DNA of 64,000 bases from Thalassotalea nanhaiensis (lineage in GTDB: Bacteria > Pseudomonadota > Gammaproteobacteria > Enterobacterales > Alteromonadaceae). The stretch spans positions 62,001 to 126,000 of the forward strand of contig NZ_CP134146.1 in assembly GCF_031583575.1 (NCBI RefSeq), given 5' to 3'. The notes beneath the pieces were generated by a model. The model was not told the DNA's origin, made no database searches, and saw nothing but the letters and a program-made list of their open reading frames with translations. Positions 1 to 64,000 of the stretch are shown here, piece after piece; the stretch's first letter is position 1; each line of letters starts with the position of its first letter. A program made the position numbers and the translations under genes.

Positions 1-2
1 TA

Positions 3-302
3 AAACTATTAAATGATAATATTTCTCGTGGTTATCATGAGTGGGCAGACGAATTCGGTACTTATAAAGTACAAACTGTTAAAGAGTTAAATTTACTTAC
101 TCATAAATTTGAAAACGTATATGTTGTACAATTTTTCCAACAAACGCCTTACCCTGCGGTATATTTAACATTAATAAATCGTCAAATTGGTATTATTGGT
201 TTTGGTCGTAGAACTGAAGCATATCCAAATCTAGAAGTTACTGATTTGGCTTTTATAAACGGTGATTGTGGTTTTGCTGGGGCTTGTAATAAGAAACCCT
301 AA
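3..302 (+). CDS. Hypothetical cassette protein, 5'-truncated
   Basis: An open frame enters from the left edge and stops at 300-302, directly in the R'' of the first attC. About 99 residues are visible, ending GDCGFAGACNKKP. It looks soluble, with a mixed alpha/beta composition; no family is recognised. The start lies left of the window. It belongs to the cassette closed by the attC at 297-398. Confidence 0.75.
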   Translation, partial: KLLNDNISRGYHEWADEFGTYKVQTVKELNLLTHKFENVYVVQFFQQTPYPAVYLTLINRQIGIIGFGRRTEAYPNLEVTDLAFINGDCGFAGACNKKP

Positions 303-398
303 CAAGCGCATTAAGACGGGACTGCTAACAGTTTGCTCGGTTCCGCTCCGCTTCACATTTTAGCAAACTATTACCAGCCCCTTATGCGGGCGTTATGT
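297..398 (+). repeat. attC site 1
   Basis: R'' ccctaac at 297-303, inner arms GTTTGCTCGG / AGCAAAC, and R' gttatgt at 392-398. This is the commonest attC type in the array (called T1 here). Confidence 0.93.
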
Positions 399-404
399 AG
401 CAAT

Positions 405-785
405 ATGAAATATCTAGCATTTGTATTTTTAATTATATCTTTTAATGCATTTTCTTGTACTCAAGAAGAAGCCATGGCTGCTGAAGAAGTCGCTGCTTAT
501 GCCAAATCTTGGGAAGCTTTGGAAAATACATTCATTAAGTACGAACATTGCGATGACGGATCTATTGCGGCCGGTTTTTCTGAGTCTGTATCAAATTTAT
601 TAGCGTACAAATGGGATGAGTTAGCTTATTTAAAAAACAAGCCTGAGCTATATAAATTTGTTTTATCCCATATAGATGAAACATGGGGCATGCAATATGA
701 CGACGTACTTAAAAATGTAAAGCGTTCATGTCCTAATTTCGCTAACAGCATTTGTCAGGCTGTTATCAATTTGCCAGCTACATAA
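405..785 (+). CDS. Small secreted Cys-containing cassette protein
   Basis: 126 aa starting at the first ATG after R'. The frame is also open upstream through the attC, but that part is attC sequence. The N-terminus (MKYLAFVFLIISFNAFSC) is a signal peptide, possibly a lipoprotein signal since a Cys follows AFS. The mature part is acidic with further Cys residues near the C-terminus (SCPNFANSIC), so a disulfide is likely in the periplasm. No family is recognised. The cassette start GTTATGTAG is matched by CTACATAAC at its end, so it is one intact cassette. Confidence 0.75.
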   Translation: MKYLAFVFLIISFNAFSCTQEEAMAAEEVAAYAKSWEALENTFIKYEHCDDGSIAAGFSESVSNLLAYKWDELAYLKNKPELYKFVLSHIDETWGMQYDDVLKNVKRSCPNFANSICQAVINLPAT

Positions 786-879
786 CAAGTCATTCAAGCA
801 GGAAAATTTACAGTTGGCTGTTTTCACTGCGTTCAACATTTTAGCCAACTATAAATTTCCTCTTAATGAGGCGTTATAA
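780..879 (+). repeat. attC site 2
   Basis: R'' acataac 780-786, arms CAGTTGGCTG / TAGCCAACT, R' gttataa 873-879. Confidence 0.93.
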
Positions 880-901
880 CTCAAGGAAGTATTGTTTGCT
901 T

Positions 902-1105
902 ATGAAGCATTGGATGCTCAAATTAAGAATGTTTATCTTTCTTAATTCAATTATATTTCCCGCTTTAGCGCATGGTCCCGAATGGGTTTACTATGCGATG
1001 TGCGTTGGCTTATTTGTCGGGTTCATTGGATTACTATGGGTAGCTTGGAAAGTAATCATCTTTTTTGTTATTCCAGCATTACAAAAATTGTTAAGTAAAA
1101 AATAA
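902..1105 (+). CDS. Small membrane cassette protein
   Basis: 67 aa from ATG 902. AGGAAG at 884-889 could also serve an in-frame TTG at 896. An N-terminal hydrophobic segment ends in ALAHG, like a signal peptide; a second segment (residues about 28-58) is a strong membrane span. No family is recognised. The cassette begins GTTATAACTC and ends GAGTTATAAC, a 10-bp match. Confidence 0.65.
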   Translation: MKHWMLKLRMFIFLNSIIFPALAHGPEWVYYAMCVGLFVGFIGLLWVAWKVIIFFVIPALQKLLSKK

Positions 1106-1128
1106 ATTTAACCTATTGAGAAATTGAG

Positions 1129-1232
1129 TTATAACAAGCAATTAAAGCGGGACTTTTTACAGTTTGCTCGGTTCCGCTGCGCTACACAATTTTAGCAAAC
1201 TAATAAAAAGCCCCTTAATGTGGGCGTTAGGT
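1129..1232 (+). repeat. attC site 3
   Basis: R'' ttataac 1129-1135 and R' gttaggt 1226-1232, T1 type. Almost identical to the sites at 4348-4451 and 7713-7816, the within-array similarity typical of a sedentary chromosomal integron. Confidence 0.93.
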
Positions 1233-1247
1233 ATACAAGGAAGTCTA

Positions 1248-1481
1248 GTGAAAAAATTCAAGGCATATCTACTCATCATATTTAGCTCACTTTTAGGCCT
1301 TTTCGCAACATTGAGTGCGTTAACGTCTATACCTATGTTTATGAAACTAGATATTTCGCAGCCTTATAATTGGGGGTATATTGGTGGTAGAGTAATCATA
1401 ATTGTTTTATTGTTATTTTTAGCTAAGGTACTATTTAGTAAAGGTAAAAAGCTAAAATCTGTTCTCGAAAGTGGTGCTTAG
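1248..1481 (+). CDS. Two-TM membrane cassette protein
   Basis: 77 aa from GTG 1248, with AAGGAAG upstream at 1238-1243. Two hydrophobic spans (residues about 6-28 and 43-63) are separated by a short loop and followed by a Lys-rich tail. No family is recognised. The cassette start GTTAGGTATAC is the exact reverse complement of its end GTATACCTAAC. Confidence 0.7.
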   Translation: MKKFKAYLLIIFSSLLGLFATLSALTSIPMFMKLDISQPYNWGYIGGRVIIIVLLLFLAKVLFSKGKKLKSVLESGA

Positions 1482-1484
1482 TAT

Positions 1485-1584
1485 ACCTAACAAGCTGTTA
1501 AAGCGGGAAAAATTACAGTTGGCTGGTTCCGCTTCGCTTCACATTTTAGCCAACTACAATTTTCCCCTTAACAGGGCGTTATAA
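1485..1584 (+). repeat. attC site 4
   Basis: R'' acctaac 1485-1491 and R' gttataa 1578-1584. Arms CAGTTGGCTGG / TAGCCAACT define type T2, shared with the sites at 1977 and 9919. Confidence 0.93.
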
Positions 1585-1596
1585 GGGCATCATACT

Positions 1597-1971
1597 GTGG
1601 TGAAGTATTTAGTAATTTTCCTATTATTGTTTTCAGGTTTTACGTATTCGAGCGAATGTACGAAGTGGGAATACGCAAACTTAGGGTATACGACTTCTTC
1701 TAACGGTTTAGAGCCTGAGCATGAAAAGTTCGGTTATTTTGTTTTGTGGTCAAATCCTAAGGGGTTATCAACATGGCAAAATAACAAATTAATGATGAGT
1801 GGTGTTACTGATAAATCAATGAAAGAGTTCTTTAAAATAAATTCCCACGACTATATATCTATTCTAAATGCTTTGGGCAATAGAGGTTGGGAAAGCTATA
1901 GCTATGATCTTTATCGGCGAACAGAGCACGAAAAAAATCATAGTTGGCAGTTTAAAAGGTGTAAGGTTTAA
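1597..1971 (+). CDS. Secreted DUF4177-like cassette protein
   Basis: 124 aa from GTG 1597 (a second GTG follows at 1600). Signal peptide MVKYLVIFLLLFSGFTYSSE. The mature part begins CTKWEYANLGY and has LNALGNRGWESYSY near the C-terminus, the EY..LN.LG..GWE pattern of DUF4177-type small proteins. That family link is by pattern only. Two Cys at the ends of the mature part (CTKWEY and KRCKV) may pair. Probably periplasmic. Confidence 0.72.
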   Translation: MVKYLVIFLLLFSGFTYSSECTKWEYANLGYTTSSNGLEPEHEKFGYFVLWSNPKGLSTWQNNKLMMSGVTDKSMKEFFKINSHDYISILNALGNRGWESYSYDLYRRTEHEKNHSWQFKRCKV

Positions 1972-1976
1972 AACCC

Positions 1977-2076
1977 TTATAACAAGCTGTTCAAGCGGGA
2001 CAAATAACAGTTGGCTGGTTCCGCTTCGCTTCACATTTTAGCCAACTACAACTTGCCCCTTAACAGGGCGTTAGGT
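1977..2076 (+). repeat. attC site 5
   Basis: R'' ttataac 1977-1983, R' gttaggt 2070-2076; T2 type. Confidence 0.93.
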
Positions 2077-2084
2077 TACCAGGG

Positions 2085-2384
2085 ATGAAATTAGAACAAG
2101 TTGACGTATCTGAAGAATTCAAATTAATTGAAGCTAAATTCTTTAGAACCATGCGTACTTCGGCGTTAATTGCGCTTACTATCTTTCCCGTTTATTGGTT
2201 GGATATTTCGTTTATTAACCCTTGGTCAGGTCCTATCGTTGCCGCCATTCTATACAATATTTGGGGCTACCGTTATTACAGGTGCCCAAATTGTAACTCT
2301 GTTATTACCTCGGCATTTACTCGTAAAGGTTTCGCTTTTAAACCCAGTAAGTGTATTGATTGCAGTGCGGTATTTAGAAAGTAG
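2085..2384 (+). CDS. Membrane protein with C-terminal zinc ribbon
   Basis: 99 aa from ATG 2085, just after R'. A central hydrophobic part (residues about 24-63) holds two spans. The C-terminal 35 residues carry two Cys pairs, CPNC and CIDC, about 25 residues apart: a cytoplasmic four-Cys zinc ribbon. Function unknown; this layout is common in small uncharacterised bacterial membrane proteins. The overlapping frames at 2170 (+) and 2250 (-) are shadows. Cassette ends match over 10 bp (GTTAGGTTAC / GTAACCTAAC). Confidence 0.78.
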   Translation: MKLEQVDVSEEFKLIEAKFFRTMRTSALIALTIFPVYWLDISFINPWSGPIVAAILYNIWGYRYYRCPNCNSVITSAFTRKGFAFKPSKCIDCSAVFRK

Positions 2385-2386
2385 TA

Positions 2387-2486
2387 ACCTAACAAGGCAC
2401 TCAAGCAGGACAAATAAAGCTTGGCTTTTGTCACTGCGTGCCAGATTATAGCCAAGCATTATTTGCCTCTTAGTGGGGCGTTATGT
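2387..2486 (+). repeat. attC site 6
   Basis: R'' acctaac 2387-2393, arms CTTGGCTTTTGTCACTGCG / AGCCAAG (type T3), R' gttatgt 2480-2486. Confidence 0.93.
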
Positions 2487-2499
2487 TTCAAGGAAGATG

Positions 2500-2784
2500 A
2501 TGAGTAAGGTTTCTACTAAGGAGCTATATTTGATTGGGGTCATAGGTGCTCCGTATTATATTTTTGCTGTGGTATTAGCCTCTGTATCAGTAAAACATAT
2601 TAGTTTTGGCTTTTTAATACTCTTACCTCTTTGGTTAATCTACGATCGTATTTCACAAACTACCTATATCGCGTATGTCAAAAATGGTGGTTGTAGTAAA
2701 AGTAAATACACCTTAATATCAATTACATACCAATTTATCTTCATCTGTATCACTTTAGTTATTATGGGTGCAGTTGAAACATAA
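2500..2784 (+). CDS. Membrane cassette protein
   Basis: 94 aa from the second of two adjacent ATGs (2497, 2500), with AAGGAAG upstream. Spans at residues about 9-30 and 34-50, plus a third at the C-terminus (YQFIFICITLVIMGAV). The loop has a Lys/Ser-rich segment. No family is recognised. Confidence 0.7.
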   Translation: MSKVSTKELYLIGVIGAPYYIFAVVLASVSVKHISFGFLILLPLWLIYDRISQTTYIAYVKNGGCSKSKYTLISITYQFIFICITLVIMGAVET

Positions 2785-2881
2785 CAAGCAAATAAATCAG
2801 GACAAATAACAGCTTGGCTTTTTGCTCCTGCGTCGCTTATTTTAGCCAAGCATTATTTGCCCATTATTGTGGGCGTTAGCG
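2779..2881 (+). repeat. attC site 7
   Basis: R'' acataac 2779-2785, arms CTTGGCTTTTTGCTCC / AGCCAAG, R' gttagcg 2875-2881. Confidence 0.92.
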
Positions 2882-2898
2882 ATATCTCGGAGCTAGTC

Positions 2899-3393
2899 AT
2901 GAAATCAATATGGGTATTACTTTGTCTACTCATTTCGCTAAGTTCAAAAGCCAATGAATCATATGAGTTAGCTTTTGAGCACTTTGTTAATAATTCGAAC
3001 GGGTTATTTCAATTTAGTGATAACTTTTTGAACCAGATTCAGAAACTAGATATTGAGCCTGAAATAAAGGATAGTTTAATTAGATGTGCGACAGAAGATA
3101 AACTTTTCTATCTAAAAGACTTTATTCCTATATTTCAAAGGTATTTAACAGCTGATGATTTAAATAAAGCATCAAATTGGTTAATGTCAAAAGAAGGCAA
3201 ACTTTGGTTCAATATCCATAAAGGTCTCGTTAACGTAAATGAATTAACTAAGTCACAAATTGAACAAATTAATGAATTTACAGGCGGAAAAATAATGAGA
3301 AATTTAGACATAGCAACAAAAGAGTCAATTGATATTGCTCCATCTTCTTCTCAAAAGTTTGCAGACTATTGTATAGCAAAGTCTGGTTTATAA
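2899..3393 (+). CDS. Secreted DUF2059-like cassette protein
   Basis: 164 aa from ATG 2899. Signal peptide MKSIWVLLCLLISLSSKA. The mature helical domain has 'YLTADDLNKASNWLMSKEG', which resembles the helical hairpin of DUF2059 proteins (a helix, then 'F..S..G'). The family link is tentative. Probably periplasmic. Cassette start GTTAGCGATAT and end ATATTGCTAAC match with one mismatch. Confidence 0.7.
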   Translation: MKSIWVLLCLLISLSSKANESYELAFEHFVNNSNGLFQFSDNFLNQIQKLDIEPEIKDSLIRCATEDKLFYLKDFIPIFQRYLTADDLNKASNWLMSKEGKLWFNIHKGLVNVNELTKSQIEQINEFTGGKIMRNLDIATKESIDIAPSSSQKFADYCIAKSGL

Positions 3394-3396
3394 TAT

Positions 3397-3495
3397 TGCT
3401 AACAAGTTACTCAAAAGGACGCAAAACGCTTGGCTTGTGCTCCTTCGTCGCTAATTTTAGCCAAGCATTTTACGCCTCTTAGTAAGGCGTTAACT
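3397..3495 (+). repeat. attC site 8
   Basis: R'' tgctaac 3397-3403, arms CTTGGCTTGTGCTCCTTCG / AGCCAAG (type T4), R' gttaact 3489-3495. Confidence 0.92.
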
Positions 3496-3505
3496 TGCAA
3501 AGGAT

Positions 3506-3886
3506 ATGTATCAATTAATGCGACCAATTCAACTAAAGTTAGCTATTCTGTTTTGCTTTATTGGCTTACTCATAAATCTGGCTTATATACCGTTAAATAT
3601 GGAAAGTTATGGTACAGGATGGCTAATTATTTTCGCAGTTAAACTATTCGTAAGCTTTTTTTGGGCTGCCGCTTTTATTCTGATATTAAAGGGCAGCAGT
3701 TGGCCTAGGTATGTTTATTCTGCATTTGTTATTTATGCATTAGTTAAAACAGTTTATTTAGGTGCTTTTTCATTATTAGATTTTTGGGTTATAACCTCAT
3801 TGCTGGCTAGTTTCGGTGCAATCATCCTTTGGTTTTTGCCTCAATCTAATAACTGGTTTAAAGTAATAAAAAATCAAGCAAGTTAA
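3506..3886 (+). CDS. Multi-pass membrane cassette protein
   Basis: 126 aa from ATG 3506 with AAAGGA 5 bases upstream. About four hydrophobic spans fill the protein, giving a small integral membrane protein with short loops. No family is recognised. Cassette ends GTTAACTTGC / GCAAGTTAAC match perfectly. A frame at 3430-3642 covering the attC is a shadow. Confidence 0.75.
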   Translation: MYQLMRPIQLKLAILFCFIGLLINLAYIPLNMESYGTGWLIIFAVKLFVSFFWAAAFILILKGSSWPRYVYSAFVIYALVKTVYLGAFSLLDFWVITSLLASFGAIILWFLPQSNNWFKVIKNQAS

Positions 3887-3983
3887 CAAGGCGCTCAAGT
3901 GGACAACTAACATTGTCACGGCATTTGCAAAAGACGCAAATCCACGCGCCATTATTATTTGCCTACTTAGCTAGGCGTTATGT
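3881..3983 (+). repeat. attC site 9 (divergent subtype T5)
   Basis: R'' agttaac 3881-3887 and R' gttatgt 3977-3983 are normal, but the middle carries CATTGTCACGGCATTTGCAA instead of the GGCT/AGCC arms. The sites at 8044 and 11161 share this layout. Confidence 0.88.
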
Positions 3984-3987
3984 TTTT

Positions 3988-4341
3988 ATGAGAATACTGA
4001 TAATTTCGTTAATGTTTCTAAGCCTCAGTGGTCATGCTTGTAAGCTTAATCCTGAGTATATGAAACTGCGTGCAGAGTTAACTAAGGAAGTACGTGAACC
4101 ATATAATTCATGTATAAAATCTACTCGTGCCTACTTTTTTTATAAAGCTGTTGCAAAGTGCGAACAGGAAGGACGAGGTAAAGATATATCAGGTGGGTGC
4201 TACCACGTTGTTGGTTATGAAGAAACTCATGATGAATCTGAATTAAATCATTGCAAAGTTTTAAAACCAACAACAGAAGAGTTTGTAGCTCTTTTAAAGG
4301 CAAACGCAGAACATCAAGCTATAAAAAGATGCTTGGATTAG
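3988..4341 (+). CDS. Secreted Cys-rich cassette protein
   Basis: 117 aa from ATG 3988, only 4 bases after R'. Signal peptide MRILIISLMFLSLSGHAC. The mature part carries six Cys (CKLN, SCIKS, KCEQ, GCYH, HCKV, RCLD), suggesting disulfide bonding in the periplasm. No family is recognised. Cassette ends GTTATGTTTT / AAAACATAAC match. Confidence 0.75.
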   Translation: MRILIISLMFLSLSGHACKLNPEYMKLRAELTKEVREPYNSCIKSTRAYFFYKAVAKCEQEGRGKDISGGCYHVVGYEETHDESELNHCKVLKPTTEEFVALLKANAEHQAIKRCLD

Positions 4342-4347
4342 CTCAAA

Positions 4348-4451
4348 ACATAACAAGCAATTAAAGCGGGACTTTTTACAGTTTGCTCGGTTCCGCTGCG
4401 CTACACAATTTTAGCAAACTATTAAAAAGCCCCTTAATGTGGGCGTTAGCT
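4348..4451 (+). repeat. attC site 10
   Basis: R'' acataac 4348-4354, T1 arms, R' gttagct 4445-4451; near-identical to attC site 3. Confidence 0.93.
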
Positions 4452-4475
4452 GACTAAAAATAGATCGAGGTTCCA

Positions 4476-4784
4476 TTGTCAAAGGAAGATAAAATTTCAT
4501 TACCCGAAGTACAACTGTTAGTATTATTTTTATGTAGTACCTTTGCAATATTGCCAATGATTTTTAGCGGGAACTTAATTGGAGTATTCACTTTCGGCTT
4601 AATAGTATGTTTTTATCTAGTTTCTGAATTTAAGTGGCTTAAAACCACATTTAAGTTAAATGATAAAGAAGTTGTTTTTCACTTAACCTTAATTAGTATA
4701 TGCGGTTTACTCGCGTATGAAGTGTTCTTTTTGTTAGGTGTTTTAGCTGGTTTCCCACTTTCAAAATTTTATCAGTGGCCTTGA
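4476..4784 (+). CDS. Three-TM membrane cassette protein
   Basis: 102 aa from TTG 4476, with GAGG upstream at 4466-4470. Short hydrophilic N-terminus (MSKEDKISLPEVQ), two adjacent spans (residues about 13-50) and a third near the C-terminus. No family is recognised. Confidence 0.7.
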   Translation: MSKEDKISLPEVQLLVLFLCSTFAILPMIFSGNLIGVFTFGLIVCFYLVSEFKWLKTTFKLNDKEVVFHLTLISICGLLAYEVFFLLGVLAGFPLSKFYQWP

Positions 4785-4805
4785 AAGTAATTTGTAGTAA
4801 TCGTC

Positions 4806-4904
4806 AGCTAACAAGCCACTCAAGCAGGACAAAAAACAGTTGGTTTTGCTCCTGCGTCGCTAATTTTAACCAACTATTTTTTGCCTCTTAGTGGGGCGTT
4901 ATGT
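4806..4904 (+). repeat. attC site 11
   Basis: R'' agctaac 4806-4812, arms GTTGGTTTTGCTCC / AACCAAC, R' gttatgt 4898-4904. Confidence 0.92.
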
Positions 4905-4913
4905 GTATAGGGT

Positions 4914-5333
4914 ATGATTCGACCTCCTCATTATGAAAAAATATTTCAACTTACAATTGATATTGTAAATACAGATGATGTTGAGTTGGGATTAATTGCA
5001 TACAATAAAATTTTAAAAATTTGTGAGACGCATGAAGGTACCTTACTAGATCATCCTTTCCAATGGGAAACTCTTGGTGATTTCACATTGGAAGATAACT
5101 TAAAAGCTCTTTCTTTTTATTTTAAAGCATTAAAGTTAGCTAATAATGCAGGGTTAACTGAGTACATAGCATCAATCAATTTAGCTATTGCCGAGCAATA
5201 CCTTGAATTGGGGGATTTTAATAAGTCTTGGAAGTTTGGGGTTGCTGCTAATGAAGCTGTAAAATCGTCAGTAGATCTTTCACTAAAGCAGGAAATAAGT
5301 GAAACTCTTTTAGAAATCAGTAAATACACATAA
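4914..5333 (+). CDS. TPR-like helical cassette protein
   Basis: 139 aa from ATG 4914. No signal peptide or membrane span. Residues about 60-110 ('ALSFYFKALKLANNAGL', 'NLAIAEQYLELGDFNKSW') have the spacing of two or three degenerate tetratricopeptide helices, so a small cytoplasmic protein-binding role is plausible. Partner unknown. The cassette ends match over 11 bp. Confidence 0.72.
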   Translation: MIRPPHYEKIFQLTIDIVNTDDVELGLIAYNKILKICETHEGTLLDHPFQWETLGDFTLEDNLKALSFYFKALKLANNAGLTEYIASINLAIAEQYLELGDFNKSWKFGVAANEAVKSSVDLSLKQEISETLLEISKYT

Positions 5334-5425
5334 CAAGCTAATTAACAGGACAAATTACAGTTGGTTTTGCTCCTGCGTCGCTTATTTTAACCAACTGCAA
5401 TTTGCCCATTATTAGGGCGTTAGTT
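5328..5425 (+). repeat. attC site 12
   Basis: R'' acataac 5328-5334, arms GTTGGTTTTGCTCC / AACCAAC, R' gttagtt 5419-5425. Confidence 0.92.
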
Positions 5426-5454
5426 GTTTCGAGAGTTTGGAGAAAATAAAAAGT

Positions 5455-5793
5455 ATGGATGCTAATCAAATAGAGATTTTGATTAAATCAATTAAAGCTG
5501 AGTTACCATTTACACCACCATTTCAATACAAAAAATTTGATGAAGATCCATTCCCATTATCATTCTCTGAAAATGTAAACTACTTAGGTGATTGGTCAGC
5601 TCATTGCCTGCATCCTTTTACTAAAATAGAGTGGCTTTGCGTTCGTCCACAATATTTAAAAAGTGTTGGGCGTTTAGTTCCACCTAAAGTAGTTTCCTGT
5701 GAGGCTGAGTTTATTAATTTATTGCAAAACTTAAAGGTTCCATTTCAGTCCCAAGGTGATACTATTTTCATTTATTGTAATAAAAACAACTAA
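5455..5793 (+). CDS. Hypothetical soluble cassette protein
   Basis: 112 aa from ATG 5455, with GGAG at 5439-5442 a little far upstream. An in-frame TTG at 5437 is the alternative and adds six residues. No membrane span or signal. It has aromatic-rich patches (WSAHCLHPFTKIEWLC) and a C-terminal 'GDTIFIYCNKNN'. No family is recognised. Confidence 0.7.
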   Translation: MDANQIEILIKSIKAELPFTPPFQYKKFDEDPFPLSFSENVNYLGDWSAHCLHPFTKIEWLCVRPQYLKSVGRLVPPKVVSCEAEFINLLQNLKVPFQSQGDTIFIYCNKNN

Positions 5794-5888
5794 CAAGCCA
5801 ATCAAGCGGGACTAAAAACAGTTTGCTCGGTTTCGCTTCGCTACACATTTTAGCAAACAATTTTTAGCCCCTTATTGGGGCGTTATAT
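5788..5888 (+). repeat. attC site 13
   Basis: R'' aactaac 5788-5794, T1 arms, R' gttatat 5882-5888. Confidence 0.93.
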
Positions 5889-6126
5889 GGTACCACTAAG
5901 TCAAAGTAATAATTAGGTGTTTTAAGCAAGTTGTATTGCCTTATTCGCCGCGTTGAATTCTTATATTTAAACTAGCTTGGTTATTTAATTTTAAATTAAT
6001 TTACTGTTTATAAAACTGAATTCGTAGTGTGTGTTGTAGTGGTACTCGATTATAAATTCTTGCCTTGTTGTAAATGTTAAGTTGCTGTAAATTAATACTA
6101 AAGTTGTGAGTCATCACTCATATAAC
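5883..6126 (+). other. Cassette without sense ORF (copy A)
   Basis: A complete cassette bounded by GTTATAT and its complement ATATAAC, with no sense-strand ORF of useful length. It is homologous along its length to the cassette at 7811-8050. GTACCACTA at 5890-5898 pairs with TAGTGGTAC at 6037-6045. Conserved blocks include CGTTGAATTCT, ATTATAAATTCT and CTTGTTGTAAA. A 37-codon antisense ORF (6001-6114) is conserved in the other copy. It may encode that peptide, a structured RNA, or carry a promoter; ATTATAAAT at 6049-6057 is -10-like but has no clear -35. Confidence 0.8.
6001..6114 (-). CDS. Candidate antisense small protein (copy A)
   Basis: 37 aa on the - strand, opposite to array polarity, starting MTHNFSINLQQLN and ending IQFYKQ. 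The homologous cassette encodes MVTDNFIVNLQHLN...IQFYKQYKV; 24 of 37 aligned residues are identical by eye and several codon differences are silent (AAT/AAC, CAG/CAA, TAT/TAC). The start lies 6 bases from R'', so any ribosome site would sit in attC DNA, and no clear Shine-Dalgarno is seen. Coding status is therefore uncertain. No family is recognised. Confidence 0.38.
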   Translation of the reverse strand: MTHNFSINLQQLNIYNKARIYNRVPLQHTLRIQFYKQ

Positions 6127-6217
6127 AAGGCAATCAATCGGACAAAAAACAGTTGGCTTTGTTCGTGCCTCACAAATTATAGCCAACTTTTTTTTGCCGT
6201 TTATCGCGGCGTTAAAT
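6120..6217 (+). repeat. attC site 14
   Basis: R'' atataac 6120-6126, arms GTTGGCTTTG / AGCCAAC, R' gttaaat 6211-6217. Confidence 0.92.
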
Positions 6218-6231
6218 TACTAAGGAAAGTT

Positions 6232-6684
6232 ATGTATATCTGGAAAGTCTCCCCATTAATTCAAGAACTAAAATCAGAAGGTTTATCTCAAAAAGAGCAA
6301 TTTAAGTATTTTCTTACATATTCAATATTAATGGTATTTGCCACAGACCCATTACTTTCTTTTGGTTACGAGTATGTTGTATACGATGCACTAAATACTC
6401 TTATCGTCACTACCGTAACTATATTGGGTATAGTTTATTGTTATAAAGTGAATGAGTCTGTTGATGGAAAAGATTTCATTCTGAGGCTTATGACTTTAGG
6501 TTTGCCTATTATGATCCGTTTTTTGGTCGTGGTTATCGCTATTACATTTGTTTATTATTTTTTTATAGATTCTAGTGATTCTGAGTTGATTACTACTCAG
6601 CCGATTGATGTTTTATTTTCAGCGATTTTCATGATTGGATATTATTATTATTTTGCTAAAAAGTTAAAGGCATTTGCGAGTTAG
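6232..6684 (+). CDS. Multi-pass membrane cassette protein
   Basis: 150 aa from ATG 6232, with AAGGAAA upstream; the open frame further upstream is attC. Four hydrophobic spans (residues about 27-45, 52-70, 85-108, 125-142). A hydrophilic N-terminus of about 25 residues has two Lys/Glu-rich helices. No family is recognised. Confidence 0.75.
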   Translation: MYIWKVSPLIQELKSEGLSQKEQFKYFLTYSILMVFATDPLLSFGYEYVVYDALNTLIVTTVTILGIVYCYKVNESVDGKDFILRLMTLGLPIMIRFLVVVIAITFVYYFFIDSSDSELITTQPIDVLFSAIFMIGYYYYFAKKLKAFAS

Positions 6685-6686
6685 TA

Positions 6687-6786
6687 ACTTAACAAGCCTC
6701 TTAAGCAGGACAAATAAAGCTTGGCTTTTGTCACTGCGTGCCAGATTTTAGCCAAGCATTATTAGCCTCTTAGTGGGGCGTTATGT
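6687..6786 (+). repeat. attC site 15
   Basis: R'' acttaac 6687-6693, T3 arms, R' gttatgt 6780-6786; closely matches attC site 6. Confidence 0.93.
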
Positions 6787-6801
6787 TTTACGGAGATATT
6801 G

Positions 6802-7134
6802 GTGAAAAGTTTACTCAAAAGTATTCAATATGGAATGTTAGATTTCATCGAAGGAGATGATGAGCCCGATTATACATCTGAAGATGTTAGTGCTTGTATT
6901 ACTCTACTTTTAGAGTTCATGTCTGTAGTTGAATCTGAATCACAAACAATAGATAGCGCAAGAGAACACGTTAAGAATTTAGTTCTTTCACTGAATGAAC
7001 TAAATGAAAAATGTGGTGAATGCTTGATAGAAACAGACCAACGAGAAGAGATTTGTGAGTTTATATTCAAAGTTGTTGCCAACGCTAATATAGAGGTTTC
7101 TGGAGATATTACAGAAGAGTGGCGTGACTGGTAA
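6802..7134 (+). CDS. Acidic helical cassette protein
   Basis: 110 aa from GTG 6802; CGGAGA at 6791-6796 supports it, and an adjacent TTG at 6799 is the alternative. Strongly acidic and helical, without signal or membrane span. Two Cys lie in 'NEKCGECLIE'. No family is recognised. The - strand frames here are shadows. Cassette ends GTTATGTTTTAC / GTAAAACATAAC match over 12 bp. Confidence 0.7.
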   Translation: MKSLLKSIQYGMLDFIEGDDEPDYTSEDVSACITLLLEFMSVVESESQTIDSAREHVKNLVLSLNELNEKCGECLIETDQREEICEFIFKVVANANIEVSGDITEEWRDW

Positions 7135-7135
7135 A

Positions 7136-7240
7136 ACATAACAAGCCATTACAGTAACGGGACTGCTAACAGCTTGCTCAGTTCCGCTTCGCTTCACAAT
7201 TTTAGCAAGCTATTATCAGCCCCTGAATGGGGCGTTATAT
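7136..7240 (+). repeat. attC site 16
   Basis: R'' acataac 7136-7142, arms GCTTGCTCAG / AGCAAGC, R' gttatat 7234-7240. Confidence 0.92.
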
Positions 7241-7280
7241 TGCTAAAAAAGTACAGTGTGTTTTCAGCATAGGAGAGCAA

Positions 7281-7718
7281 ATGAAAAAGGAACTTACAGA
7301 TATATTTGAAGTTGACTCAGTTCTAAAGACTCTCGTTCTTTGCATTCTCACAATAGGTTCGTATTTAATATATAAACTTTACCGTTTTTCGAACCAAATC
7401 AACGAGCATACAGAGCTTAAAATATCTAAATATTTTATCCTTACTACTGTAATTTTATTTGGCATTTCATTAGCTAGTTTAATTTATGGCTTAGTTAATC
7501 TTCACGATTTATCCATTTTTAAAAGCTCAATTGTTATTCATTTGGTTTCAAGTGTTTTTGATGTAACGTGGATAGTTATGGTCCGCAATCGTATAAACCA
7601 AATTTCAGGTTCAAGTAAAGGTGACATACTTTGGTTAAATCCATTTATTACATCATTTTTTCATGTAATCTATATGCAACATAAAATTAATCAAAGCTTG
7701 GTTAAAGCCGCAATATAA
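7281..7718 (+). CDS. DUF4234-like membrane protein
   Basis: 145 aa from ATG 7281 with AGGAGAG just upstream. The N-terminus 'FEVDSVLKTLVLCILTIGSY' followed by LIYKLYRFSNQIN, and the C-terminal 'LNPFITSFFHVIYMQHKIN', resemble the paired 'iv..iL.iiTcGiY.iyW.y....iN' repeats of DUF4234 membrane proteins. About four spans. The assignment is by pattern. Role unknown. Confidence 0.72.
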   Translation: MKKELTDIFEVDSVLKTLVLCILTIGSYLIYKLYRFSNQINEHTELKISKYFILTTVILFGISLASLIYGLVNLHDLSIFKSSIVIHLVSSVFDVTWIVMVRNRINQISGSSKGDILWLNPFITSFFHVIYMQHKINQSLVKAAI

Positions 7719-7816
7719 CAAGCAATTAAAGCGGGACTTTTTACAGTTTGCTCGGTTCCGCTTCGCTACACAATTTTAGCAAACTATTAAAAAGCCCCTT
7801 AATGTGGGCGTTATAC
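7713..7816 (+). repeat. attC site 17
   Basis: R'' atataac 7713-7719, T1 arms, R' gttatac 7810-7816. Confidence 0.93.
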
Positions 7817-8050
7817 GGCAACACTAAATCAAAGAATACATGGAAGTATTAAGTAAATATCCTTGTCTTAATCTCGGCGTTGAATTCTAAAGCTAAACAC
7901 ATTCGGCTGTTAATTTTTACACCTTATACTGTTTGTAAAACTGAATGCCAAATCTAGGTTGTAGTGTTGCACCATTATAAATTCTAGTCTTGTTGTAAAC
8001 GTTAAGGTGTTGTAAGTTAACTATAAAGTTGTCTGTCACCATCGTATAAC
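7811..8050 (+). other. Cassette without sense ORF (copy B)
   Basis: Second member of the ORF-less pair, bounded by GTTATAC and GTATAAC. GCAACACTA at 7818-7826 pairs with TAGTGTTGC at 7962-7970, the same place as in copy A, with two base pairs changed on both sides. An antisense ORF (7917-8042) is homologous to that of copy A. The attC sites attached to A and B are different types, so the similarity is in the cassette body, not copied attC DNA. Confidence 0.8.
7917..8042 (-). CDS. Candidate antisense small protein (copy B)
   Basis: 41 aa on the - strand, starting MVTDNFIVNLQHLN and ending IQFYKQYKV. It is homologous to the ORF at 6001-6114, with conserved RIYN and IQFYKQ blocks. As there, the start abuts the attC R'' and no ribosome site is evident. 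It could be a real peptide expressed against the array, or apparent coding in a conserved structured element. Confidence 0.38.
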   Translation of the reverse strand: MVTDNFIVNLQHLNVYNKTRIYNGATLQPRFGIQFYKQYKV

Positions 8051-8145
8051 AAGGCAATTAATCAGGACAAATAACGCTGTCATGGCTTATGCAAAATACG
8101 CAAAAGCAATGCCAGCATAATTCGCCTATTATTGAGGCGTTAAAT
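8044..8145 (+). repeat. attC site 18 (subtype T5)
   Basis: R'' gtataac 8044-8050, middle GCTGTCATGGCTTATGCAAA, R' gttaaat 8139-8145. Same divergent layout as attC site 9. Confidence 0.88.
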
Positions 8146-8150
8146 TGAAC

Positions 8151-8504
8151 ATGAGAATATTTATAAGCATCACATTTGGAGTTTTTTTAGGAATAGGCCT
8201 TTCATGGTTTTATTTCAAGAATTGGGTGGAACCAGAATATGATAAAACGGCTATTTCATGGGTTACAGCAGAACAAGGTTTTATCTATCAATATTTGTTC
8301 ACAATTTTAAATTCTGATGAAAGTGAAATTAAACCTAAATTGCAGCGTTATTTGTGTAAGTCTATTTCATCTAATATGAATTGGAAAAAAGGTGAGCTTA
8401 ATGGTCATGCTATGGCTATGGGAGTTAAGCCTACAAATAATATGTTGCAGGAGTATTTGGTCATAAATAATATTGAGCTAGAAGATTGTGTTAGTTCAAT
8501 TTAA
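8151..8504 (+). CDS. Membrane-anchored cassette protein
   Basis: 117 aa from ATG 8151; a TTG two codons upstream overlaps R'. One N-terminal span (residues about 3-23, ending WFYFKNW) acts as anchor or uncleaved signal, followed by a soluble helical domain of about 90 residues with two Cys. No family is recognised. Cassette ends match over 12 bp (GTTAAATTGAAC / GTTCAATTTAAC). Confidence 0.72.
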   Translation: MRIFISITFGVFLGIGLSWFYFKNWVEPEYDKTAISWVTAEQGFIYQYLFTILNSDESEIKPKLQRYLCKSISSNMNWKKGELNGHAMAMGVKPTNNMLQEYLVINNIELEDCVSSI

Positions 8505-8597
8505 CAAGTTGCTCAAAAGGACACAAAACGCTTGGCTTGTGCTCCTTCGTCGCCAAGTATAGCCAAGCATTTTGTGCCTCTTAGCAAGGCGTTAGTT
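8499..8597 (+). repeat. attC site 19
   Basis: R'' atttaac 8499-8505, T4 arms, R' gttagtt 8591-8597. Confidence 0.92.
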
Positions 8598-8619
8598 GTA
8601 CTGTTGGAGATAAGAGTAA

Positions 8620-8991
8620 ATGGAAGAATTTGAAGTTATTATTCCGTCTGATTCTGAAATTAAGTTAGCTCAAGAGAAGTTGAAGTTTATATTTTCACCA
8701 GAATATATTGCTTTCATAAAATCTGGATATGATCTTGGTGAAGCTGCACTCGAAGCGTTAGAAATATCAAATCCCCCAAGTTATGCAAATATTTATGAGG
8801 TTAGGAGTGATGCTAAAAAGTATTATGACTTGCCAGATGAACTTCTACCAATTTGTGAGGATAACTCGGACTATTACTGTTTGAATACAGATGGAGAAGT
8901 AGTATTTTGTTCACATAATGGTGCAACTAATGAAAGATGGGAAAATGTTGCGGTGTGGCAAGCTGAAATGATTAGTGAAGCTGATGAGTAA
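8620..8991 (+). CDS. SUKH (SMI1/KNR4) domain protein
   Basis: 123 aa from ATG 8620. The segment 'LLPICEDNSDYYCLNTDGEV' followed by VFCSHNGATNERWENVAVW is the core of SUKH-family proteins, which are often immunity proteins paired with polymorphic toxins. The early 'FSPEYIAFIKSGYDLG' fits the N-terminal helix. Cytoplasmic. No toxin lies in the same cassette, so it is an orphan immunity-like gene. Confidence 0.82.
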   Translation: MEEFEVIIPSDSEIKLAQEKLKFIFSPEYIAFIKSGYDLGEAALEALEISNPPSYANIYEVRSDAKKYYDLPDELLPICEDNSDYYCLNTDGEVVFCSHNGATNERWENVAVWQAEMISEADE

Positions 8992-8997
8992 ACGTAC

Positions 8998-9098
8998 AAC
9001 TAACAAGGCCGTGAATGGCGGACAAAAATTCATTGGCTTAGGCTCATTCTTCGCTTATTATAGCCAATAAATTTTAGCCGTTTACGGCGGCGTTATGT
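8998..9098 (+). repeat. attC site 20
   Basis: R'' aactaac 8998-9004, arms ATTGGCTTAGG / AGCCAAT, R' gttatgt 9092-9098. Confidence 0.92.
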
Positions 9099-9115
9099 GT
9101 TTCTCAAGGACGTAG

Positions 9116-9439
9116 ATGAATTTACTATTTGTATGTAGCCAAAATAAATTAAGAAGTCCTACTGCGGAATCAGTATTTTCAAACGAACCAAATGTTAATG
9201 TTCGCTCTGCGGGACTCAATAACAATGCAGAAGTCCCCCTCGGCATAGAAGACGTACAGTGGGCAGATTGTATTTTTGTTATGGAGCAGGCTCAGAAAAA
9301 GAAGTTGAAAACACATTTTAAAGAGCATTTAAACTCTCAACGGGTCATATGCTTAGGTATTCCAGATAATTATGCGTATATGGAACCAGCTCTTATAAAG
9401 TTGTTCAAACAAAAAGTACCTCAGTATATTGGTGCTTAA
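9116..9439 (+). CDS. Small LMW-PTP-like phosphatase
   Basis: 107 aa from ATG 9116. It begins MNLLFVCSQNKLRSPTAE: a P-loop CSQNKLRS fitting C-X5-R-S of low-molecular-weight protein tyrosine phosphatases. The family normally has 140-160 residues, so this is a compact member. 'IPDNYAYMEP' near residue 90 may supply the general-acid Asp usually found in a DP motif. Cytoplasmic; substrate unknown. Related compact proteins are usually annotated simply as LMW-PTP family. Confidence 0.85.
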   Translation: MNLLFVCSQNKLRSPTAESVFSNEPNVNVRSAGLNNNAEVPLGIEDVQWADCIFVMEQAQKKKLKTHFKEHLNSQRVICLGIPDNYAYMEPALIKLFKQKVPQYIGA

Positions 9440-9441
9440 AC

Positions 9442-9542
9442 ACATAACAAGAATTTCAAGCGGGACTTTTTACAGTTTGCTCGGTTTCGCTTCGCTACAC
9501 ATTTTAGCAAACTGTTTTCAGCCCCTTAAATGGGCGTTATGT
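9442..9542 (+). repeat. attC site 21
   Basis: R'' acataac 9442-9448, T1 arms, R' gttatgt 9536-9542. Confidence 0.93.
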
Positions 9543-9564
9543 GTAAACGGATATCGTCGAGTAT

Positions 9565-9924
9565 ATGGATATTTTCAAAGGTATAGATTTCAATGACTCG
9601 TTTGTTCTCGGTTGGAGTTCAAATGACACGGAAATCACATTCAAAATTGAGGCAAGCATTTGGCCTGATTCACCTCATTATCTAAGTCCAAAACCTGATG
9701 AATATACTTGCTACCGTAAATGTGAAATTCAATTTACGGGTTTTACTTCATATTCAGGGCTTGCTGAACAAAGTAGTGTTAAACCAATCAAAGATATAAA
9801 TGGTTCATTTGATTATGGCAATATAGATTCGTTAATTAAGACAAATCAAGGCTTTAAGGTTATTGGTGAGTTTGGTAACTTAGAAATTATAAACGGCAAA
9901 GTTCAGCTAAAAATCTACACATAA
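9565..9924 (+). CDS. Hypothetical beta-rich cassette protein
   Basis: 119 aa from ATG 9565. No signal or span. The protein alternates short beta strands ('FVLGWSSNDTEITFKIEASI', 'CEIQFTGFTSYSG', 'NLEIINGKVQLKIYT'), suggesting a small beta sandwich. Size and layout resemble small immunity-like proteins, but no family is recognised. Cassette ends match over 10 bp. Confidence 0.72.
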   Translation: MDIFKGIDFNDSFVLGWSSNDTEITFKIEASIWPDSPHYLSPKPDEYTCYRKCEIQFTGFTSYSGLAEQSSVKPIKDINGSFDYGNIDSLIKTNQGFKVIGEFGNLEIINGKVQLKIYT

Positions 9925-10018
9925 CAAGCTGTTCAAGCGGGACAAATAACAGTTGGCTGGTTCCGCTTCGCTTCACATTTTAGCCAACTACAATTTGCCC
10001 CTTATCAGGGCGTTATGT
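9919..10018 (+). repeat. attC site 22
   Basis: R'' acataac 9919-9925, T2 arms, R' gttatgt 10012-10018. Confidence 0.93.
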
Positions 10019-10046
10019 GACTATCCACAAATCGAGCTAATAACAA

Positions 10047-10418
10047 ATGAATGATTTAATAAAAAAGTTTAATTGGACATTTTATGGGTTTGTTCGGTTA
10101 AACCTATTCGTGTTAGTCATCGTTGCCTTAGATTTTATATCCGGTGAGCGAGACATTGAAAAGTTAATTGGCGGTTTTATATTTTTGCTCCAGGCGGCTA
10201 ATCTTTTTGTTTTTGTGGCATTGCCTTTTGTTGACCTCTTTTTCATGTTTAAAGATAAGAAAATGTGTTCTCACTTCGGTATAAGCTACACATCAGACTT
10301 TCTAAGCTCTTTTACTGAGAAAGAAAAGGAGCAAATAAGGGCTAACTTTCAAAGCTCTGAAATTGGTGATGCAAAATCATTAGAAGATTTGTTGAACAAG
10401 GAAAACAAAGTCACATAA
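10047..10418 (+). CDS. Two-TM membrane cassette protein
   Basis: 123 aa from ATG 10047. Two spans (residues about 14-32 and 42-66), then a cytoplasmic tail rich in Glu/Lys (FTEKEKEQIRANF). No family is recognised. Cassette ends GTTATGTGACT / AGTCACATAAC match over 11 bp. Confidence 0.72.
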   Translation: MNDLIKKFNWTFYGFVRLNLFVLVIVALDFISGERDIEKLIGGFIFLLQAANLFVFVALPFVDLFFMFKDKKMCSHFGISYTSDFLSSFTEKEKEQIRANFQSSEIGDAKSLEDLLNKENKVT

Positions 10419-10516
10419 CAAGCCAATTAAGTACGGGACTGCTAAAGCTTGGCTCGGTTCCGCTTCGCTACACTAGTTTAGCCAAGCATTATCAGCCCCT
10501 TATTGGGGCGTTATAA
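10413..10516 (+). repeat. attC site 23
   Basis: R'' acataac 10413-10419, arms GCTTGGCTCGG / TAGCCAAGC, R' gttataa 10510-10516. Confidence 0.92.
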
Positions 10517-10528
10517 CTCAAAACAAGT

Positions 10529-10558
10529 TTGGCTTTAATTCATAGAATGGTTTATATT
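10529..10558 (+). promoter_or_regulatory. Promoter of toxin-antitoxin cassette 1
   Basis: TTGGCT at 10529-10534 and TATATT at 10553-10558, 18 bases apart, a plausible sigma-70 promoter inside the cassette. It would let the pair be expressed independently of the array promoter. Confidence 0.55.
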
Positions 10559-10563
10559 TAAAA

Positions 10564-10579
10564 GTACAATTAATTGTAC
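10564..10579. promoter_or_regulatory. Palindromic operator of toxin-antitoxin cassette 1
   Basis: GTACAATTAATTGTAC is a perfect 16-bp palindrome just downstream of the -10 and 15 bases before the antitoxin start. This is the position expected for autorepression by a Phd/YefM antitoxin. Confidence 0.7.
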
Positions 10580-10594
10580 AAATAAAGGTACGTT

Positions 10595-10876
10595 ATGAGC
10601 CGTATTCATTTTGACCAAGATATCCAGCCCCTATCTGAATTTAGAGCGGGAGTTACTTCTTTTATCAAGCAAATTAACGAAACAAGAAGACCGCTAGTTA
10701 TTACTCAGCGAGGGAAAGGTGTTGCTGTAGTTTTAGATGTTGCTGAGTACGAGGCAATGCAAGAAAAAATAGAGTTACTTGAAGAGGCCCAAAAAGCCGA
10801 GTTACAGCTAGCTTCAGGCCAGGGGATTTCAAATTCAGATGCTAGAGCTCAAATATTGGATAAATTGAATCAATGA
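10595..10876 (+). CDS. Phd/YefM-family antitoxin
   Basis: 93 aa from ATG 10595. The N-terminal DNA-binding domain has the Phd/YefM pattern: 'PLSEFRAGVTSFIKQINETR' then RPLVITQRGKGVAVVLDVAEYEAM. The acidic C-terminal helix is the usual toxin-neutralising part. It overlaps the toxin by ATGA. It should bind the palindrome at 10564-10579 and repress the pair. Such modules are thought to stabilise integron arrays. Confidence 0.92.
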   Translation: MSRIHFDQDIQPLSEFRAGVTSFIKQINETRRPLVITQRGKGVAVVLDVAEYEAMQEKIELLEEAQKAELQLASGQGISNSDARAQILDKLNQ

Positions 10877-11166
10877 AAGTAATTTGGTCGCCATTAGCGT
10901 TGGACAAAGTTAGCGCAATAGCAGAGTTTATTGCACTTGATAAACCCTCCGCAGCCATTGATTGGGCCAATGATGTTTTTGATCTCGCCGAAAATTTAGG
11001 TACGCAACCAGAAATAGGGCGCGTAGTACCTGAACTTATTGGTAAGGGCTATAGAGAAGTCATACATGGTAACTACCGCATCATTTATAAAATTGGCAAT
11101 ACTTTAGAAATATTAACAGTAAGAAATTGTCGTCAACTATTAAACTTGGGTGACGATGAGTTATAA
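10873..11166 (+). CDS. RelE/ParE-family toxin
   Basis: 97 aa, start ATG 10873 inside the antitoxin stop. The ParE/RelE fold is shown by 'WSPLALDKVSAIAEFIALD', the central 'PEIGRVVPELIGKGYREVIH' and NYRIIYKIGNTLEILTVRNCRQ. Family members inhibit gyrase (ParE) or cleave mRNA on the ribosome (RelE); sequence alone does not decide here, though the overall pattern is nearer ParE. Its stop TAA lies in attC R''. Confidence 0.9.
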   Translation: MKVIWSPLALDKVSAIAEFIALDKPSAAIDWANDVFDLAENLGTQPEIGRVVPELIGKGYREVIHGNYRIIYKIGNTLEILTVRNCRQLLNLGDDEL

Positions 11167-11262
11167 CAAGTTACTCAATAGGACAAATAACACTGTCACA
11201 GTTTCTGCAAACAACGCATAAAGCTGTGCCAGTATCATTAGCCACTTAGTAAGGCGTTATAT
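11161..11262 (+). repeat. attC site 24 (subtype T5)
   Basis: R'' ttataac 11161-11167, middle CACTGTCACAGTTTCTGCAA, R' gttatat 11256-11262. Confidence 0.88.
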
Positions 11263-11277
11263 GCCAAGGAAAGTATC

Positions 11278-11583
11278 GTGACTACCGAAAAATATGTTGA
11301 ATGCTGCGAACATGGAAAGCAACAAGCTACCTTCGTCTGCAATCACGTTGTTGAGTCACTTCACGATGAAACCCCTAGAGGTTTTTGGTGGGCAAATGAT
11401 CCTGATAATCCTCGACCTGACGCTTGGTGTTCTGAATGTGAAGCGCGATTGAAAGCAAACGATGGTGAATGGAATGAGGAAATCGAAGCACTTGCCTATA
11501 TTCGCTTACTTTGTGGTGTGTGCTACGACAATGCAAAGAGTTTAAACTTTCCATCACAAAAGAAATGGTGGAAGTTTTGGTAG
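11278..11583 (+). CDS. Cys-rich putative zinc-binding cassette protein
   Basis: 101 aa from GTG 11278 with AAGGAAAG upstream. Many Cys and one or two His in metal-site spacing: 'VECCEHG', 'FVCNHV', 'WCSECE', 'LLCGVCYDN', so one or two zinc sites are likely. The C-terminus is Trp/Lys-rich (KKWWKFW). Cytoplasmic; function unknown. The - strand frame 11375-11602 is a shadow. Cassette ends match over 12 bp. Confidence 0.78.
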   Translation: MTTEKYVECCEHGKQQATFVCNHVVESLHDETPRGFWWANDPDNPRPDAWCSECEARLKANDGEWNEEIEALAYIRLLCGVCYDNAKSLNFPSQKKWWKFW

Positions 11584-11588
11584 TTGGC

Positions 11589-11692
11589 ATATAACAAGCC
11601 AATTAAGCACGGGACTGCTAACAGCTTGCTCGGTTCCGCTTCGCTTCACATTATAGCCAACTATTAAAAGCCCCTTAGTGTGGGCGTTAGTT
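11589..11692 (+). repeat. attC site 25 (mixed arms)
   Basis: R'' atataac 11589-11595, R' gttagtt 11686-11692. The left arm is T1-like (GCTTGCTCGG) but the right arm is AGCCAAC, so pairing is imperfect; possibly a recombinant site. Confidence 0.88.
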
Positions 11693-11706
11693 GTTCTAAA
11701 AGTAAT

Positions 11707-11746
11707 TTGTAGCGTTATGGTGCTGTAATGCTATAATGTTATTATA
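11707..11746 (+). promoter_or_regulatory. Promoter and operator of toxin-antitoxin cassette 2
   Basis: TTGTAG at 11707-11712 and a perfect -10 TATAAT at 11732-11737. The -10 is one half of a dyad TATAAT-GTT-ATTATA (11732-11746), a good place for an autorepressing antitoxin. The 19-base spacing is long. Confidence 0.55.
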
Positions 11747-11765
11747 AGTTATTGGAGTAACAAAT

Positions 11766-11999
11766 ATGAGCAATTTATCAAAACGTTCTACCGTTTATTT
11801 TGAACCAAATATTCATCAAGCATTAAAAATGAGAGCTGCATCTTCTCACTTATCAGTATCTGAAATTATTGATGAAGCCGTCCGCTTATTAATGCGCGAA
11901 GACCAAGAAGATTTAGCTGCTGTTTCAAAAAGAGCAGCTGAACCTGAAATATCTTATGAAGACTTATTAAATGATCTAAAGTCACATGGCAAAATATAA
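11766..11999 (+). CDS. Ribbon-helix-helix antitoxin
   Basis: 77 aa from ATG 11766 with GGAG upstream. 'RSTVYFEPNIHQALKMRAAS' is the ribbon and first helix, followed by SVSEIIDEAVRLLM, the second helix of a CopG/ParD-type RHH domain. The C-terminal part (SYEDLLNDLKSHGKI) would bind the toxin. It overlaps the next gene by 14 bases, so the pair is translationally coupled. Confidence 0.9.
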   Translation: MSNLSKRSTVYFEPNIHQALKMRAASSHLSVSEIIDEAVRLLMREDQEDLAAVSKRAAEPEISYEDLLNDLKSHGKI

Positions 12000-12249
12000 A
12001 ATAACTTTTAAAAAGTCGGTCTCTAAAGATCTCCGAGCAATCCCAAGTCAGGATGTAAGGAAAATTTTGAATAAGATTGAAGCTCTATCTGAAAACCCCA
12101 GAGCAGAAGGATGTATCAAGCTTTCAGGTCAAGAGAACTATAGAGTTAGACAAGGGCTTTATAGAATAGTCTATGAAATAAGAGATGAGGTCTTAGTGGT
12201 GAATGTTATAAAGGTAGCCCATAGATCAAATGTTTATAAGAACAACTAA
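11986..12249 (+). CDS. RelE-family toxin
   Basis: 87 aa from ATG 11986. RelE pattern: 'YKITFKKSVSKDLRAIPSQD', 'GCIKLSGQENYRVRQGLYRI' and VYEIRDEVLVVNVIKVAHRSNVY. The conserved basic residues and the RVRQG.YRI..E core of mRNA-interferase RelE proteins are present, so ribosome-dependent mRNA cleavage is the expected activity. Ends within attC R''. Confidence 0.9.
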   Translation: MAKYKITFKKSVSKDLRAIPSQDVRKILNKIEALSENPRAEGCIKLSGQENYRVRQGLYRIVYEIRDEVLVVNVIKVAHRSNVYKNN

Positions 12250-12343
12250 CAAGGCGATCAAGCAGGACAAAAAACAGTTGGTTTTTGCTCCTGCGTCGCT
12301 TATTTTAACCAACTATTTTTTGCCTGTTAATTAGGCGTTAGCA
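12244..12343 (+). repeat. attC site 26
   Basis: R'' aactaac 12244-12250, arms GTTGGTTTTTGCTCC / AACCAAC, R' gttagca 12337-12343. Confidence 0.92.
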
Positions 12344-12367
12344 GTCAGAAGTAATAAGGACCTATAA

Positions 12368-12823
12368 ATGGAATTAAAGTATCGTTCAGCTGAATTTGAA
12401 GATTTGGCAAGTCTTGTTGCTTTACTTTCAAATGACCCACTTGGTAGCAAAAGAGAAGATGCATCTATTCCGTTGAATAGTGCGTATCTTGAAGCGTTCG
12501 AAGCGATTGTACGAGACCCTAAAAACGAATTACTTGTTGTCGAACTGGAAAACTCTCTAGTCGGGATGCTTCAAATTACATTTATTCCTTACCTGACGCA
12601 TATTGGTAGTTGGCGTTGTCTTATCGAAAGTGTTCGAATCCATAGTGACTATCGCGGACAAGGTTTCGGTGAGCAAATGTTCGAACATGCTATTGAACTG
12701 GCAAAAAACAAAGGCTGTACAATCGTTCAGTTAACAAGTGACAAGCAGCGCCCTGATGCAATCAGGTTCTATGAAAAACTTGGTTTCAAGGCAACACACG
12801 AAGGGCTCAAGCTTGCGCTGTAA
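12368..12823 (+). CDS. GNAT-family N-acetyltransferase
   Basis: 151 aa from ATG 12368. GNAT motif A, the acetyl-CoA pyrophosphate loop, is 'SVRIHSDYRGQGFGEQMFEH' (Q/R-x-x-G-x-G/A type), and the C-terminal 'AIRFYEKLGFKATHEGLKLAL' is motif B. Substrate unknown; GNAT genes are frequent integron cargo. The short overlapping frames at 12731-12937 are shadows. Confidence 0.9.
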   Translation: MELKYRSAEFEDLASLVALLSNDPLGSKREDASIPLNSAYLEAFEAIVRDPKNELLVVELENSLVGMLQITFIPYLTHIGSWRCLIESVRIHSDYRGQGFGEQMFEHAIELAKNKGCTIVQLTSDKQRPDAIRFYEKLGFKATHEGLKLAL

Positions 12824-12829
12824 GTTTAC

Positions 12830-12893
12830 TGCTAACAAGGCATTTAATAGCGATTTCGTAACGTGTGCCGATTTCGCCTTGCTCAAGTATGGC
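12830..12893 (+). repeat. attC site 27 (short, eroded)
   Basis: R'' tgctaac 12830-12836 matches the cassette start GTTAGCA. R' is eroded to GTATGGC (12887-12893); the next cassette ends TGTTGCCTAAC, so the original was GTTAGGC. Only about 64 bp remain, with a CAAGGC / GCCTTG stem (12836-12841, 12876-12881). Confidence 0.7.
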
Positions 12894-12916
12894 AACACTC
12901 TAAAGGGTATTCTTTT

Positions 12917-13162
12917 ATGATTTCTTGTGAGCAACATGATTATGTAGAAATAGCTTGTATGTATAACTATTTAATTAAGCTAAGTCTTAACTCTGGTGAT
13001 GAGTTAGAGGGCATCGCACTTGATGTCAAACGTAATGTAAATCGAGAAGAATGTGTAAAAGTTAAAGTTGATAATACAGATGTTCTTGTTGTTTTGGATT
13101 CAGTTTCTAAAATGGAAGTTCTTGTAGATAACCCCCACTTTAAGGTTGTAATTTTTAAATAA
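12917..13162 (+). CDS. rof: Rho-binding antiterminator (Rof/YaeO-like)
   Basis: 81 aa from ATG 12917. It aligns along its full length with Rof/YaeO: 'MISCEQHDYVEIACMYNYLI' corresponds to the INCDDYDNLELAC.. start of E. coli Rof, then KLSLNSGDELEGIALD and 'VVLDSVSKMEV' match the Sm-like beta strands. Rof binds Rho and blocks Rho-dependent termination. In a long, poorly translated cassette array this could favour read-through; that local role is inference. Confidence 0.85.
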   Translation: MISCEQHDYVEIACMYNYLIKLSLNSGDELEGIALDVKRNVNREECVKVKVDNTDVLVVLDSVSKMEVLVDNPHFKVVIFK

Positions 13163-13178
13163 TTTAAGGTGATTTGTT

Positions 13179-13278
13179 GCCTAACAAGCTGTTCAAGCAG
13201 GACAAATAAAGTTTGGTTTTTGTCACTGCGTTCATGATTTTAACCAAACTAAATTAGCCTTTTAGTATGGCGTTAGCT
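13179..13278 (+). repeat. attC site 28
   Basis: R'' gcctaac 13179-13185, arms GTTTGGTTTTTGTCACTGCG / AACCAAAC, R' gttagct 13272-13278. Confidence 0.92.
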
Positions 13279-13291
13279 CTCCGGGGGAAGC

Positions 13292-13804
13292 ATGGAAGAA
13301 GCAGGTAGTTCTCTTAGCCCAATCATAAGTGGATTGATTGGCGGACTCGTAGTCACATTAATGGTTATGTTTACAAAGAGTAAGAGCAAAAGAGTTGGTG
13401 ATGTTCGTGAACTAACTTTTGGTTTTTTATTCAAAGCATTTTCATTTTTGTTGGTTCCATTTACAACTTTTGTTTTATACGCTATTTCTCAATCTTACGA
13501 AGGGCAAGAGATCGCAGCAGGCCTTGTAGGTTTAGGCTTTTTCTTAGGGGCTATATTTTTTCCATACCAAGCTTTTTTCATCGAGTTTAGTTATGACGAT
13601 GAAAATGTTTATTTTAAAAGCCCTGTAGCAGGAGAAAAGACTGCGAGTTGGAAGGGGTTAACAAAAGTTGGTTATTCTTGGTTACTACAAGCAGACTATA
13701 TTGTTGTCGATGGTATAGGAAAAATTTGGTGTTCTAATATGCTTCAAGGTTATGCAGAACTAATGGAATTTGCGGCTAAGGTTGAGCAGAAAAACAAGAT
13801 ATAA
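13292..13804 (+). CDS. Membrane protein with soluble C-terminal domain
   Basis: 170 aa from ATG 13292; GGGGGAAG lies just upstream. Three or four spans: residues about 9-30, 47-68 and 78-102. A C-terminal domain of about 65 residues follows ('YDDENVYFKSPVAGEKTASW' onward) and looks like a small beta domain. No family is recognised. The cassette start GTTAGCT does not complement its R'' ATATAAC, unlike its neighbours. Confidence 0.75.
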   Translation: MEEAGSSLSPIISGLIGGLVVTLMVMFTKSKSKRVGDVRELTFGFLFKAFSFLLVPFTTFVLYAISQSYEGQEIAAGLVGLGFFLGAIFFPYQAFFIEFSYDDENVYFKSPVAGEKTASWKGLTKVGYSWLLQADYIVVDGIGKIWCSNMLQGYAELMEFAAKVEQKNKI

Positions 13805-13898
13805 CAAGCAATTCAAGCGGAACTGCTAACAGTTGGCTCGGTTCCGCTTCGGTACACATTTTAGCAAACTATTATCAGCCCTTATTGGGCCGTTAAGT
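13799..13898 (+). repeat. attC site 29 (mixed arms)
   Basis: R'' atataac 13799-13805 and R' gttaagt 13892-13898. Left arm GTTGGCTCGG, right arm AGCAAAC, and GGCCGTTA replaces GGGCGTTA; likely a recombinant or mutating site. Confidence 0.88.
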
Positions 13899-13931
13899 GC
13901 TTTTTTACCAAATCAAAATATGGATTATTAA

Positions 13932-14675
13932 ATGAAATTTAGTAAGGTTAAGCGAATACAATTTGTATCACTGTTGATATTAAGCATTTCATTATCGTTC
14001 GAAGGTAATGCTAGTGACATATATGGTGCCGTGGTGAATAATTCCGAGAGATTAAAAAGTGACTTCGCGCATGACGAGAAGCGGAAACCGTTAGATATTC
14101 TTCCTTTTACTCAAATCAAAGAAGGCGATAAAGTTCTTGAACTTGGTGCTGGTGGTGGGTACACAACGGAATTATTATCATTGCTGGTTGGTAAATCAGG
14201 CAAAGTGTACGCGCACTTCCTGTATAAAAAAGAACGCCTTGAAAATAATAGACTTCCAAATGTTATTTCACTTAGAGAGCATTCTTTAAATGAACATGCG
14301 CAAGTGCTTGCTGAAAACGAAATTCAATCCAATAAATTGGATGCAATCATCATATTTTTTGTGCTGCATGACATTTACCTAAATAATGAAATGAGTGATG
14401 AGTTATTGTCTAGTTTGAAGGCGGCGTTAAAGCCTGGTGGCAGTGTGATTATACTAGACAACGCAGCTAAGCCTGATTCAGGTTTGGCCAATATAGGCGA
14501 TCTTCACCGGATTGGAGAGAAATTCGTTAAAGCAGAAATGGAGAAAGCGGGTTTTGTATTTGATGGCGAAACAGCAGTATTAAGAAACAAGCAAGATGAT
14601 CACACCAAACCGTGGGGCGATTTTGAAGGTTTACAAGATCGATTTGCTTATAGATTTAAAAAGGGCAGAATGTAA
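13932..14675 (+). CDS. Class I SAM methyltransferase with signal peptide
   Basis: 247 aa from ATG 13932. The N-terminus (KFSKVKRIQFVSLLILSISL then SFEGNASD) is a convincing signal peptide. The body is a Rossmann methyltransferase: motif I 'VLELGAGGGYTTELL', later 'LDAIIIFFVLHDIY' and LKPGGSVIILDNA. Methyltransferases use cytoplasmic SAM, so export is odd, although signal-bearing members of this family exist in proteobacteria. Cassette start GTTAAGTGC matches GCACTTAAC. A frame at 14596-14778 is a shadow. Confidence 0.85.
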   Translation: MKFSKVKRIQFVSLLILSISLSFEGNASDIYGAVVNNSERLKSDFAHDEKRKPLDILPFTQIKEGDKVLELGAGGGYTTELLSLLVGKSGKVYAHFLYKKERLENNRLPNVISLREHSLNEHAQVLAENEIQSNKLDAIIIFFVLHDIYLNNEMSDELLSSLKAALKPGGSVIILDNAAKPDSGLANIGDLHRIGEKFVKAEMEKAGFVFDGETAVLRNKQDDHTKPWGDFEGLQDRFAYRFKKGRM

Positions 14676-14686
14676 TTCTAGAACGC

Positions 14687-14813
14687 AATTAACAAACGCA
14701 CTTAACAAACGCATTAAATTGATCGCAAGCTCGCAGGGACACAAACACGTCAGCTGCGTCACTTCGTTCCGATTATAGCTGCCATGTTTTTGCCCTTTAT
14801 GCGGGCGTTAACT
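14687..14813 (+). repeat. attC site 30 with doubled R''
   Basis: Two R''-like units, TTAACAAACGC, lie 13 bases apart (14687-14706). The second (acttaac, 14700-14706) complements the cassette start. Arms GTCAGCTGCG / TATAGCTGCC; R' gttaact 14807-14813. The AACAAACGCATT opening recalls Vibrio VCR repeats. Confidence 0.85.
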
Positions 14814-14858
14814 GGCAAGGTGTTGTCGTTATATCGGTAGTAATTTTAAAAGGGATGT

Positions 14859-15374
14859 ATGAATAACAATAAGTGGTATAAAAAACCTGAAATGATAGTT
14901 GCATTATCAGCACTATTAATTAGTTTGGTTACAGCAGCTGTTGGGATCTATTCTGCATATATAGATCGATCTTATGCTCGTGCTTCAGTTTGGCCTCGAT
15001 TAGAAGTTTCTCGAAGTTTCGGAGGGGAATATTTTGAGTATGGGATCACAAATAGTGGGAACGGGCCAGCTCTAATTAAATATGCAGTTATTCAATACAA
15101 GTCTAAGCCTATTAAATATTGGAGGGACATACCAAGCTTGCCAAACTTTACTCAGTCCCATTTAGGAACGAGAATACTGTCATCACAAAACAGTATTAAG
15201 CCTATTGTTTACCGTGGTAAAGCTGCCAAGTCGTTTTTAGATACGGATGAGTTTATTGAAATAGAGATCTGTTATTGCTCAATTTATGAAGAGTGTTGGT
15301 TAATTAATAGAGTAAATGAACCTAAACCTGTAGATAATTGTCATGTAACTCAAGAAAGAGCTTTTCTACAATAG
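14859..15374 (+). CDS. Membrane-anchored hypothetical protein
   Basis: 171 aa from ATG 14859 with AGGGATG upstream. One N-terminal span (residues about 12-34) after a short basic tail, then an extracytoplasmic or cytoplasmic domain with beta pattern ('YGITNSGNGPALIKYAVIQY') and three Cys near the end (CYCSIYEECW). 'NSGNGPA' is common in single-span hypothetical proteins with Ig-like domains. Function unknown. Confidence 0.75.
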   Translation: MNNNKWYKKPEMIVALSALLISLVTAAVGIYSAYIDRSYARASVWPRLEVSRSFGGEYFEYGITNSGNGPALIKYAVIQYKSKPIKYWRDIPSLPNFTQSHLGTRILSSQNSIKPIVYRGKAAKSFLDTDEFIEIEICYCSIYEECWLINRVNEPKPVDNCHVTQERAFLQ

Positions 15375-15376
15375 CC

Positions 15377-15479
15377 AATTAACAAACGCATTTAGCGTGG
15401 GACTGCTAAAGTTTGGCTCGGTTCCGCTTCGCTATACATTTTAGCCAAGCATTATTAGCCACTTAGCTTGGCGTTAGCT
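15377..15479 (+). repeat. attC site 31
   Basis: R'' aattaac 15377-15383, arms GTTTGGCTCGG / TAGCCAAGC, R' gttagct 15473-15479. Confidence 0.91.
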
Positions 15480-15529
15480 GTTTTAACTGGTATGTGTTTC
15501 TATTTAACTCGACTGAAAGGATGTGTGTG

Positions 15530-16102
15530 GTGAAATTATATTTAGTTTTTTTTATATTTATTGTCGGCGTTATTTTTCCTAACTATTCATATTGTAGCGA
15601 GAATAATGAAAAGGATTTTTCAGAACAAAGTAACTTAAACCTAGAAGATAAAGAATCTTTCAATGCTATTCTTTCGCAGGCTCAACTTTGGGTAAAACAG
15701 CAAGAAGAAAAATTTAGTCACTCTGGCCGGCAGCTTAGTATTCAGGAATTTTTTATGGCTAAGGCTATGGGAGTTCAATACCCCGAACAAGTTCGTGTTG
15801 TTGTTATAGCTGATTTTCCAATACCCACACAGCAACCACTACTTAATGAGTATAAAAGTATTGGTTTTACCTCTCCTGAAGTCGGAGGGCAAGCGTTTGG
15901 CTACACAATCTTAATTAAGCCTAGGTATGCTGGGAAAGACTGGTTATTATTACATGAGTTAGTTCATGTTGCGCAGTTTGAAAGAATAGGAATAAAGAGG
16001 TTCGTAGCTCGTTACTTAATTGAACTTAAAACTCTAGGTTACAGAGATTCATTGATTGAAATAGAGGCAAGAGAAAAATCTCAAAGCTATATCAGCGGAT
16101 AA
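15530..16102 (+). CDS. Secreted HExxH metallopeptidase-like protein
   Basis: 190 aa from GTG 15530; AAAGG at 15516-15520 fits this start or GTG 15527 better than ATG 15521, which is too close. Signal peptide VKLYLVFFIFIVGVIFPNYS. Residues about 150-156 carry 'LLHELVHVAQFER', an HExxH zinc motif, followed by 'GIKRFVARYLIE' and a late Glu (EIEARE) that may be the third ligand. Similar small HELVHVAQ proteins are annotated as putative zinc peptidases. Probably periplasmic. Confidence 0.8.
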   Translation: MKLYLVFFIFIVGVIFPNYSYCSENNEKDFSEQSNLNLEDKESFNAILSQAQLWVKQQEEKFSHSGRQLSIQEFFMAKAMGVQYPEQVRVVVIADFPIPTQQPLLNEYKSIGFTSPEVGGQAFGYTILIKPRYAGKDWLLLHELVHVAQFERIGIKRFVARYLIELKTLGYRDSLIEIEAREKSQSYISG

Positions 16103-16127
16103 CTGATCATTTACAGAGTAAATCAAC

Positions 16128-16225
16128 AGCTAACAAGCTAATAAATCGGGACAAAAAACAGTTGGCTGTTTTCGTTCATTAACATTTTATCCAACAGTTC
16201 TCGTCCGCTTAAGCGGGGGTTAGCC
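16128..16225 (+). repeat. attC site 32 (atypical R' flank)
   Basis: R'' agctaac 16128-16134; R' gttagcc 16219-16225 is preceded by GGGG rather than GGGC. Arms GTTGGCTG / ATCCAAC are imperfect. Confidence 0.85.
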
Positions 16226-16240
16226 ACAAAGGAGAATCCA

Positions 16241-16636
16241 GTGGTTGGTGAAACTAATTTAAGCAAATTACTAGGGGCGATGTCACCTGTCTTAATGCCA
16301 GATGAATACGTATTTTGCTCAGTGCAAGGTGAATACCGTGATTTTCATGAATTGGATCCGTTAGCATCTTATCGCGAAGCTGAAGGCTTAACTTTAGTTA
16401 TCTCAAAAGAAGCAGCGATCGCTAACAAACTGCAATTTGAATCTGTGTTTAGAGGTATAACTTTAACGGTTCACTCAAGCCTCGATGCAGTTGGTTTAAC
16501 TGCGGCTGTTTCAACTAAGTTGGCCGAAAAAGGCATCAGTGCTAATGTAATAGCCGCGTATTATCATGATCATATATTCGTTCAATCGGAGAAAGCTGAA
16601 TTAGCGATTGAAGCATTAGGTGAATTTCGTAGCTAA
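16241..16636 (+). CDS. ACT domain-containing protein (COG3602-like)
   Basis: 131 aa from GTG 16241, with AAGGAG upstream. Pattern: 'NLSKLLGAMSPVLMPDEYVF', 'EGLTLVISKEAA', ITLTVHSSLDAVGLTAAVS and 'AAYYHDHIFVQ' match the widespread DUF2241/ACT proteins (two ACT folds, about 130 aa). They probably bind a small ligand such as an amino acid. Cytoplasmic. Complete length. Confidence 0.88.
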   Translation: MVGETNLSKLLGAMSPVLMPDEYVFCSVQGEYRDFHELDPLASYREAEGLTLVISKEAAIANKLQFESVFRGITLTVHSSLDAVGLTAAVSTKLAEKGISANVIAAYYHDHIFVQSEKAELAIEALGEFRS

Positions 16637-16649
16637 CAAGTCGTTAAAT
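16631..16649 (+). repeat. Collapsed attC remnant 33
   Basis: R'' agctaac (16631-16637) is followed after five bases by gttaaat (16643-16649), the start of the next cassette, whose end is ATTTAAC at 17101-17107. The whole central part of the attC has been deleted. Confidence 0.65.
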
Positions 16650-16695
16650 GGCTACGTGGCAAGTTTATTGTGAATATTAAAATAGGAATAATACA

Positions 16696-17085
16696 TTGAT
16701 AATATTAATTTGGTGCTTAATTGCAGCAGCATTACTACCATTTATTGCAAAAATACCTTTAGCTTTAGCGATGAATAAAGCAGGTGGTTACGACAATAAT
16801 CATCCAAGAGAGCAACAAGCAAGTTTAAAGGGTTTTGGAGCACGCGCTTTAGCTGCCCATCAAAACTCTTTTGAAGCTCTTATTATTTTTTCTGCTGCTA
16901 TATTGTTAGCTTTAGCGACCAACAAGACAAGTGATACAGTGCAATTACTCGCTATGGTACATATTGCCTCAAGAGTTATTTATAACGTTTTTTACTTATT
17001 AAATTTAGGCGCATTACGTTCACTTTCTTGGGCTGTTGCTATAGGTTGTTCATTTGCTATTATGTGGCAATGTATTCCTAACTAA
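16696..17085 (+). CDS. MAPEG family membrane protein
   Basis: 129 aa from TTG 16696, AGGAA upstream. Four spans. 'NNHPREQQASLKGFGARALA' followed by AHQNSFEALIIFSAA and 'ASRVIYNVFYLLN' are the conserved MAPEG blocks (membrane-associated proteins in eicosanoid and glutathione metabolism). The bacterial group has unknown substrates. Full length for the family. Confidence 0.9.
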   Translation: MIILIWCLIAAALLPFIAKIPLALAMNKAGGYDNNHPREQQASLKGFGARALAAHQNSFEALIIFSAAILLALATNKTSDTVQLLAMVHIASRVIYNVFYLLNLGALRSLSWAVAIGCSFAIMWQCIPN

Positions 17086-17100
17086 TGACAATAAAAAGTC

Positions 17101-17165
17101 ATTTAACAAGCAATTCAAGCGGGACAAAAAAGTTTGGCTTTTGTCACTGCGTTCCAAATTATAAC
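17101..17165 (+). repeat. Truncated attC 34
   Basis: R'' atttaac at 17101-17107, then a normal left half (CAAGCAATTCAAGCGGGACA, GTTTGGCTTTTGTCACTGCG) that breaks off near 17162. The right arm and R' are lost. Confidence 0.75.
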
Positions 17166-17179
17166 TTTTACAATATAAT
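17152..17179 (+). promoter_or_regulatory. Possible promoter before yjdM-like gene
   Basis: TATAAT at 17174-17179 with a weak -35 TTCCAA at 17152-17157 (16-base gap), created where the attC is truncated. The start codon is 28 bases downstream. Confidence 0.4.
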
Positions 17180-17207
17180 TGAAATAAACATATTAAAGTA
17201 GAAACTT

Positions 17208-17546
17208 ATGACGCTTCCTCCATGCCCCAAATGTAATTCCGAATTTGTTTACCAAGATCAAAACCAGCTGATTTGTCCTGAATGTTCGCATGAATGGAAT
17301 CCGGCAGAGGCTCTTGCAGAAGAAGAACGTTTAGCGATAAAAGATGCCAATGGAGCGCAGTTGAGTGAAGGTGATAAAGTAACGATGATAAAAGACCTTA
17401 AAATTAAAGGTAGCTCTCAAGTAATTAAAGTTGGTACTAAAGCCGTTATTAGACGAATAATTGAAGGTAAAGATCATCAACTTGACTGTAAAGTGGATGG
17501 CGTTGGAGAAATGATGGTTACGGCAAAATTTGTGAAGAAAGCCTGA
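17208..17546 (+). CDS. YjdM/PhnA-like zinc ribbon protein
   Basis: 112 aa from ATG 17208. N-terminal zinc ribbon 'PPCPKCNSEFVYQDQNQLIC' then PECSHEW (CPKC...CPEC), followed by the conserved 'DANGAQLSEGDKVTMIKDLK' and 'GSSQVIKVGTKAVIRRIIEG' of the YjdM (formerly PhnA) family. Full length. Despite the old name, a phosphonate role is not established; function unknown. Cytoplasmic. Confidence 0.93.
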   Translation: MTLPPCPKCNSEFVYQDQNQLICPECSHEWNPAEALAEEERLAIKDANGAQLSEGDKVTMIKDLKIKGSSQVIKVGTKAVIRRIIEGKDHQLDCKVDGVGEMMVTAKFVKKA

Positions 17547-17592
17547 GCAAATAATATGTCAATTAGCAGGGCTTAACAGTACAGGAGGTTTA

Positions 17593-18084
17593 TTGAAGTA
17601 TTTTGCATACGGCTCAAACATGTCACTTTTGAGACTTCAACAGCGGGTACCAAGTGCCAAAAAGCTTGAGATAGTAACACTTAAAAATCACCAATTACGT
17701 TTTCATATGAGCGGAATTGATGGCTCTGGAAAGTGTGATTCTTTTCAAACAAACAATAGTGAAGATCGGGTAATAGGGGCACTCTTTGAAATAAATGAAG
17801 ATGAAAAAGAAGTCTTAGATCGAGCTGAAAGCTTAGGCTCTGGGTATGGTGAAAAATTCGTTTATGTAGAAAATGAAACGGGTGAGGTTTTTGAAGCCTT
17901 AACATACTATGCGATAAGAATTGATGCTTCGTTAAAACCTTATTCTTGGTATCTAAATCACGTTATTATTGGAGCAAAGGAAACAAATGTGCCGACAGGT
18001 TACCTTGCTGTAATTGAGTCTGTTGATTGTATAGAAGACTCTGATAAAAACCGTGAAGCAATCGAACGTGCAATGTACATTTAA
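17593..18084 (+). CDS. Gamma-glutamylcyclotransferase family protein
   Basis: 163 aa from TTG 17593 with a strong AGGAGG at 17583-17588. It opens 'KYFAYGSNMSLLRLQQRVPS', the YGSN substrate-binding signature, and has the usual conserved Glu region ('VLDRAESLGSGY'). The 'YLNHVIIGAKETNVPTGYLA' segment fits the family C-terminus. Likely acts on gamma-glutamyl peptides; exact substrate unknown. The - strand frame 17681-17905 is a shadow. Confidence 0.9.
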   Translation: MKYFAYGSNMSLLRLQQRVPSAKKLEIVTLKNHQLRFHMSGIDGSGKCDSFQTNNSEDRVIGALFEINEDEKEVLDRAESLGSGYGEKFVYVENETGEVFEALTYYAIRIDASLKPYSWYLNHVIIGAKETNVPTGYLAVIESVDCIEDSDKNREAIERAMYI

Positions 18085-18117
18085 CAATTTTTGCTCCTAA
18101 TAAGGGGGCTATATTTT

Positions 18118-18134
18118 AGGAGGAAATAATTATC
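18118..18134 (+). promoter_or_regulatory. Strong ribosome site before ATT/ATC codons
   Basis: AGGAGG at 18118-18123, followed 5 bases later by in-frame ATT (18129) and ATC (18132) but no ATG, GTG or TTG. Starting here adds a complete signal peptide to the next gene, which the first ATG (18156) would cut in half. Confidence 0.55.
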
Positions 18135-18536
18135 TATAAGTTTATTTTTACTGCAATGTTGTGTTTTTCATTTTCCATCCAAGCCGATGAAAGTGAGGTT
18201 TTGAATGTTGAGCGTTCAGTATCTGCCAGCATTGAACTTTCATTCCCAAATGAAAATAATATAGAACCAGAAGAAAGTGATTTCGAAATAGTAAATTATG
18301 TTCTTATGGGTAATGAAATAGGTGAGCGTTTTGCTGTAATTACTTTACAGAACACATCTTCTGGTAACCGAGTGTTGGAAAATAAACATTTAATGGCACT
18401 TTTTGCAGACGGTAATCGAAGAAACCCGTCAGATATTAAGTTGAATTTCGAAGGGAATGAAATGCAATCAATAACCGCTTCATTTGGTGAAAGCAAGTTT
18501 CCTATTTTATCTGTATATTCAAATAACGAAATATAA
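18129..18536 (+). CDS. Secreted hypothetical protein, unusual start
   Basis: If started at ATT 18129 or ATC 18132 the N-terminus reads IIYKFIFTAMLCFSFSIQA, a full signal peptide ending in front of DESEV; starting at ATG 18156 leaves only 11 hydrophobic residues and no ribosome site. The mature part (about 115 aa) is beta-rich ('IGERFAVITLQNTSSGNRVL'). No family is recognised. Either a rare non-AUG start or a gene that has lost its start codon. The - strand frame 18296-18589 is a shadow. Confidence 0.6.
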   Translation: MIYKFIFTAMLCFSFSIQADESEVLNVERSVSASIELSFPNENNIEPEESDFEIVNYVLMGNEIGERFAVITLQNTSSGNRVLENKHLMALFADGNRRNPSDIKLNFEGNEMQSITASFGESKFPILSVYSNNEI

Positions 18537-18553
18537 AGCGTCGATGAGTAATT

Positions 18554-18627
18554 GATATAAAAGTTACTCAAGTGGACGCAAACACTCATGCTTGTATTAT
18601 TTAACTCTTAATTATTAGTTGTTAGGC
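18554..18627 (+). repeat. Eroded attC 35
   Basis: gatataaaag resembles R'' with its C lost; the text continues AAGTTACTCAAGTGGACGCA and ends in R' gttaggc (18621-18627). About 74 bp, with the arms eroded. Confidence 0.6.
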
Positions 18628-18643
18628 ATAAAGGAGAAGCTAA

Positions 18644-19102
18644 ATGCATCTTGCCCAATTGAATATTGCTAAAGCGAAATATTCCTTAGAAGCACTCGAA
18701 ATGAAAGAGTTCGTTGATAATTTAGAGCCGGTTAACAACATAGCTGAATCAAGTGCGGGCTTTGTTTGGCGCCTTAAAGATGAAAGTGGAGATGCAACTA
18801 ATATTAAAGCATTTTCAGACCCAAATATTATCGTAAACATGTCAGTTTGGGACTCAACTGAAGCGCTTAAAAATTTTATGTTCAGAACACATCACATAGA
18901 TTTCTTACGTCGTAAAAAAGAATGGTTTGATAACATACCTGATGATAGTTATGTTTTATGGTGGGTTCCAACAGGCCACATTCCTACCGTTAACGAGGCC
19001 GTAGAAAAGTTAGAGCTATTACGAAATAACGGCGAAACACCAGAGGCATTTACTTTCAAAAGTAATTTTAGTGCTTTAGAGTATATGAATAGTAAAGCCT
19101 AG
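18644..19102 (+). CDS. DUF3291 domain protein
   Basis: 152 aa from ATG 18644 with AAGGAGA upstream. 'HLAQLNIAKAKYSLEALEMK', 'GFVWRLKDESGDAT', VNMSVWDSTEALKNFMFRT and 'YVLWWVPTGHIPTVNEAVEK' are the hallmarks of DUF3291, a dimeric alpha-beta barrel related to antibiotic-biosynthesis monooxygenase folds. Function unknown. Full length. Confidence 0.9.
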   Translation: MHLAQLNIAKAKYSLEALEMKEFVDNLEPVNNIAESSAGFVWRLKDESGDATNIKAFSDPNIIVNMSVWDSTEALKNFMFRTHHIDFLRRKKEWFDNIPDDSYVLWWVPTGHIPTVNEAVEKLELLRNNGETPEAFTFKSNFSALEYMNSKA

Positions 19103-19140
19103 GAAGGCACTTGTATTTATTCAAAGAAGAGGCGCAATGC

Positions 19141-19575
19141 ATGACCGAAAAATCACATTTTGAAAAATTAAAAAGCATGTATGCTGCGGCCCCAATCAAT
19201 AAAATCTATTCACCAGTAATGGATGTTTCTAAAGGTGAAGCTGTTATAGAAATTGAACTGTCAGAACAATATCATCACTCTGCTGGCGGGGTCCATGGGT
19301 CTGTTTATTTCAAAATGCTAGATGACTCGGCTTTTTTTGCGGCCAACTCATTGGAGAATGAATTTTTCGTCTTAACAACTTCTTTCACTACATACATCAC
19401 ACGCCCGGTAGCGTCTGGAAAAATGAAAGCCATAGGTAAAGTGGTGAATAAAAATAAAACTCAATTTATTGCTGAGTCTGTAGTCTATGACACAGATGGC
19501 AGAGAAATTGGTCGTGGAAATGGCATCTTTGTAAGAGGGAAGTTGCCTCTGGTCGATGCCACTGGGTATGCATAA
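19141..19575 (+). CDS. PaaI-type hotdog thioesterase
   Basis: 144 aa from ATG 19141 (the frame opens upstream at 19111 without a better start). Hotdog fold: 'HHSAGGVHGSVYFKMLDDSA' carries the HGG..H..D.. type catalytic region with Asp, followed by 'TTSFTTYITRPVASGKMKAI'. It probably hydrolyses an acyl-CoA. The gap to the preceding DUF3291 gene is short, so both may share a cassette. Confidence 0.85.
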   Translation: MTEKSHFEKLKSMYAAAPINKIYSPVMDVSKGEAVIEIELSEQYHHSAGGVHGSVYFKMLDDSAFFAANSLENEFFVLTTSFTTYITRPVASGKMKAIGKVVNKNKTQFIAESVVYDTDGREIGRGNGIFVRGKLPLVDATGYA

Positions 19576-19580
19576 CTTAA

Positions 19581-19904
19581 ATGGGACTATTTAGCGCTAT
19601 GATAATTTCAATTATTCTTATTTCAATCTGGTTTTTACTTATGTTGCGTTCTGGTGTCGCGGAATATAAATACTATCAGGCAGTAAAAACGCTCGAACCT
19701 GATATTTGGGCACAACTTGGTTCACCTAAATACCTAAAGATCCCAATGGTATTTATATCACCAAAAGGCTCAAAAATTTTACGTGGTGTTGCCAATAAAA
19801 CGGTAAGTGAACTTGCCAATAATCATAGAAAATATGGCATTCAATTTTTATCGTATGTTGTATTGGTATTGTTTGTAAGTATCGTATATTTCAAAGTTGC
19901 TTAA
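19581..19904 (+). CDS. Two-TM protein, UspB-like layout
   Basis: 107 aa from ATG 19581, 5 bases after the thioesterase stop, so probably co-transcribed. One span at each end (residues 5-24 and 88-105) with a basic amphipathic middle. This layout recalls universal stress protein B, but sequence likeness is too weak to call it. Confidence 0.72.
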   Translation: MGLFSAMIISIILISIWFLLMLRSGVAEYKYYQAVKTLEPDIWAQLGSPKYLKIPMVFISPKGSKILRGVANKTVSELANNHRKYGIQFLSYVVLVLFVSIVYFKVA

Positions 19905-19945
19905 CGAGTAAATCAACAAAGAGTTAAACTTTTAAGACGTTATAT
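19900..19945 (+). repeat. Eroded attC 36
   Basis: gcttaacgag (R''-like) and gttatat (19939-19945, R'-like) flank about 30 bases without recognisable arms. Confidence 0.4.
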
Positions 19946-19960
19946 TTTTTAGGGGAATTT

Positions 19961-20377
19961 GTGCGAAAATTAATATTGATATGCTTTCTTTTTATGCCAG
20001 TACTTTCGATAGCATCTGAAACTGACATTGTGGAAAAGTTTTTGAAACTTAGTGACGCCACAAAAATAAAAGGGGCATCCCAAAGTGATATTGATGCTGT
20101 TGCAGCATTACTCTCTGACAATATGCGTTATCAACATCCTAACTACAGTGCAGATCTTTCAAAAAATGAATTTATTGAAGGGCTTATCAGATACATGGGA
20201 TTAGCTGATTCGTTACAATCAAAAATAACCAACAAAATTGAAGGCAGCAAAGCCGTTACTATTTCCTTTATTTCTACGACTGTAATAGACGGTAATACTG
20301 AAACAGATCAACAACCATTAATGCGCCTCTTTGAAATAGATAAAGGCAAAATCACCTTAATTAGAGAATATTGGTAG
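19961..20377 (+). CDS. Secreted NTF2-like (SnoaL) protein
   Basis: 138 aa from GTG 19961, GGGGAA upstream. Signal peptide RKLILICFLFMPVLSIAS. The mature part fits a nuclear transport factor 2-like fold: an early helix, 'VAALLSDNMRYQHPNYSADL', a mid helix (NEFIEGLIRYM) and a terminal 'LMRLFEIDKGKITLIREYW', typical of SnoaL-like proteins. Function not defined; probably periplasmic. Confidence 0.8.
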   Translation: MRKLILICFLFMPVLSIASETDIVEKFLKLSDATKIKGASQSDIDAVAALLSDNMRYQHPNYSADLSKNEFIEGLIRYMGLADSLQSKITNKIEGSKAVTISFISTTVIDGNTETDQQPLMRLFEIDKGKITLIREYW

Positions 20378-20414
20378 TAAAAAAACTAGCGCTTAATCGG
20401 GGTAAAACATCTAG

Positions 20415-20446
20415 TTTTTCTTCAGAGTTGTTTATTTGAAGAAAAA
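20415..20446. terminator. A/T-rich hairpin
   Basis: TTTTTCTTCA (20415-20424) and TGAAGAAAAA (20437-20446) form a 10-bp stem with a 12-base loop. It could act as a bidirectional terminator between the two cassettes. Confidence 0.45.
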
Positions 20447-20496
20447 ATTTTAGGCCTGTGAATTGGCCTTAATTATGCCAGCGAGGGATTTAGAAC

Positions 20497-20868
20497 ATGA
20501 GTACATTGATAGTTATTTTTGGGGGCTTAATGCTCTTTGCTGGAGTGGTGCTTATTATCAACCCAGATACTATATTTAAAGTACTGCGAAATAATTTTGA
20601 TAAGCTTTGGTTACATGTATCTGCTGTTGCAGTAAGGTTGTTACTTGGCGCATTACTTATTTATCAGGCAGATGTTTCAAAATTCCCTCTAACAATAGAG
20701 GTTCTTGGCTGGGTGGCAATTATCGCTGCTATCGTATTTACGCTAATAGGCCGAAAAAACTTTCAACGGTTAATATCATGGGCATTTTCATTGGTGACTC
20801 CACTTGGGCGTACTAGTGGAGTATTGGCGTTATGTTTTGGCTCATTGCTAATTTATGCATTTGTTTAA
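20497..20868 (+). CDS. Four-TM membrane protein
   Basis: 123 aa from ATG 20497. Four spans fill the protein (residues about 3-22, 42-58, 66-84, 103-122), with a basic turn 'GRKNFQRLISW'. Small uncharacterised inner-membrane protein; no family is recognised with confidence. Confidence 0.78.
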   Translation: MSTLIVIFGGLMLFAGVVLIINPDTIFKVLRNNFDKLWLHVSAVAVRLLLGALLIYQADVSKFPLTIEVLGWVAIIAAIVFTLIGRKNFQRLISWAFSLVTPLGRTSGVLALCFGSLLIYAFV

Positions 20869-20908
20869 TTGCCCATTGTTGGGTGTCTACGTTTAGGAAT
20901 AAAAAGCA

Positions 20909-21196
20909 GTGAATGACATTGAGCGCGAAGAGTTAATTAAAACCAGTTGGCAGTTACATAGTCGGATCGAGGCTAACTACCTAAGCAACCCCGCAACCAA
21001 AGATGATAATGAGTGGCTTGAAAAACAGCGAATTTTATTGGCTGATATGGCAATACATTTGCTGCAAACGGCAATAAATCCCGAAAGCATCGAACTTGAT
21101 AAATTGAAAAATAACCTTCATGCAATATTAACTATCTCGGATCAATTCTTACCACACGCAGAGCTAAAAAAGGCCACAGATAAGCTTTACCAATAG
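20909..21196 (+). CDS. Hypothetical helical protein
   Basis: 95 aa from GTG 20909. All-helical, charged, without signal or span ('NDIEREELIKTSWQLHSRIE', 'ELDKLKNNLHAILTISDQFL'). No family is recognised. It is followed by an eroded attC. Confidence 0.72.
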   Translation: MNDIEREELIKTSWQLHSRIEANYLSNPATKDDNEWLEKQRILLADMAIHLLQTAINPESIELDKLKNNLHAILTISDQFLPHAELKKATDKLYQ

Positions 21197-21198
21197 GC

Positions 21199-21319
21199 GT
21201 ATAACAACTTGTTAAACTAGATAAAATACAGTTGGCTTTTAATTCTTTGTGGCTTATTGTAGTAAACAATCTTTACCTGGTAACAGGGTGATTTGCCACT
21301 ATAAAATGGAGTGTTATGT
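21199..21319 (+). repeat. Eroded attC 37
   Basis: R'' gtataac 21199-21205 and R' gttatgt 21313-21319 flank GATAAAATACAGTTGGCTTT and GTAGTAAAC; the arms no longer pair well and the site has grown to about 121 bp. Confidence 0.65.
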
Positions 21320-21800
21320 GTCAGAAATTAATATAAAAGAAGCCAATGTTGAAGACTCAGCGTTGATCTTAAGGTTTGTTAAAGATCTTGCTCGATACGA
21401 AAAAGCTGAACATGAAGTGATGGCGACTCAATCCGATATTGAACGCTCATTGTTTGGCCCAAACTCAAAAACAAATGCCGTTATCTGTAGTGTTAATGGC
21501 GAACCTGTTGGTTTTGCTGTTTATTTTTATAATTACTCAACATGGCTTGGTAAAAACGGCCTTTATCTTGAGGATTTATACGTTTCTCCAGAACACAGAA
21601 GCGTAGGGGCAGGTAAGGCTTTGCTGAAATATTTAGCAAAAATTGCTGTTTCTAATCAGTGCGGTCGCTTTGAATGGAGTGTACTTGATTGGAACGAACC
21701 GGCTATAAAATTCTATCAATCAATTGGCGCAAAACCGCAAAATGAATGGGTAGGATATCGTTTAACTGGGAATGCACTTGAAAACTTTGCCAACAGTTAA
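21318..21800 (+). CDS. GNAT-family acetyltransferase
   Basis: 160 aa from GTG 21318, which overlaps R'; ATG 21306 is an in-frame alternative inside the attC. 'ALILRFVKDLARYEKAEHEV' and 'LYLEDLYVSPEHRSVGAGKA' (acetyl-CoA loop) and 'WNEPAIKFYQSIGAKPQNEW' match diamine/spermidine N1-acetyltransferase-like GNATs. Polyamines are thus a plausible, unproven substrate. Confidence 0.9.
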   Translation: MSEINIKEANVEDSALILRFVKDLARYEKAEHEVMATQSDIERSLFGPNSKTNAVICSVNGEPVGFAVYFYNYSTWLGKNGLYLEDLYVSPEHRSVGAGKALLKYLAKIAVSNQCGRFEWSVLDWNEPAIKFYQSIGAKPQNEWVGYRLTGNALENFANS

Positions 21801-21825
21801 GTTGCTTTATGCTAAGTAGAGTTCT

Positions 21826-22191
21826 ATGAAAAAAATTAATATTGCTGAAAAATTTGAGTTGTTTACTGAACAGTGGACACCAAAAGTGATCGCACAATCT
21901 AATGGCCAATTGGTGAAAATAGCAAAAGGCAGTGGTGAGTTAGTTTGGCACAAGCATGATAATGAAGATGAGCTATTTATTGTGTTCAAAGGGCAACTTA
22001 CCTTGCAGTTAAAAGCAGGTAACATAGTTCTTAACGCTGGTGAAATGTATGTTGTTCCTAAAGGGGTTGAACATTGTCCTAAAGCACAGGCGGACACTCA
22101 TTTTATGATGGTGGAGCCATCAACAACAGCACATACTGGAGAAACAGTAAGTGACCTTACAGTTTCAGCAGAGCAGCAAGAATGGATTTAG
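21826..22191 (+). CDS. Cupin domain protein
   Basis: 121 aa from ATG 21826. Single cupin: motif 1 'VWHKHDNEDELFIVFKGQLT' (H-x-H, later E/D) and motif 2 'LNAGEMYVVPKGVEHCPKA' with its His. This metal-site pattern is that of small cytoplasmic cupins of unknown function. It lies 26 bases after the GNAT gene, so it may share its transcript. The - strand frame 21807-22097 is a shadow. Confidence 0.9.
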   Translation: MKKINIAEKFELFTEQWTPKVIAQSNGQLVKIAKGSGELVWHKHDNEDELFIVFKGQLTLQLKAGNIVLNAGEMYVVPKGVEHCPKAQADTHFMMVEPSTTAHTGETVSDLTVSAEQQEWI

Positions 22192-22241
22192 AGCGTCTCA
22201 CCTAATTATACAAGTAAGTTTACTGGAAGAGTTGGCTGAAT

Positions 22242-22700
22242 ATGCAATTAACACAACCTCTGAAAAGTCATCTGCTGGAAATGATGAGTTGGTTTTCTAA
22301 TGAAAAAGAACTTACAGATTGGTCTGGACCAAATTTCAGATATCCTTTTGATGAACTTTCATTTATTGAAGATCTCAAGCTTAATACGCTGAGTTCATTT
22401 GCACTTATGTCTGAAAAAGCTGACTTTTTAGCTTTTGGTCAATTTTACCAACGACTTGGCAAATGCCACTTGAGCCGATTAATTGTAAATCCTGACTATA
22501 GAGGTAAAGGAATTGCGGCTCAACTAATCCGTCACCTGTGCGAGATAGGGCTGAAAGAGCTTGAGGTAAAAGAATGCTCCTTGTTTGTGTTATCCCATAA
22601 TGTCCAGGCAATAAAAGCATATGAAAAGTTTGGGTTTTCATTTGATAATTATCCCGAAGAAATATCACTAGAAAACTGTGTTTATATGGTTAAACAGTAA
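22242..22700 (+). CDS. GNAT-family acetyltransferase
   Basis: 152 aa from ATG 22242. 'LSRLIVNPDYRGKGIAAQLI' is motif A and 'HNVQAIKAYEKFGFSF' motif B. The N-terminus (MMSWFSNEKELTDWSGPNFR) resembles ribosomal-protein-acetyltransferase-like members. Substrate unknown. Confidence 0.9.
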   Translation: MQLTQPLKSHLLEMMSWFSNEKELTDWSGPNFRYPFDELSFIEDLKLNTLSSFALMSEKADFLAFGQFYQRLGKCHLSRLIVNPDYRGKGIAAQLIRHLCEIGLKELEVKECSLFVLSHNVQAIKAYEKFGFSFDNYPEEISLENCVYMVKQ

Positions 22701-22775
22701 AAAATACAAAACCAATAGGATGTTTTCACTCGGTTAAACGTTTAAGTAATCATCTTTTTTGCCGTGTATCATGGT

Positions 22776-22782
22776 GTTAGGT
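22776..22782 (+). repeat. Residual R' of an eroded attC
   Basis: gttaggt, preceded by TTTTTTGCCGTGTATCATGG, is the right end of an attC whose left half is unrecognisable. The cassette it opens ends AAAACACTTAAC, matching GTTAGGTGTTTT with one mismatch. Confidence 0.6.
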
Positions 22783-22802
22783 GTTTTATTAGGAATCAAG
22801 TT

Positions 22803-23282
22803 TTGAGTAAAATTTTAATTTTTGGAAATTCAGCTTCGGGCAAGTCAACACTAGCTAAAAAACTTAGTATTAAAAATAATGTTGCACATTTAGATTTAGA
22901 TACCATTGCTTGGCAAGCAACATCACCGCCAACTCGAACTCCTATTTCTGAATCGGAAAATCAAATAAACGACTTCATCGATATTAATGATAACTGGGTG
23001 ATCGAAGGCTGTTATTCTGATTTACTGCAATTGGTCTTAGTAAAAGCCGATGAAGTTATATTTTTAAACTTACCCGTAGAGGATTGTATTAAAAATGCCA
23101 AGGCTCGTCCTTGGGAGCCACATAAATATGATTCTCAAGAGGCCCAAGATGCAAATTTAGAAATGCTTATCAATTGGATCTCACAATACTCAAAGAGAGA
23201 AGATGACTTTTCTCAAAAAGCACATTTAAAATTATTTAATGCATTTTCGGGTAAAAAAGAAATGCATACAACAAACGTGTAA
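22803..23282 (+). CDS. P-loop NTPase, adenylate kinase-like
   Basis: 159 aa from TTG 22803. 'ILIFGNSASGKSTLAKKLS' is the Walker A loop; 'AHLDLDTIAWQATSPPTRTP' then 'NWVIEGCYSDLL' fit the adenylate/shikimate-kinase-like small P-loop kinases often labelled FlaR or AAA. Expected to be a cytoplasmic kinase of unknown substrate. Some upstream frame is attC DNA. Confidence 0.85.
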   Translation: MSKILIFGNSASGKSTLAKKLSIKNNVAHLDLDTIAWQATSPPTRTPISESENQINDFIDINDNWVIEGCYSDLLQLVLVKADEVIFLNLPVEDCIKNAKARPWEPHKYDSQEAQDANLEMLINWISQYSKREDDFSQKAHLKLFNAFSGKKEMHTTNV

Positions 23283-23285
23283 AAC

Positions 23286-23315
23286 ACTTAACAAGTCAAT
23301 TAACTGGCATTAGCT
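23286..23315 (+). repeat. Collapsed attC 38
   Basis: R'' acttaac (23286-23292) followed by AAGTCAATTAACTGGC and a degenerate R' attagct (23309-23315). The centre is deleted. Confidence 0.55.
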
Positions 23316-23328
23316 GCCAAGGAAAATT

Positions 23329-23757
23329 ATGCAAGTTCATTTGTTAAAATCAGATTCAGAGATCGACCTTGTCGCAGACGTTATTTTACAGCTTAGGCCG
23401 CAATTCAACCTTGAAAGTTTAAAATTACAAATCGCCAAACAACGAAACTTGGGCTATCAACTTGCTTATGTGAAATCAGACAGAGATATATTGTGTGTTG
23501 CCGGCTTTGTCGTTGGCGAAAAACTCGCTTGGGGAAAGCATATTTATATTGATGATCTTGTTACCAATGAAGCAAACCGTTCTACGGGAGCGGGAGCATT
23601 TTTAATTGATTGGTTCAAAGACTATGCAAAAGAAATTGGTTGCCAACAATTACATTTAGACTCAGGAATTCAAAAATTTCCAGCCCATAGATTTTATCTT
23701 AGGGAGCGGTTTAACATTGCCAGCCATCATTTTTCAATTACGGATATTTGTGACTAA
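23329..23757 (+). CDS. GNAT-family acetyltransferase
   Basis: 142 aa from ATG 23329, AAGGAAAA upstream. 'IYIDDLVTNEANRSTGAGAF' is motif A, with STGAG in place of RGxGxG; 'LDSGIQKFPAHRFYLRERFN' is motif B. Close in pattern to GNATs of about 145 aa next to other cassette genes. Substrate unknown. Confidence 0.88.
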   Translation: MQVHLLKSDSEIDLVADVILQLRPQFNLESLKLQIAKQRNLGYQLAYVKSDRDILCVAGFVVGEKLAWGKHIYIDDLVTNEANRSTGAGAFLIDWFKDYAKEIGCQQLHLDSGIQKFPAHRFYLRERFNIASHHFSITDICD

Positions 23758-23770
23758 CAAGCAAATCACT
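23752..23770 (+). repeat. Truncated attC 39
   Basis: R'' gactaac with AAGCAAATCA following, then normal sequence; only the left tip remains. Confidence 0.45.
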
Positions 23771-23787
23771 TATCAAAAGGAAGAGTA

Positions 23788-24306
23788 ATGCCATTCACCC
23801 CCATTCATATGGGGCCTGGACTATTAATTAAAGGCCTTATGCAAAGTAGTTTCAGTCTTATGATTTTCGGCTGGACGCAGATCGTGATGGATATTCAGCC
23901 ACTGATAGTATTAGTTACTGGAGAAGGACATTTACACGGATTTTCTCACACCTATATCGGAGCAACATTACTTGCAATTGTGTCAGCACTAACAGGCAAA
24001 CACCTTGCACAATTTGGACTGTGGTTACTGGACATTACTGAATCTATTGCCGTGAATATTCCTTGGTGGGTTGTTTTTCTGAGTGCATTTATTGGCAGTT
24101 TTAGTCATGTATTGCTCGATAGTATTATGCATAATGATGTGCAGCCGTATTATCCTTGGGTATTAAATAATCCATTGCTTGAGTTAGTGTCTGTCGCTAC
24201 GTTACACAAAATATGTTTGTACTCTGGGTTAGTGGGTGCTGGGATATACTATTTTTTAGAGTGGCGTCGTGAAAATTCTATAAAGAGAACTCAATGTGAT
24301 AAATGA
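23788..24306 (+). CDS. DUF457/YdjM-like membrane protein
   Basis: 172 aa from ATG 23788, AAGGAAGAG upstream. Four or five spans with conserved His/Asp: 'FTPIHMGPGLLIKGLMQ', 'IVMDIQPLIVL', GEGHLHGFSHTYIGATLL and 'SFSHVLLDSIMHND'. The H..D and GHxHxxSH patterns resemble the membrane-bound metal-dependent hydrolase group (YdjM/DUF457). No enzyme activity is established for this group. Confidence 0.78.
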   Translation: MPFTPIHMGPGLLIKGLMQSSFSLMIFGWTQIVMDIQPLIVLVTGEGHLHGFSHTYIGATLLAIVSALTGKHLAQFGLWLLDITESIAVNIPWWVVFLSAFIGSFSHVLLDSIMHNDVQPYYPWVLNNPLLELVSVATLHKICLYSGLVGAGIYYFLEWRRENSIKRTQCDK

Positions 24307-24355
24307 CGCGCACATGGTTTTAATTAGCAACACTAAGCAAAAAGTCGGCTACGTT

Positions 24356-24369
24356 AGGAGTTAATCATC
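24356..24369 (+). promoter_or_regulatory. Ribosome site before ATC codons
   Basis: AGGAG at 24356-24360 is followed by TTA and in-frame ATC at 24364 and 24367. The first usual start, GTG 24388, lacks a ribosome site and cuts the signal peptide. Second instance of this arrangement in the window. Confidence 0.5.
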
Positions 24370-25026
24370 AAGCATTTAATATCGGCAGTGATAAGTCTAC
24401 TGATTTCATCGAACTGCATCGCGAGTAACATATATGAAAGTTTTCCAAGTAAAATAAATCCAAAAGAAAAATATGTGTTCTATTCTCATGGTTTTATAGT
24501 CGAAGGTAAAAATCCTACCCCGATAAATCCTCGTTGGGGGATGTACGACTTCCCTAAAATTAAAAATGCGCTCGCAGATGATGACTATAATCTGATCGCC
24601 TATCATCGACCTAAAGGCACCAACCCAAGGGTGTTTGCTAAAAAGCTGACTGAAAATGCAAATACGCTTATTAGCAAAGGAGTCAAGCCAGAGAATATTA
24701 CGTTTATTGGCTTTTCTCGTGGTGGGGCGATAACAGTATTAACTTCAAATTATTTAGCTTCTGAAAAAGTTAATTTCGTTATTTTGGCGGGCTGTTCCAC
24801 GTTTGTTAACAATAATCCTGAATTAGATGTCTTTGGCAATGTATTTTCTGTTTTTGAAACATCCGACGGTGTTGGTTCTTGCCAGTTTTTAATTGATCGT
24901 AGTAAGAGAGTGACAACATTTGAAGAGATATCAATTAGTACAGGTAAAGAGCATGGTGCATTTTATACCCCCATTGGCGAGTGGGTTATACCCGTTAAAA
25001 ATTGGGTAAAATCAAAGGGGAGCTAG
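24367..25026 (+). CDS. Secreted alpha/beta hydrolase, unusual start
   Basis: From ATC 24367 the N-terminus reads IKHLISAVISLLISSNCIAS, a complete signal peptide before NIYESF; from GTG 24388 only half of it remains. The enzyme core has 'YVFYSHGFIVEGKNPTP' (oxyanion HG) and the nucleophile elbow 'FIGFSRGGAI' (G-F-S-R-G), with a late His in 'STGKEHGAFY'. A catalytic triad is therefore plausible. Probably periplasmic; substrate unknown. About 219 aa. Confidence 0.82.
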   Translation: MKHLISAVISLLISSNCIASNIYESFPSKINPKEKYVFYSHGFIVEGKNPTPINPRWGMYDFPKIKNALADDDYNLIAYHRPKGTNPRVFAKKLTENANTLISKGVKPENITFIGFSRGGAITVLTSNYLASEKVNFVILAGCSTFVNNNPELDVFGNVFSVFETSDGVGSCQFLIDRSKRVTTFEEISISTGKEHGAFYTPIGEWVIPVKNWVKSKGS

Positions 25027-25113
25027 CCTTGTGTTCAAAGGTCAAAATACAGTTGGCTACTTTCATTCTGTGATTTATACAACTATATTTAGCCGCTGAA
25101 AGATTCGTTATGT
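25027..25113 (+). repeat. Truncated attC 40
   Basis: R'' is lost, but GGTCAAAATACAGTTGGCTA, a matching ACAACTATATTTAGCC and R' gttatgt (25107-25113) remain. Confidence 0.65.
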
Positions 25114-25138
25114 TTACTTTATGTTATGGAGTTAACCG

Positions 25139-25537
25139 TTGTTTATAAAGTTTTTTGAGCTTTACGCTACAGCTTTTTTAAGCTTCAATCCGAGTTATAT
25201 CGAGAGTGTTTATGAATTTCCAATGACGTTTTATACAGAGGAGGGGAATTCGGTAACATTTGAACAAGAAGCATTTTCAGAAAATACTAATAAACTGATT
25301 TCCTTATACAAAGAACTCGGTGTTAAAAATGTTTCATTTGAGCTGAAATCTAATATTGAGCTTTCAGCATCATTGAATTTAGTGTCAGTATTGTGGACGT
25401 TTAAAGACAGTGATAACAATGAAATTTATAATGCTACTACTAGGTATGTGATGAAAAATACTGACAATGGCTTAAAAATCAAATCAGTTTTTGTTGTCGA
25501 TGAAAGCAGCAAATTCAATAAATTACGAGCTCAGTAA
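25139..25537 (+). CDS. NTF2-like cytoplasmic protein
   Basis: 132 aa from TTG 25139, with TGGAG 7 bases upstream. 'KFFELYATAFLSFNPSYIES' then VYEFPMTFYTEEGNSVTF and 'VSVLWTFKDSDNNEIYNATT' follow the helix-plus-curved-sheet layout of SnoaL/NTF2-like proteins. No signal. Function unknown. Confidence 0.8.
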   Translation: MFIKFFELYATAFLSFNPSYIESVYEFPMTFYTEEGNSVTFEQEAFSENTNKLISLYKELGVKNVSFELKSNIELSASLNLVSVLWTFKDSDNNEIYNATTRYVMKNTDNGLKIKSVFVVDESSKFNKLRAQ

Positions 25538-25662
25538 ATATAATAAAACTATCAAGAACGACCAATTCCCCACCAAGTTAAGGCGCTGCTTATGAGGACG
25601 GTTATCAGACTTGAGCTTTCGTATTTCGCAATAATACTAGATTAATATAAAACAATGATTTA

Positions 25663-25708
25663 TTGACATAATATGTCGAGTAAACTACATTGTAGACATA
25701 TTATGTCA
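25663..25708 (+). promoter_or_regulatory. Promoter with two palindromic operators
   Basis: A good promoter, TTGACA (25663-25668), 17 bases, TACATT (25686-25691). GACATAATATGTC (25665-25677) overlaps the -35 and GACATATTATGTC (25695-25707) follows the -10. Each is a 13-bp palindrome and together they form a 14-bp inverted repeat (TGACATAATATGTC / GACATATTATGTCA). This is a strong repressor-site layout; the regulator is not in the window as far as can be told. Confidence 0.8.
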
Positions 25709-25724
25709 TTGGATGAGCGCGTAA

Positions 25725-26375
25725 ATGGAAATTTGGTCTTTTTTTACTGGAATTATTGTGCAATCAATAGGGTTCTTAACTACTGAAATTGGAGTTAGTG
25801 AAGCGCTTGCGGTTATATTATTTACATTGCTAATTCGCTTAATACTTATGCCGATTAATGTGTTCGCTATGGTGAATATGTATCGAAATAAAAAATTAAT
25901 ATTAGCGATTAAACCAGAATTGGAACAATTAAAAATAATTCATAAAAATGAGCCTGCAAAGATCGCTAAACGCTCTATGGCATTATATAAAAAGCATAAC
26001 ATTAAACTACTTGATAAAAGCAGTATTGCAAATATTACCAGTCAGGGGATATTTGGTTTTGGCATGTTTCAAGCGCTGCAGCAAATAATGTTCAGCAGTA
26101 AATTTGCTTGGATTTCTAATATTGCTAAACCAGATGTATTACTAGCATTACTTGTAGGAGTAATTACTTATGCTTCTATGGTGCTAATGCCTAACAGTGC
26201 TGAGCAAACCAGCACTTTATTATTCATGCTTCCAGCTATTATTTGCATCGTAACCTTAATTAATTTTCCATCTGCTATAGGCTTATACTGGGCGACATCC
26301 AGCGCTGCGAGTTTATTACAATCATTGGCAATTAATAAGTATTTTAAAACCCAAGAAAAATATCAGATGAGTTAA
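25725..26375 (+). CDS. Short YidC/Oxa1-like membrane insertase
   Basis: 216 aa from ATG 25725. It has the five-span YidC core without the large periplasmic domain of the usual 540-aa protein: 'VILFTLLIRLILMPINVFAM' carries the conserved Arg of the hydrophilic groove, then a basic cytoplasmic hairpin (AIKPELEQLKIIHKNEPAKI), and 'SAIGLYWATSSAASLLQSLA' is the usual last span. Probably inserts or folds a subset of membrane proteins. It has its own operator-controlled promoter. Confidence 0.88.
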   Translation: MEIWSFFTGIIVQSIGFLTTEIGVSEALAVILFTLLIRLILMPINVFAMVNMYRNKKLILAIKPELEQLKIIHKNEPAKIAKRSMALYKKHNIKLLDKSSIANITSQGIFGFGMFQALQQIMFSSKFAWISNIAKPDVLLALLVGVITYASMVLMPNSAEQTSTLLFMLPAIICIVTLINFPSAIGLYWATSSAASLLQSLAINKYFKTQEKYQMS

Positions 26376-26508
26376 GTGTTAACGGATAAAAACACTTAAG
26401 CAGCACATGTAAAAATAAACTCTTTATTGCCCACTGTTTCTTTATACATTCATTTTAAAATGCAACGTTTTTGTTGTGGTTGTTTCTCCACCTTTGGCTA
26501 GGTAGTAT

Positions 26509-26600
26509 ATCTAACAAGCTAATAAATAAGGATTAAAAATGGTTTACCATTTTTCACCTTAATATTTTAGTCAACTGTGCAAAGGGCGCAGGTGAATTGT
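26509..26600 (+). repeat. Eroded attC 41 with A/T hairpin
   Basis: R'' atctaac (26509-26515) and AAGCTAATAAATAAGGA resemble an attC left half; ATTTTAGTCAACTG and AAAGGGCGCAGG may be the right half without R'. Inside it, AAAAATGG-TTTA-CCATTTTT (26535-26554) is a perfect 8-bp hairpin. The stretch from 26376 holds no gene. Confidence 0.5.
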
Positions 26601-26621
26601 TGCATTATAAAAGGATTTAAA

Positions 26622-27809
26622 ATGATTAAGATAATTATAACGAATTTAGCGTTAATGATTACGTTGCTGCCTGCACTTGTACAAGCTACAAACATTAAAG
26701 AACTTAATCCAATACAGTCACTAAAGATAGAATCTAAATACTTTAAAGAGCCTATTGACTACAACATTACATTACCCAAAAGTTATAATGAGGCAAACAG
26801 CAAGGACAAGAAATATTTTGTTATCTTCGACTTGCATCCACGCAGTCAACCTTACTTAAGTGGCCTACATGATTGGTTAAGCCATAATGGTGAGTGGCCT
26901 TGGTTGGAAACAATTGTCGTGACTCCTGCAGATTATAATCCTGAATTTGCTAAAGTATTTGAGCAAATAGTAAGTGACCCAACGAAGCAGACGATGCTCG
27001 ATTTTTTTGAGTTTGATTTGCTAACCAAGTTAGATAAAACATATAGAACAAATGGATTTAGAATTTACAGTGGCTTTATGGGCAATGGCGCATTGGGTTT
27101 ATTTGCGCTGCTGAATCGCCCTAATTTATTTAATGCTTACATTATATCAAGCCCTTCATTGGCTAATGATTTTGGAGCAATATCGTCAGACGCCAATAAA
27201 AAATTAGCCCAGTTAGATGATAAAATGAGATTTTTATATCTTGCTACGGGTAATCATCAATACGAACAAGGAAATTTACCCGCGTTTGAATTATTTGAAA
27301 AAGCACTGACAACCTCGTCTCCTAAGTCGCTTGATTGGCAAGTTCATCGTAACAATCAAAATAATTATATGTCTCAGCCTATAGTCTCGACCTTAAATGG
27401 TATTGAGGCACTTTTTGCTGATATTCATACCAATCTTGCCGCAGAATCTGAGATTTCTCAAAATGGAGCTCAAGCAATAATTGATTATTACGCCATGGTT
27501 TCTGAAAAAAAATATGGCTTTGATATTTCAGCAGAGGGGTCTTTAAAAGCGCTGGCTAAATCATTAATGAAAAAGGACCCTAAAAAAGCTCTGTCGGTAT
27601 ATCAAAAAACAATCGAACTTTATCCAGAATCTGCCTATGCGCTGTCATCGTTAGCAAAGGCATATGCTGAACTAGGGGATATTGACAAAGCAATTAAATA
27701 TCAGACCCAAGCAGTTGAAAAATCGAAGTCGATGATTGAATGGCACCAAAACAAGCACAAGCAATATTTAGACGAATTTAGAGCGCAACTAAATGATCTT
27801 GGCGAATAA
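26622..27809 (+). CDS. Esterase-like protein with TPR tail, active Ser missing
   Basis: 395 aa from ATG 26622, AAGGAT upstream. Signal peptide KIIITNLALMITLLPALVQA. Residues about 40-290 follow the enterochelin-esterase-like alpha/beta hydrolase fold ('YFVIFDLHPRSQPYL', 'NAYIISSPSLANDFG'), but the elbow reads 'IYSGFMGNGALGLFALLNRP', with Met where G-x-S-x-G has Ser. Residues about 320-375 hold two TPR-like repeats ('KALSVYQKTIELYPESAYAL'). Likely a periplasmic pseudo-enzyme or one with another nucleophile. Confidence 0.82.
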   Translation: MIKIIITNLALMITLLPALVQATNIKELNPIQSLKIESKYFKEPIDYNITLPKSYNEANSKDKKYFVIFDLHPRSQPYLSGLHDWLSHNGEWPWLETIVVTPADYNPEFAKVFEQIVSDPTKQTMLDFFEFDLLTKLDKTYRTNGFRIYSGFMGNGALGLFALLNRPNLFNAYIISSPSLANDFGAISSDANKKLAQLDDKMRFLYLATGNHQYEQGNLPAFELFEKALTTSSPKSLDWQVHRNNQNNYMSQPIVSTLNGIEALFADIHTNLAAESEISQNGAQAIIDYYAMVSEKKYGFDISAEGSLKALAKSLMKKDPKKALSVYQKTIELYPESAYALSSLAKAYAELGDIDKAIKYQTQAVEKSKSMIEWHQNKHKQYLDEFRAQLNDLGE

Positions 27810-27834
27810 GTGCGTTATTAGGAATAATATTTAT

Positions 27835-28431
27835 ATGGCAAAACTATATTTTATTATCACCTTACTGATGCTGCCAATTTTCACCTTTGCAAATGAGTCA
27901 GTTGAGTGTGGAAACAACAAGCAGGCGTTGGCTTTAGTTAAGTTAATTAAAGCAGATAAAGAGCAACAACGAACCAATATTCGTTGCAACAGTATACTGA
28001 CTAAAGCGGCTGTGGCTAAAGCTGAAAAGATGGCTGAATTCGGTTTAGTTGTCCATAATTTAGGGGGAAGCCCTAACTCATTTTTACGTGAGGCAAATTA
28101 CGTCCTTCCAAGTTATTACGGCAGCGATTTCGATAGCAATCAAGTGGAGGCTGTTGCTGGTGGCTACTCTAACTCAACAGAGGTTTGGAAGGCTTTTAAA
28201 AACTCCAAAGCTCATAGGTCACACTTATTAGGCGAGCATAAATTTTATAAAGAGCAAGATGAAATAGGGGTGGCTTTTATAAAAAATCGGGAATCTCCCC
28301 ATGTAGAATACTGGGTTGTTTATTTGACCAAAGGTAACCAGGCAAACCAGTCAATTTCTGATAAATTTAGTGATATACCCAATAAAAGTTTATATATATT
28401 ACAGCAAGCAAAAAAAGAAATAACACAATAA
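27835..28431 (+). CDS. Secreted CAP/SCP-domain protein
   Basis: 198 aa from ATG 27835. Signal peptide AKLYFIITLLMLPIFTFA. CAP-type features: 'ALALVKLIKADKEQQRTNIR', 'AAVAKAEKMAEFGLVVHNLG', and WKAFKNSKAHRSHLLGEH followed by 'EQDEIGVAFI', matching the S..H...LL....EIGVG signature of bacterial CAP proteins. Extracellular or periplasmic; role unknown. It begins 25 bases after the esterase-like gene. Confidence 0.85.
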   Translation: MAKLYFIITLLMLPIFTFANESVECGNNKQALALVKLIKADKEQQRTNIRCNSILTKAAVAKAEKMAEFGLVVHNLGGSPNSFLREANYVLPSYYGSDFDSNQVEAVAGGYSNSTEVWKAFKNSKAHRSHLLGEHKFYKEQDEIGVAFIKNRESPHVEYWVVYLTKGNQANQSISDKFSDIPNKSLYILQQAKKEITQ

Positions 28432-28458
28432 ATAGGCGTAGGGAATTTTGGAGGGTTA

Positions 28459-28809
28459 ATGAATTGGTTACAACTTTCAGATAATGAAATTATGAGTTTG
28501 GTTACCCCTATCATGGATAACCTTATGGATGCGTCCACTGAAATTGATCATGAAAAACATACCAGAGATTTCAGTGAAAATATGAAAAAAATCGTCACAA
28601 AAGTTGAGCTGGAAAAACAGTGCAAGTCTTATCAAGCCACGCTTGGTTTTTTCACTAAACGGCAGTTGGTTGGAATTTTTAGAAAAAAAGGCGATGTTCG
28701 TGTTTTTTGGAAACAATGGTACTCAAAATCAGACGATGAATTTTTGGCCTTTGTCCACATCGTACATCGTAATGACAAGTTGGAAGTTGTGAATGCTTCG
28801 GTGTCATAA
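28459..28809 (+). CDS. Hypothetical protein
   Basis: 116 aa from ATG 28459 with GGAGGG at 28450-28455. Helical N-terminal half and a beta-rich C-terminal half ('QLVGIFRKKGDVRVFWKQWY', 'FLAFVHIVHRNDKLEVVNAS'). No signal or span. No family is recognised. The overlapping frames on both strands are shadows. Confidence 0.75.
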   Translation: MNWLQLSDNEIMSLVTPIMDNLMDASTEIDHEKHTRDFSENMKKIVTKVELEKQCKSYQATLGFFTKRQLVGIFRKKGDVRVFWKQWYSKSDDEFLAFVHIVHRNDKLEVVNASVS

Positions 28810-28859
28810 TAAACGTAGTAACCAATAATTTAAGCAGTGTCAAAACGCCTTGGGGTAGT

Positions 28860-29552
28860 ATGCGTAAAAAGTTACATTTAATTCCGGGCACTATGTGCAA
28901 TGAAAAGTTATGGAGAGAATTAGTCCCGTATTTACACGGCTACGACATCGTTTATCTGGATATCCCGAAAGGTAAAAACTTTACTCAACTGGCAAATTAT
29001 TACAACGAACTCCTTAGCAGTGAAAAAGTTTGTCTTATTGGTTTCTCACTTGGGGGATATATCGCTACTTATTTTTCTAAGATGTACCCAGAGCGAGTTG
29101 AAAAATTATTTGTAATATCCAATAGCCCAACATCGTTACCCTCAACTGAATTGAATCAGCGCGAAGAAATTCTAAAATTTGTTAAAAAACATGGCTATCA
29201 AGGCATGAGCAGAAGCAGGGTGGTTAACTTATTCGATAAAGAAAATCATCAGGAACACCTTATAGATTTGGTCATGAATATGGACAAGGAACTCGGCATT
29301 GACGAATTTATTAGCCAATATCAATTTACTTCCGCTAGAACAGATCTTGCTAAAGCTATAAGGCAGTTTTCATTTCCTGTGCACTTTTACTATAGCGATG
29401 GTGATGGCTTAGTAAATATAAATTGGTTCAATGAACTTAGGTCCTCTAATCCGAAGTTATCATTATTTAATACGTCAGGCTCTGGTCATATGCTGCCATT
29501 GGAAAAACCAGAAGAATTAGCAAAATATTTAACATTGTGGGCCGAATTGTAA
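28860..29552 (+). CDS. Alpha/beta hydrolase
   Basis: 230 aa from ATG 28860. 'LHLIPGTMCNEKLWRELVPY' is the start of the fold with the oxyanion strand; 'VCLIGFSLGGYIATYFSKMY' is the nucleophile elbow (G-F-S-L-G); 'VHFYYSDGDGLVN' gives the Asp and 'GSGHMLPLEKPEEL' the His. The triad is complete. Cytoplasmic esterase-like enzyme; substrate unknown. Followed by the last attC remnant. Confidence 0.9.
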   Translation: MRKKLHLIPGTMCNEKLWRELVPYLHGYDIVYLDIPKGKNFTQLANYYNELLSSEKVCLIGFSLGGYIATYFSKMYPERVEKLFVISNSPTSLPSTELNQREEILKFVKKHGYQGMSRSRVVNLFDKENHQEHLIDLVMNMDKELGIDEFISQYQFTSARTDLAKAIRQFSFPVHFYYSDGDGLVNINWFNELRSSNPKLSLFNTSGSGHMLPLEKPEELAKYLTLWAEL

Positions 29553-29612
29553 CAAGGCATTAACTCTGGATGGTAGCAGTTGACAGGGTCTTGCTTCGCT
29601 AGACATTATATC
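29547..29612 (+). repeat. Last recognisable attC remnant
   Basis: TTGTAACAAGGCATTAACTC, CAGTTGACAGGGTCTTGCTT and ATATCCAATAACATTA keep the order of an attC with decayed arms and no clean R'. It marks the approximate right end of the detectable integron. Confidence 0.6.
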
Positions 29613-29652
29613 CAATAACATTACATTGCTGAGTCGCTTCGTGGAGGAGTGG

Positions 29653-30624
29653 ATGAAATTTAGTATTATAATCACATCAATATTGGTGTTAATTGGCTGC
29701 ACCTCTCAATCAAAAGTTGACGCAAAAATAATTCCGCAATCAACGACGGCAGCTGAAAAATCTACTCTTGCTAAACAAAATTGGATTCATGGCTCACCTG
29801 ACTGTGATGAAAACAAGGATTCAACTGTTGATGTCTATCAGCACGACTTAAATAGCTATATTATTCGCCAAAATAAATGTTTAACTTTTGAAGCGCCATT
29901 CATCTATGTTTTAGTAGGTGAAAATTCCATATTGGTATTAGATACGGGCGCGTTAGAGGACGAAAAATTTTCTATCTACGAGGTCATAAAAAATACTCTC
30001 GGCAAGGAACTTGTCGACAAACGGAAAATTCTTGTTGCTCATTCGCATGGACATTCTGACCACTATCAAGGCGATGACCATTTTAAAGGGCACGCCAATG
30101 TCACATTAATTCAACCTTCTAAGAAGAGTGTTGTAGAGTTTTTTGGCTTTGAGCATTGGCCCAATGATAAACAAACCATAGATTTAGGTAATCGACAAAT
30201 AACCGTCATTCCTACTCCGGGTCACCAAGAACAAGCTATTACGATTTACGATCATCAAACCAAATGGTTAATGACAGGGGACACTTTATATCCTGGCTAT
30301 ATCTACGTTAAAGAATGGGACGTATTTCGAGAGAGCATCGCGAGGTTGGCAACGTTCGCCAACAACAATGAAATCTCTGCCATTGTTGGCACACATATAG
30401 AGTCGAAAAATACGCCTGATTCGTATTATTCTGTTGGAACTACTTATCAGCCTAACGAAGCAAAGCTTGATTTAAGTGTTCAGCAATTACAGCTTTTGAA
30501 CGCAAAATTAAAAGACACAGATGAACCACAAGACATTAAATTTGATAATTTCATTATAAAACCGCTGAATTTATTTCAAAGAATGCTAAGTAATGTCGCA
30601 GGATGGTTTACAAGTAGCGATTGA
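29653..30624 (+). CDS. MBL-fold metallohydrolase lipoprotein
   Basis: 323 aa from ATG 29653, GGAGG upstream. Lipoprotein signal with lipobox 'LVLIGC'. Metallo-beta-lactamase motif 'HSHGHSDHYQGDDHF' (HxHxDH), then 'TPGHQEQAITIYDH' (His), 'MTGDTLYPG' (Asp) and IVGTHIE (His). All binuclear metal ligands seem present. Substrate unknown. Anchored in the cell envelope. Confidence 0.9.
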   Translation: MKFSIIITSILVLIGCTSQSKVDAKIIPQSTTAAEKSTLAKQNWIHGSPDCDENKDSTVDVYQHDLNSYIIRQNKCLTFEAPFIYVLVGENSILVLDTGALEDEKFSIYEVIKNTLGKELVDKRKILVAHSHGHSDHYQGDDHFKGHANVTLIQPSKKSVVEFFGFEHWPNDKQTIDLGNRQITVIPTPGHQEQAITIYDHQTKWLMTGDTLYPGYIYVKEWDVFRESIARLATFANNNEISAIVGTHIESKNTPDSYYSVGTTYQPNEAKLDLSVQQLQLLNAKLKDTDEPQDIKFDNFIIKPLNLFQRMLSNVAGWFTSSD

Positions 30625-30670
30625 TATAGCTAATAATTATTAATGAATGAGCAAGTTTTTTTGGGTATAT

Positions 30671-31129
30671 ATGGATATTAGAACGGGTGAATTAAGGAGC
30701 AAAGATGTTATCGCTCTACTCAAAGAACATCATCAAGATATGTTGTGTCACTCGCCCCCTGAAAGTGTGCACGCTTTAGATTTAGCTGCGCTTGACGCTG
30801 CTGATGTAACTTTCTGGAGTTTATGGATTGATGATAATTTAGCTGGTATAGGCGCATTAAAAGAGCTTAATAAGCAGCATGGCGAAATTAAATCCATGCG
30901 CACATCAACTAATTATTTACGCAAAGGTGTGGCGGGTAAAATGTTGGCACATATTGTTCAACAGGCCCAATTACGCTCATATAAAAAGCTAAGCTTGGAA
31001 ACTGGCTCTATGGATGCCTTTATACCAGCGCGAAAGCTTTACCTGCAGTTTGGTTTTCAATCGTGTTCGCCATTTGGGCAATACAAAGAAGATCCAAACA
31101 GTATGTTTATGACAAAAAACATTGGCTAA
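30671..31129 (+). CDS. GNAT-family acetyltransferase
   Basis: 152 aa from ATG 30671, where related proteins start (MDIRTGELRSKDVIALLKEH); ATG 30647 is an alternative adding eight residues. 'LAALDAADVTFWSLWIDDNL', 'IKSMRTSTNYLRKGVAGKML' (motif A) and 'IPARKLYLQFGFQSCSPFGQ' (motif B) mark the family often annotated as putative acetyltransferase YsnE/PhnO-like. Substrate unknown. Confidence 0.9.
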   Translation: MDIRTGELRSKDVIALLKEHHQDMLCHSPPESVHALDLAALDAADVTFWSLWIDDNLAGIGALKELNKQHGEIKSMRTSTNYLRKGVAGKMLAHIVQQAQLRSYKKLSLETGSMDAFIPARKLYLQFGFQSCSPFGQYKEDPNSMFMTKNIG

Positions 31130-31280
31130 ATGTAGCTGATACACTTATAAAGTTCCCGATAATCTGGCTGGAATCATGCGCAGTTAATCATAGTCGCGAT
31201 TGCCTTAATAATCGGATGAATTCGCAATGTAGCAATTTTCATCATACAGTTAAGGGGTTACTCTACTTCTGGATAATAAA

Positions 31281-31679
31281 ATGATTAAAACGTTTACCAC
31301 GCTATTCACCTTATTACTGTTAATTTCGGGGAATCTTTGCCAAGCTGAAGAGTCGGTTAAGTATAACAAGGTTTTATTTAAGAGCGTCCTTTCTGAAGAA
31401 GATGGCAAAGACATTCAAGTTAGAGAAGCTTATTTCCCACCTGGTTGGAAAGCACCAAGACATTATCACAACAGCAACTTATTTATTTATGTTGTTGAAG
31501 GTGAATTTGAAGTTGAATTAGCGGGCAGTGATAAAGTAACCTATCGTCAAGGAGAGGCGCTGCAAATGAATTCAGGTATTGAAATGGAAGCTAGAAACCC
31601 AAGTGCTACACATTCGCTGAAGTTGGCTGTTTTTCAGGTGGGTAACCCTGATGCAGATTTTGTCGTACCCGTGCAATAA
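31281..31679 (+). CDS. Secreted cupin
   Basis: 132 aa from ATG 31281. Signal peptide MIKTFTTLFTLLLLISGN followed by LCQAEES. Cupin motif 1 'GWKAPRHYHNSNLFIYVVEG' supplies His ligands; motif 2 'QGEALQMNSGIEMEARNPSA' lacks the usual His, so metal binding may be altered. Periplasmic; function unknown. Confidence 0.85.
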   Translation: MIKTFTTLFTLLLLISGNLCQAEESVKYNKVLFKSVLSEEDGKDIQVREAYFPPGWKAPRHYHNSNLFIYVVEGEFEVELAGSDKVTYRQGEALQMNSGIEMEARNPSATHSLKLAVFQVGNPDADFVVPVQ

Positions 31680-31692
31680 ACATAGTAAAGAT

Positions 31693-31905
31693 ATGGCCAA
31701 TATCATACTAAAATCTAACATTACTTGCCCTAAATGTGGATATTCAAAAATAGAAACCATGCCAACGGATGCGTGTCAGTATTTTTATGAATGTGGTCAC
31801 TGCAATACACTACTTAAACCACTTGCTGGTGATTGCTGCGTATTCTGTTCATACGGCAGCGTTAAATGCCCACCAATACAGCAAGGTGATAGCTGCTGCG
31901 AGTAA
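31693..31905 (+). CDS. GDCCVxC-domain protein
   Basis: 70 aa from ATG 31693, 13 bases after the cupin stop. N-terminal CPKCGY and ECGHCN pairs form a zinc-ribbon-like knuckle; the C-terminal 'LAGDCCVFCSYGSVKCPP' is the GDCCVxC signature. In some bacteria this family is a selenoprotein; here all positions are Cys (TGC/TGT codons) and no in-frame TGA occurs. Role unknown, thiol or metal chemistry likely. Confidence 0.88.
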   Translation: MANIILKSNITCPKCGYSKIETMPTDACQYFYECGHCNTLLKPLAGDCCVFCSYGSVKCPPIQQGDSCCE

Positions 31906-31928
31906 GTGGCTAAATTAAAAGGAACATT

Positions 31929-32312
31929 ATGAAAAGCCTAAATATTTCATTGGTTATCGGATTGATACTCTTTTTCGGATTGATGCTAACCAGTCTAGCT
32001 AATGAATTACCAGATCCTCTTGCTGCTGGTTGGCAAGGGGAAAAGGTGTGCGAACTATTAAATGAAGATGATAAGCAGCGTATATTAAGGTGTACGTTTG
32101 AGCCTGGCGTTGGTCATGAAAAACACTTTCATACGGCGCATTTTGGTTATGCGCTATCAGGCGGAACAATGCGCTTAATTTCTGAGTCTGGCACGCGCGA
32201 AGTAACCTTAAAAACCGGCAGCAGCTACACCTCTGATGGCGTTGAATGGCATGAAGTATTAAATATTGGTGATACCACCGTTACCTACTTAATCGTTGAG
32301 CCAAAGGGATAA
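31929..32312 (+). CDS. Secreted or membrane-anchored cupin
   Basis: 127 aa from ATG 31929, AAAGGAA upstream. N-terminal hydrophobic signal (SLVIGLILFFGLMLTSLA). Motif 1 'PGVGHEKHFHTAHFGYALSG' (H-x-x-H-x-H) and motif 2 'SSYTSDGVEWHEVLNIGD' with His give a complete cupin metal site. Its stop abuts the next start, so they are co-transcribed. Confidence 0.85.
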   Translation: MKSLNISLVIGLILFFGLMLTSLANELPDPLAAGWQGEKVCELLNEDDKQRILRCTFEPGVGHEKHFHTAHFGYALSGGTMRLISESGTREVTLKTGSSYTSDGVEWHEVLNIGDTTVTYLIVEPKG

Positions 32313-32756
32313 ATGGTGAATGTCAAAGGTAGCTGCCAATGCGGCGCGATTCAATATCAGGTAGACGGTGAATTACTCGCAACGCTAATGTGTTATTGCA
32401 CTGAGTGTCACAAAGTATCTGCAGGCTATGGAACGATGACTGTGCTAATAAATCAAAGTAACTTTCATCTAACTAAAGGGACTTTGAAAGTTTGGCAACG
32501 TAGCTCTGATAGTGGCAATCTTAATCGTGCCCATTTTTGTGGTGATTGTGGTAACCGTGTTTATCATCAAAACCCTGACAAACCCGATATTATTCGTTTA
32601 AAAACTGGCACTTTGGCAAACTCAGCCAGTTACACACCACAAGCTCATCTATGGCTTAAAAGTGCACCTTCCTGGGTGGTAATTCCCGAGGATACTCTTA
32701 CCTTTGAAACACAACCATCATTAGCTGATTTATTAGCTTTAATAAAAGAGCAATAA
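32313..32756 (+). CDS. GFA family protein
   Basis: 147 aa; ATG 32313 follows the cupin stop without a gap. Zinc-binding Cys of the glutathione-dependent formaldehyde-activating (GFA/CENP-V) fold: 'GSCQCGAIQYQV', 'LMCYCTECHKVSAGYG', 'HFCGDCGNRVY'. Members are often annotated as formaldehyde-related but most have unproven activity. Cytoplasmic. A true formaldehyde pathway (frmAB) lies at 49-51 kb. Confidence 0.92.
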   Translation: MVNVKGSCQCGAIQYQVDGELLATLMCYCTECHKVSAGYGTMTVLINQSNFHLTKGTLKVWQRSSDSGNLNRAHFCGDCGNRVYHQNPDKPDIIRLKTGTLANSASYTPQAHLWLKSAPSWVVIPEDTLTFETQPSLADLLALIKEQ

Positions 32757-32820
32757 AAGTAACTTTGATTTAGATTAATTTTAAGCTTATTAGCCGAAAG
32801 TCTAATAACAAAAAATTAAC

Positions 32821-32857
32821 ATCCATAGTATTATACTACTGGGATAATACTATGGAT
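32821..32857. promoter_or_regulatory. 14-bp inverted repeat at crbR start
   Basis: ATCCATAGTATTAT (32821-32834) and ATAATACTATGGAT (32844-32857) are perfect complements around 9 bases. The right arm runs into the first possible start codon (32856). It could be an operator, or an mRNA hairpin hiding the translation start. Confidence 0.7.
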
Positions 32858-32864
32858 GAAGAAT

Positions 32865-33533
32865 ATGTTTTTACCGGATAAAGTGATTATTGCTGATGAT
32901 CATCCTTTGTTTCGACGAGCATTGTTAGAAACACTAAAGGAAAGATTGGCTACTACTAATTGGCTGCAAGCTGAAACGGTAGAAGAGCTTGATGCATTGT
33001 TAAAGCAAAACACCGACTCAGATCTTTTGTTATTAGATTTAAATATTCCTGGCGCACATGGTTTTAATACCTTGATTCATGTTCGAAATCATTTTCCGCA
33101 AATACCCGTTGTTGTTGTATCAGCTTATGAAGACAGCGATACCATTAATAAAGCGATGAGCTATGGTGCTTCGGGGTTTGTGCCAAAGTCGACAGATGTT
33201 GGTACCATTTTTACTGCGATTAATCAGGTATTATCCGGTCAGTTGTGGACACCAGAATCATTAAATAATGCAACAGAAAATGATAGTAAAGCTGAAATGG
33301 CAGATCGAATTGCCAGTCTTACCCAGCAACAATATAAAATTTTATTAATGTTTGCTGAAGGCTTATTGAATAAACAAATTGCCTACGATCTCAATGTATC
33401 AGAAGCAACCATCAAAGCTCATGCTACGGCTATTTTTAGAAAGCTTAATGTTCGTAATCGCACGCAAGCGGTTATATGTCTTGGACAGCTAGATTTGTCT
33501 GAAGGTGAGTTTACCCAAGAACTTACACAATAA
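32865..33533 (+). CDS. crbR: LuxR-type response regulator CrbR
   Basis: About 222 aa. ATG 32865 (MFLPDKVIIADDHPLFR) is preferred because ATG 32856 lies in the inverted repeat without a ribosome site. Receiver domain: acidic pocket ADDH, phospho-Asp in 'LLLDLNIPG', switch 'VVVSAYED', Lys in 'GFVPKST'. C-terminal LuxR helix-turn-helix ('LTQQQYKILLMFAEGLLNKQ', then IAYDLNVSEATIKAHATAIF). It sits next to the crbS-type sensor, as in Vibrio, where CrbS/CrbR turns on acs for acetate use. Expected to bind the TTAGAC dyads. Confidence 0.9.
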   Translation: MFLPDKVIIADDHPLFRRALLETLKERLATTNWLQAETVEELDALLKQNTDSDLLLLDLNIPGAHGFNTLIHVRNHFPQIPVVVVSAYEDSDTINKAMSYGASGFVPKSTDVGTIFTAINQVLSGQLWTPESLNNATENDSKAEMADRIASLTQQQYKILLMFAEGLLNKQIAYDLNVSEATIKAHATAIFRKLNVRNRTQAVICLGQLDLSEGEFTQELTQ

Positions 33534-33572
33534 TACCAACACCATTAGTGTTTGTTTAAAGGTCAACAGACA

Positions 33573-36500
33573 CTATTTTTTTGGCATATAATTAGCTTTT
33601 AATATGTTGGCCAACATAGAACTCATCATGGCTCTAAGAGCCGCCGGCTTCACCATTTTACGCATATAACCTACGTTGGCCTTTGACGTTTTATTTTCAA
33701 TGTCAGGGTCTGTGGTTGCTGTAATTAATATAGCGGGTATCTGACGTTGCCCCAATCCACGTAGCTCTTTGATCAAATCAATACCGTTTTCATTATTGTC
33801 CAGCTGATAGTCGACAAGCAGGATTTCAATTTCATCACCGTGGCGGTTAAACACTTCTTTTGCTTCTGCGGTACCACTTGCACCATATACCTTACATTGC
33901 CAAGCGGTTAATAGTGCCAACATACCCTCAAGTACTTGCGGATCGTTGTCTATACACAATACCGACACCCCTTGTAAGCCAACTTGTTGAGTTGGCGCTT
34001 GTTGTGTTTGTGATACAGGCTCAGCTTTAGGTACACAAATAGAGAAATTACAGCCACAATTTGGTTCGGATTCTAAATGCAGAGTATGACCAAGAATTTG
34101 TGATAATGAACGAGTTATGTTTAAGCCTAATCCTAAGCCATTACTGGCATGATTTTTACCATTGTCTAGCTGGGTAAACTGTTCAAATACTAATTGTTGT
34201 TTGTCAGCGGCAATTCCAGGGCCATTATCAATAACCTGAATGAGAAGTTGTTCATTTTCTAATTTTACTGCCAATGCAACTTTTCCTGGGCTTGCATATC
34301 TAAATGCATTGGTAAGTAAATTTTGCAATATTCTGCGCAATAAATGCTTGTCAGACTTTATCCAGTGCTCACTATCATCTACTTTCAGTTCAATTTGATA
34401 CTCATCGGCAGAAGCAGAAAACTCTTGCTCAATTTGTTTAAGTAAATCAGCTAAGCAAAACACCTCGATATCAGGACTGATATTGCCGCTTTCAATGCGA
34501 GCAACTTCCGCCAAATTTATTAGTAAATCGTTAGCGACCTTTAATGAATGGTCAATATTTTGTACTTGACGCTTTTGACTGTCATTAAGTTTATTTTGAT
34601 CTGCTAATGCTGATGTGAACAACCGTGCTGCTTCTAACGGTTGCATTAAATCATGGCTGATAGCCTTTAAATATTGGCTCTTTTTAAGGTGTGCTTGTTC
34701 AGACTTTTCTCTGGCAACGGCTAATTGTTTATTCACTAATTCAAGTTTTTGGGTGCGTTCGGTAACGATTGATTCCAAATCTAGGTTTTCTGCTTTTAGC
34801 ACCATTTCTGTTTCACGAAAGGCGGTAATGTTTTTAAAGATCATAACAAAACCACCGTCGGGCAAAGGGTTACCCTCAATACGAATTATTTGCCCTGTTT
34901 CTAGCTGCCGCTCGGATGTATGTGGGCTACCGCTGCGTAAATAATGCAGTCGTCTACTGACTTGCTGTTCAACTTCTCCTTGACCACATAAGCCTTGTTC
35001 CGCGTTATAGCGAATTAGAGTTTCTATCTGACAGCCGACAAAAACCATATTTTTAGGATAGTTAAAGAGTTCAAGATAACGAGTATTCCAGGCAACTAAA
35101 TTAAGTTGGCTGTCGATAATTGAAAAGCCCTCGCTGGCATTTTCAATTGCACTTTGTAATAAACTCTGATTATCCTGTTGCTTTTGTGTCGAGGTTTCTT
35201 CAACTAACTGTGCTAACTCATTTAAGTTAATGTTTCTGCCCTGCATGGCAGAATTAATCACAAGTCTTGCTGATGCGGAGCCCATCACTGTACCTAAAGT
35301 ATTTTCACAGTGGTTTATTAAAGATTGATGCAGTTGTTTTTCATCAAGTTGCATGTCGGCATGTTTTTGTTCAAAGCTGGCGAAGCTGGCACTGGCTTTT
35401 TCGTCACCGATAAAGCGCGATATTAATAGCTGCAATTCAGAGCCGGTGATTTGTTTTTTCTTAAGGGTCGGCAACTCAACATCTTCAATATCTTCGTTAA
35501 AAAATGCCGCTTGCACACGTTCATGTACACTTTGTCTGCTTAACAGAGAAATCGACCACATAACAAAAATATTAGCGGTAAAGCTGATCAAGGTTGCAGT
35601 GGTATTATTTGATAATTCTCCAAGAAATATCGACTGCTCATAAAAACCTAAATTAGGCAGTAGGTTTAATAAAAACCACAATGAAAAGCCAGTAGCAATA
35701 CCGCTATACACTCCGGTTAAACTGGCATGGCGCCAATAAAATGCAGCAACCAAAGCTGGTGTAAGTTGGGCAATACAACCAAAAGCAATCGCGCCTAATG
35801 AAGCTAAGGTATCGTCAGAGGCCAACAAAAATGCGCCATAACCCATTAAAATTATGATCAGTACCAAGAACTTTCTAATATTTAATAGCTTTAAACGAAA
35901 ACGTTCATAATCATTACCCTGCTGATTGTTGCTACGAAACAGTAAAGGAAACACAATTTCATTACTAAGCATTGTGCTTAAGGCGATAGAGGAAATAATG
36001 ATCATAGAACTTGCTGCAGAAATGGCCCCTAAAAAGGTAAGTGAAGCAAGCCATACTTGTTGATTTTTAACCGGTAGCATTAATACATATGCATCGGCGG
36101 CAATACTGCCATTAAAGAGCAAGTGCCCGGCTAACCCGAGCGGGATAGCTAAAATGGCAAAAATTAGTAGATAAAAAGGGAATATTTTACGGGCAAAGCG
36201 GGTATCTTTTTTATCCTTGAGCTCAACAACCATTACCTGAAATTGTCGAGGTAAAGACAAAAATGCCGCCATAACAATTACTAACATGCCCAACATTGAA
36301 GATATGTTCGGCCAGTTAAATTGTTGATTTATATCTACATCCGCTTGTTGCCAAAGATCTGATGGTGAGTCAAATAGAAAAAAACAAACGAAAACGGCAA
36401 TAGCCACAAAAGCAATTATCTTGATTAGTGACTCAAAGGCGATAGCTAACATTACCCCAGGGTGGCGCTCGGTTACATCAATATTACGGATACCGAAGAA

Positions 36501-37007
36501 AATGGTGAAACCAGCCATGGTAATAGAGGTGATTAAACCGAGTTGCCAGTTATTAACCTCTTGTTTAATTTGTAATAATTCAAATGAATAAACAATGGCT
36601 TTAAGTTGCAACGCCATATAAGGCAAGGTACCAATTAAGGCGACCACGGTCACTAATATCGCTAAATTGTGAGATTTACCAAAACGAGAAGAAAGTAAAT
36701 CGGCTATTGAGGTTAAGTTTAATTTTAAACTCACTCTGATAATACGTTTGATAAACGGCCAGGCAAACATGAACAATAATATTGGCCCAAGATAAATTGG
36801 TATATGAGAAAAAATATTTGTAGCAGTTTGCCCTGTGGTACCGAGGAAGCTCCATGAAGTACAATAAACACCTAACGTTAAGGCATAAATAATGGCTTGG
36901 CTCTTGCCAAATATTTTATGACGATATTTGTCGCCTAAGTAAGCAATGACAAATAACAAGCCGATATAGGCTAATGCGATAATGACTAATTGCCAATTGT
37001 GAAACAT
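33573..37007 (-). CDS. crbS: CrbS-type symporter-histidine kinase hybrid
   Basis: 1144 aa. Residues about 1-490 form a sodium:solute symporter-like domain of about 13 spans ('LGVYCTSWSFLGTTGQTATN', 'HPGVMLAIAFESLIKIIAF'). A linker/STAC-like region and a PAS domain ('AIENASEGFSIIDSQLNLVA', about 615-730) follow, then HisKA with 'AISHDLMQPLEAARLF', HATPase ('LLTNAFRYAS', DNGPGIA, GLGLGLNI) and a C-terminal receiver ('VLCIDNDPQVLEG', phospho-Asp in LLVDYQLDN). This is the CrbS architecture, which senses acetate-related status. Transcribed convergently with crbR. Confidence 0.92.
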   Translation of the reverse strand: MFHNWQLVIIALAYIGLLFVIAYLGDKYRHKIFGKSQAIIYALTLGVYCTSWSFLGTTGQTATNIFSHIPIYLGPILLFMFAWPFIKRIIRVSLKLNLTSIADLLSSRFGKSHNLAILVTVVALIGTLPYMALQLKAIVYSFELLQIKQEVNNWQLGLITSITMAGFTIFFGIRNIDVTERHPGVMLAIAFESLIKIIAFVAIAVFVCFFLFDSPSDLWQQADVDINQQFNWPNISSMLGMLVIVMAAFLSLPRQFQVMVVELKDKKDTRFARKIFPFYLLIFAILAIPLGLAGHLLFNGSIAADAYVLMLPVKNQQVWLASLTFLGAISAASSMIIISSIALSTMLSNEIVFPLLFRSNNQQGNDYERFRLKLLNIRKFLVLIIILMGYGAFLLASDDTLASLGAIAFGCIAQLTPALVAAFYWRHASLTGVYSGIATGFSLWFLLNLLPNLGFYEQSIFLGELSNNTTATLISFTANIFVMWSISLLSRQSVHERVQAAFFNEDIEDVELPTLKKKQITGSELQLLISRFIGDEKASASFASFEQKHADMQLDEKQLHQSLINHCENTLGTVMGSASARLVINSAMQGRNINLNELAQLVEETSTQKQQDNQSLLQSAIENASEGFSIIDSQLNLVAWNTRYLELFNYPKNMVFVGCQIETLIRYNAEQGLCGQGEVEQQVSRRLHYLRSGSPHTSERQLETGQIIRIEGNPLPDGGFVMIFKNITAFRETEMVLKAENLDLESIVTERTQKLELVNKQLAVAREKSEQAHLKKSQYLKAISHDLMQPLEAARLFTSALADQNKLNDSQKRQVQNIDHSLKVANDLLINLAEVARIESGNISPDIEVFCLADLLKQIEQEFSASADEYQIELKVDDSEHWIKSDKHLLRRILQNLLTNAFRYASPGKVALAVKLENEQLLIQVIDNGPGIAADKQQLVFEQFTQLDNGKNHASNGLGLGLNITRSLSQILGHTLHLESEPNCGCNFSICVPKAEPVSQTQQAPTQQVGLQGVSVLCIDNDPQVLEGMLALLTAWQCKVYGASGTAEAKEVFNRHGDEIEILLVDYQLDNNENGIDLIKELRGLGQRQIPAILITATTDPDIENKTSKANVGYMRKMVKPAALRAMMSSMLANILKANYMPKK

Positions 37008-37039
37008 ACTACCTCTAGTGTTTTATTGTTAACTTTGTA

Positions 37040-37486
37040 CTAGCTTTGGTTGGCTGTTTGAGTGTAAAACTCGCTAATATATTTACCGCCTTTTATGGTC
37101 GCTATAATACGCAGTTTATAAGTATCACCTTTTGCGCTAATTTTTTCTCTTAATGGCGTTTGTCTAAACCAGTAGTAAGGAGTATCGCTCATTTGCAGTT
37201 GATATGGTGTTGCTTCATTGTTGCTATCAACTAAAAATAGCGTTGCTGTATCTAATGGAAAGGTAGAGTTAATTGTGGTTTTACCATTATCATCAAAGAT
37301 GTTTAATTTAAAATCGTTGGCTAATAAAACACATTTTCCACCTAATACATCACAAGAGCTTTCAGGTGCCATCTCAAAAATTCTGGTTTCATTAGCCTTG
37401 TCTTCAATCCAAAAATCTGACGCGATGTAACCGCCTATGGCCAAAATAGGCGCTACCATAAAGGCTAATTTTGTATGCTTATTCAT
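37040..37486 (-). CDS. Exported hypothetical protein
   Basis: 148 aa on the - strand, just upstream of crbS (33 bases between stop and crbS start), so likely in its operon. One N-terminal span (KLAFMVAPILAIGGYIASDF) as signal or anchor. The rest is beta-rich ('SSCDVLGGKCVLLANDFKLN') with two Cys that may pair. Perhaps a periplasmic partner of the sensor; that is inference. Confidence 0.78.
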   Translation of the reverse strand: MNKHTKLAFMVAPILAIGGYIASDFWIEDKANETRIFEMAPESSCDVLGGKCVLLANDFKLNIFDDNGKTTINSTFPLDTATLFLVDSNNEATPYQLQMSDTPYYWFRQTPLREKISAKGDTYKLRIIATIKGGKYISEFYTQTANQS

Positions 37487-37570
37487 TTACTTACTTTCCT
37501 TTTATATAGTTTTAACACCTTATTAACAGGGTGAAAAGGATTAATAATATCGTTGTTAATTCAGATAAAT

Positions 37571-37598
37571 AAAAACAAGAAAGACTCCCGTAGGAGCC
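37571..37598 (-). terminator. Terminator after the symporter operon
   Basis: On the - strand GGCTCC-TACG-GGAGTC forms a 6-bp stem (one G-T pair) followed by TTTCTTGTTTTT, a short distance after the symporter stop. Confidence 0.7.
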
Positions 37599-37619
37599 TT
37601 TCACTATTTAAGGTGAGAG

Positions 37620-39356
37620 TTAGTGAGCGTGAGCTTCACCAGCACCTTTTGGAATACGGAAGTTTTCTACCATATGTTGGATATGCGCTGGCGCTTCGCC
37701 AGTTAACTTACATACGCCAAACGCTACAGCAAAGTTAACTAATGCACCGACTGCACCAAATGCATTTGGTGAAATTCCGAAGAACCAGTTTTGCTCTAGG
37801 CCACCTAAGAACGATGTGCCAGGTATAAACATGATGCCCTTGTGTTGGAATACGTACAACATAGTAATCCCAATACCAGAAATCATACCTGCAACAGCAG
37901 CTTTACCACTCATTTTCTTCGAGAATATACCCATCATTAATGCCGGGAATATTGACGATGCAGCTAAACCAAAGGCTAGGGCAACAGTACCTGCGGCAAA
38001 CCCAGGTGGATTGAGACCGAGATAACCAGACACCAGTATTGCTATGGTCATTACTATCCGTCCCGCCCTTAATTCTGCTTTCTCTGACAGATCTGGCGTT
38101 AATACCCCTTTCATCAAGTCATGGGAAATAGAGGACGATATTGCTAATAATAACCCTGCCGCGGTGGACAGTGCAGCGGCCAAACCACCTGCAGCTACCA
38201 GAGCGATAACCCAGTTAGGCAAGTTTGCGATAGCCGGATTAGCCAGAACCATAATGTCACGGTCAACTTTAACCATTTCATTGGTATCTGCGTCTGCTAC
38301 GTACTGAACTTTACCGTCACCGTTTTTATCTTCAAATTTCAATAAACCAGTTTTTTCCCAGTCTTTAAACCATTGTGGACGCTCAGCATAAACCATATTT
38401 TCACCAGCTGTAGGTTCAATTGTGTTCATTAAGTTGAAACGTGCCATGGCGCCAACAGCGGGTGCTACGGTATAAAGTAATGCGATAAATACTAAAGCAT
38501 AACCTGCCGAAGCTCGTGCAGCTTTCACTGAAGGAACAGTGAAGAAACGCATAATTACATGCGGTAAACCAGCAGTACCAATCATTAGAGACATGGTATA
38601 AGCGAACATGTTTAACGTGCCGCCCATGTTGTCAGTTGTATATTCTTTAAAACCTAAATCGGTAACGACCAGATCAAGTTTATCTAATAAATATACGCCA
38701 CTACCATCAGCGAGGGTTGAACCTAAACCAAGTTGTGGAATTGGATTACCAGTAAGTTGTAATGAAATGAATACCGCAGGAATAGTGTAAGCAAAAATTA
38801 GTACACAGTACTGAGCTATTTGAGTGTAAGTAATCCCTTTCATGCCACCTAATACGGCATAAACCCAAACAACCATCATACCTATGCCTAAGCCTAGGCC
38901 GTAGTCAACTTCCAGGAAGCGAGAGAACGCTACACCAACACCTTTCATTTGACCTATGATGTAGGTTAATGAAGCGATAATTAAACAAACAACGGCAACT
39001 ATACGTGCGGTTTTTGAGTAGTAACGGTCAAAAATAAATTCTGGAACGGTAAACTTACCGTGTTTACGTAGGTAAGGCGCTAGTAACATGGCAAGTAATA
39101 CGTAACCACCAGTCCAACCCATTAAAAATACAGAACCACCGTAACCTAAAAAGGCAATTAAACCAGCCATTGAAATAAACGATGCGGCGCTCATCCAGTC
39201 GGCACCAATTGCCATACCATTTTGTATCGGTGTAACACCACCACCGGCAACGTAGAAGTCACTTGTTGAACCAGCTCGCGCCCACCAGGCGATCGCAAAA
39301 TAAACACCGAACGAACCAAATACGGCAATATAAGTATAAAGCTTTAACTCATCCAT
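37620..39356 (-). CDS. Sodium:solute symporter, VC_2705 subfamily (acetate-type)
   Basis: 578 aa. SSS fold of 13 spans, starting 'YTYIAVFGSFGVYFAIAWWA' and with 'MAIGADWMSAASFISMAGLI' typical of ActP relatives. An insert near residues 325-375 is characteristic of the VC_2705 subfamily and here contains 'KFEDKNGDGKVQYVADADTN', an EF-hand-like DxNxDG loop. C-terminus His-rich (GEAHAH). With its small partner, the crbRS genes and acs nearby, acetate or another short carboxylate is the likely substrate. Confidence 0.92.
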   Translation of the reverse strand: MDELKLYTYIAVFGSFGVYFAIAWWARAGSTSDFYVAGGGVTPIQNGMAIGADWMSAASFISMAGLIAFLGYGGSVFLMGWTGGYVLLAMLLAPYLRKHGKFTVPEFIFDRYYSKTARIVAVVCLIIASLTYIIGQMKGVGVAFSRFLEVDYGLGLGIGMMVVWVYAVLGGMKGITYTQIAQYCVLIFAYTIPAVFISLQLTGNPIPQLGLGSTLADGSGVYLLDKLDLVVTDLGFKEYTTDNMGGTLNMFAYTMSLMIGTAGLPHVIMRFFTVPSVKAARASAGYALVFIALLYTVAPAVGAMARFNLMNTIEPTAGENMVYAERPQWFKDWEKTGLLKFEDKNGDGKVQYVADADTNEMVKVDRDIMVLANPAIANLPNWVIALVAAGGLAAALSTAAGLLLAISSSISHDLMKGVLTPDLSEKAELRAGRIVMTIAILVSGYLGLNPPGFAAGTVALAFGLAASSIFPALMMGIFSKKMSGKAAVAGMISGIGITMLYVFQHKGIMFIPGTSFLGGLEQNWFFGISPNAFGAVGALVNFAVAFGVCKLTGEAPAHIQHMVENFRIPKGAGEAHAH

Positions 39357-39359
39357 TAT

Positions 39360-39611
39360 TTATTCCTCTTCTACGTCATGTTTTTTGTCTAGTTTATTCA
39401 TCTGTGATGAATACCAGAAAACTAAACCAACAAACGTGTAAATTGACCCCTGTTGGGCAAACCAGAAACCTAGTTTATATCCACCAACACGTATCTCGTT
39501 TAACGGTTCTACTAATAACAAACCAAAGCCAAATGAAACTACAAACCAAATGACAAGGCAGATGAGTATCAGGCGAAGGTTTTCTTGCCAGTAACTGTTA
39601 TTACTCTCCAC
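39360..39611 (-). CDS. DUF4212 small symporter subunit
   Basis: 83 aa on the - strand, 3 bases before the large symporter. Two spans ('LILICLVIWFVVSFGFGLLL', 'GSIYTFVGLVFWYSSQMNKL') and the conserved 'GFWFAQQGS' of the small-subunit family that always accompanies VC_2705-type symporters. Inner membrane. Confidence 0.93.
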   Translation of the reverse strand: MESNNSYWQENLRLILICLVIWFVVSFGFGLLLVEPLNEIRVGGYKLGFWFAQQGSIYTFVGLVFWYSSQMNKLDKKHDVEEE

Positions 39612-39793
39612 AATGCTCTCCTAACTATTTAAAATTATTAATACCAATTGATATTTTGTTTTTTATATTTTTATAAATTCAAGTTGTATGAAGAAGATAT
39701 TTATCGAAAGCCAAAGCTATGTTTTTACTTTGATTCTTTTGGTAAAAATCTTTTTCTATCTATCACACTAGCAATCCAATACTAATAAAAACA

Positions 39794-39809
39794 TTAGACC
39801 TTGGTCTAG
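39794..39809. promoter_or_regulatory. Candidate CrbR operator 1
   Basis: TTAGAC-CTTG-GTCTAG in the region between the symporter operon (-) and the CBS gene (+). It lies upstream of TTGTGT (39826) / TATAAA (39847-39852), a position suited to an activator. Same dyad as two sites before acs. Confidence 0.7.
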
Positions 39810-39891
39810 TTTGTATACAGATAGGTTGTGTTAATTGCTTGCTTACTATAAAACTAATGGTAAGAGATTGTCTAAACAGTTGAGCGTTTAA

Positions 39892-41739
39892 ATGAGTACT
39901 GAACTTGCTGATATTCATGACTTTATCAAAGCGATTGAGCCATTTGATCAGTTACCCGACACAGCCGTTGCTCGCATAGTGCGCAATATTAGTATTTGCT
40001 ATGTACGAACTGGCGAACAATTACCGCCAGCAGGGGTACAGGTGCCAATGCTGTATTTTTTACGTAAAGGCGCTCTTGCCTATTTCACCGAGAATAATGA
40101 GCTTTTAGGTAAATACGGAGAAGGGGATATATGTACGGTATTTTGTAATCCGGATGAAAATTTAGTTGTTAACGTCATTCCTGAAGAAGATACATTACTT
40201 TGTGCTATTAGTTGTGATGATCTAAAAGCAGTAATTAACGATTTTCCAAATGTGTTGCGCTTTTTTATTCAAACCGGAGCACAACGGTTAAAGCAACAAG
40301 TATTAAAAATTAACGAAGAAGCCATTATGGCTTCAACGTTAATGAATACTTCTATTGAAGATTTCTATCATGCACCGGTAGTGACTATTGATCATAAGTC
40401 ATCAATTAAAGACGCTGCGGTTAAAATGACAGAATTAAACTTTTCCTGCCTGGTTGTCGTTGATGGTGAAAAATTATCGGGCATAGTTACCGATAAAGAT
40501 TTACGCCGGCGGTGTATTGCCAAAGGGCTGGATCTTAACTTGCCAGTTAGCAACATTATGACCCCTAACATGGAAGTCATTGATGTAAATTACAGTGCCC
40601 ATGATGCGTTAATTAAAATGACCAGCCAGCACATTCATCATTTACCTGTTATGAAAGATGGTGTGTTAACCGGCATGGTTACCGTAACTGATTTAATGAA
40701 TCAGGAGGGATTAAATGCGGTTAATATGTCTAGCACCATTGGTAAGGCAACATCTGTTGAAGAGCTGGTTAGTATTAGTAAAATGCTACCAAAACTTCAA
40801 ATTAGAATGGCAAAACTTGGCACAACTGCTGATCATGTTGGTAAAACCATAAGTGCGATAACGTGTGCATTTACCGTTAAGCTCATCAAAATGGCCAAAC
40901 AAAAATATGGCCCAGAGCCTGTGCCTTTTGCTTGGTTAGCGGCAGGTTCGCAAGCACGACAAGAGCAATTTGCCCATTCTGATCAAGACAACGCGTTGAT
41001 TATTTCCAATGATATGCGCCCTGAAGATGATGCTTGGTTTAAACAGCTCGCGACCTTTGTCAGTGATGGCCTGGCTGCCTGTGGATTTATTTATTGTCCA
41101 GGGGATGTGATGGCAACAAACGATAAATGGCGACAACCGCAGCATGTTTGGCAGCATTACTTTGAACGTTGGGTTAATACGCCAGAGCCGATGGCGTTAA
41201 TGCATTCAAGTGTATTTTTTGATTTAAACTGTGTTTTTGGTGATGCAGATTTACTCAATGAGGTACGGGCTAATATGCTTAAACAAACGCAGCGCAATAC
41301 CCTATTTATCGCCCACTTATCTGGTAATGCGTTAAAGCTGCGTCCACCACTTGGATTTTTCAGGGACTTTGTTTTAGTCTCAAGCGGTAAAAATAAAAAA
41401 GCGTTGGATTTAAAGCATAATGGCATTGCACCTATTGTTGATTTAGCTCGTATTTATGCTCTTTCTGAAGGCATAACAGCGGTTAATACTATCGAACGTC
41501 TCAAGCAAGCATCTGGCACACCTTCATTAAGTAAAACTTCTGCCGCCAACCTAATTGATGCGTACGAGTTTCTTGGTATGTTACGGGCTGAGCATCAAGC
41601 TCGTCAGTTACAAGATGGTATTGAACCGGACAATTTTTTAGCGCCAAAAGAAATTTCTCGATTAGAGCGTGAACACTTAAAAGACGCATTCAAAGTGATA
41701 AAAACCATGCAGTCTAATCGACAAAGCACTTACGGTTAG
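39892..41739 (+). CDS. cNMP/CBS/DUF294 nucleotidyltransferase-like regulator
   Basis: 615 aa from ATG 39892. Residues about 10-140: cyclic-nucleotide-binding-like domain. About 155-275: two CBS domains ('SCLVVVDGEKLSGIVTDKDL', 'HHLPVMKDGVLTGMVTVTDL'). About 300-440: DUF294 nucleotidyltransferase-like with 'PFAWLAAGSQARQEQFAHSD' then QDNALI (GS..R.E....D.D). About 470-600: DUF294 C-terminal domain. Often paired with an exonuclease and ActP-type symporter, as here; probably regulates acetate or energy metabolism. Confidence 0.92.
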   Translation: MSTELADIHDFIKAIEPFDQLPDTAVARIVRNISICYVRTGEQLPPAGVQVPMLYFLRKGALAYFTENNELLGKYGEGDICTVFCNPDENLVVNVIPEEDTLLCAISCDDLKAVINDFPNVLRFFIQTGAQRLKQQVLKINEEAIMASTLMNTSIEDFYHAPVVTIDHKSSIKDAAVKMTELNFSCLVVVDGEKLSGIVTDKDLRRRCIAKGLDLNLPVSNIMTPNMEVIDVNYSAHDALIKMTSQHIHHLPVMKDGVLTGMVTVTDLMNQEGLNAVNMSSTIGKATSVEELVSISKMLPKLQIRMAKLGTTADHVGKTISAITCAFTVKLIKMAKQKYGPEPVPFAWLAAGSQARQEQFAHSDQDNALIISNDMRPEDDAWFKQLATFVSDGLAACGFIYCPGDVMATNDKWRQPQHVWQHYFERWVNTPEPMALMHSSVFFDLNCVFGDADLLNEVRANMLKQTQRNTLFIAHLSGNALKLRPPLGFFRDFVLVSSGKNKKALDLKHNGIAPIVDLARIYALSEGITAVNTIERLKQASGTPSLSKTSAANLIDAYEFLGMLRAEHQARQLQDGIEPDNFLAPKEISRLEREHLKDAFKVIKTMQSNRQSTYG

Positions 41740-41745
41740 GCACTT

Positions 41746-42456
41746 ATGATGAAAGGTAAGTTAAAACAAATCATCAACAGATTTAAAAACTTAAATGCTC
41801 AACGCTTAGAGTTGCTTGCTAAAGCGCCAGAAGGACCGTTAAAGCAGTTTTTATCGGTGCCTTTTCCAGACAACAAAACGGCAATAAGTGATGTAGATAT
41901 TCTTGCAGTCGATTTTGAAACTACCGGGCTGAATGCTAAAACTGATCAATTGCTCAGTGTTGGTTATGTGCTTGTTGAACATGGATTCATTAAACTTGCC
42001 AAAAGCACGCATGAAGTTGTTCAATCTCAAGGTGATTTGCATAAAGATAATGTAGTTATCCATCAAATTACTGATGATGAAAAAGCCAATGGTTTAGCAT
42101 TAGAGCTAGTTGTTGAAAAAATGCTTAATGCTTTAGCGGGCAAAGTTATGTTGGTGCATTACGCCAATATAGAACGTTCTTTTTTACGGCAAGCCTGTAT
42201 TGAGCTTTATGGCATGGCACCGGTGTGGCCGATTATTGATACGTTAGCCTTAGCGAAAAAACGTTTAGACAGATCAGACACTGCTTATGACCCAAATCAG
42301 CTAAGGTTAATAAACCTACGTCATTCGTATGGCCTACCGGCTCACCACGAGCATAATGCCCTAAACGATGCCATTGCGACAGGAGAGTTGTTTTTAGCGC
42401 AAATGCATCATTATGATCACGGCTTCAATACCCCTTTAAAAGAATTCATTAGCTAA
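41746..42456 (+). CDS. DnaQ-like 3'-5' exonuclease
   Basis: 236 aa; two ATGs (41746, 41749). It follows the CBS gene by 6 bases, so one operon. DEDD-type core: Exo I 'DILAVDFETTGLN' (D-x-E), Exo II with 'MLVHYANIERSFL' (the Asp position reads N-I-E), Exo III 'HEHNALNDAIATGELFL' (H....D). Resembles DNA polymerase III epsilon-type stand-alone nucleases linked to symporter loci. Substrate unknown. Confidence 0.9.
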   Translation: MMKGKLKQIINRFKNLNAQRLELLAKAPEGPLKQFLSVPFPDNKTAISDVDILAVDFETTGLNAKTDQLLSVGYVLVEHGFIKLAKSTHEVVQSQGDLHKDNVVIHQITDDEKANGLALELVVEKMLNALAGKVMLVHYANIERSFLRQACIELYGMAPVWPIIDTLALAKKRLDRSDTAYDPNQLRLINLRHSYGLPAHHEHNALNDAIATGELFLAQMHHYDHGFNTPLKEFIS

Positions 42457-42522
42457 TCAATCCACCTCTTAAACCGAGTTCAGGTTAATCAACGAAATAA
42501 AAATCCAATTAAATCAACAAAC

Positions 42523-42538
42523 TTAGACTAAGGTCTAA
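42523..42538. promoter_or_regulatory. Candidate CrbR operator 2 (acs distal)
   Basis: TTAGAC-TAAG-GTCTAA, exactly 33 bases (three helical turns) upstream of the next copy. Confidence 0.75.
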
Positions 42539-42555
42539 TGCTTAAATTGGCAGTT

Positions 42556-42571
42556 TTAGACTTAGGTCTAA
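42556..42571. promoter_or_regulatory. Candidate CrbR operator 3 (acs proximal)
   Basis: TTAGAC-TTAG-GTCTAA. It ends about 10 bases before a possible -35. Confidence 0.75.
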
Positions 42572-42580
42572 TATCTTCTC

Positions 42581-42608
42581 TTGCCATACCCACCTACCTT
42601 TGTATGCA
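42581..42608 (+). promoter_or_regulatory. Possible acs promoter
   Basis: TTGCCA (42581-42586) and TATGCA (42603-42608), 16 bases apart, just downstream of the paired dyads. A weak promoter suited to activation. Confidence 0.45.
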
Positions 42609-42686
42609 ACAAGAAATTTACAAATAAATCGGCTGACGCTTTTCCTTGTCATGAGTCTTCGTCAGCTAACAAAGGTGGAGAGCATT

Positions 42687-44585
42687 ATGAACGCATCGGT
42701 TAATCCAGATATGTTTTACCCAGGTCAAGACGTTGTCGATCAAGCTAACGTTAGTGAATATGAAAAAATGTACCAGTACTCGGTAGAAAACCGTGAAGAG
42801 TTTTGGGCTGAGCAAGCAGACACTCTGGGTTGGTATAAAAAATGGGACTCAGTATTAGACGAGTCGAACGCACCGTTTTATAAATGGTTTGATGGCGCTG
42901 AAATAAACATTGTCCATAACGCCATTGACCGCCATCTTGAAAATGCGAATCGCAATAAAATGGCCATTATTTGGGAAGGTGAAAACGGTCAAAAACGTAA
43001 CTTTTCATATAACGGCTTAAACCGCGAAGTGTGCCAGTTTGCCAACGTATTAAAAAGTATGGGCGTAGAAAAAGGCGATATCGTAACCATCTACATGCCA
43101 CAAATTCCTGAGCTTGTCTTTGCCATGTTAGCCTGTGCAAAAATTGGTGCGGTACATTCTGTAGTTTACGGTGGATTTAGTACTGAAGCGCTTGCTTCTC
43201 GAATTGATGATGCTCATTCTCGAGTACTAATTACTGCCGATGGCGGCTGGCGTCGTGGTAAACAAATCGATTTAAAGTCTATTGCCAATGAGGCAATGCA
43301 ACGTTCTCCAAGTATTGAAGTATGTATCTGTGTAAAAAATAACGAACTAGATGTTGAAATGGAACCTACTCGTGATTTTTGGTTGCATGACTTAAAAGCG
43401 TTACCTATTGCCGGTAGCCAGTGTGAAACCGAGCAAACCAGCTCTGAAGACCCTTTATTTATTTTATACACCTCGGGTACTACCGGTACGCCAAAAGGTA
43501 TGTTGCATACCCATGGTGGTTACGCTGTTTATACCTCAACAACCCATCGCATGGCATTTGATATTAAACCACAAGACAGATGGTGGTGTGCGGCCGATCC
43601 AGGTTGGATAACTGGCCACAGTTACATCGTTTACGGACCACTTATTAATGGTGCGACGATCATGCTTTATGAAGGTGCGCCAAATTATCCTTACCCGAAC
43701 CGTTGGTGGCAAATTATTGAAAACTACGGCATTAACATTCTTTACACCTCGCCAACAGCAATTCGTGGCTTAATGCGCTTTGGTGAGCGTTGGCCGAAAA
43801 AACATGACCTTTCAAGCTTACGCTTATTGGGTAGTGTTGGTGAGCCGATTAACCCGGAAGCATGGAAATGGTATCACCATGTAATTGGTAACGATAAATG
43901 TCCAATTATTGATACTTGGTGGCAAACAGAAACCGGTGGTTTCATGATTTGTCCACTGCCTATCACCCCATTAAAACCTGGTTCTGCAACCAAGCCTTTC
44001 TTTGGTAATGAAATGGCTATTGTTGATGACGATGGCAATGAGGTGGGTACCAATGAAGAAGGCAAACTTATCGTTAAAAACCCATGGCCGGGCATGGCCC
44101 GTACGGTATTTAAAGATGATCAACGCTATGCCGATTTATATTGGAGCCAAGACAAAGACGGCAAGTGGATTTACTTAGCTGGCGACAGTGCCAAAAAAGA
44201 TGAAGATGATTACATTTGGGTTATCGGCCGTATGGATGAGGTGCTGAAAGTAAGCGGTTATCGTTTAGGTACCTCTGAAGTTGAAAGTGCTCTGGTAAGC
44301 CACCCTATGGTAACTGAAGCTGCGGCAGTTGGCTTACCGCACGAGCTAAAAGGTAATGCAATTCACACCTATGTAATTTTGCAAGCTGGCATGGTTGGCG
44401 ATAAAAACCTTGAGCAAGAGCTAAAAGCTCATGTCGGTAGTGAAATGGGCAAAATTGCTATGCCAGAGCGTGTCGAGTTTGTTGAATCATTACCAAAAAC
44501 TCGTTCAGGAAAAATCATGCGCCGTGTTCTGAAAGCCAGAGCACTCGGTCAGGATGAAGGTGATTTAAGTACGTTAGAAGAGTAA
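42687..44585 (+). CDS. acs: Acetyl-CoA synthetase
   Basis: 632 aa from ATG 42687 (GGTGGAG upstream; the earlier open frame lacks support). Activates acetate to acetyl-CoA through acetyl-AMP. 'TSGTTGTPKGMLHTHGG' is the P-loop of the adenylate-forming family; 'WWQTETGGFMICPLPIT' binds AMP; 'VIGRMDEVLKVSGYRLG' is the hinge; 'LPKTRSGKIMRRVLK' holds the catalytic Lys usually controlled by acetylation. Full length. Cytoplasmic. Regulation by CrbRS is expected from the upstream dyads. Confidence 0.97.
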   Translation: MNASVNPDMFYPGQDVVDQANVSEYEKMYQYSVENREEFWAEQADTLGWYKKWDSVLDESNAPFYKWFDGAEINIVHNAIDRHLENANRNKMAIIWEGENGQKRNFSYNGLNREVCQFANVLKSMGVEKGDIVTIYMPQIPELVFAMLACAKIGAVHSVVYGGFSTEALASRIDDAHSRVLITADGGWRRGKQIDLKSIANEAMQRSPSIEVCICVKNNELDVEMEPTRDFWLHDLKALPIAGSQCETEQTSSEDPLFILYTSGTTGTPKGMLHTHGGYAVYTSTTHRMAFDIKPQDRWWCAADPGWITGHSYIVYGPLINGATIMLYEGAPNYPYPNRWWQIIENYGINILYTSPTAIRGLMRFGERWPKKHDLSSLRLLGSVGEPINPEAWKWYHHVIGNDKCPIIDTWWQTETGGFMICPLPITPLKPGSATKPFFGNEMAIVDDDGNEVGTNEEGKLIVKNPWPGMARTVFKDDQRYADLYWSQDKDGKWIYLAGDSAKKDEDDYIWVIGRMDEVLKVSGYRLGTSEVESALVSHPMVTEAAAVGLPHELKGNAIHTYVILQAGMVGDKNLEQELKAHVGSEMGKIAMPERVEFVESLPKTRSGKIMRRVLKARALGQDEGDLSTLEE

Positions 44586-44625
44586 ATAAATCACTAACCA
44601 AGTAAAAATTACAACATAAAAATAA

Positions 44626-44640
44626 GGGGGCTTGGCCCCC
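44626..44640 (+). terminator. Hairpin after acs
   Basis: GGGGGC-TTG-GCCCCC, a 6-bp GC stem followed by ATTAACAAAAATTT; a weak T-run makes it a plausible but not ideal terminator. Confidence 0.6.
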
Positions 44641-44727
44641 ATTAACAAAAATTTAATTATAACGAAACACCAATCGCTTTAAGGAATGTCAGTAGTCTTA
44701 CCTTGATCGATGATGGGGAGCAAAACA

Positions 44728-45786
44728 ATGTTAAAAAGAAATAAACTAGCGTTAGCAACGGGCTTAGCCCTTCTAGCTGGTAGTGCACATGCAGGGTATA
44801 CGATCAAATTGACTGATAAGGATACCATTACCTTTGGCGGCTATATTCAAGGTGATATTCGTTACGTTGATGGTGATCTTAGCTCGCCACTTACCAATGA
44901 TGATTTCTGGATTGGCCATGTTGCTGCTGATGAGCAAAGTAATGTTAATTTTAATGCCAATTCTACCCGTTTTAATACCAAATATGTTCATGGTGATGTT
45001 ACTGGTTTTATTGAAATGGATTTTTATGGTGGTGGTGGTAATGAAAAACTGACCAACTCTCGTCACCCTCGTCTTCGTCATGCTTTTATCAAGTATAAAA
45101 ACTGGACTGTAGGTCAAACTTGGTCAACTTTTATGAATACAAGTGCACTAGCTGAATCTGCCGATTTCGCTGGGCCTTTGAATGCATCTGCGTTTATTCG
45201 TCAAGATCAAATTCGCTATACGAATGGCGGCTTTCAAATCGCAATAGAAAACCCTGAATCTTACGGTGGTGAAACCGGTGATGCAGGCTATGGTGACCAA
45301 GACTCTGTACCTGATGTGGTAGGTAAATATACCTTCACTGGTGATTGGGGGAATATTGCTATTTCTGGTGTGGTAAAACAACTGAACACTGTTGGCGGTG
45401 AATCTGAAACAGGTGTAGGTTTTGGTGTATCTGGTCGTATTAATTCTTTTGGTAAAGATGATATTCGCTTTGCCTTCCATGGTGGCAATACCGGCCGTTA
45501 TGTAGGTGCTGCTGCTGCAACTGATTTAGTTGGCGAGGAAGTAGAAGAATCGACTTCTATTATGGTTTCATACCGCCATTTTTGGACAGAAACTTGGCGT
45601 TCAAATGTTTACTACGGTAGTACTGAAACTGAAGAATCAGACAGAACACGTACACATGCAGCGATCAACATATTCAATAATGTTACTAAAGAGCTTTCAT
45701 ATGGCTTGGAAGTTGGTAACTATGAAGCAGAAGATTTAGATGCAGATTCAGATTACGTACAGTTTTCAGTGAAATACGTTTTATAG
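44728..45786 (+). CDS. DcaP-like outer-membrane porin
   Basis: 352 aa from ATG 44728, GGGGAG upstream. Signal peptide LKRNKLALATGLALLAGSAHA. The mature protein starts 'GYTIKLTDKDTITFGGYIQG' and ends in 'SDYVQFSVKYVL', the aromatic C-terminus of a beta barrel. 'GDVTGFIEMDFYGGGGN' then RHAFIKYKNWTVGQTWSTF is typical of DcaP-like trimeric porins, which take up small carboxylates. Next to acs, so it may carry acetate or diacids into the periplasm. Confidence 0.9.
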   Translation: MLKRNKLALATGLALLAGSAHAGYTIKLTDKDTITFGGYIQGDIRYVDGDLSSPLTNDDFWIGHVAADEQSNVNFNANSTRFNTKYVHGDVTGFIEMDFYGGGGNEKLTNSRHPRLRHAFIKYKNWTVGQTWSTFMNTSALAESADFAGPLNASAFIRQDQIRYTNGGFQIAIENPESYGGETGDAGYGDQDSVPDVVGKYTFTGDWGNIAISGVVKQLNTVGGESETGVGFGVSGRINSFGKDDIRFAFHGGNTGRYVGAAAATDLVGEEVEESTSIMVSYRHFWTETWRSNVYYGSTETEESDRTRTHAAINIFNNVTKELSYGLEVGNYEAEDLDADSDYVQFSVKYVL

Positions 45787-45805
45787 TTAACCAGTTTAAC
45801 TTTCT

Positions 45806-45880
45806 CCTCGTTCAATTCGCCTGAGATTTAGCCATCTCAAACGAGGTTTTTTGGGAAAGCATTCGCTTTCCCTTTTTTTT
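45806..45880 (+). terminator. Two tandem terminators after the porin
   Basis: First: CCTCGTT...AACGAGG (45806-45846) enclosing a TGAGAT / ATCTCA stem, then TTTTTT. Second: GGGAAAGC-ATTC-GCTTTCCC (45853-45872) followed by eight T (45873-45880), a textbook Rho-independent terminator. Confidence 0.92.
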
Positions 45881-45882
45881 AT

Positions 45883-45998
45883 TTCAGGGACAATTATTTA
45901 AGCATCCATGCAATAATTGCATATACAGCATCCATGCTGAAAATGATGGAATGCAAACTGCCATGGATGGCATTAAGTTTGTAAAGTTATGGAAGTGC
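45883..45998 (+). repeat. Intergenic direct repeat, copy 1
   Basis: A 116-bp unit starting TTCAGGGACAATTATTTAAG. It contains the palindromes ATGCAAT-A-ATTGCAT and CAGCAT-CC-ATGCTG. Nearly identical to 46091-46207. The 420-bp gap here has no gene. Confidence 0.9.
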
Positions 45999-46090
45999 TT
46001 ATCCTCCCGTGCCATGGACCACTCCTTCACATCCTGTGATCGTGGCATTCATTACTTCCATGTAAATTATGGCGGAAAGGGAGGGTTTAC

Positions 46091-46207
46091 TTCAGGGACC
46101 ATTATTTAAGCGTCCATGCAATAATTGCATATACAGCATCCATGCTGAAAATGATGGAATGCAAATCGCCACTTAAAGGCATTAAGTTTGTAAAGTCACT
46201 GGAGTGC
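46091..46207 (+). repeat. Intergenic direct repeat, copy 2
   Basis: Second copy, starting TTCAGGGACCATTATTTAAG and ending 2 bases before the stop of the - strand kinase gene. The differences cluster near its 3' part (ATCGCCACTTAAAGGC in place of ACTGCCATGGATGGC). Confidence 0.9.
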
Positions 46208-46209
46208 GA

Positions 46210-48150
46210 TCACGATAAAAGTTGAGTAATTTGTTCTATTAATTCCTCTGTATTGGAGCCTTTTTTATGAAAATGGCTAATACCAAATTCTTCAACATTG
46301 TGCGTGCCAATTTCTGAGCTATAGCCTGAACTGATAATAATGGGCATATTGGGGAATGAACGTTTAACTTGCTTACTGAGTTCTATACCGGTCATGTCGG
46401 GCATGCTTTGATCAGTAACAATTAAATCAATAGTCTCTTCGTTTAGTTTTTCTAAAGCAAGTTGACCATTTTTAGCCGTTACCACGTTGTAATCATGGAA
46501 GCTTATAAAGCAGGCTAAAAATTTAACAATTAACGGTTCATCATCGACAACCAGAATTGTTTTAGCATTTGCTGTAGCTTGTTTCATCCCTGCTGTATTT
46601 GCACTTTTGGTGCTTTTAATAAATCTATTAACTATTTGACTGATTTTGGCAATACCAATCGGTTTTTGGGCAATAAAAGAAAACTGAGGTTTGGACTCTG
46701 CTCGTTTCTCCAAACTTTGAAAATAACCTGTTAACAACACTACAGGGCAATCAGGCCTTACTTGACGAACAGTATCGAGAACTTCAATGCCACCTTGTAA
46801 AAAGTCACCAATAATAAAGTCGCTAATAACAAGATCAAAATCATCGGGCTGTTTTTTTATATAATCAATAGCGCAAACAACATTGGAGTAGCATTGCACC
46901 TCATACCCAAGCTGTTCCAGCATTTCATAGGTCGCAGCCAGAGTATTTTGATCATCTTCAATGTAAAGGATGCGACCAGAACCGGGCACAATTTCATTCG
47001 AAAAGGGCTGATGCATAGGCTTAATGTTTTTATTCTTTTCAAAAATTGGCAGGTAAATTGTAAATGTTGAACCTACGCCGATTTCAGATTCGACCTGAAT
47101 GGTACCGTTATGATTCTTAACTATGGTCCAACAAGAGCTTAAGCCAAGCCCGTGGCCATTTTCCTTAGTGGAAAAATACGGCTTGAATATATCTTTTTTA
47201 TGCTCGTCGGAAATGCCTATGCCACGATCTTTAATCGATATAGCAAAGTAGTTGCCAGCATGGAGTTCTGGGTGTTCATCGGGTTTAATTTCACAATTTT
47301 TGATTGTGATGGTGATCTCTTCATTATTTGCTGACGCTTGAGCAGCATTAATCAGGATGTTGTTTAATACTTGATGAATTTGGTTTATATCGGCATACAG
47401 CGAACCTTGAGTATTATGTGCTTCATATTTTATTTCTGAGTTAATCCCTGACTGCACAAAGGAAGTCATTTCCTCTAGCATTTCTGCAAGGTTACACACC
47501 GTTTTGGTCACTTCACCATGTTCTGAATAATTCATAAATTTTTCAGTTAAGACAGACGCTTGCGTTGTGGCGTGTTCAATATTATCTAAATGTTTGCTTA
47601 TTTCTTCTTTATCGGATCCATTGGTAACTTTCATTTTTGCTAATTGGCTAGAGCCTAGGATCATCATTAATATGTTATTAAAATCGTGAGCTAAGCCCGC
47701 GGCAAGGGTGCCTAGAGAGTCGAGTTTTTGATTGGCAATATTTTCATCTTCGAGTTTTTTCCGAGCGGTTATGTCGTGGAATGCGGCTAATATACCAATA
47801 ATATCGCCATCGGCATTGGTTAAAGGTATTTTGCTGGTTTCAAGCCAAGATATTCGTCCATCTGCTTGCCTTAGACTTTCGATAATATTAACTTCTGCTT
47901 TCCCTGACTCCATAACGCGTCTATCGCACTCTCGATAAAAGTCAGACTCTTCAGTCGTCCAAGGTAAATCATAATCAGTTTTACCAATAATATCTTTAGG
48001 AGAATTGAGATTTGCAATGTCAGCAAGCGCTTGATTACAACCAAGAAAAACACTATTTCTATCTTTCCAAAACACACAAAAAGGCAATGCATCAAGGACC
48101 GATTGAAACATCTCGTTTGACGGTTGTGCTGCGAAATTACCTGAACTCAT
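46210..48150 (-). CDS. PAS hybrid histidine kinase with two receivers
   Basis: 646 aa. PAS domain (residues about 12-130, 'LDALPFCVFWKDRNSVFLGC'), HisKA with 'SLGTLAAGLAHDFNNILMMI' (His of HDFNN, NtrB-like), HATPase ('INAAQASANNEEITITI', DRGIGI, GHGLGLSS), then two receiver domains: 'RILYIEDDQNTLAATYEMLE' with DLVISDF, and 'TILVVDDEPLIVKFLACFI' with LIVTDQSMP. No membrane span, so it is a cytoplasmic sensor. No output domain; the partner regulator is not adjacent. Confidence 0.93.
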   Translation of the reverse strand: MSSGNFAAQPSNEMFQSVLDALPFCVFWKDRNSVFLGCNQALADIANLNSPKDIIGKTDYDLPWTTEESDFYRECDRRVMESGKAEVNIIESLRQADGRISWLETSKIPLTNADGDIIGILAAFHDITARKKLEDENIANQKLDSLGTLAAGLAHDFNNILMMILGSSQLAKMKVTNGSDKEEISKHLDNIEHATTQASVLTEKFMNYSEHGEVTKTVCNLAEMLEEMTSFVQSGINSEIKYEAHNTQGSLYADINQIHQVLNNILINAAQASANNEEITITIKNCEIKPDEHPELHAGNYFAISIKDRGIGISDEHKKDIFKPYFSTKENGHGLGLSSCWTIVKNHNGTIQVESEIGVGSTFTIYLPIFEKNKNIKPMHQPFSNEIVPGSGRILYIEDDQNTLAATYEMLEQLGYEVQCYSNVVCAIDYIKKQPDDFDLVISDFIIGDFLQGGIEVLDTVRQVRPDCPVVLLTGYFQSLEKRAESKPQFSFIAQKPIGIAKISQIVNRFIKSTKSANTAGMKQATANAKTILVVDDEPLIVKFLACFISFHDYNVVTAKNGQLALEKLNEETIDLIVTDQSMPDMTGIELSKQVKRSFPNMPIIISSGYSSEIGTHNVEEFGISHFHKKGSNTEELIEQITQLLS

Positions 48151-48299
48151 GATCTACCCTTAATGGAATCGATATAAGTGCTTTATTTAATAAAATTCAT
48201 AGTGTTATTGCTCATTTTAACCCCCAAGTATATACCAGTATCAAAAATTTGCCTCGTGAGCGATTGTTGCATTGTGATATGGCTTGAAACTGCCGATGA

Positions 48300-49166
48300 T
48301 TAATTTAAATGAGCATTGAGGTAGTCAACAAGCAGCCTTATTTTTGCTGATAAATGACGATTTTGCGGATAGATAGCCCAAATGCTTTCTTCAGGCTCTC
48401 TGTATTTGTCCAAAATGGTGATTAAATTGCCACTTTTGATGTGTTGAGTAACGTAATAGTCGGGCAAATGCACCACGCCAAGCCCTTTTAACGCGGCATC
48501 AACAAGGCCAAGTCCGCTGTTGTAACGAATACCACCGGTGATGCGAATACTCTTTTCTTTACCTGCTTCTCTAAAAAGCCAATGATCCAACGTACCCAGT
48601 AAACACTTATGCTTAGACAATTCTGATAGAGAGTGTGGAGTCCCGTATTTGCCTAGGTAGCTGGGTGATGCACAGGCATAACTAGTTCGTTGATCGATTT
48701 TTTTTGCCATCATACTTGAATCGCTCAGTTTACCTATACGAATAGCTAAATCATAGCCTTCTTCCACTAAATCAGCTCGCTGATTATTTAGGTTTGCCTG
48801 TATTTCAATATCGCTGTATTGCAGCATGAAATCATTCAATAAAGGCAGAATATGCTGTTCCCCATAGGTAACAGGGGCGGTGAGTTTTATTTTGCCTTGC
48901 GGTTTTGTTTGCAGATTGGTTATCGCCCGTTCAGCTTCAGCTAGGCCATCAAGAACACTGCGGCAATGTTGGTAAAATAACTGACCCTCTTGGGTTAAAG
49001 ATACTTTGCGCGTAGTACGATACAGTAATTTAATATTAAGTCGTTTTTCTAAGGCACTAACTTGGCGACTCACTTGCGCAGTCGAAATTTGTAATTTTTT
49101 TGACGCTTGGGTAAAACTTGTCGTTTCAGCCACATGGACAAATTCACTAATTCCTTCCCATTCCAT
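48300..49166 (-). CDS. LysR-family regulator
   Basis: 288 aa. N-terminal helix-turn-helix 'TTSFTQASKKLQISTAQVSR' and QVSALEKRLNIKLLYRTTRK, then the periplasmic-binding-protein-like effector domain. Divergent from frmA with 146 bases between; such LysR proteins commonly control the adjacent formaldehyde dehydrogenase genes. Expected to bind the intergenic dyad. Confidence 0.93.
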   Translation of the reverse strand: MEWEGISEFVHVAETTSFTQASKKLQISTAQVSRQVSALEKRLNIKLLYRTTRKVSLTQEGQLFYQHCRSVLDGLAEAERAITNLQTKPQGKIKLTAPVTYGEQHILPLLNDFMLQYSDIEIQANLNNQRADLVEEGYDLAIRIGKLSDSSMMAKKIDQRTSYACASPSYLGKYGTPHSLSELSKHKCLLGTLDHWLFREAGKEKSIRITGGIRYNSGLGLVDAALKGLGVVHLPDYYVTQHIKSGNLITILDKYREPEESIWAIYPQNRHLSAKIRLLVDYLNAHLN

Positions 49167-49213
49167 TATTGTTACTCACTGGTAAAAGTAATTTACTAAT
49201 ATCGTATATTATC

Positions 49214-49236
49214 ATTTCTGTAGAAATAATTATAAT
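49214..49236 (+). promoter_or_regulatory. LysR dyad and -10 before frmA
   Basis: ATTTC-TGTA-GAAAT (49214-49227) is followed by TATAAT at 49231-49236. A good -10 without a good -35 next to a dyad fits a LysR-activated promoter. Confidence 0.55.
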
Positions 49237-49300
49237 ACACACCATAAACACAAATTGCTGTATTCAGCTATTATTAATCAATCATCTATTAAAGTTATAA

Positions 49301-50443
<1,143 letters not shown>

Positions 50444-50500
50444 CCGTTTCTGTTTACCTTAATATGCCAGTTTTATTAATAAAACTGGCAAGGATTTATT

Positions 50501-51340
50501 ATGACAATTGAAAATTTAAGCGTTAACAAAAGCTTTGGTGGCTGGCACAAACAATATAGCCATTATTCCAATACTCTAAACTGCAATATGCGTTTTGCTA
50601 TTTATCTGCCCCCGCAAGCATCTAATGGGCAAAAGGTTCCGGTAGTATATTGGCTCTCTGGCCTAACTTGCAGTGACGAAAACTTTATGCAAAAAGCTGG
50701 AGCGCAGCGTATTGCCGCGGAATTAGGTGTTGCTATCGTTGCTCCCGATACGAGCCCAAGAGGTGACGATGTTGCTGATGATGATGGTTATGATTTAGGT
50801 AAAGGAGCTGGCTTTTATGTGAATGCCAACCAAGCTCCCTGGAGCAAGCACTACCAAATGTATGATTATATTGTGCAGGAGTTGCCTGACTTAATTGAAT
50901 CAACATTCCCAGTTAGTGATAAGCGTGCAATTGCTGGGCATTCTATGGGAGGCCATGGTGCTTTAACAATAGCGATGCGTAATCCTCAGCGTTATATGTC
51001 AGTTTCAGCATTTAGCCCTATCAGCAATCCAGTTAATTGCCCCTGGGGACAAAAAGCGTTTACTGCCTACCTTGGCAAAGACAAAGAGCTTTGGCGACAG
51101 CACGATGCTAGCGAACTAATGCGAAAAGCGACACAGTTTGTTCCTGCAAAAGTTGATCAAGGCGAATCCGATGATTTCCTGTCTGAACAGTTAAAACCGG
51201 AAATGTTAGAGGCCGCAGCCAAAGTTAGCGGTTACCCATTGGAGTTAAACCTTCACGAGGGCTATGATCACAGCTATTACTTTATTTCGAGTTTTATTGA
51301 GCAACATTTGCAGTTTCATGCATCGTATCTAAATCAATAA
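50501..51340 (+). CDS. frmB: S-formylglutathione hydrolase
   Basis: 279 aa from ATG 50501. Esterase D family: 'PVVYWLSGLTCSDENFMQKA' (oxyanion), 'AIAGHSMGGHGALTIAMRNP' (nucleophile Ser in GHSMGG), and the late 'YDHSYYFISSFIEQH' (His). Releases formate and glutathione, the second step after FrmA. It follows frmA by 57 bases. Cytoplasmic. Confidence 0.96.
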   Translation: MTIENLSVNKSFGGWHKQYSHYSNTLNCNMRFAIYLPPQASNGQKVPVVYWLSGLTCSDENFMQKAGAQRIAAELGVAIVAPDTSPRGDDVADDDGYDLGKGAGFYVNANQAPWSKHYQMYDYIVQELPDLIESTFPVSDKRAIAGHSMGGHGALTIAMRNPQRYMSVSAFSPISNPVNCPWGQKAFTAYLGKDKELWRQHDASELMRKATQFVPAKVDQGESDDFLSEQLKPEMLEAAAKVSGYPLELNLHEGYDHSYYFISSFIEQHLQFHASYLNQ

Positions 51341-51348
51341 AACATTTT

Positions 51349-51379
51349 AAACTGCCGACGCTTGTCGCATCGGCAGTTT
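51349..51379. terminator. Terminator after frmB
   Basis: AAACTGCCGA and TCGGCAGTTT form a 10-bp stem followed by TTAAGCTTTTATT; the reverse strand also offers a U-run, so it may serve both convergent genes. Confidence 0.8.
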
Positions 51380-51392
51380 TAAGCTTTTATTC

Positions 51393-51420
51393 TTCTCGTT
51401 TCTCGTTTCTCGTTTCTCGT
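51393..51420 (+). repeat. Heptamer tandem repeat
   Basis: Four exact copies of TTCTCGT just past the stop of the - strand PH-domain gene. Confidence 0.9.
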
Positions 51421-51422
51421 TT

Positions 51423-53030
51423 TTACATCCAGTTCCGCTTACTTTCTTCTACTTCGTACAAACTTGAATTGATTAACTCCAATCCATCTTCTTGTGGTAA
51501 ATAAGGTACGTTTACCGCTCCAGCTGCGAGCACAAACTCTATAGAACAAAGCTGCTTACGTTTTAAAAACCAACTTTGCTTAAACGAAGTTTGCTGAACT
51601 TTATAGATAGGAAAAGTGAGGTAATCTACACCCAACACGCCTTGGCGTACATAGATGAAATTATCATCTTTGGCATAACCCCAACGTAGATAACGCATCA
51701 CCATTAAAAAGCCAATAAATGCTGTGCCTGAGCCGAGGTAATACAAACCTTCAATTTTGTCATGTTCAATCAACACCCAAGCCACTACGCTGGTTATTGG
51801 TAATAAAAATAAGAAAATATTTCTTATTAATAAACGCGGATGAACGCGCTTGAATTTAGTATTCTTTAATTGATTGTCAGGATATGCATCAAGCATTAAC
51901 TGCTGACATTCTTTATTTGTGACCGAAGGAACAATTATTTTATTGGTGAGTTGACCGGCATTGGGGTTATTAAAATTGGCATTGGATTGCTCAAACTTCA
52001 GATTAATTCGCCCTAATAATATGTCGAGCCAATCTTGCTGGCGAACGATCATTTGTAAACGTGACAAACGCATGGTGACTTCAGTTTTAGTGAATAGACC
52101 GCTGCGCCGTATGTATCGGTCACCAATTTTACTCAGTTTGAAATCGTGAAAGGCGATTATCGAGCCGAGCACTGAAAAAATACTGATGATCAACATCACA
52201 ATTAAGAACGTCGAAAGCACTGTACTGGCAATTTGCCAGCCTGAACGGCCTTCAAATTCAAAATATTGATTCACATTAATGCCGAACATCATTAACCACT
52301 CACCAATGGTTGATGAAATACGGTCCATAAACGGTGCCATACCACCTAAAAATATCCATACACGATTATTGGTTAAACCATGGATCACCAAGTCATCCAA
52401 ATTGCGTCGGTCTAATACCGTTTCATCATCTTCATTTGGTACTGGTGCTTCATTGGTAACCGATTCATCATCAGTGAGTGATTCTGCTTTGTCGCTTTGT
52501 ACTAGATGCGCAGCGAGGATTTCGTGCTTAAGTTGTTCAGCAAAGGATTTTTTCAGGGCGACTACCTTCGCTTCCTGTTTCACTGAACCTGCGGTATCAA
52601 GTTGCATGCAAGTATAGCCAAACGGGCGATAATATAGCGGCTCGGTTAACTCCACGTTTTGAATACGGGAAAACGGTAAGTTAACGTATTTTTTTGCAAA
52701 CACGCCGGACCGGATTTCAATTTGTTGGTTGGTTAATCGGTACTGAAAAAAGTAGTAACTCAGCAAAGATGCCAACCCCAATAAAGCCGATAAACCATAA
52801 ATAAATGGCAACCAAAAGCTTGGGTCTTCGGCTATTTTGTTATAACCAATCAGCAGTGCTGGCGCCACATAAATGAAGTTGCCAAAGATGTTCTTTATAA
52901 ACATTAAAACAAAATAAATGAGCGCAATAGGCGATATTCTTTGCCAGTTATTGCTCGTGTTTTGTTGCTCAGAGGTATTGTCTGTCGCGTTATCAATGTC
53001 GTCCAGAGTGGAATTTAGCTCTTTATCCAT
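51423..53030 (-). CDS. PH-domain membrane protein (YdbT-like)
   Basis: 535 aa with paired spans and three bacterial PH (bPH2/DUF304) domains: 'ANQQIEIRSGVF'-like segments occur as 'LTNQQIEIRSGVFAKKYVNL', 'IGDRYIRRSGLFTKTEVTMR' and 'DDNFIYVRQGVLGVDYLTFP', each followed by a 'R(I/L)Q.(V/I)' strand. Inner membrane, function unknown in Gammaproteobacteria. It overlaps its partner by 8 bases. Confidence 0.92.
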   Translation of the reverse strand: MDKELNSTLDDIDNATDNTSEQQNTSNNWQRISPIALIYFVLMFIKNIFGNFIYVAPALLIGYNKIAEDPSFWLPFIYGLSALLGLASLLSYYFFQYRLTNQQIEIRSGVFAKKYVNLPFSRIQNVELTEPLYYRPFGYTCMQLDTAGSVKQEAKVVALKKSFAEQLKHEILAAHLVQSDKAESLTDDESVTNEAPVPNEDDETVLDRRNLDDLVIHGLTNNRVWIFLGGMAPFMDRISSTIGEWLMMFGINVNQYFEFEGRSGWQIASTVLSTFLIVMLIISIFSVLGSIIAFHDFKLSKIGDRYIRRSGLFTKTEVTMRLSRLQMIVRQQDWLDILLGRINLKFEQSNANFNNPNAGQLTNKIIVPSVTNKECQQLMLDAYPDNQLKNTKFKRVHPRLLIRNIFLFLLPITSVVAWVLIEHDKIEGLYYLGSGTAFIGFLMVMRYLRWGYAKDDNFIYVRQGVLGVDYLTFPIYKVQQTSFKQSWFLKRKQLCSIEFVLAAGAVNVPYLPQEDGLELINSSLYEVEESKRNWM

Positions 53031-53574
53031 GAAGGTTAATGTCCTTATGAGCTAATATAAACTGACGCATATTTTCTGCGGTCTCTACATCCAATCCGGG
53101 TATTTCAAACGTATGCATGGCACCACCGGCGCTAAAAACCTGTAAATTTGCCAAGCCAACTTTGCGATCAATTGGTCCGCGTTTCAATTCAACATGTTGT
53201 ACTCGCAAAATAGGCTGACTTACTGTTTTTCGAAACACTAAACCCGACTGGTAACTAATATCATGCTCACGTATCGCGTAACGTTTTTTCGGATCGGCAA
53301 GTGAGTGATAAAGGCTGATAACAAGTCCTAATGTACCTATACCCCAAATAGGATATTGCAGTGTATTTACAACATTTTTGCTTATATCAATAAATGGCTG
53401 ATAGCTAATAAAGACTAATATTAACATCATCGTAACTGTTGTAACTAAGCTCACTAACCTGTGTGTAGGTGCATACTTTTCAGAAAGACTGGTATAGGTC
53501 AATGCCTGTAGTTGGGGCATATCATCCGCGGCTATTTCGATGTTAGAAAATTCAATGTTTGCCTGCTCAGTCAT
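53023..53574 (-). CDS. PH-domain membrane protein (YdbS-like)
   Basis: 183 aa, two spans (residues about 39-58 and 73-92) and one bPH2 domain ('AIREHDISYQSGLVFRKTVS', 'ILRVQHVELKRGPIDRKVGL'). First gene of the ydbS-ydbT pair; overlap means coupled translation and probably a complex. Confidence 0.92.
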   Translation of the reverse strand: MTEQANIEFSNIEIAADDMPQLQALTYTSLSEKYAPTHRLVSLVTTVTMMLILVFISYQPFIDISKNVVNTLQYPIWGIGTLGLVISLYHSLADPKKRYAIREHDISYQSGLVFRKTVSQPILRVQHVELKRGPIDRKVGLANLQVFSAGGAMHTFEIPGLDVETAENMRQFILAHKDINLHG

Positions 53575-53781
53575 ATTAATCTCGTTTTTATAAGCGCAGT
53601 TAATGTTGTTTGATATACAGCATAACGATAAATTCTTATTTGTTAACAGGTTTTTGATAACTTTTTAATAAATATTCGATATGGATTTCGACAATATTGT
53701 TGTTTACTAATTTAAACTTAAAAACAAAATTGGTAATCTGTACAAATAACTATAAAAATAAACTAAACGGATTTAACCATT

Positions 53782-55713
53782 TTGTTCAAATATCTTCCTT
53801 ACACACTCTTGCTTTTAATCGCAGTGAGTTCTATCGCAACAGCTAAGACAACCACTGACAAACTGCCGTTGGAATACTTTTTTAATCGCTCAGACATTGT
53901 CGACTTAAAAATATCGCCAACAGGGGAATACTTTGCTGGCAAAGTAAAAATCGATGGTCTGTTTCAACTGGCCATACTAGAACGGAAAACAATGAAAGCC
54001 ATTCAGCTGTTATCATTTACTAAGGATAAAAGTGAGTTGTATGAGTTTGGTTGGTTAAACGATGAAAGAGTGTATGCCAGCATGAGTACTCAGGCTGGGC
54101 CTCTTGATAAACCTAGATTAACCGGGGTGTTGTTTGCCGGAAATATTGATGGTAGCAAGAAAATTCAATTGCTTGGGCCACATGGCAATGGTTTTTACTT
54201 TTATGGGGCACACACCATTTTAAGTCGTCTAAAAGATGATAAACGTAATATTTTAATGGAGTTATCAAGCCGGGAACGCAGTTATGTACACAAATTAAAC
54301 ATTTATACCGGTAAAGTTCGTAAAGTAGCGAAAAGCCCAACTAAGCGTGCATCTTTTATGGTCGATGATGACGAACAGGTTCGTATTGCCATAGGTTTTG
54401 AGGAAGAAGATGGTATTTATAGTACGATAATTCATTATCGAGCTGATAACCGTGCTGACTGGCAAGAGCTGGACCGTCGTGATGAAAATGAAGGTCGATT
54501 TATGCCTATGGGTACATTCGATGAAAAAGGCATGCAGGTTTATATTGCAAAAGGGCCAGCGGGTAGAGGCATCTATCATTATGATGTGCAAAATAAATCT
54601 ATCAATTTAATTCATGCCATCAAAGGGGAAGAGGATATAGATGGCTACATTTATAACGAAGAATCAAAATTTATCGGTATTGTTCGTCAAAAAGGTAAAA
54701 AAGAGGTTGAGTTATTCAATCCTAAAAGCAAAGGCGCCCAACTATATCGCTCCATTGCCGCATCTTTCCCCGAACAAGTTGTCCGTTTTCGCGGCTTTAC
54801 CGAAGATAAAAATTTAGCGATTGTTAAAACCTTTTCTGATTTAAGCCCTACGTCGTTTTATTTGTTTGACATAAAAAACAAAAAAATGAGTTATTTATTG
54901 AATACCAAAGCATGGGTTGACCCCAAAAAGACCGCACCTATGGAGCCTGTTCGCTATCAAGCCAGAGATGGCTTAGAGATCACTGGCTTTCTAACTCGGC
55001 CGTTAGGTAAAACTAAAGACTTGCCTATGGTGGTTTATGTGCATGGCGGCCCTTACGGCATCAAGGATGAGTGGGGCTACGACAGTCGCGTACAATTTAT
55101 GGCAAATAGGGGTTATGCGGTCTTACAAATTAATTATCGTGGCTCTGGTGGTCGGGGAAAGGATTTTGAAAAAAGTAACTATCGAAAGATGGGCGCTGAA
55201 ATGCAAGATGATTTGACTGACGGTACATTGTGGGCAATTGAGCAAGGCATTGCTGATAAAGACCGTATTTGTATTTTTGGTGCCAGTTATGGTGGTTACG
55301 CAGCAATGATGGCGGTTGTAAAAGAGCCAGACTTATATAAATGCGCAATTCCATATGTTGGCGTATATGATATTGCCATCCAAAAAGACGAAAGTGATAC
55401 AGCTCGCTTTAAAGGCGGTCGTAAGTTTTTAGCCGATGCTTGGAATGCTTACGACGAAGAGTTTGTTAAAGAGCGCTCGCCAATTTATCATTTAGATAAA
55501 TTAAAAGCGCCACTGTTTATCGTTCATGGCGAAGATGATGCACGCTGTCCTATTGAGCAATACGAAGCGTTAACCGCGGCACTGGATAAGCGTGGAATAA
55601 AATATGAATCTATGGTGAAAGAACATGAAGGCCATGGTTTTTATGACCTAGATAATGTTTTTGAACTTCATCAACGCTTAGAAAAATTCCTTAAAAAGCA
55701 TATAGGTAACTAA
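53782..55713 (+). CDS. Secreted S9 prolyl oligopeptidase-like peptidase
   Basis: 643 aa from TTG 53782. Signal peptide FKYLPYTLLLLIAVSSIATA. Residues about 30-380 form a beta-propeller; the C-terminal alpha/beta hydrolase has 'PMVVYVHGGPYGIKDEWGYD', nucleophile 'ICIFGASYGGYAAMMAVVKE' (GASYGG), Asp in 'FIVHGEDDARCPIEQ' and His in 'KEHEGHGFYD'. Complete catalytic triad. Periplasmic peptidase that trims small peptides. Not part of the copper genes downstream. Confidence 0.94.
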   Translation: MFKYLPYTLLLLIAVSSIATAKTTTDKLPLEYFFNRSDIVDLKISPTGEYFAGKVKIDGLFQLAILERKTMKAIQLLSFTKDKSELYEFGWLNDERVYASMSTQAGPLDKPRLTGVLFAGNIDGSKKIQLLGPHGNGFYFYGAHTILSRLKDDKRNILMELSSRERSYVHKLNIYTGKVRKVAKSPTKRASFMVDDDEQVRIAIGFEEEDGIYSTIIHYRADNRADWQELDRRDENEGRFMPMGTFDEKGMQVYIAKGPAGRGIYHYDVQNKSINLIHAIKGEEDIDGYIYNEESKFIGIVRQKGKKEVELFNPKSKGAQLYRSIAASFPEQVVRFRGFTEDKNLAIVKTFSDLSPTSFYLFDIKNKKMSYLLNTKAWVDPKKTAPMEPVRYQARDGLEITGFLTRPLGKTKDLPMVVYVHGGPYGIKDEWGYDSRVQFMANRGYAVLQINYRGSGGRGKDFEKSNYRKMGAEMQDDLTDGTLWAIEQGIADKDRICIFGASYGGYAAMMAVVKEPDLYKCAIPYVGVYDIAIQKDESDTARFKGGRKFLADAWNAYDEEFVKERSPIYHLDKLKAPLFIVHGEDDARCPIEQYEALTAALDKRGIKYESMVKEHEGHGFYDLDNVFELHQRLEKFLKKHIGN

Positions 55714-55730
55714 TTTCATGTCATAAGCTC

Positions 55731-55761
55731 CAAGAGCTAGAAACTTTATTTCTAGCTCTTG
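55731..55761. terminator. Hairpin after the S9 peptidase
   Basis: CAAGAGCTAGAAA and TTTCTAGCTCTTG form a perfect 13-bp stem with a 5-base loop. It separates the peptidase from the copper operon; no strong T-run follows. Confidence 0.6.
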
Positions 55762-55788
55762 AAAGATTTATCTTTTATAGTATGTCCT

Positions 55789-56169
55789 ATGAATACCATG
55801 CGTAAATTTATTTTATTACTAATAATGATGACTTTTGCTTTTGCTAATGTAGCGAAAGCGAACGTGCATGTGTGCGATATGGAACAACCACAAATGATGT
55901 CTATGGCGGGTCATGAAGGCCATGTTATGAACATTGAAAAATCAGTAATGAGCGACCATGACTGTTGTGAACAACAGGCACAAGCAAGCATTGTAAATGT
56001 CGATCATAGTAACTGTAGTGATTGCGATCTGCATATGGGGTCTGTAAGTGCTCTGCCGATTAATACCATGCAATTGAATGCTGGTGGCTTTAACGATCGA
56101 ATCCTCTCCCGTCTTCCTCCTGAAATAACTGCACCTACGCAAGAGTGGTTAATTCCACCAATCGCATAA
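55789..56169 (+). CDS. Exported His/Met/Cys-rich metal-binding protein
   Basis: 126 aa from ATG 55789 (ATG 55798 also possible). Signal peptide MRKFILLLIMMTFAFANVAKA. The mature part has 'VHVCDMEQPQMMSMAGHEGH', 'SDHDCCEQQAQ' and 'HSNCSDCDLHMGS', a dense set of Met, His and Cys typical of periplasmic copper or silver binders. It leads the cusBA-type operon, so it likely buffers or hands over the metal. No exact family is recognised. Confidence 0.85.
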   Translation: MNTMRKFILLLIMMTFAFANVAKANVHVCDMEQPQMMSMAGHEGHVMNIEKSVMSDHDCCEQQAQASIVNVDHSNCSDCDLHMGSVSALPINTMQLNAGGFNDRILSRLPPEITAPTQEWLIPPIA

Positions 56170-56226
56170 TATTACAAAACTAGTTTCCCTATTTTTTGTT
56201 TTTATCGTTTTCGAACGAGGATTATT

Positions 56227-57537
56227 ATGTGTATTACCCGTTTTTTTAAATTGATTGTTGTTATATTTTTGCTGTCAAACCCTGTGTTAACTGTTCACGC
56301 TGAAGAACATTTAGCAAAAGAGTTTAGTCAACTAACCGAGCAAACCGACGTGCAAGCTAGTCAGTATGTTTGCCCAATGCATTCGCATATTGTTAAAGAT
56401 CATCCTGGAAAATGCCCAATTTGTGGCATGGATTTAGTTGAGGTTGTTCGCACACCCGCAACTGATACGGATGTTGAAGTTACTGTACCTGGCCACATTC
56501 AACAGAATATGGCACTCACCACTGAACGTGCTGAAACATCTGTACTTTGGCGATTTATCGAAACCTTTGGTTCGGTTAAATATGATGAAAATGGCCAGGT
56601 TCACTTGCATCCACGCACCACCGGTTGGGTTGAAAAATTAACCGTTAAAACCTTAGGTGAAAGTGTTGCTAAAGGTCAGTTGCTGTATGAGATTTACTCG
56701 CCGGAATTATTACTGGCTCAGGATGAATATTTAAGTTTATATCGCGATCAAACTGTTGGTAAAAAATTGAAAAAGCGTGGCCGAACTCGATTAAGTTTAT
56801 TGGGATTAAGTGACGCTTTTATCGATAAGTTAGAGCAGCGTAATCAGTCGTTTTATCGTGTGCCTTATTATGCCCCAAGTAATGGTATTGTTGCCAAATT
56901 AGACATACGTGAAGGCATGTATGTAAATCCTGAAAATGAATTAATGATGCTGGCCGATACTGCTAAAGTGTGGGTAATCGTCGATGTATTTGAGCATCAG
57001 ATGGACTGGGTTAAAACAGGTAAATGGGTTGAGTTTGACTTGCCAGCACTGGGTATCTTTGCTCGAGAAGGTAAAGTTGAATATATCTATCCTGCTCTCG
57101 ATCCTGTGACTCGTACTTTAAAAGTACGATTGTCATTAGATAACCCCGATGGTGCCTTTAAGCCGGAAATGATCGCTAATGTTCGTATCTATGGCGGCGC
57201 CACCGATGAGGTGCTAAATATACCGGTACAAGCGTTGATTCAAACAGAACAGCAGAACCGTGTCATTGTAAAAACCAGCGATGATAAGTTTGTTGTTAAA
57301 CATGTCGCCGTAGGTACCATGAGCCAAGGTCGAGCCGAGATCATTTCGGGCTTAAATGCTGGCGATGTTGTGGTTACTTCCGGACAATTCCTAATCGACT
57401 CTGAAGCTAACATCCAATCGGCTATTCAGCAGATGTCGAACCAAGTTATGGACCATAACGGGATGGAGATGGACCATAACGATATGGATCATCAAGACAT
57501 GCCAGCTAAACCTCAAAACAATACTCATAACCACTAG
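56227..57537 (+). CDS. cusB: CusB-type periplasmic adaptor
   Basis: 436 aa from ATG 56227, GAGGA upstream. Signal peptide ends VHA|EEH. A heavy-metal-binding domain ('YVCPMHSHIVKDHPGKCPIC', then GMDLVEV) at residues about 48-75 precedes the adaptor (lipoyl/barrel-sandwich, helical hairpin 'LLAQDEYLSLYRDQTVGKKL', beta-barrel). The last 30 residues are a Met/His/Asp-rich tail ('MDHNGMEMDHNDMDHQDMPA'). It links the inner-membrane pump to an outer-membrane channel for Cu(I)/Ag(I) efflux. No CusC gene is adjacent. Confidence 0.94.
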   Translation: MCITRFFKLIVVIFLLSNPVLTVHAEEHLAKEFSQLTEQTDVQASQYVCPMHSHIVKDHPGKCPICGMDLVEVVRTPATDTDVEVTVPGHIQQNMALTTERAETSVLWRFIETFGSVKYDENGQVHLHPRTTGWVEKLTVKTLGESVAKGQLLYEIYSPELLLAQDEYLSLYRDQTVGKKLKKRGRTRLSLLGLSDAFIDKLEQRNQSFYRVPYYAPSNGIVAKLDIREGMYVNPENELMMLADTAKVWVIVDVFEHQMDWVKTGKWVEFDLPALGIFAREGKVEYIYPALDPVTRTLKVRLSLDNPDGAFKPEMIANVRIYGGATDEVLNIPVQALIQTEQQNRVIVKTSDDKFVVKHVAVGTMSQGRAEIISGLNAGDVVVTSGQFLIDSEANIQSAIQQMSNQVMDHNGMEMDHNDMDHQDMPAKPQNNTHNH

Positions 57538-57545
57538 GAGGCGTG

Positions 57546-60500
57546 ATGTTAACTTATTTGATTAATCAATCATTAAAACATCGCGTTTTGGTGCTAATAT
57601 TTTCGGCTATTTTAGCGGTACTTGGTTATCGAGCAATGCTGGATACCCCGCTTGACGCGTTACCAGACTTAAGTGATATTCAGGTAATTGTTAAAACTAC
57701 TTACCCTGGACAAGCGCCTGAACTGGTAGAGCAACAAGTGACGTACCCATTATCGAGTACATTGCTATCTGTACCAAAAGCAAAAACAGTGCGTGGCTTT
57801 TCATTTTTTGGCGACTCTTACGTATACGTAATTTTCGAGGACGACACTGATTTGTATTGGGCACGTTCACGAGTGCTGGAATATTTAGATCAAGCCGCCG
57901 ATATATTACCTAAAACTGCTAAACCAAGAATTGGCCCTGATGCCTCAGGTGTTGGTTGGGTATACCAGTACGCATTATCTGCACCTGATGGCGGTTATGA
58001 CTTATCTCAATTAAAAAGCCTGCAAGATTGGTTTTTAAAGTTAGAGTTGCAATCTGTTGCTGGCGTTAGTGAAGTGGCAACCGTTGGTGGCATGGAACTA
58101 ACTTACCAAGTGGTTGTTGAGCCTCTGCGATTAATGCAATACGGATTAACCTTGGCTGATGTCGAAATGGCCATTAAAAATGGCAATGGCGATGTTGGTG
58201 GTTCAGTTCTGGAAATGAGCGAAGCGGAATATATGATCCGTTCGAAAGGCTATTTGCAAACGATTGATGATATAAAATTGATCCCGCTGGGTATTAATAA
58301 TGAGCAAAATACGCCGTTGTTATTAGAGCACGTTGCCACAGTAAGGCATGGCCCGCAAATGCGTCGCGGCATAGCCGAACTTGATGGTGAGGGTGAAGTC
58401 GTAGGTGGTATTGTCGTTATGCGTCACGGCGAAAATGCACTAAAAACCATCGAAGCAGTTAAAGCTAAATTAGCTAAATTACAACAAGGTCTGCCTGAAG
58501 GCGTTAAAATTACCACGACCTATGATCGCTCAAATTTAATTGAACGCTCAGTTAGTACTCTTAAAGAAAAATTGATCGAAGAAATAATCGTTGTAGTACT
58601 CGTTTGTTTTGCTTTCTTATTGCATGTTCGCTCTACATTTGTGGCGGTAATATGTTTGCCATTATCTGTGCTAATTGGCTTTATCGTCATGCAGCGTTTA
58701 GGTATAAACGCCAACATCATGAGTCTGGGCGGTATTGCTATTGCCATAGGTGCTTTGGTTGATGCGGCGATTGTTATGGTAGAAAACCAACATAAGCATT
58801 TACAGCTGTACTATCAAAAACATGGTGAGTATGCGAAAGGGCAAGCGCATTGGCGTTTAGTGGCAAATGCTGCTGGTGAGGTTGGGCCGGCATTATTCTT
58901 AACCTTGTTACTTATCACCTTCAGCTTTTTACCTGTATTTGCCCTTGAAGCGCAAGAAGGCCGGTTATTCACGCCATTAGCGTTCACCAAAACGTTAGTG
59001 ATGGCTGCCGCAGCGTTAGTGTCGGTTACTTTAGTGCCTGTGCTGATGGGCTACTTTATTAAAGGCAAAGTGCCAAGCGAACATAAAAATCCATTAAACA
59101 GAATTCTTGTGTGGTTATATCGACCATTTTTACGAATTGCATTGAAGGTTCCTGTGTTGGTGCTTTTATTGGCAGTTGGCTTAGCGGCTTCCAGTTACTA
59201 TCCGCTCAGCAAAATGGGCAGTGAATTTATGCCCGAATTGGAAGAGGGAGATTTGCTCTACATGCCAACAACGCTTCCGGGGGTTTCAATTAGTGAAGCA
59301 GGTAAGATATTACAACAAACCGATAGGTTAATTAAAACTGTTGCTGAAGTCGAAACGGTTTTTGGGAAAGTAGGGCGAGCAGATACTGCCACCGATCCTG
59401 CGCCATTAACAATGTTGGAAACAACCATTACTTTAAAGCCTCGAAGTGAATGGCGCGAAGGGGTGACCTTACAAGATATTATTGCCGAACTTGAACAAAA
59501 AGTGCAATTTCCAGGTTTAACTAATGCCTGGGTACAACCAATAAAGACTCGTATAGACATGCTTTCTACCGGGATAAAAACGCCCGTAGGTATTAAAATA
59601 TCAGGTGAGCAAACCGCTATATTGGAAACTATTGGTGAAGATATTGAAAACGCCCTCTCTGAACTGGCTGGAACCCGTAGTGTTTATGCCGAACGAGCCC
59701 AGTCAGGTCGCTACATCGATATTGTGCCAAACCGTATTGAAGCGGCCAAGTATGGGCTAAACATCAACGACATCCAACAAGTGATTATGTACGCTGTTGG
59801 TGGTGCCAATGTTGATGAATTAGTGAAAGGTAAAGAGCGATATCAAATTAATTTACGTTATCCAAGACGCTACCGTGAGCACATGGATAGTTTGAATAAT
59901 TTACCTTTTGTTACCCCGAGCGGCGCTTGGGTCACCTTGTCACAAGTTGCCAGCGTTGAAATTAAACAAGGCCCGGCAATGTTGAAAAGTGAAAATGGCC
60001 GTAACATCGCTTGGGTATTTGTTGATTTAGAGCCTGGCACATCAATTGGTGATTACATTTCTAGTGCCGAACAAACCTTAGCAACTAAGGTCGATTTACC
60101 GGCTAAGTATGCGATAAGTTTTGCCGGGCAATATGAATATATGCAGCGCGTAGAAGCAAAGATGCAATTAGTGGTGCCGATCACCGTATTAATTATTTTT
60201 ATTCTACTTTATTTAACGTTTAGTTCTATGCAACAGGCCCTATTAGTGATGGTTACCCTGCCGGTTGCTCTTGCCGGTTCCCTTTGGTTTGTGTATTTAC
60301 TCGATTACCAAATGTCAGTGGCACTAGCCGTTGGGATGATAGCTTTGGCCGGTGTAGCAGCCGAATTTGGCGTTATTATGCTTATTTATTTAAACCAAGC
60401 ATTGGCAACCAATACCGAGAAAACTCGAGCCTTTTTACTTGAAAAAATTGAGTATGGAGCAGTTCAGCGGGTTAGGCCAAAAGCAATGACCGTGTTAACC

Positions 60501-60668
60501 ATTATTGCTGGTTTATTACCAATAATGCTTGGTAGCGGTAGTGGTAATGAAGTTATGCAGCGCATTGCCGCACCGATGGTTGGCGGTATGATCGTCAGTC
60601 CGTTAGTGTCTATGTTGGTGATCCCTTGTGCTTATTTTCTATTAAACAAAGCATCATTTAAAAAATAA
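57546..60668 (+). CDS. cusA: CusA-type heavy-metal RND pump
   Basis: 1040 aa from ATG 57546, AGGAGG 4 bases upstream (GTG 57543 is too close). RND transporter of 12 spans: 'DTPLDALPDLSDIQVIVKTT' start, first-half TM4 'IAIAIGALVDAAIVMVENQH' with the acidic residue of HME-type pumps, and second-half 'GMIALAGVAAEFGVIMLIYL' with its Glu. Full length. Exports Cu(I)/Ag(I) from the periplasm by proton antiport, together with CusB. Confidence 0.95.
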   Translation: MLTYLINQSLKHRVLVLIFSAILAVLGYRAMLDTPLDALPDLSDIQVIVKTTYPGQAPELVEQQVTYPLSSTLLSVPKAKTVRGFSFFGDSYVYVIFEDDTDLYWARSRVLEYLDQAADILPKTAKPRIGPDASGVGWVYQYALSAPDGGYDLSQLKSLQDWFLKLELQSVAGVSEVATVGGMELTYQVVVEPLRLMQYGLTLADVEMAIKNGNGDVGGSVLEMSEAEYMIRSKGYLQTIDDIKLIPLGINNEQNTPLLLEHVATVRHGPQMRRGIAELDGEGEVVGGIVVMRHGENALKTIEAVKAKLAKLQQGLPEGVKITTTYDRSNLIERSVSTLKEKLIEEIIVVVLVCFAFLLHVRSTFVAVICLPLSVLIGFIVMQRLGINANIMSLGGIAIAIGALVDAAIVMVENQHKHLQLYYQKHGEYAKGQAHWRLVANAAGEVGPALFLTLLLITFSFLPVFALEAQEGRLFTPLAFTKTLVMAAAALVSVTLVPVLMGYFIKGKVPSEHKNPLNRILVWLYRPFLRIALKVPVLVLLLAVGLAASSYYPLSKMGSEFMPELEEGDLLYMPTTLPGVSISEAGKILQQTDRLIKTVAEVETVFGKVGRADTATDPAPLTMLETTITLKPRSEWREGVTLQDIIAELEQKVQFPGLTNAWVQPIKTRIDMLSTGIKTPVGIKISGEQTAILETIGEDIENALSELAGTRSVYAERAQSGRYIDIVPNRIEAAKYGLNINDIQQVIMYAVGGANVDELVKGKERYQINLRYPRRYREHMDSLNNLPFVTPSGAWVTLSQVASVEIKQGPAMLKSENGRNIAWVFVDLEPGTSIGDYISSAEQTLATKVDLPAKYAISFAGQYEYMQRVEAKMQLVVPITVLIIFILLYLTFSSMQQALLVMVTLPVALAGSLWFVYLLDYQMSVALAVGMIALAGVAAEFGVIMLIYLNQALATNTEKTRAFLLEKIEYGAVQRVRPKAMTVLTIIAGLLPIMLGSGSGNEVMQRIAAPMVGGMIVSPLVSMLVIPCAYFLLNKASFKK

Positions 60669-60679
60669 GGTCTATTAGT

Positions 60680-61408
60680 TTGCAAAGAACAGCGAGAAAA
60701 TATCACAAATGGCTGATGCTTTTTATTGGTGCACAATTTGTGATTTGGTCAGTCAGCGGTGCGTATATGGTATTTTTTGATATCGATTATATTCATGGCG
60801 ATAGCTTGGTCATCAATCATCAAGACACAATAAATGTCGAAAATATCCATTATTCTGTTAAGGAGTTACGTGAACAGTACCCTGATGCAACGAATGTCAG
60901 TGTTGGTAAGTTTATCGATAAAGAAGTGTATTCATTTGCCAGCCAAGGTGTCGTTCATTTAGTTGATGCCAGTAATGGGCAGTTGCTCTCGCCACTAAAG
61001 CAAGCAACGGCTATTAAAGCGGCACAATACTATTACTCAGGTGATGGCTCGGTACAAGATGTCGAGCTGTTCACCGACAATCCGCCCTTTGAATTAAGCC
61101 CTAGAGCATTGCCAGCTTGGCGAATTAATTTTGATGATTTTGGTTCGCCATCAATCTATGTGTCGGCGCAAACTGGCAAGTTAGTGGGCAAGCGGCATGA
61201 GTTTTGGCGATTGTTCGATTGGATGTTTCGCTTTCATGTAATGGATTACGATGATGGTGAAAATATCGAAAATTTATTACTGTTCTGCGCCGCTTTATTG
61301 GGCCTTGCCGCAGCAATTTTTGGACTTGTTTTGACTTACTTTCGTGTGTTTAAAGCGAAGAAAGTAACGGACAGTACAAGCCCAACAGAACTAGAAGGCA
61401 GCGCATAA
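60680..61408 (+). CDS. PepSY-domain membrane protein
   Basis: 242 aa from TTG 60680, 11 bases after cusA. An N-terminal span ('KWLMLFIGAQFVIWSVSGAY') and a C-terminal one ('LLFCAALLGLAAAIFGLVLT') flank a periplasmic region with PepSY-like repeats ('VKELREQYPDATNVSVGKFI', 'AWRINFDDFGSPSIYVSAQT' and the 'GKLVGKRHEFWRLFDWMFRF' turn with HVMDY). Its stop overlaps the next ATG. Probably works with the next gene in envelope metal or redox handling. Confidence 0.88.
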   Translation: MQRTARKYHKWLMLFIGAQFVIWSVSGAYMVFFDIDYIHGDSLVINHQDTINVENIHYSVKELREQYPDATNVSVGKFIDKEVYSFASQGVVHLVDASNGQLLSPLKQATAIKAAQYYYSGDGSVQDVELFTDNPPFELSPRALPAWRINFDDFGSPSIYVSAQTGKLVGKRHEFWRLFDWMFRFHVMDYDDGENIENLLLFCAALLGLAAAIFGLVLTYFRVFKAKKVTDSTSPTELEGSA

Positions 61409-63249
61409 TGCCATTTATAAGAAAGATTCATAAGTGGGCCTCCGTAATCGTAGGTATTCAATTGTTACTTTGGCTTATTAGCGGCATATTTTTTAATACG
61501 ATGGACCATACAAAGGCCGCAGGAAATACTTATAAAAACCGTAAACATCAGCATATTGAAGTTGAACAATCATTATTAGTTGAACCATTAGTTGTATTGC
61601 AAGCGAACAAGTCGAGTATTTCTTTAACTCAAACCCATTTGTTGGGAGAGCCATACTACTTACTTACCCATGCCAAGGGATTATATAAGCATTTTAAGAA
61701 CCACTATAGTCTAGTAAATGCCTATACAGGTGAGCAGCTTGTTATTGAACAACGCTTAGCCACAGCCCTAGCTAAACAGTCATATACGGGGCCGGGTGAT
61801 GTTGTTTCTGTTGAACTGTTGCACCATTCAATAGAGGATATCCCTAAGCAAAAAAATGCCACTTGGCAAATTAATTTCTCCGATGAGATTAATACCAGTG
61901 TCTATATCGAAGCTGGTTCTGGGCGAGTTGTTGGACACAGCGACGATGACAAGCGTTTTGCCGATTTTTTCTTCATGCTACATTTTATGGATTATGGTAA
62001 TGAAGGTAGCTTTAATAGTGTGCAAATGATGTTGTTTGCATTTATCACCTTATGGTTGTCGTTAACAGGGCTTATTTGGACTGTTGATTTAGGCTTAAGA
62101 GGCCAATATAAAATTAAAGCATTAGCAAGCGAGAAAAATGTAAAGCTGTTCGACAAAGATAGAAACAGTATGGGTAATGTTACGTTATCTACGCATAGTA
62201 ACTTGCTTGATGGCTTGATTGAGCATGATATTGCCTTACCGTCGAGTTGTGGCGGAGGTGGTACCTGTGGCCGTTGTCGCATATTGGTAAATCCTTCCGT
62301 AGAGGTTACCAGTGCTGATCATCAACACTTTACTGATACACAGTTACAGCAAGGCTATCGTTTAGCCTGTCAACATTTTAGTAATGACGTGAACAGCATG
62401 ACATTAGTTGATGTGAGTCGTGCCCAAAAGCTTGCTTTGAAACTTGTTAAAAGCAGCTTTATTAGTCCGATGATTAAAGAGCTACGATTTAAAGTTATTG
62501 ATGGCAGTAAAGTTAAGTATAAAGCAGGGGCATTTGTGCGCTTTATGATACCTGCTACGAAAGGTTGCTCTATACCGTTAAATATTCCAGAGGAACACAA
62601 ACCTCACTGGCAACATATAGAGCATTTAGAGTATGAACATTTAGCCTGCACACGTAACTACTCTCTGGCAGAATCAACTCTGACTACGGATGAATTGGTA
62701 TTTACCATAAAAATACAAACAGCGCCAAATAAGCAAATCCTTCCCGGGGTTGCTTCAAGTTACTTGTGCAATTTAAATGTAGGAAAGTCAGTCGAAGCGA
62801 TTGGCCCTTTTGAAGATTTTCATGCTAAGGAAAATAGTAGTAAAACTATGGTGTTTTTAGGGGCTGGCTCTGGCATGGCTCCGTTGAGATCTTTAATCAT
62901 TGAGCAACTCGCCTTGGCAAAAGACGACCAGCAACCGCCTCGTGCTCTTCACTTTTTTTACGGCGCTAGAAAACAAACCGATTTACTTTATGCAGATGAT
63001 TTTAGTCAATGGGCAAAAGACAATGATGATTTCTTTTATTATCCAACACTCTCTCAGCCGGACGAAAGTTGGCATGGTGCTGTTGGGCATGCTCAAAACA
63101 CCCTTAAATCAAAACTAACGGCATTAGGTAATATCGATAATATTGAGTTTTATTTATGTGGTCCACCAGCCTTAATGAATGACGCGATTGAATTCTTAAT
63201 CTCTTCTGGAGTAGATGAAAGCAACATCGCATTTGATTCATTTGCTTAA
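61408..63249 (+). CDS. PepSY-TM fused to ferredoxin-NADH reductase
   Basis: 613 aa from ATG 61408. Residues about 1-225 repeat the layout of the preceding protein (span at 10-28, PepSY-like periplasmic part, 'FFMLHFMDYGNEGSFNSVQM', span near 207-227). About 250-335: plant-type 2Fe-2S ferredoxin with 'SSCGGGGTCGRCRILV' and a later 'LACQ' (four Cys). About 340-613: FAD/NAD reductase ('RNYSLAES', 'MVFLGAGSGMAPLRSLI', 'EFYLCGPPALMNDAIEFLIS'), NqrF-like. It could pass NADH electrons through the membrane to a periplasmic Cu(II) or Fe(III) acceptor; substrate is inferred. Confidence 0.9.
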   Translation: MPFIRKIHKWASVIVGIQLLLWLISGIFFNTMDHTKAAGNTYKNRKHQHIEVEQSLLVEPLVVLQANKSSISLTQTHLLGEPYYLLTHAKGLYKHFKNHYSLVNAYTGEQLVIEQRLATALAKQSYTGPGDVVSVELLHHSIEDIPKQKNATWQINFSDEINTSVYIEAGSGRVVGHSDDDKRFADFFFMLHFMDYGNEGSFNSVQMMLFAFITLWLSLTGLIWTVDLGLRGQYKIKALASEKNVKLFDKDRNSMGNVTLSTHSNLLDGLIEHDIALPSSCGGGGTCGRCRILVNPSVEVTSADHQHFTDTQLQQGYRLACQHFSNDVNSMTLVDVSRAQKLALKLVKSSFISPMIKELRFKVIDGSKVKYKAGAFVRFMIPATKGCSIPLNIPEEHKPHWQHIEHLEYEHLACTRNYSLAESTLTTDELVFTIKIQTAPNKQILPGVASSYLCNLNVGKSVEAIGPFEDFHAKENSSKTMVFLGAGSGMAPLRSLIIEQLALAKDDQQPPRALHFFYGARKQTDLLYADDFSQWAKDNDDFFYYPTLSQPDESWHGAVGHAQNTLKSKLTALGNIDNIEFYLCGPPALMNDAIEFLISSGVDESNIAFDSFA

Positions 63250-63283
63250 AACCAGCACCTAATCTATTCAAGTTTATCTTTTC

Positions 63284-63320
63284 CCCTGAACTCATTACCG
63301 ATGAGTTCAGGGTACTTTTC
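63284..63320 (+). terminator. Terminator of the copper operon
   Basis: CCCTGAACTCAT-TACCG-ATGAGTTCAGGG, a perfect 12-bp stem, followed by TACTTTT. Confidence 0.88.
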
Positions 63321-63358
63321 ATGCAATCACTCCCTAACTGCGTTGCTTTATTGCATTT

Positions 63359-63400
63359 TGCATACGTATGCATGGCATTTCAGCTATGCATACGTATGTA
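63359..63400. promoter_or_regulatory. Paired palindromes before glycogen phosphorylase
   Basis: TGCATACGTATGCA (63359-63372, perfect 14 bp) and TGCATACGTATGTA (63387-63400, one mismatch), 28 bases apart start to start; together CATACGTATGCAT / ATGCATACGTATG form a 13-bp inverted repeat. The central CG fits LacI-family operators. The rest of 63401-63565 shows no gene. Confidence 0.72.
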
Positions 63401-63565
63401 GTCATTTCACTAAATCTGCAATTTATCGTAACTTTATAGTCAGTAAATAAATTGCCCAATTTTCAAGCAAGCGCTAGAGCAATAAACTTAATTAAAGCAA
63501 CAATAAGCGTTTGCATTTTTCCCGTAAAGGGTTGATCAGAGTTATCAAAAGAGAACCGACTTATT

Positions 63566-64000
63566 ATGGCCACAGCAATTAAAAAGCCGTTAACTGCAGC
63601 GCAGTTCAAGAAGAAAGTAGTACAGCATTTAAACTTTACTTCCTCTCAAACAGATTATCAGCAAGACCCAACTGCGGTTTTGCGTGCCGTTTGCTTAACA
63701 GTAAACGAAGTAGTTTATGAAAAACTAACAGAAACAAATCAATACCATAAAGAACATAAAAGCCGCTCAATTAATTACCTGTCATTAGAGTATTTAATGG
63801 GCCGTATGTTATCGAACAACTTACATAACTTAGACTTGTTCGACGTTGCGCAAAAAGCCGTTGCCAGTCTTGGTTTTGAAATAGAAGACATCTTTGAAGA
63901 AGGTCACGATTTAGCGTTAGGTAACGGTGGTTTAGGCCGTTTAGCTGCGTGTTTCCTGGATTCACTTGCCACCATGGACTTTAATGCTGTTGGTTATGGC
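63566..64000 (+). CDS. glgP: Glycogen phosphorylase, 3'-truncated by window
   Basis: 145 residues visible from ATG 63566, running off the right edge. 'SRSINYLSLEYLMGRMLSNN' and 'EGHDLALGNGGLGRLAACFL' followed by DSLATMDFNAVGYG are the conserved N-terminal blocks of glycogen/alpha-glucan phosphorylase (GT35), including the glycogen-site-proximal EYLMGR and GNGGLGRLAACF. It releases glucose 1-phosphate; cytoplasmic. The PLP Lys lies outside the window. Confidence 0.95.
   Translation, partial: MATAIKKPLTAAQFKKKVVQHLNFTSSQTDYQQDPTAVLRAVCLTVNEVVYEKLTETNQYHKEHKSRSINYLSLEYLMGRMLSNNLHNLDLFDVAQKAVASLGFEIEDIFEEGHDLALGNGGLGRLAACFLDSLATMDFNAVGYG

Follow-up and report, generated by a model that had tools for sequence, protein, structure and literature searches.

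Gene-less integron cassettes in Thalassotalea keep a long-range stem and may carry a structured RNA

What might explain why two integron cassettes that hold no gene in the sense direction keep a 9-bp long-range stem while its letters change? The cassettes lie in a 64-kb stretch of DNA, here called the window, which covers positions 62001-126000 of the one contig that forms a 4.31-Mb genome and whose first part is the cassette array of a chromosomal integron. The integrase gene intI (TIGR02249, 452.6 bits) is found at contig positions 54185-55132, about 7 kb ahead of the window, and the two cassettes, c1 and c2, are about 12.7 and 14.7 kb away from it. The attC finder used was rough, and its predictions beyond about 16 kb look spurious. 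Both cassettes were found where a preliminary description had placed them, with GTTRRRY-type core sites on each side, and they are indeed homologous throughout (73% identity over the entire body by blastn), with attC sites of different types that diverge beyond the left arm. Their features, in window coordinates, are as follows.

5883-6126, + strand: gene-less cassette c1, body to the R'' box of its own attC (core sites, blastn)
7811-8050, + strand: gene-less cassette c2, body to the R'' box of its own attC (core sites, blastn)
6120-6217, + strand: attC of c1, with an R'' box, ATATAAC, complementary to the GTTATAT that opens the cassette
8044-8145, + strand: attC of c2, by eye like the attC of a third member, c3, described below

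The longest sense ORF inside the body has only 17 codons in c1 and 25 in c2, in keeping with the earlier claim that a sense gene is lacking, and 26 in c3; the corresponding antisense ORFs of c1, c2, and c3 have 38, 41, and 50 codons. No ORF in the three cassettes exceeds 210 bp (70 codons), the limit for calling a cassette gene-less, and c1 and c2 each possess their own attC with complementary R'' and R' boxes in an array beside intI. Mechanically called ORFs span the cassette borders, for example 6106-6684 and 7748-7852, both on the + strand; the former, which is the next cassette's frame, starts within the final bases of c1.

A search for further members by DNA and by profile added one, c3, which keeps the stem with the letters of c1. 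It was found among 15 genomes of the genus, in Thalassotalea sp. ND16A (NZ_JQDZ01000001.1, positions 2343-2585, genome G007), and is also a cassette within an array, as judged by eye; its attC resembles that of c2, the attC of c1 being of another type, again by eye. With blastn, c1 aligns to c2 and c3 across the whole body, and c2 to c3 only from position 67 onward. In the three-row alignment, the identical ungapped columns number 178/240 for c1 and c2, 177/242 for c1 and c3, and 169/240 for c2 and c3. Permuting the runs shows that the variable columns cluster (p 0.0022). The DNA searches covered 15 genus and 295 family genomes with c1 as the query and 15 genus and 394 order genomes with c2, and the sequence profile, R1, was searched against 295 family, 394 order, and 262 class genomes, with stricter filters applied to the large sets; these genome sets are samples and overlap each other. 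No further convincing member was found in the family, order, and class samples by DNA, by R1, or by a profile of the antisense peptide (290 family genomes), nor in the plasmids, phages, and viral contigs searched. A degenerate 24-base pattern picked out 13 stretches in genome contigs, of which only the one in ND16A was real by blastn and nhmmer, and five in viral contigs, none of them real.

Several weaker matches were set aside. A 24-bit R1 match in one genome (G233) was rejected: it is antisense inside a gene, which we take to be rsmC, and its relatives in five genomes of the same genus as G233 reach at most 4 bits, versus 13.6. Five other R1 matches outside the genus of c1-c3, at 20-21 bits, are put down to chance in view of how many genomes were searched; short DNA matches (24-37 bases, E 1.8e-5 to 9.5e-4) from four genomes of the family are likewise left as chance. 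Antisense-peptide matches in two genomes (G079, G111), which contain stops, were rejected, R1 having no match at either; the antisense-peptide match at locus L051 sits between ORFs. The preliminary description had suggested an undescribed family, and none of the papers listed in literature searches on Thalassotalea, integrons, and structured RNA describes c1-c3, as far as titles and abstracts show, but gene-less cassettes as a class have already been described, as the available part of PMC11014356 makes clear.

The stem, P1, pairs the 5' end of the cassette with its middle over 9 bp in c1, c2, and c3. Its arms in the window, which rest on retention of the stem in three rows and on shuffles, are the following.

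5890-5898, + strand: 5' arm of P1 in c1, GTACCACTA
6037-6045, + strand: 3' arm of P1 in c1, TAGTGGTAC
7818-7826, + strand: 5' arm of P1 in c2, GCAACACTA
7962-7970, + strand: 3' arm of P1 in c2, TAGTGTTGC

The 9-bp inverted repeat with two double changes between c1 and c2 is present as first reported. A 9-bp inverted repeat in a single sequence is common, occurring in 16-23% of Markov-matched sequences; c1 contains one more inverted repeat, of 10 bp. Across the alignment there are two Watson-Crick stems of at least 6 bp in all three rows, at columns 1-7/238-244 and at columns 8-16/155-163, the latter being P1. Shuffles that preserve the alignment pattern, keeping the conserved or variable state of every column, gave a Watson-Crick stem of at least 9 bp in all three rows once in 1000, and a stem of at least 7 bp with two double changes in 0/1000. 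All 27 of the 27 cells of P1 are paired and two of its nine pairs carry a double change; when the partners are slid by 1-3 columns, R box included, the paired cells drop from 97% to 26-46% and no double change is left. Both double changes are in c2, two bases apart, and so possibly reflect one event; c3, with the letters of c1, contributes retention and no new changes.

Energies computed from the alignment depend on the columns taken. For columns 8-170, without the R box, the alifold energy is below that of 200/200 shuffles (z -3.6 sense, -3.9 antisense), and the alifold covariation term is exceeded by 19/200 (sense) and 12/200 (antisense) shuffles; for columns 8-237 the energy has a z of -1.86, with 8/200 shuffles equally low. 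Single-sequence folding energy is ordinary (z 0.33 and -0.89). An 8-bp stem with G-U allowed, at columns 154-161/200-207, is present in all three rows with one double change and competes with P1 for its 3' arm; it is read as weak because most of its pairs in c1 are G-U. An inner candidate helix (columns 75-80/138-143 of alignment A3) shows no covariation, and two members break one of its pairs.

Could the pairing of the cassette ends account for all of this? In an attC site, the R'' box pairs with a GTTRRRY core site, and the cassette opens with the last six bases of that site. This complementarity accounts for the paired, covarying ends (TTATAT/ATATAAC and equivalents), and the two double changes carried by the stem at columns 1-7/238-244 are expected because this is a functional site. 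It leaves P1 unexplained, however, since P1 begins a single base in from the core site and has its other arm in mid-body. The core site is named for integron cassettes in the available part of PMC8876359.

The predicted folds bear on the strand in which P1 might matter. In the array context (upstream attC, body, and own attC), the mean pair probability of P1 in sense RNA is 0.96 in c1, 0.97 in c2, and 0.69 in c3, and in antisense RNA it is 0.001, 0.43, and 0.71, respectively; P1 thus favours the sense strand in c1 and c2, and c3 forms it equally on both strands, its lowest-energy sense structure in context being one without P1. When the body is folded alone, P1 of c2 has a probability of 0.04 in sense and 0.66 in antisense, and c1 and c3 form P1 on both strands. 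With DNA parameters in context, the values for c1, c2, and c3 are 0.002, 0.93, and 0.45 on the top strand and 0.0, 0.94, and 0.81 on the bottom strand, c1 losing P1 on both. Randomising the loop left P1 at 0.5 or above in 30/40 (c1), 33/40 (c2), and 18/40 (c3) sequences, so formation of P1 follows from its arms and is no evidence by itself. Rfam 15 has no match at the gathering score in the window, c1 and c2 included; below threshold, two snoRNA families match c1 (best E 0.011, 29.3 bits versus a threshold of 50) and none matches c2, and the c1 matches are taken as chance.

A second element of the predicted folds is P3, a conserved block (columns 179-191 of alignment A5) that is complementary to the attC left arm of its own cassette.

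6060-6072, + strand: P3 of c1, TTGCCTTGTTGTA, complementary (one G-U) to its own attC left arm at 6121-6133
6121-6133, + strand: attC left arm of c1, TATAACAAGGCAA, the partner of P3
7987-7997, + strand: P3 of c2, GTCTTGTTGTA, complementary (two G-U) to its own attC left arm at 8045-8055
8045-8055, + strand: attC left arm of c2, TATAACAAGGC, the partner of P3

The complementarity extends over 13 nt in c1, 11 nt in c2, and 11 nt in c3 with G-U allowed; a run of 10 pairs is common to the three rows and was attained by 3/1000 shuffles, and the observed lengths were attained by 1/500, 11/500, and 11/500 Markov controls for c1, c2, and c3, respectively. In the array context, P3 has probabilities of 0.96, 0.97, and 0.63 in the sense RNAs of c1, c2, and c3 and of 0.76, 0.23, and 0.24 in the antisense RNAs, favouring the sense strand in c1, c2, and c3 alike, and one of its positions, C-G in c1 and U-G in c2 and c3, pairs on the sense strand only. 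P3 has no double change in the three rows, and three end pairs are each broken in one member; because it was noticed post hoc, after the folds had been viewed, we treat it only as a lead. Complementarity to the own attC was also compared over 25 window cassettes with a rough finder, some spurious rows being dropped and four coordinates set by hand: 14 other cassettes gave 5-8 nt, against the 13 of c1 and 11 of c2, and nine of the 25, set aside as their anchor was not a TAACAA site, gave 5-11 nt. Among these nine, four matched the core site itself and one other gave 10 nt. Blocking P3 in silico raised the basal attC helix from 0.11 to 0.45 in c1 and hardly changed it in c2 and c3. We do not claim that P3 opens the attC hairpin to derepress downstream translation, because the gain in the basal helix is seen in c1 only and the upper hairpin forms with or without P3.

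Apart from the attC R box, P1 is the one helix that carries two double changes; neither P3 nor the inner candidate covaries. In letter shuffles, a coarse control with only three rows, the observed covariation was matched in 49/500 cases for P1 and P3 only and in 6-32/500 when the attC R box was included.

That the sequence has changed while the stem has been kept suggests a cassette that acts through a folded RNA and not through a protein, and the simplest account of P1 is a pairing that matters, most probably in sense RNA within the array transcript. We tentatively view the product of c1-c3, one gene-less cassette family, as a structured sense RNA that is part of, or cut from, that transcript; this wider reading is quite possible, if short of probable. 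An array transcript on the sense strand would carry the cassette RNA, in which the upstream attC hairpin would be followed one base later by P1, closing a domain of about 156 nt, and the conserved 3' block P3 would then pair with the attC left arm of the same cassette. Such an RNA might be a small RNA acting in trans, or might act in cis on neighbouring cassettes. The structured RNA proposed in the preliminary description has thus gained a third homologue that keeps P1, a stem that beats shuffles, and folds in context in which the sense RNA forms that stem, but the covariation, at two double changes, is thin.

How do other explanations compare? The cassette could instead be a promoter for neighbouring cassettes, its conserved blocks being promoter or regulator sites and P1 incidental. 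This has the strongest experimental prior, since most of 30 tested Vibrio gene-less cassettes are active in sense and some in antisense, according to the available part of PMC11014356, which also states that promoters of such cassettes cannot be identified in silico. At the distance of c1 and c2 from intI an internal promoter would be useful, and c2 alone has an antisense sigma-70-like match (10/12, at 7913-7884) and a high antisense score of 9.5. We nevertheless consider the promoter reading doubtful: no sigma-70-like site common to c1-c3 stands above shuffles on either strand (129/200 and 186/200 reach the best), promoter-like sites at positions 5780-8200 number 6, where shuffles average 10.9, and the double changes in P1 are left unexplained. 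A promoter could coexist with a structured sense RNA.

Alternatively, the cassette may be non-functional, perhaps decayed, and kept by chance, the covariation of P1 being apparent and due to one template-switch event. In quasi-palindrome correction, a template switch copies one arm of an imperfect inverted repeat onto the other. With both changed pairs of P1 so close together in c2, one such event could suffice, and only three members were found; cassettes with decayed genes are on record as well, few as they are among gene-less cassettes (PMC11014356, available part). On the other side, P1 is intact in c3 too and the variable columns are clustered. Nor is a former gene apparent: the 16 six-frame fragments of at least 20 aa gave only matches with E > 0.1 in the masked window and the ND16A contig, and Pfam has no match for the three antisense peptides. 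A non-functional cassette is in our view unlikely.

The positions of P1, beside the upstream core site, and of P3, which would mask the left arm of the own attC, also allow a reading in which an RNA or single-strand element acts on the recombination sites. This is improbable; if true, the cassette would modulate excision or expression at each border.

The preliminary description had also proposed an antisense micro-protein, which would have about 38-50 residues and come from the 3' half of the cassette.

6001-6117, - strand: antisense ORF of c1, 38 codons from GTG or 37 from ATG, coding doubtful
7917-8042, - strand: antisense ORF of c2, 41 codons from ATG or 46 from an upstream TTG, coding doubtful

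These ORFs exist, and compared with the c2 peptide, those of c1 and c3 show 63% and 49% identity. The first 22 codons lack stops in all three members and show conservative replacement (BLOSUM, p 0.001) and a synonymous excess (p 0.007) against relocated substitutions; in the antisense frame of the ungapped block adjoining the attC, the codon differences counted over the sequence pairs are synonymous in 10 cases and non-synonymous in 19. However, this is one of 18 frame-block combinations tested, the exactly opposite sense frame reaches p 0.002 and yet holds a conserved stop, and none of the antisense frames looks coding in the next block (p about 0.5 or more). In c3, a one-base insertion after about codon 24 puts the remainder of the ORF in another frame, so the frame is not kept over the full ORF in all members; frameshifts had been named beforehand as speaking against a micro-protein. 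The lengths of the ORFs have chance probabilities of 0.08, 0.11, and 0.05, no Shine-Dalgarno sequence is visible by eye, and the ORF start is located at the attC. The c3 peptide has no match in the plasmids, and the peptide alignment has no relative in the viral contigs. A micro-protein is therefore highly improbable. The terminal inverted repeats of a mobile element are disfavoured because homology covers the entire cassette and the genome holds only two copies.

If the sense-RNA reading is right, with what should these cassettes be compared? The roles of gene-less cassettes beyond promoters are largely open, and the c1-c3 family would offer a testable case of structured-RNA cargo; the stem and the segment complementary to the own attC possibly make it a case of cargo acting on the array itself. 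Cassettes without a recognisable gene make up 6-49% of Vibrio arrays, as cited in the available part of PMC11014356. The gene-less promoter cassettes of Vibrio described there (Blanco et al. 2024) resemble c1-c3 in having an attC, in lacking an ORF of more than 70 codons, and in residing in a chromosomal integron array. They differ in length, at 491-666 bp against about 330 bp for c1-c3, and unlike c1-c3, which have no common sigma-70 site and keep a covarying stem, they have been tested as promoters; the available text of that paper nowhere uses the term "secondary structure". Comparable by description only is sRNA-Xcc1 of Xanthomonas campestris (Chen et al. 2011, as cited in the available part of PMC8876359), a small RNA borne by a cassette: in both cases a non-coding RNA would reside in an integron cassette, that of c1-c3 being predicted.

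The three homologous gene-less integron cassettes, c1 and c2 in the window and c3 in Thalassotalea sp. ND16A, each hold a sense peptide-like stretch (window 5913-5960 in c1, with equivalents in c2 and c3) that is followed by the conserved GTTGAATTC. The stretch reads LGVLSKLYCLIRRVEF in c1, MEVLSKYPCLNLGVEF in c2 and LRSLGKLFCNHRSVEF in c3, which are alike by eye, but the likeness did not exceed the null (p 0.23).

The ND16A contig that carries c3 (L028) holds a further gene-less-looking cassette with a body of ~217 nt, present in four copies that are 97-100% identical to the query copy:

L028 5879-5640, minus strand, copy of the ~217-nt cassette
L028 5232-4993, minus strand, copy of the ~217-nt cassette
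L028 2892-2653, minus strand, copy of the ~217-nt cassette
L028 975-749, minus strand, copy of the ~217-nt cassette

One copy lies immediately upstream of c3, and none was found in the 64-kb window at E 1e-3. Past the last cassette, the contig end (about 1-120) shows by eye short repeats of the type CGTGAACA..CATTCCGG.

The attC recombination sites were likewise compared by eye, and those of c2 and c3 are alike:

Window 8044-8145, plus strand, attC of c2
L028 about 2350-2245, minus strand, attC of c3

The c1 attC is of a different type, a pattern across the three which suggests that otherwise homologous cassettes swap attC sites.
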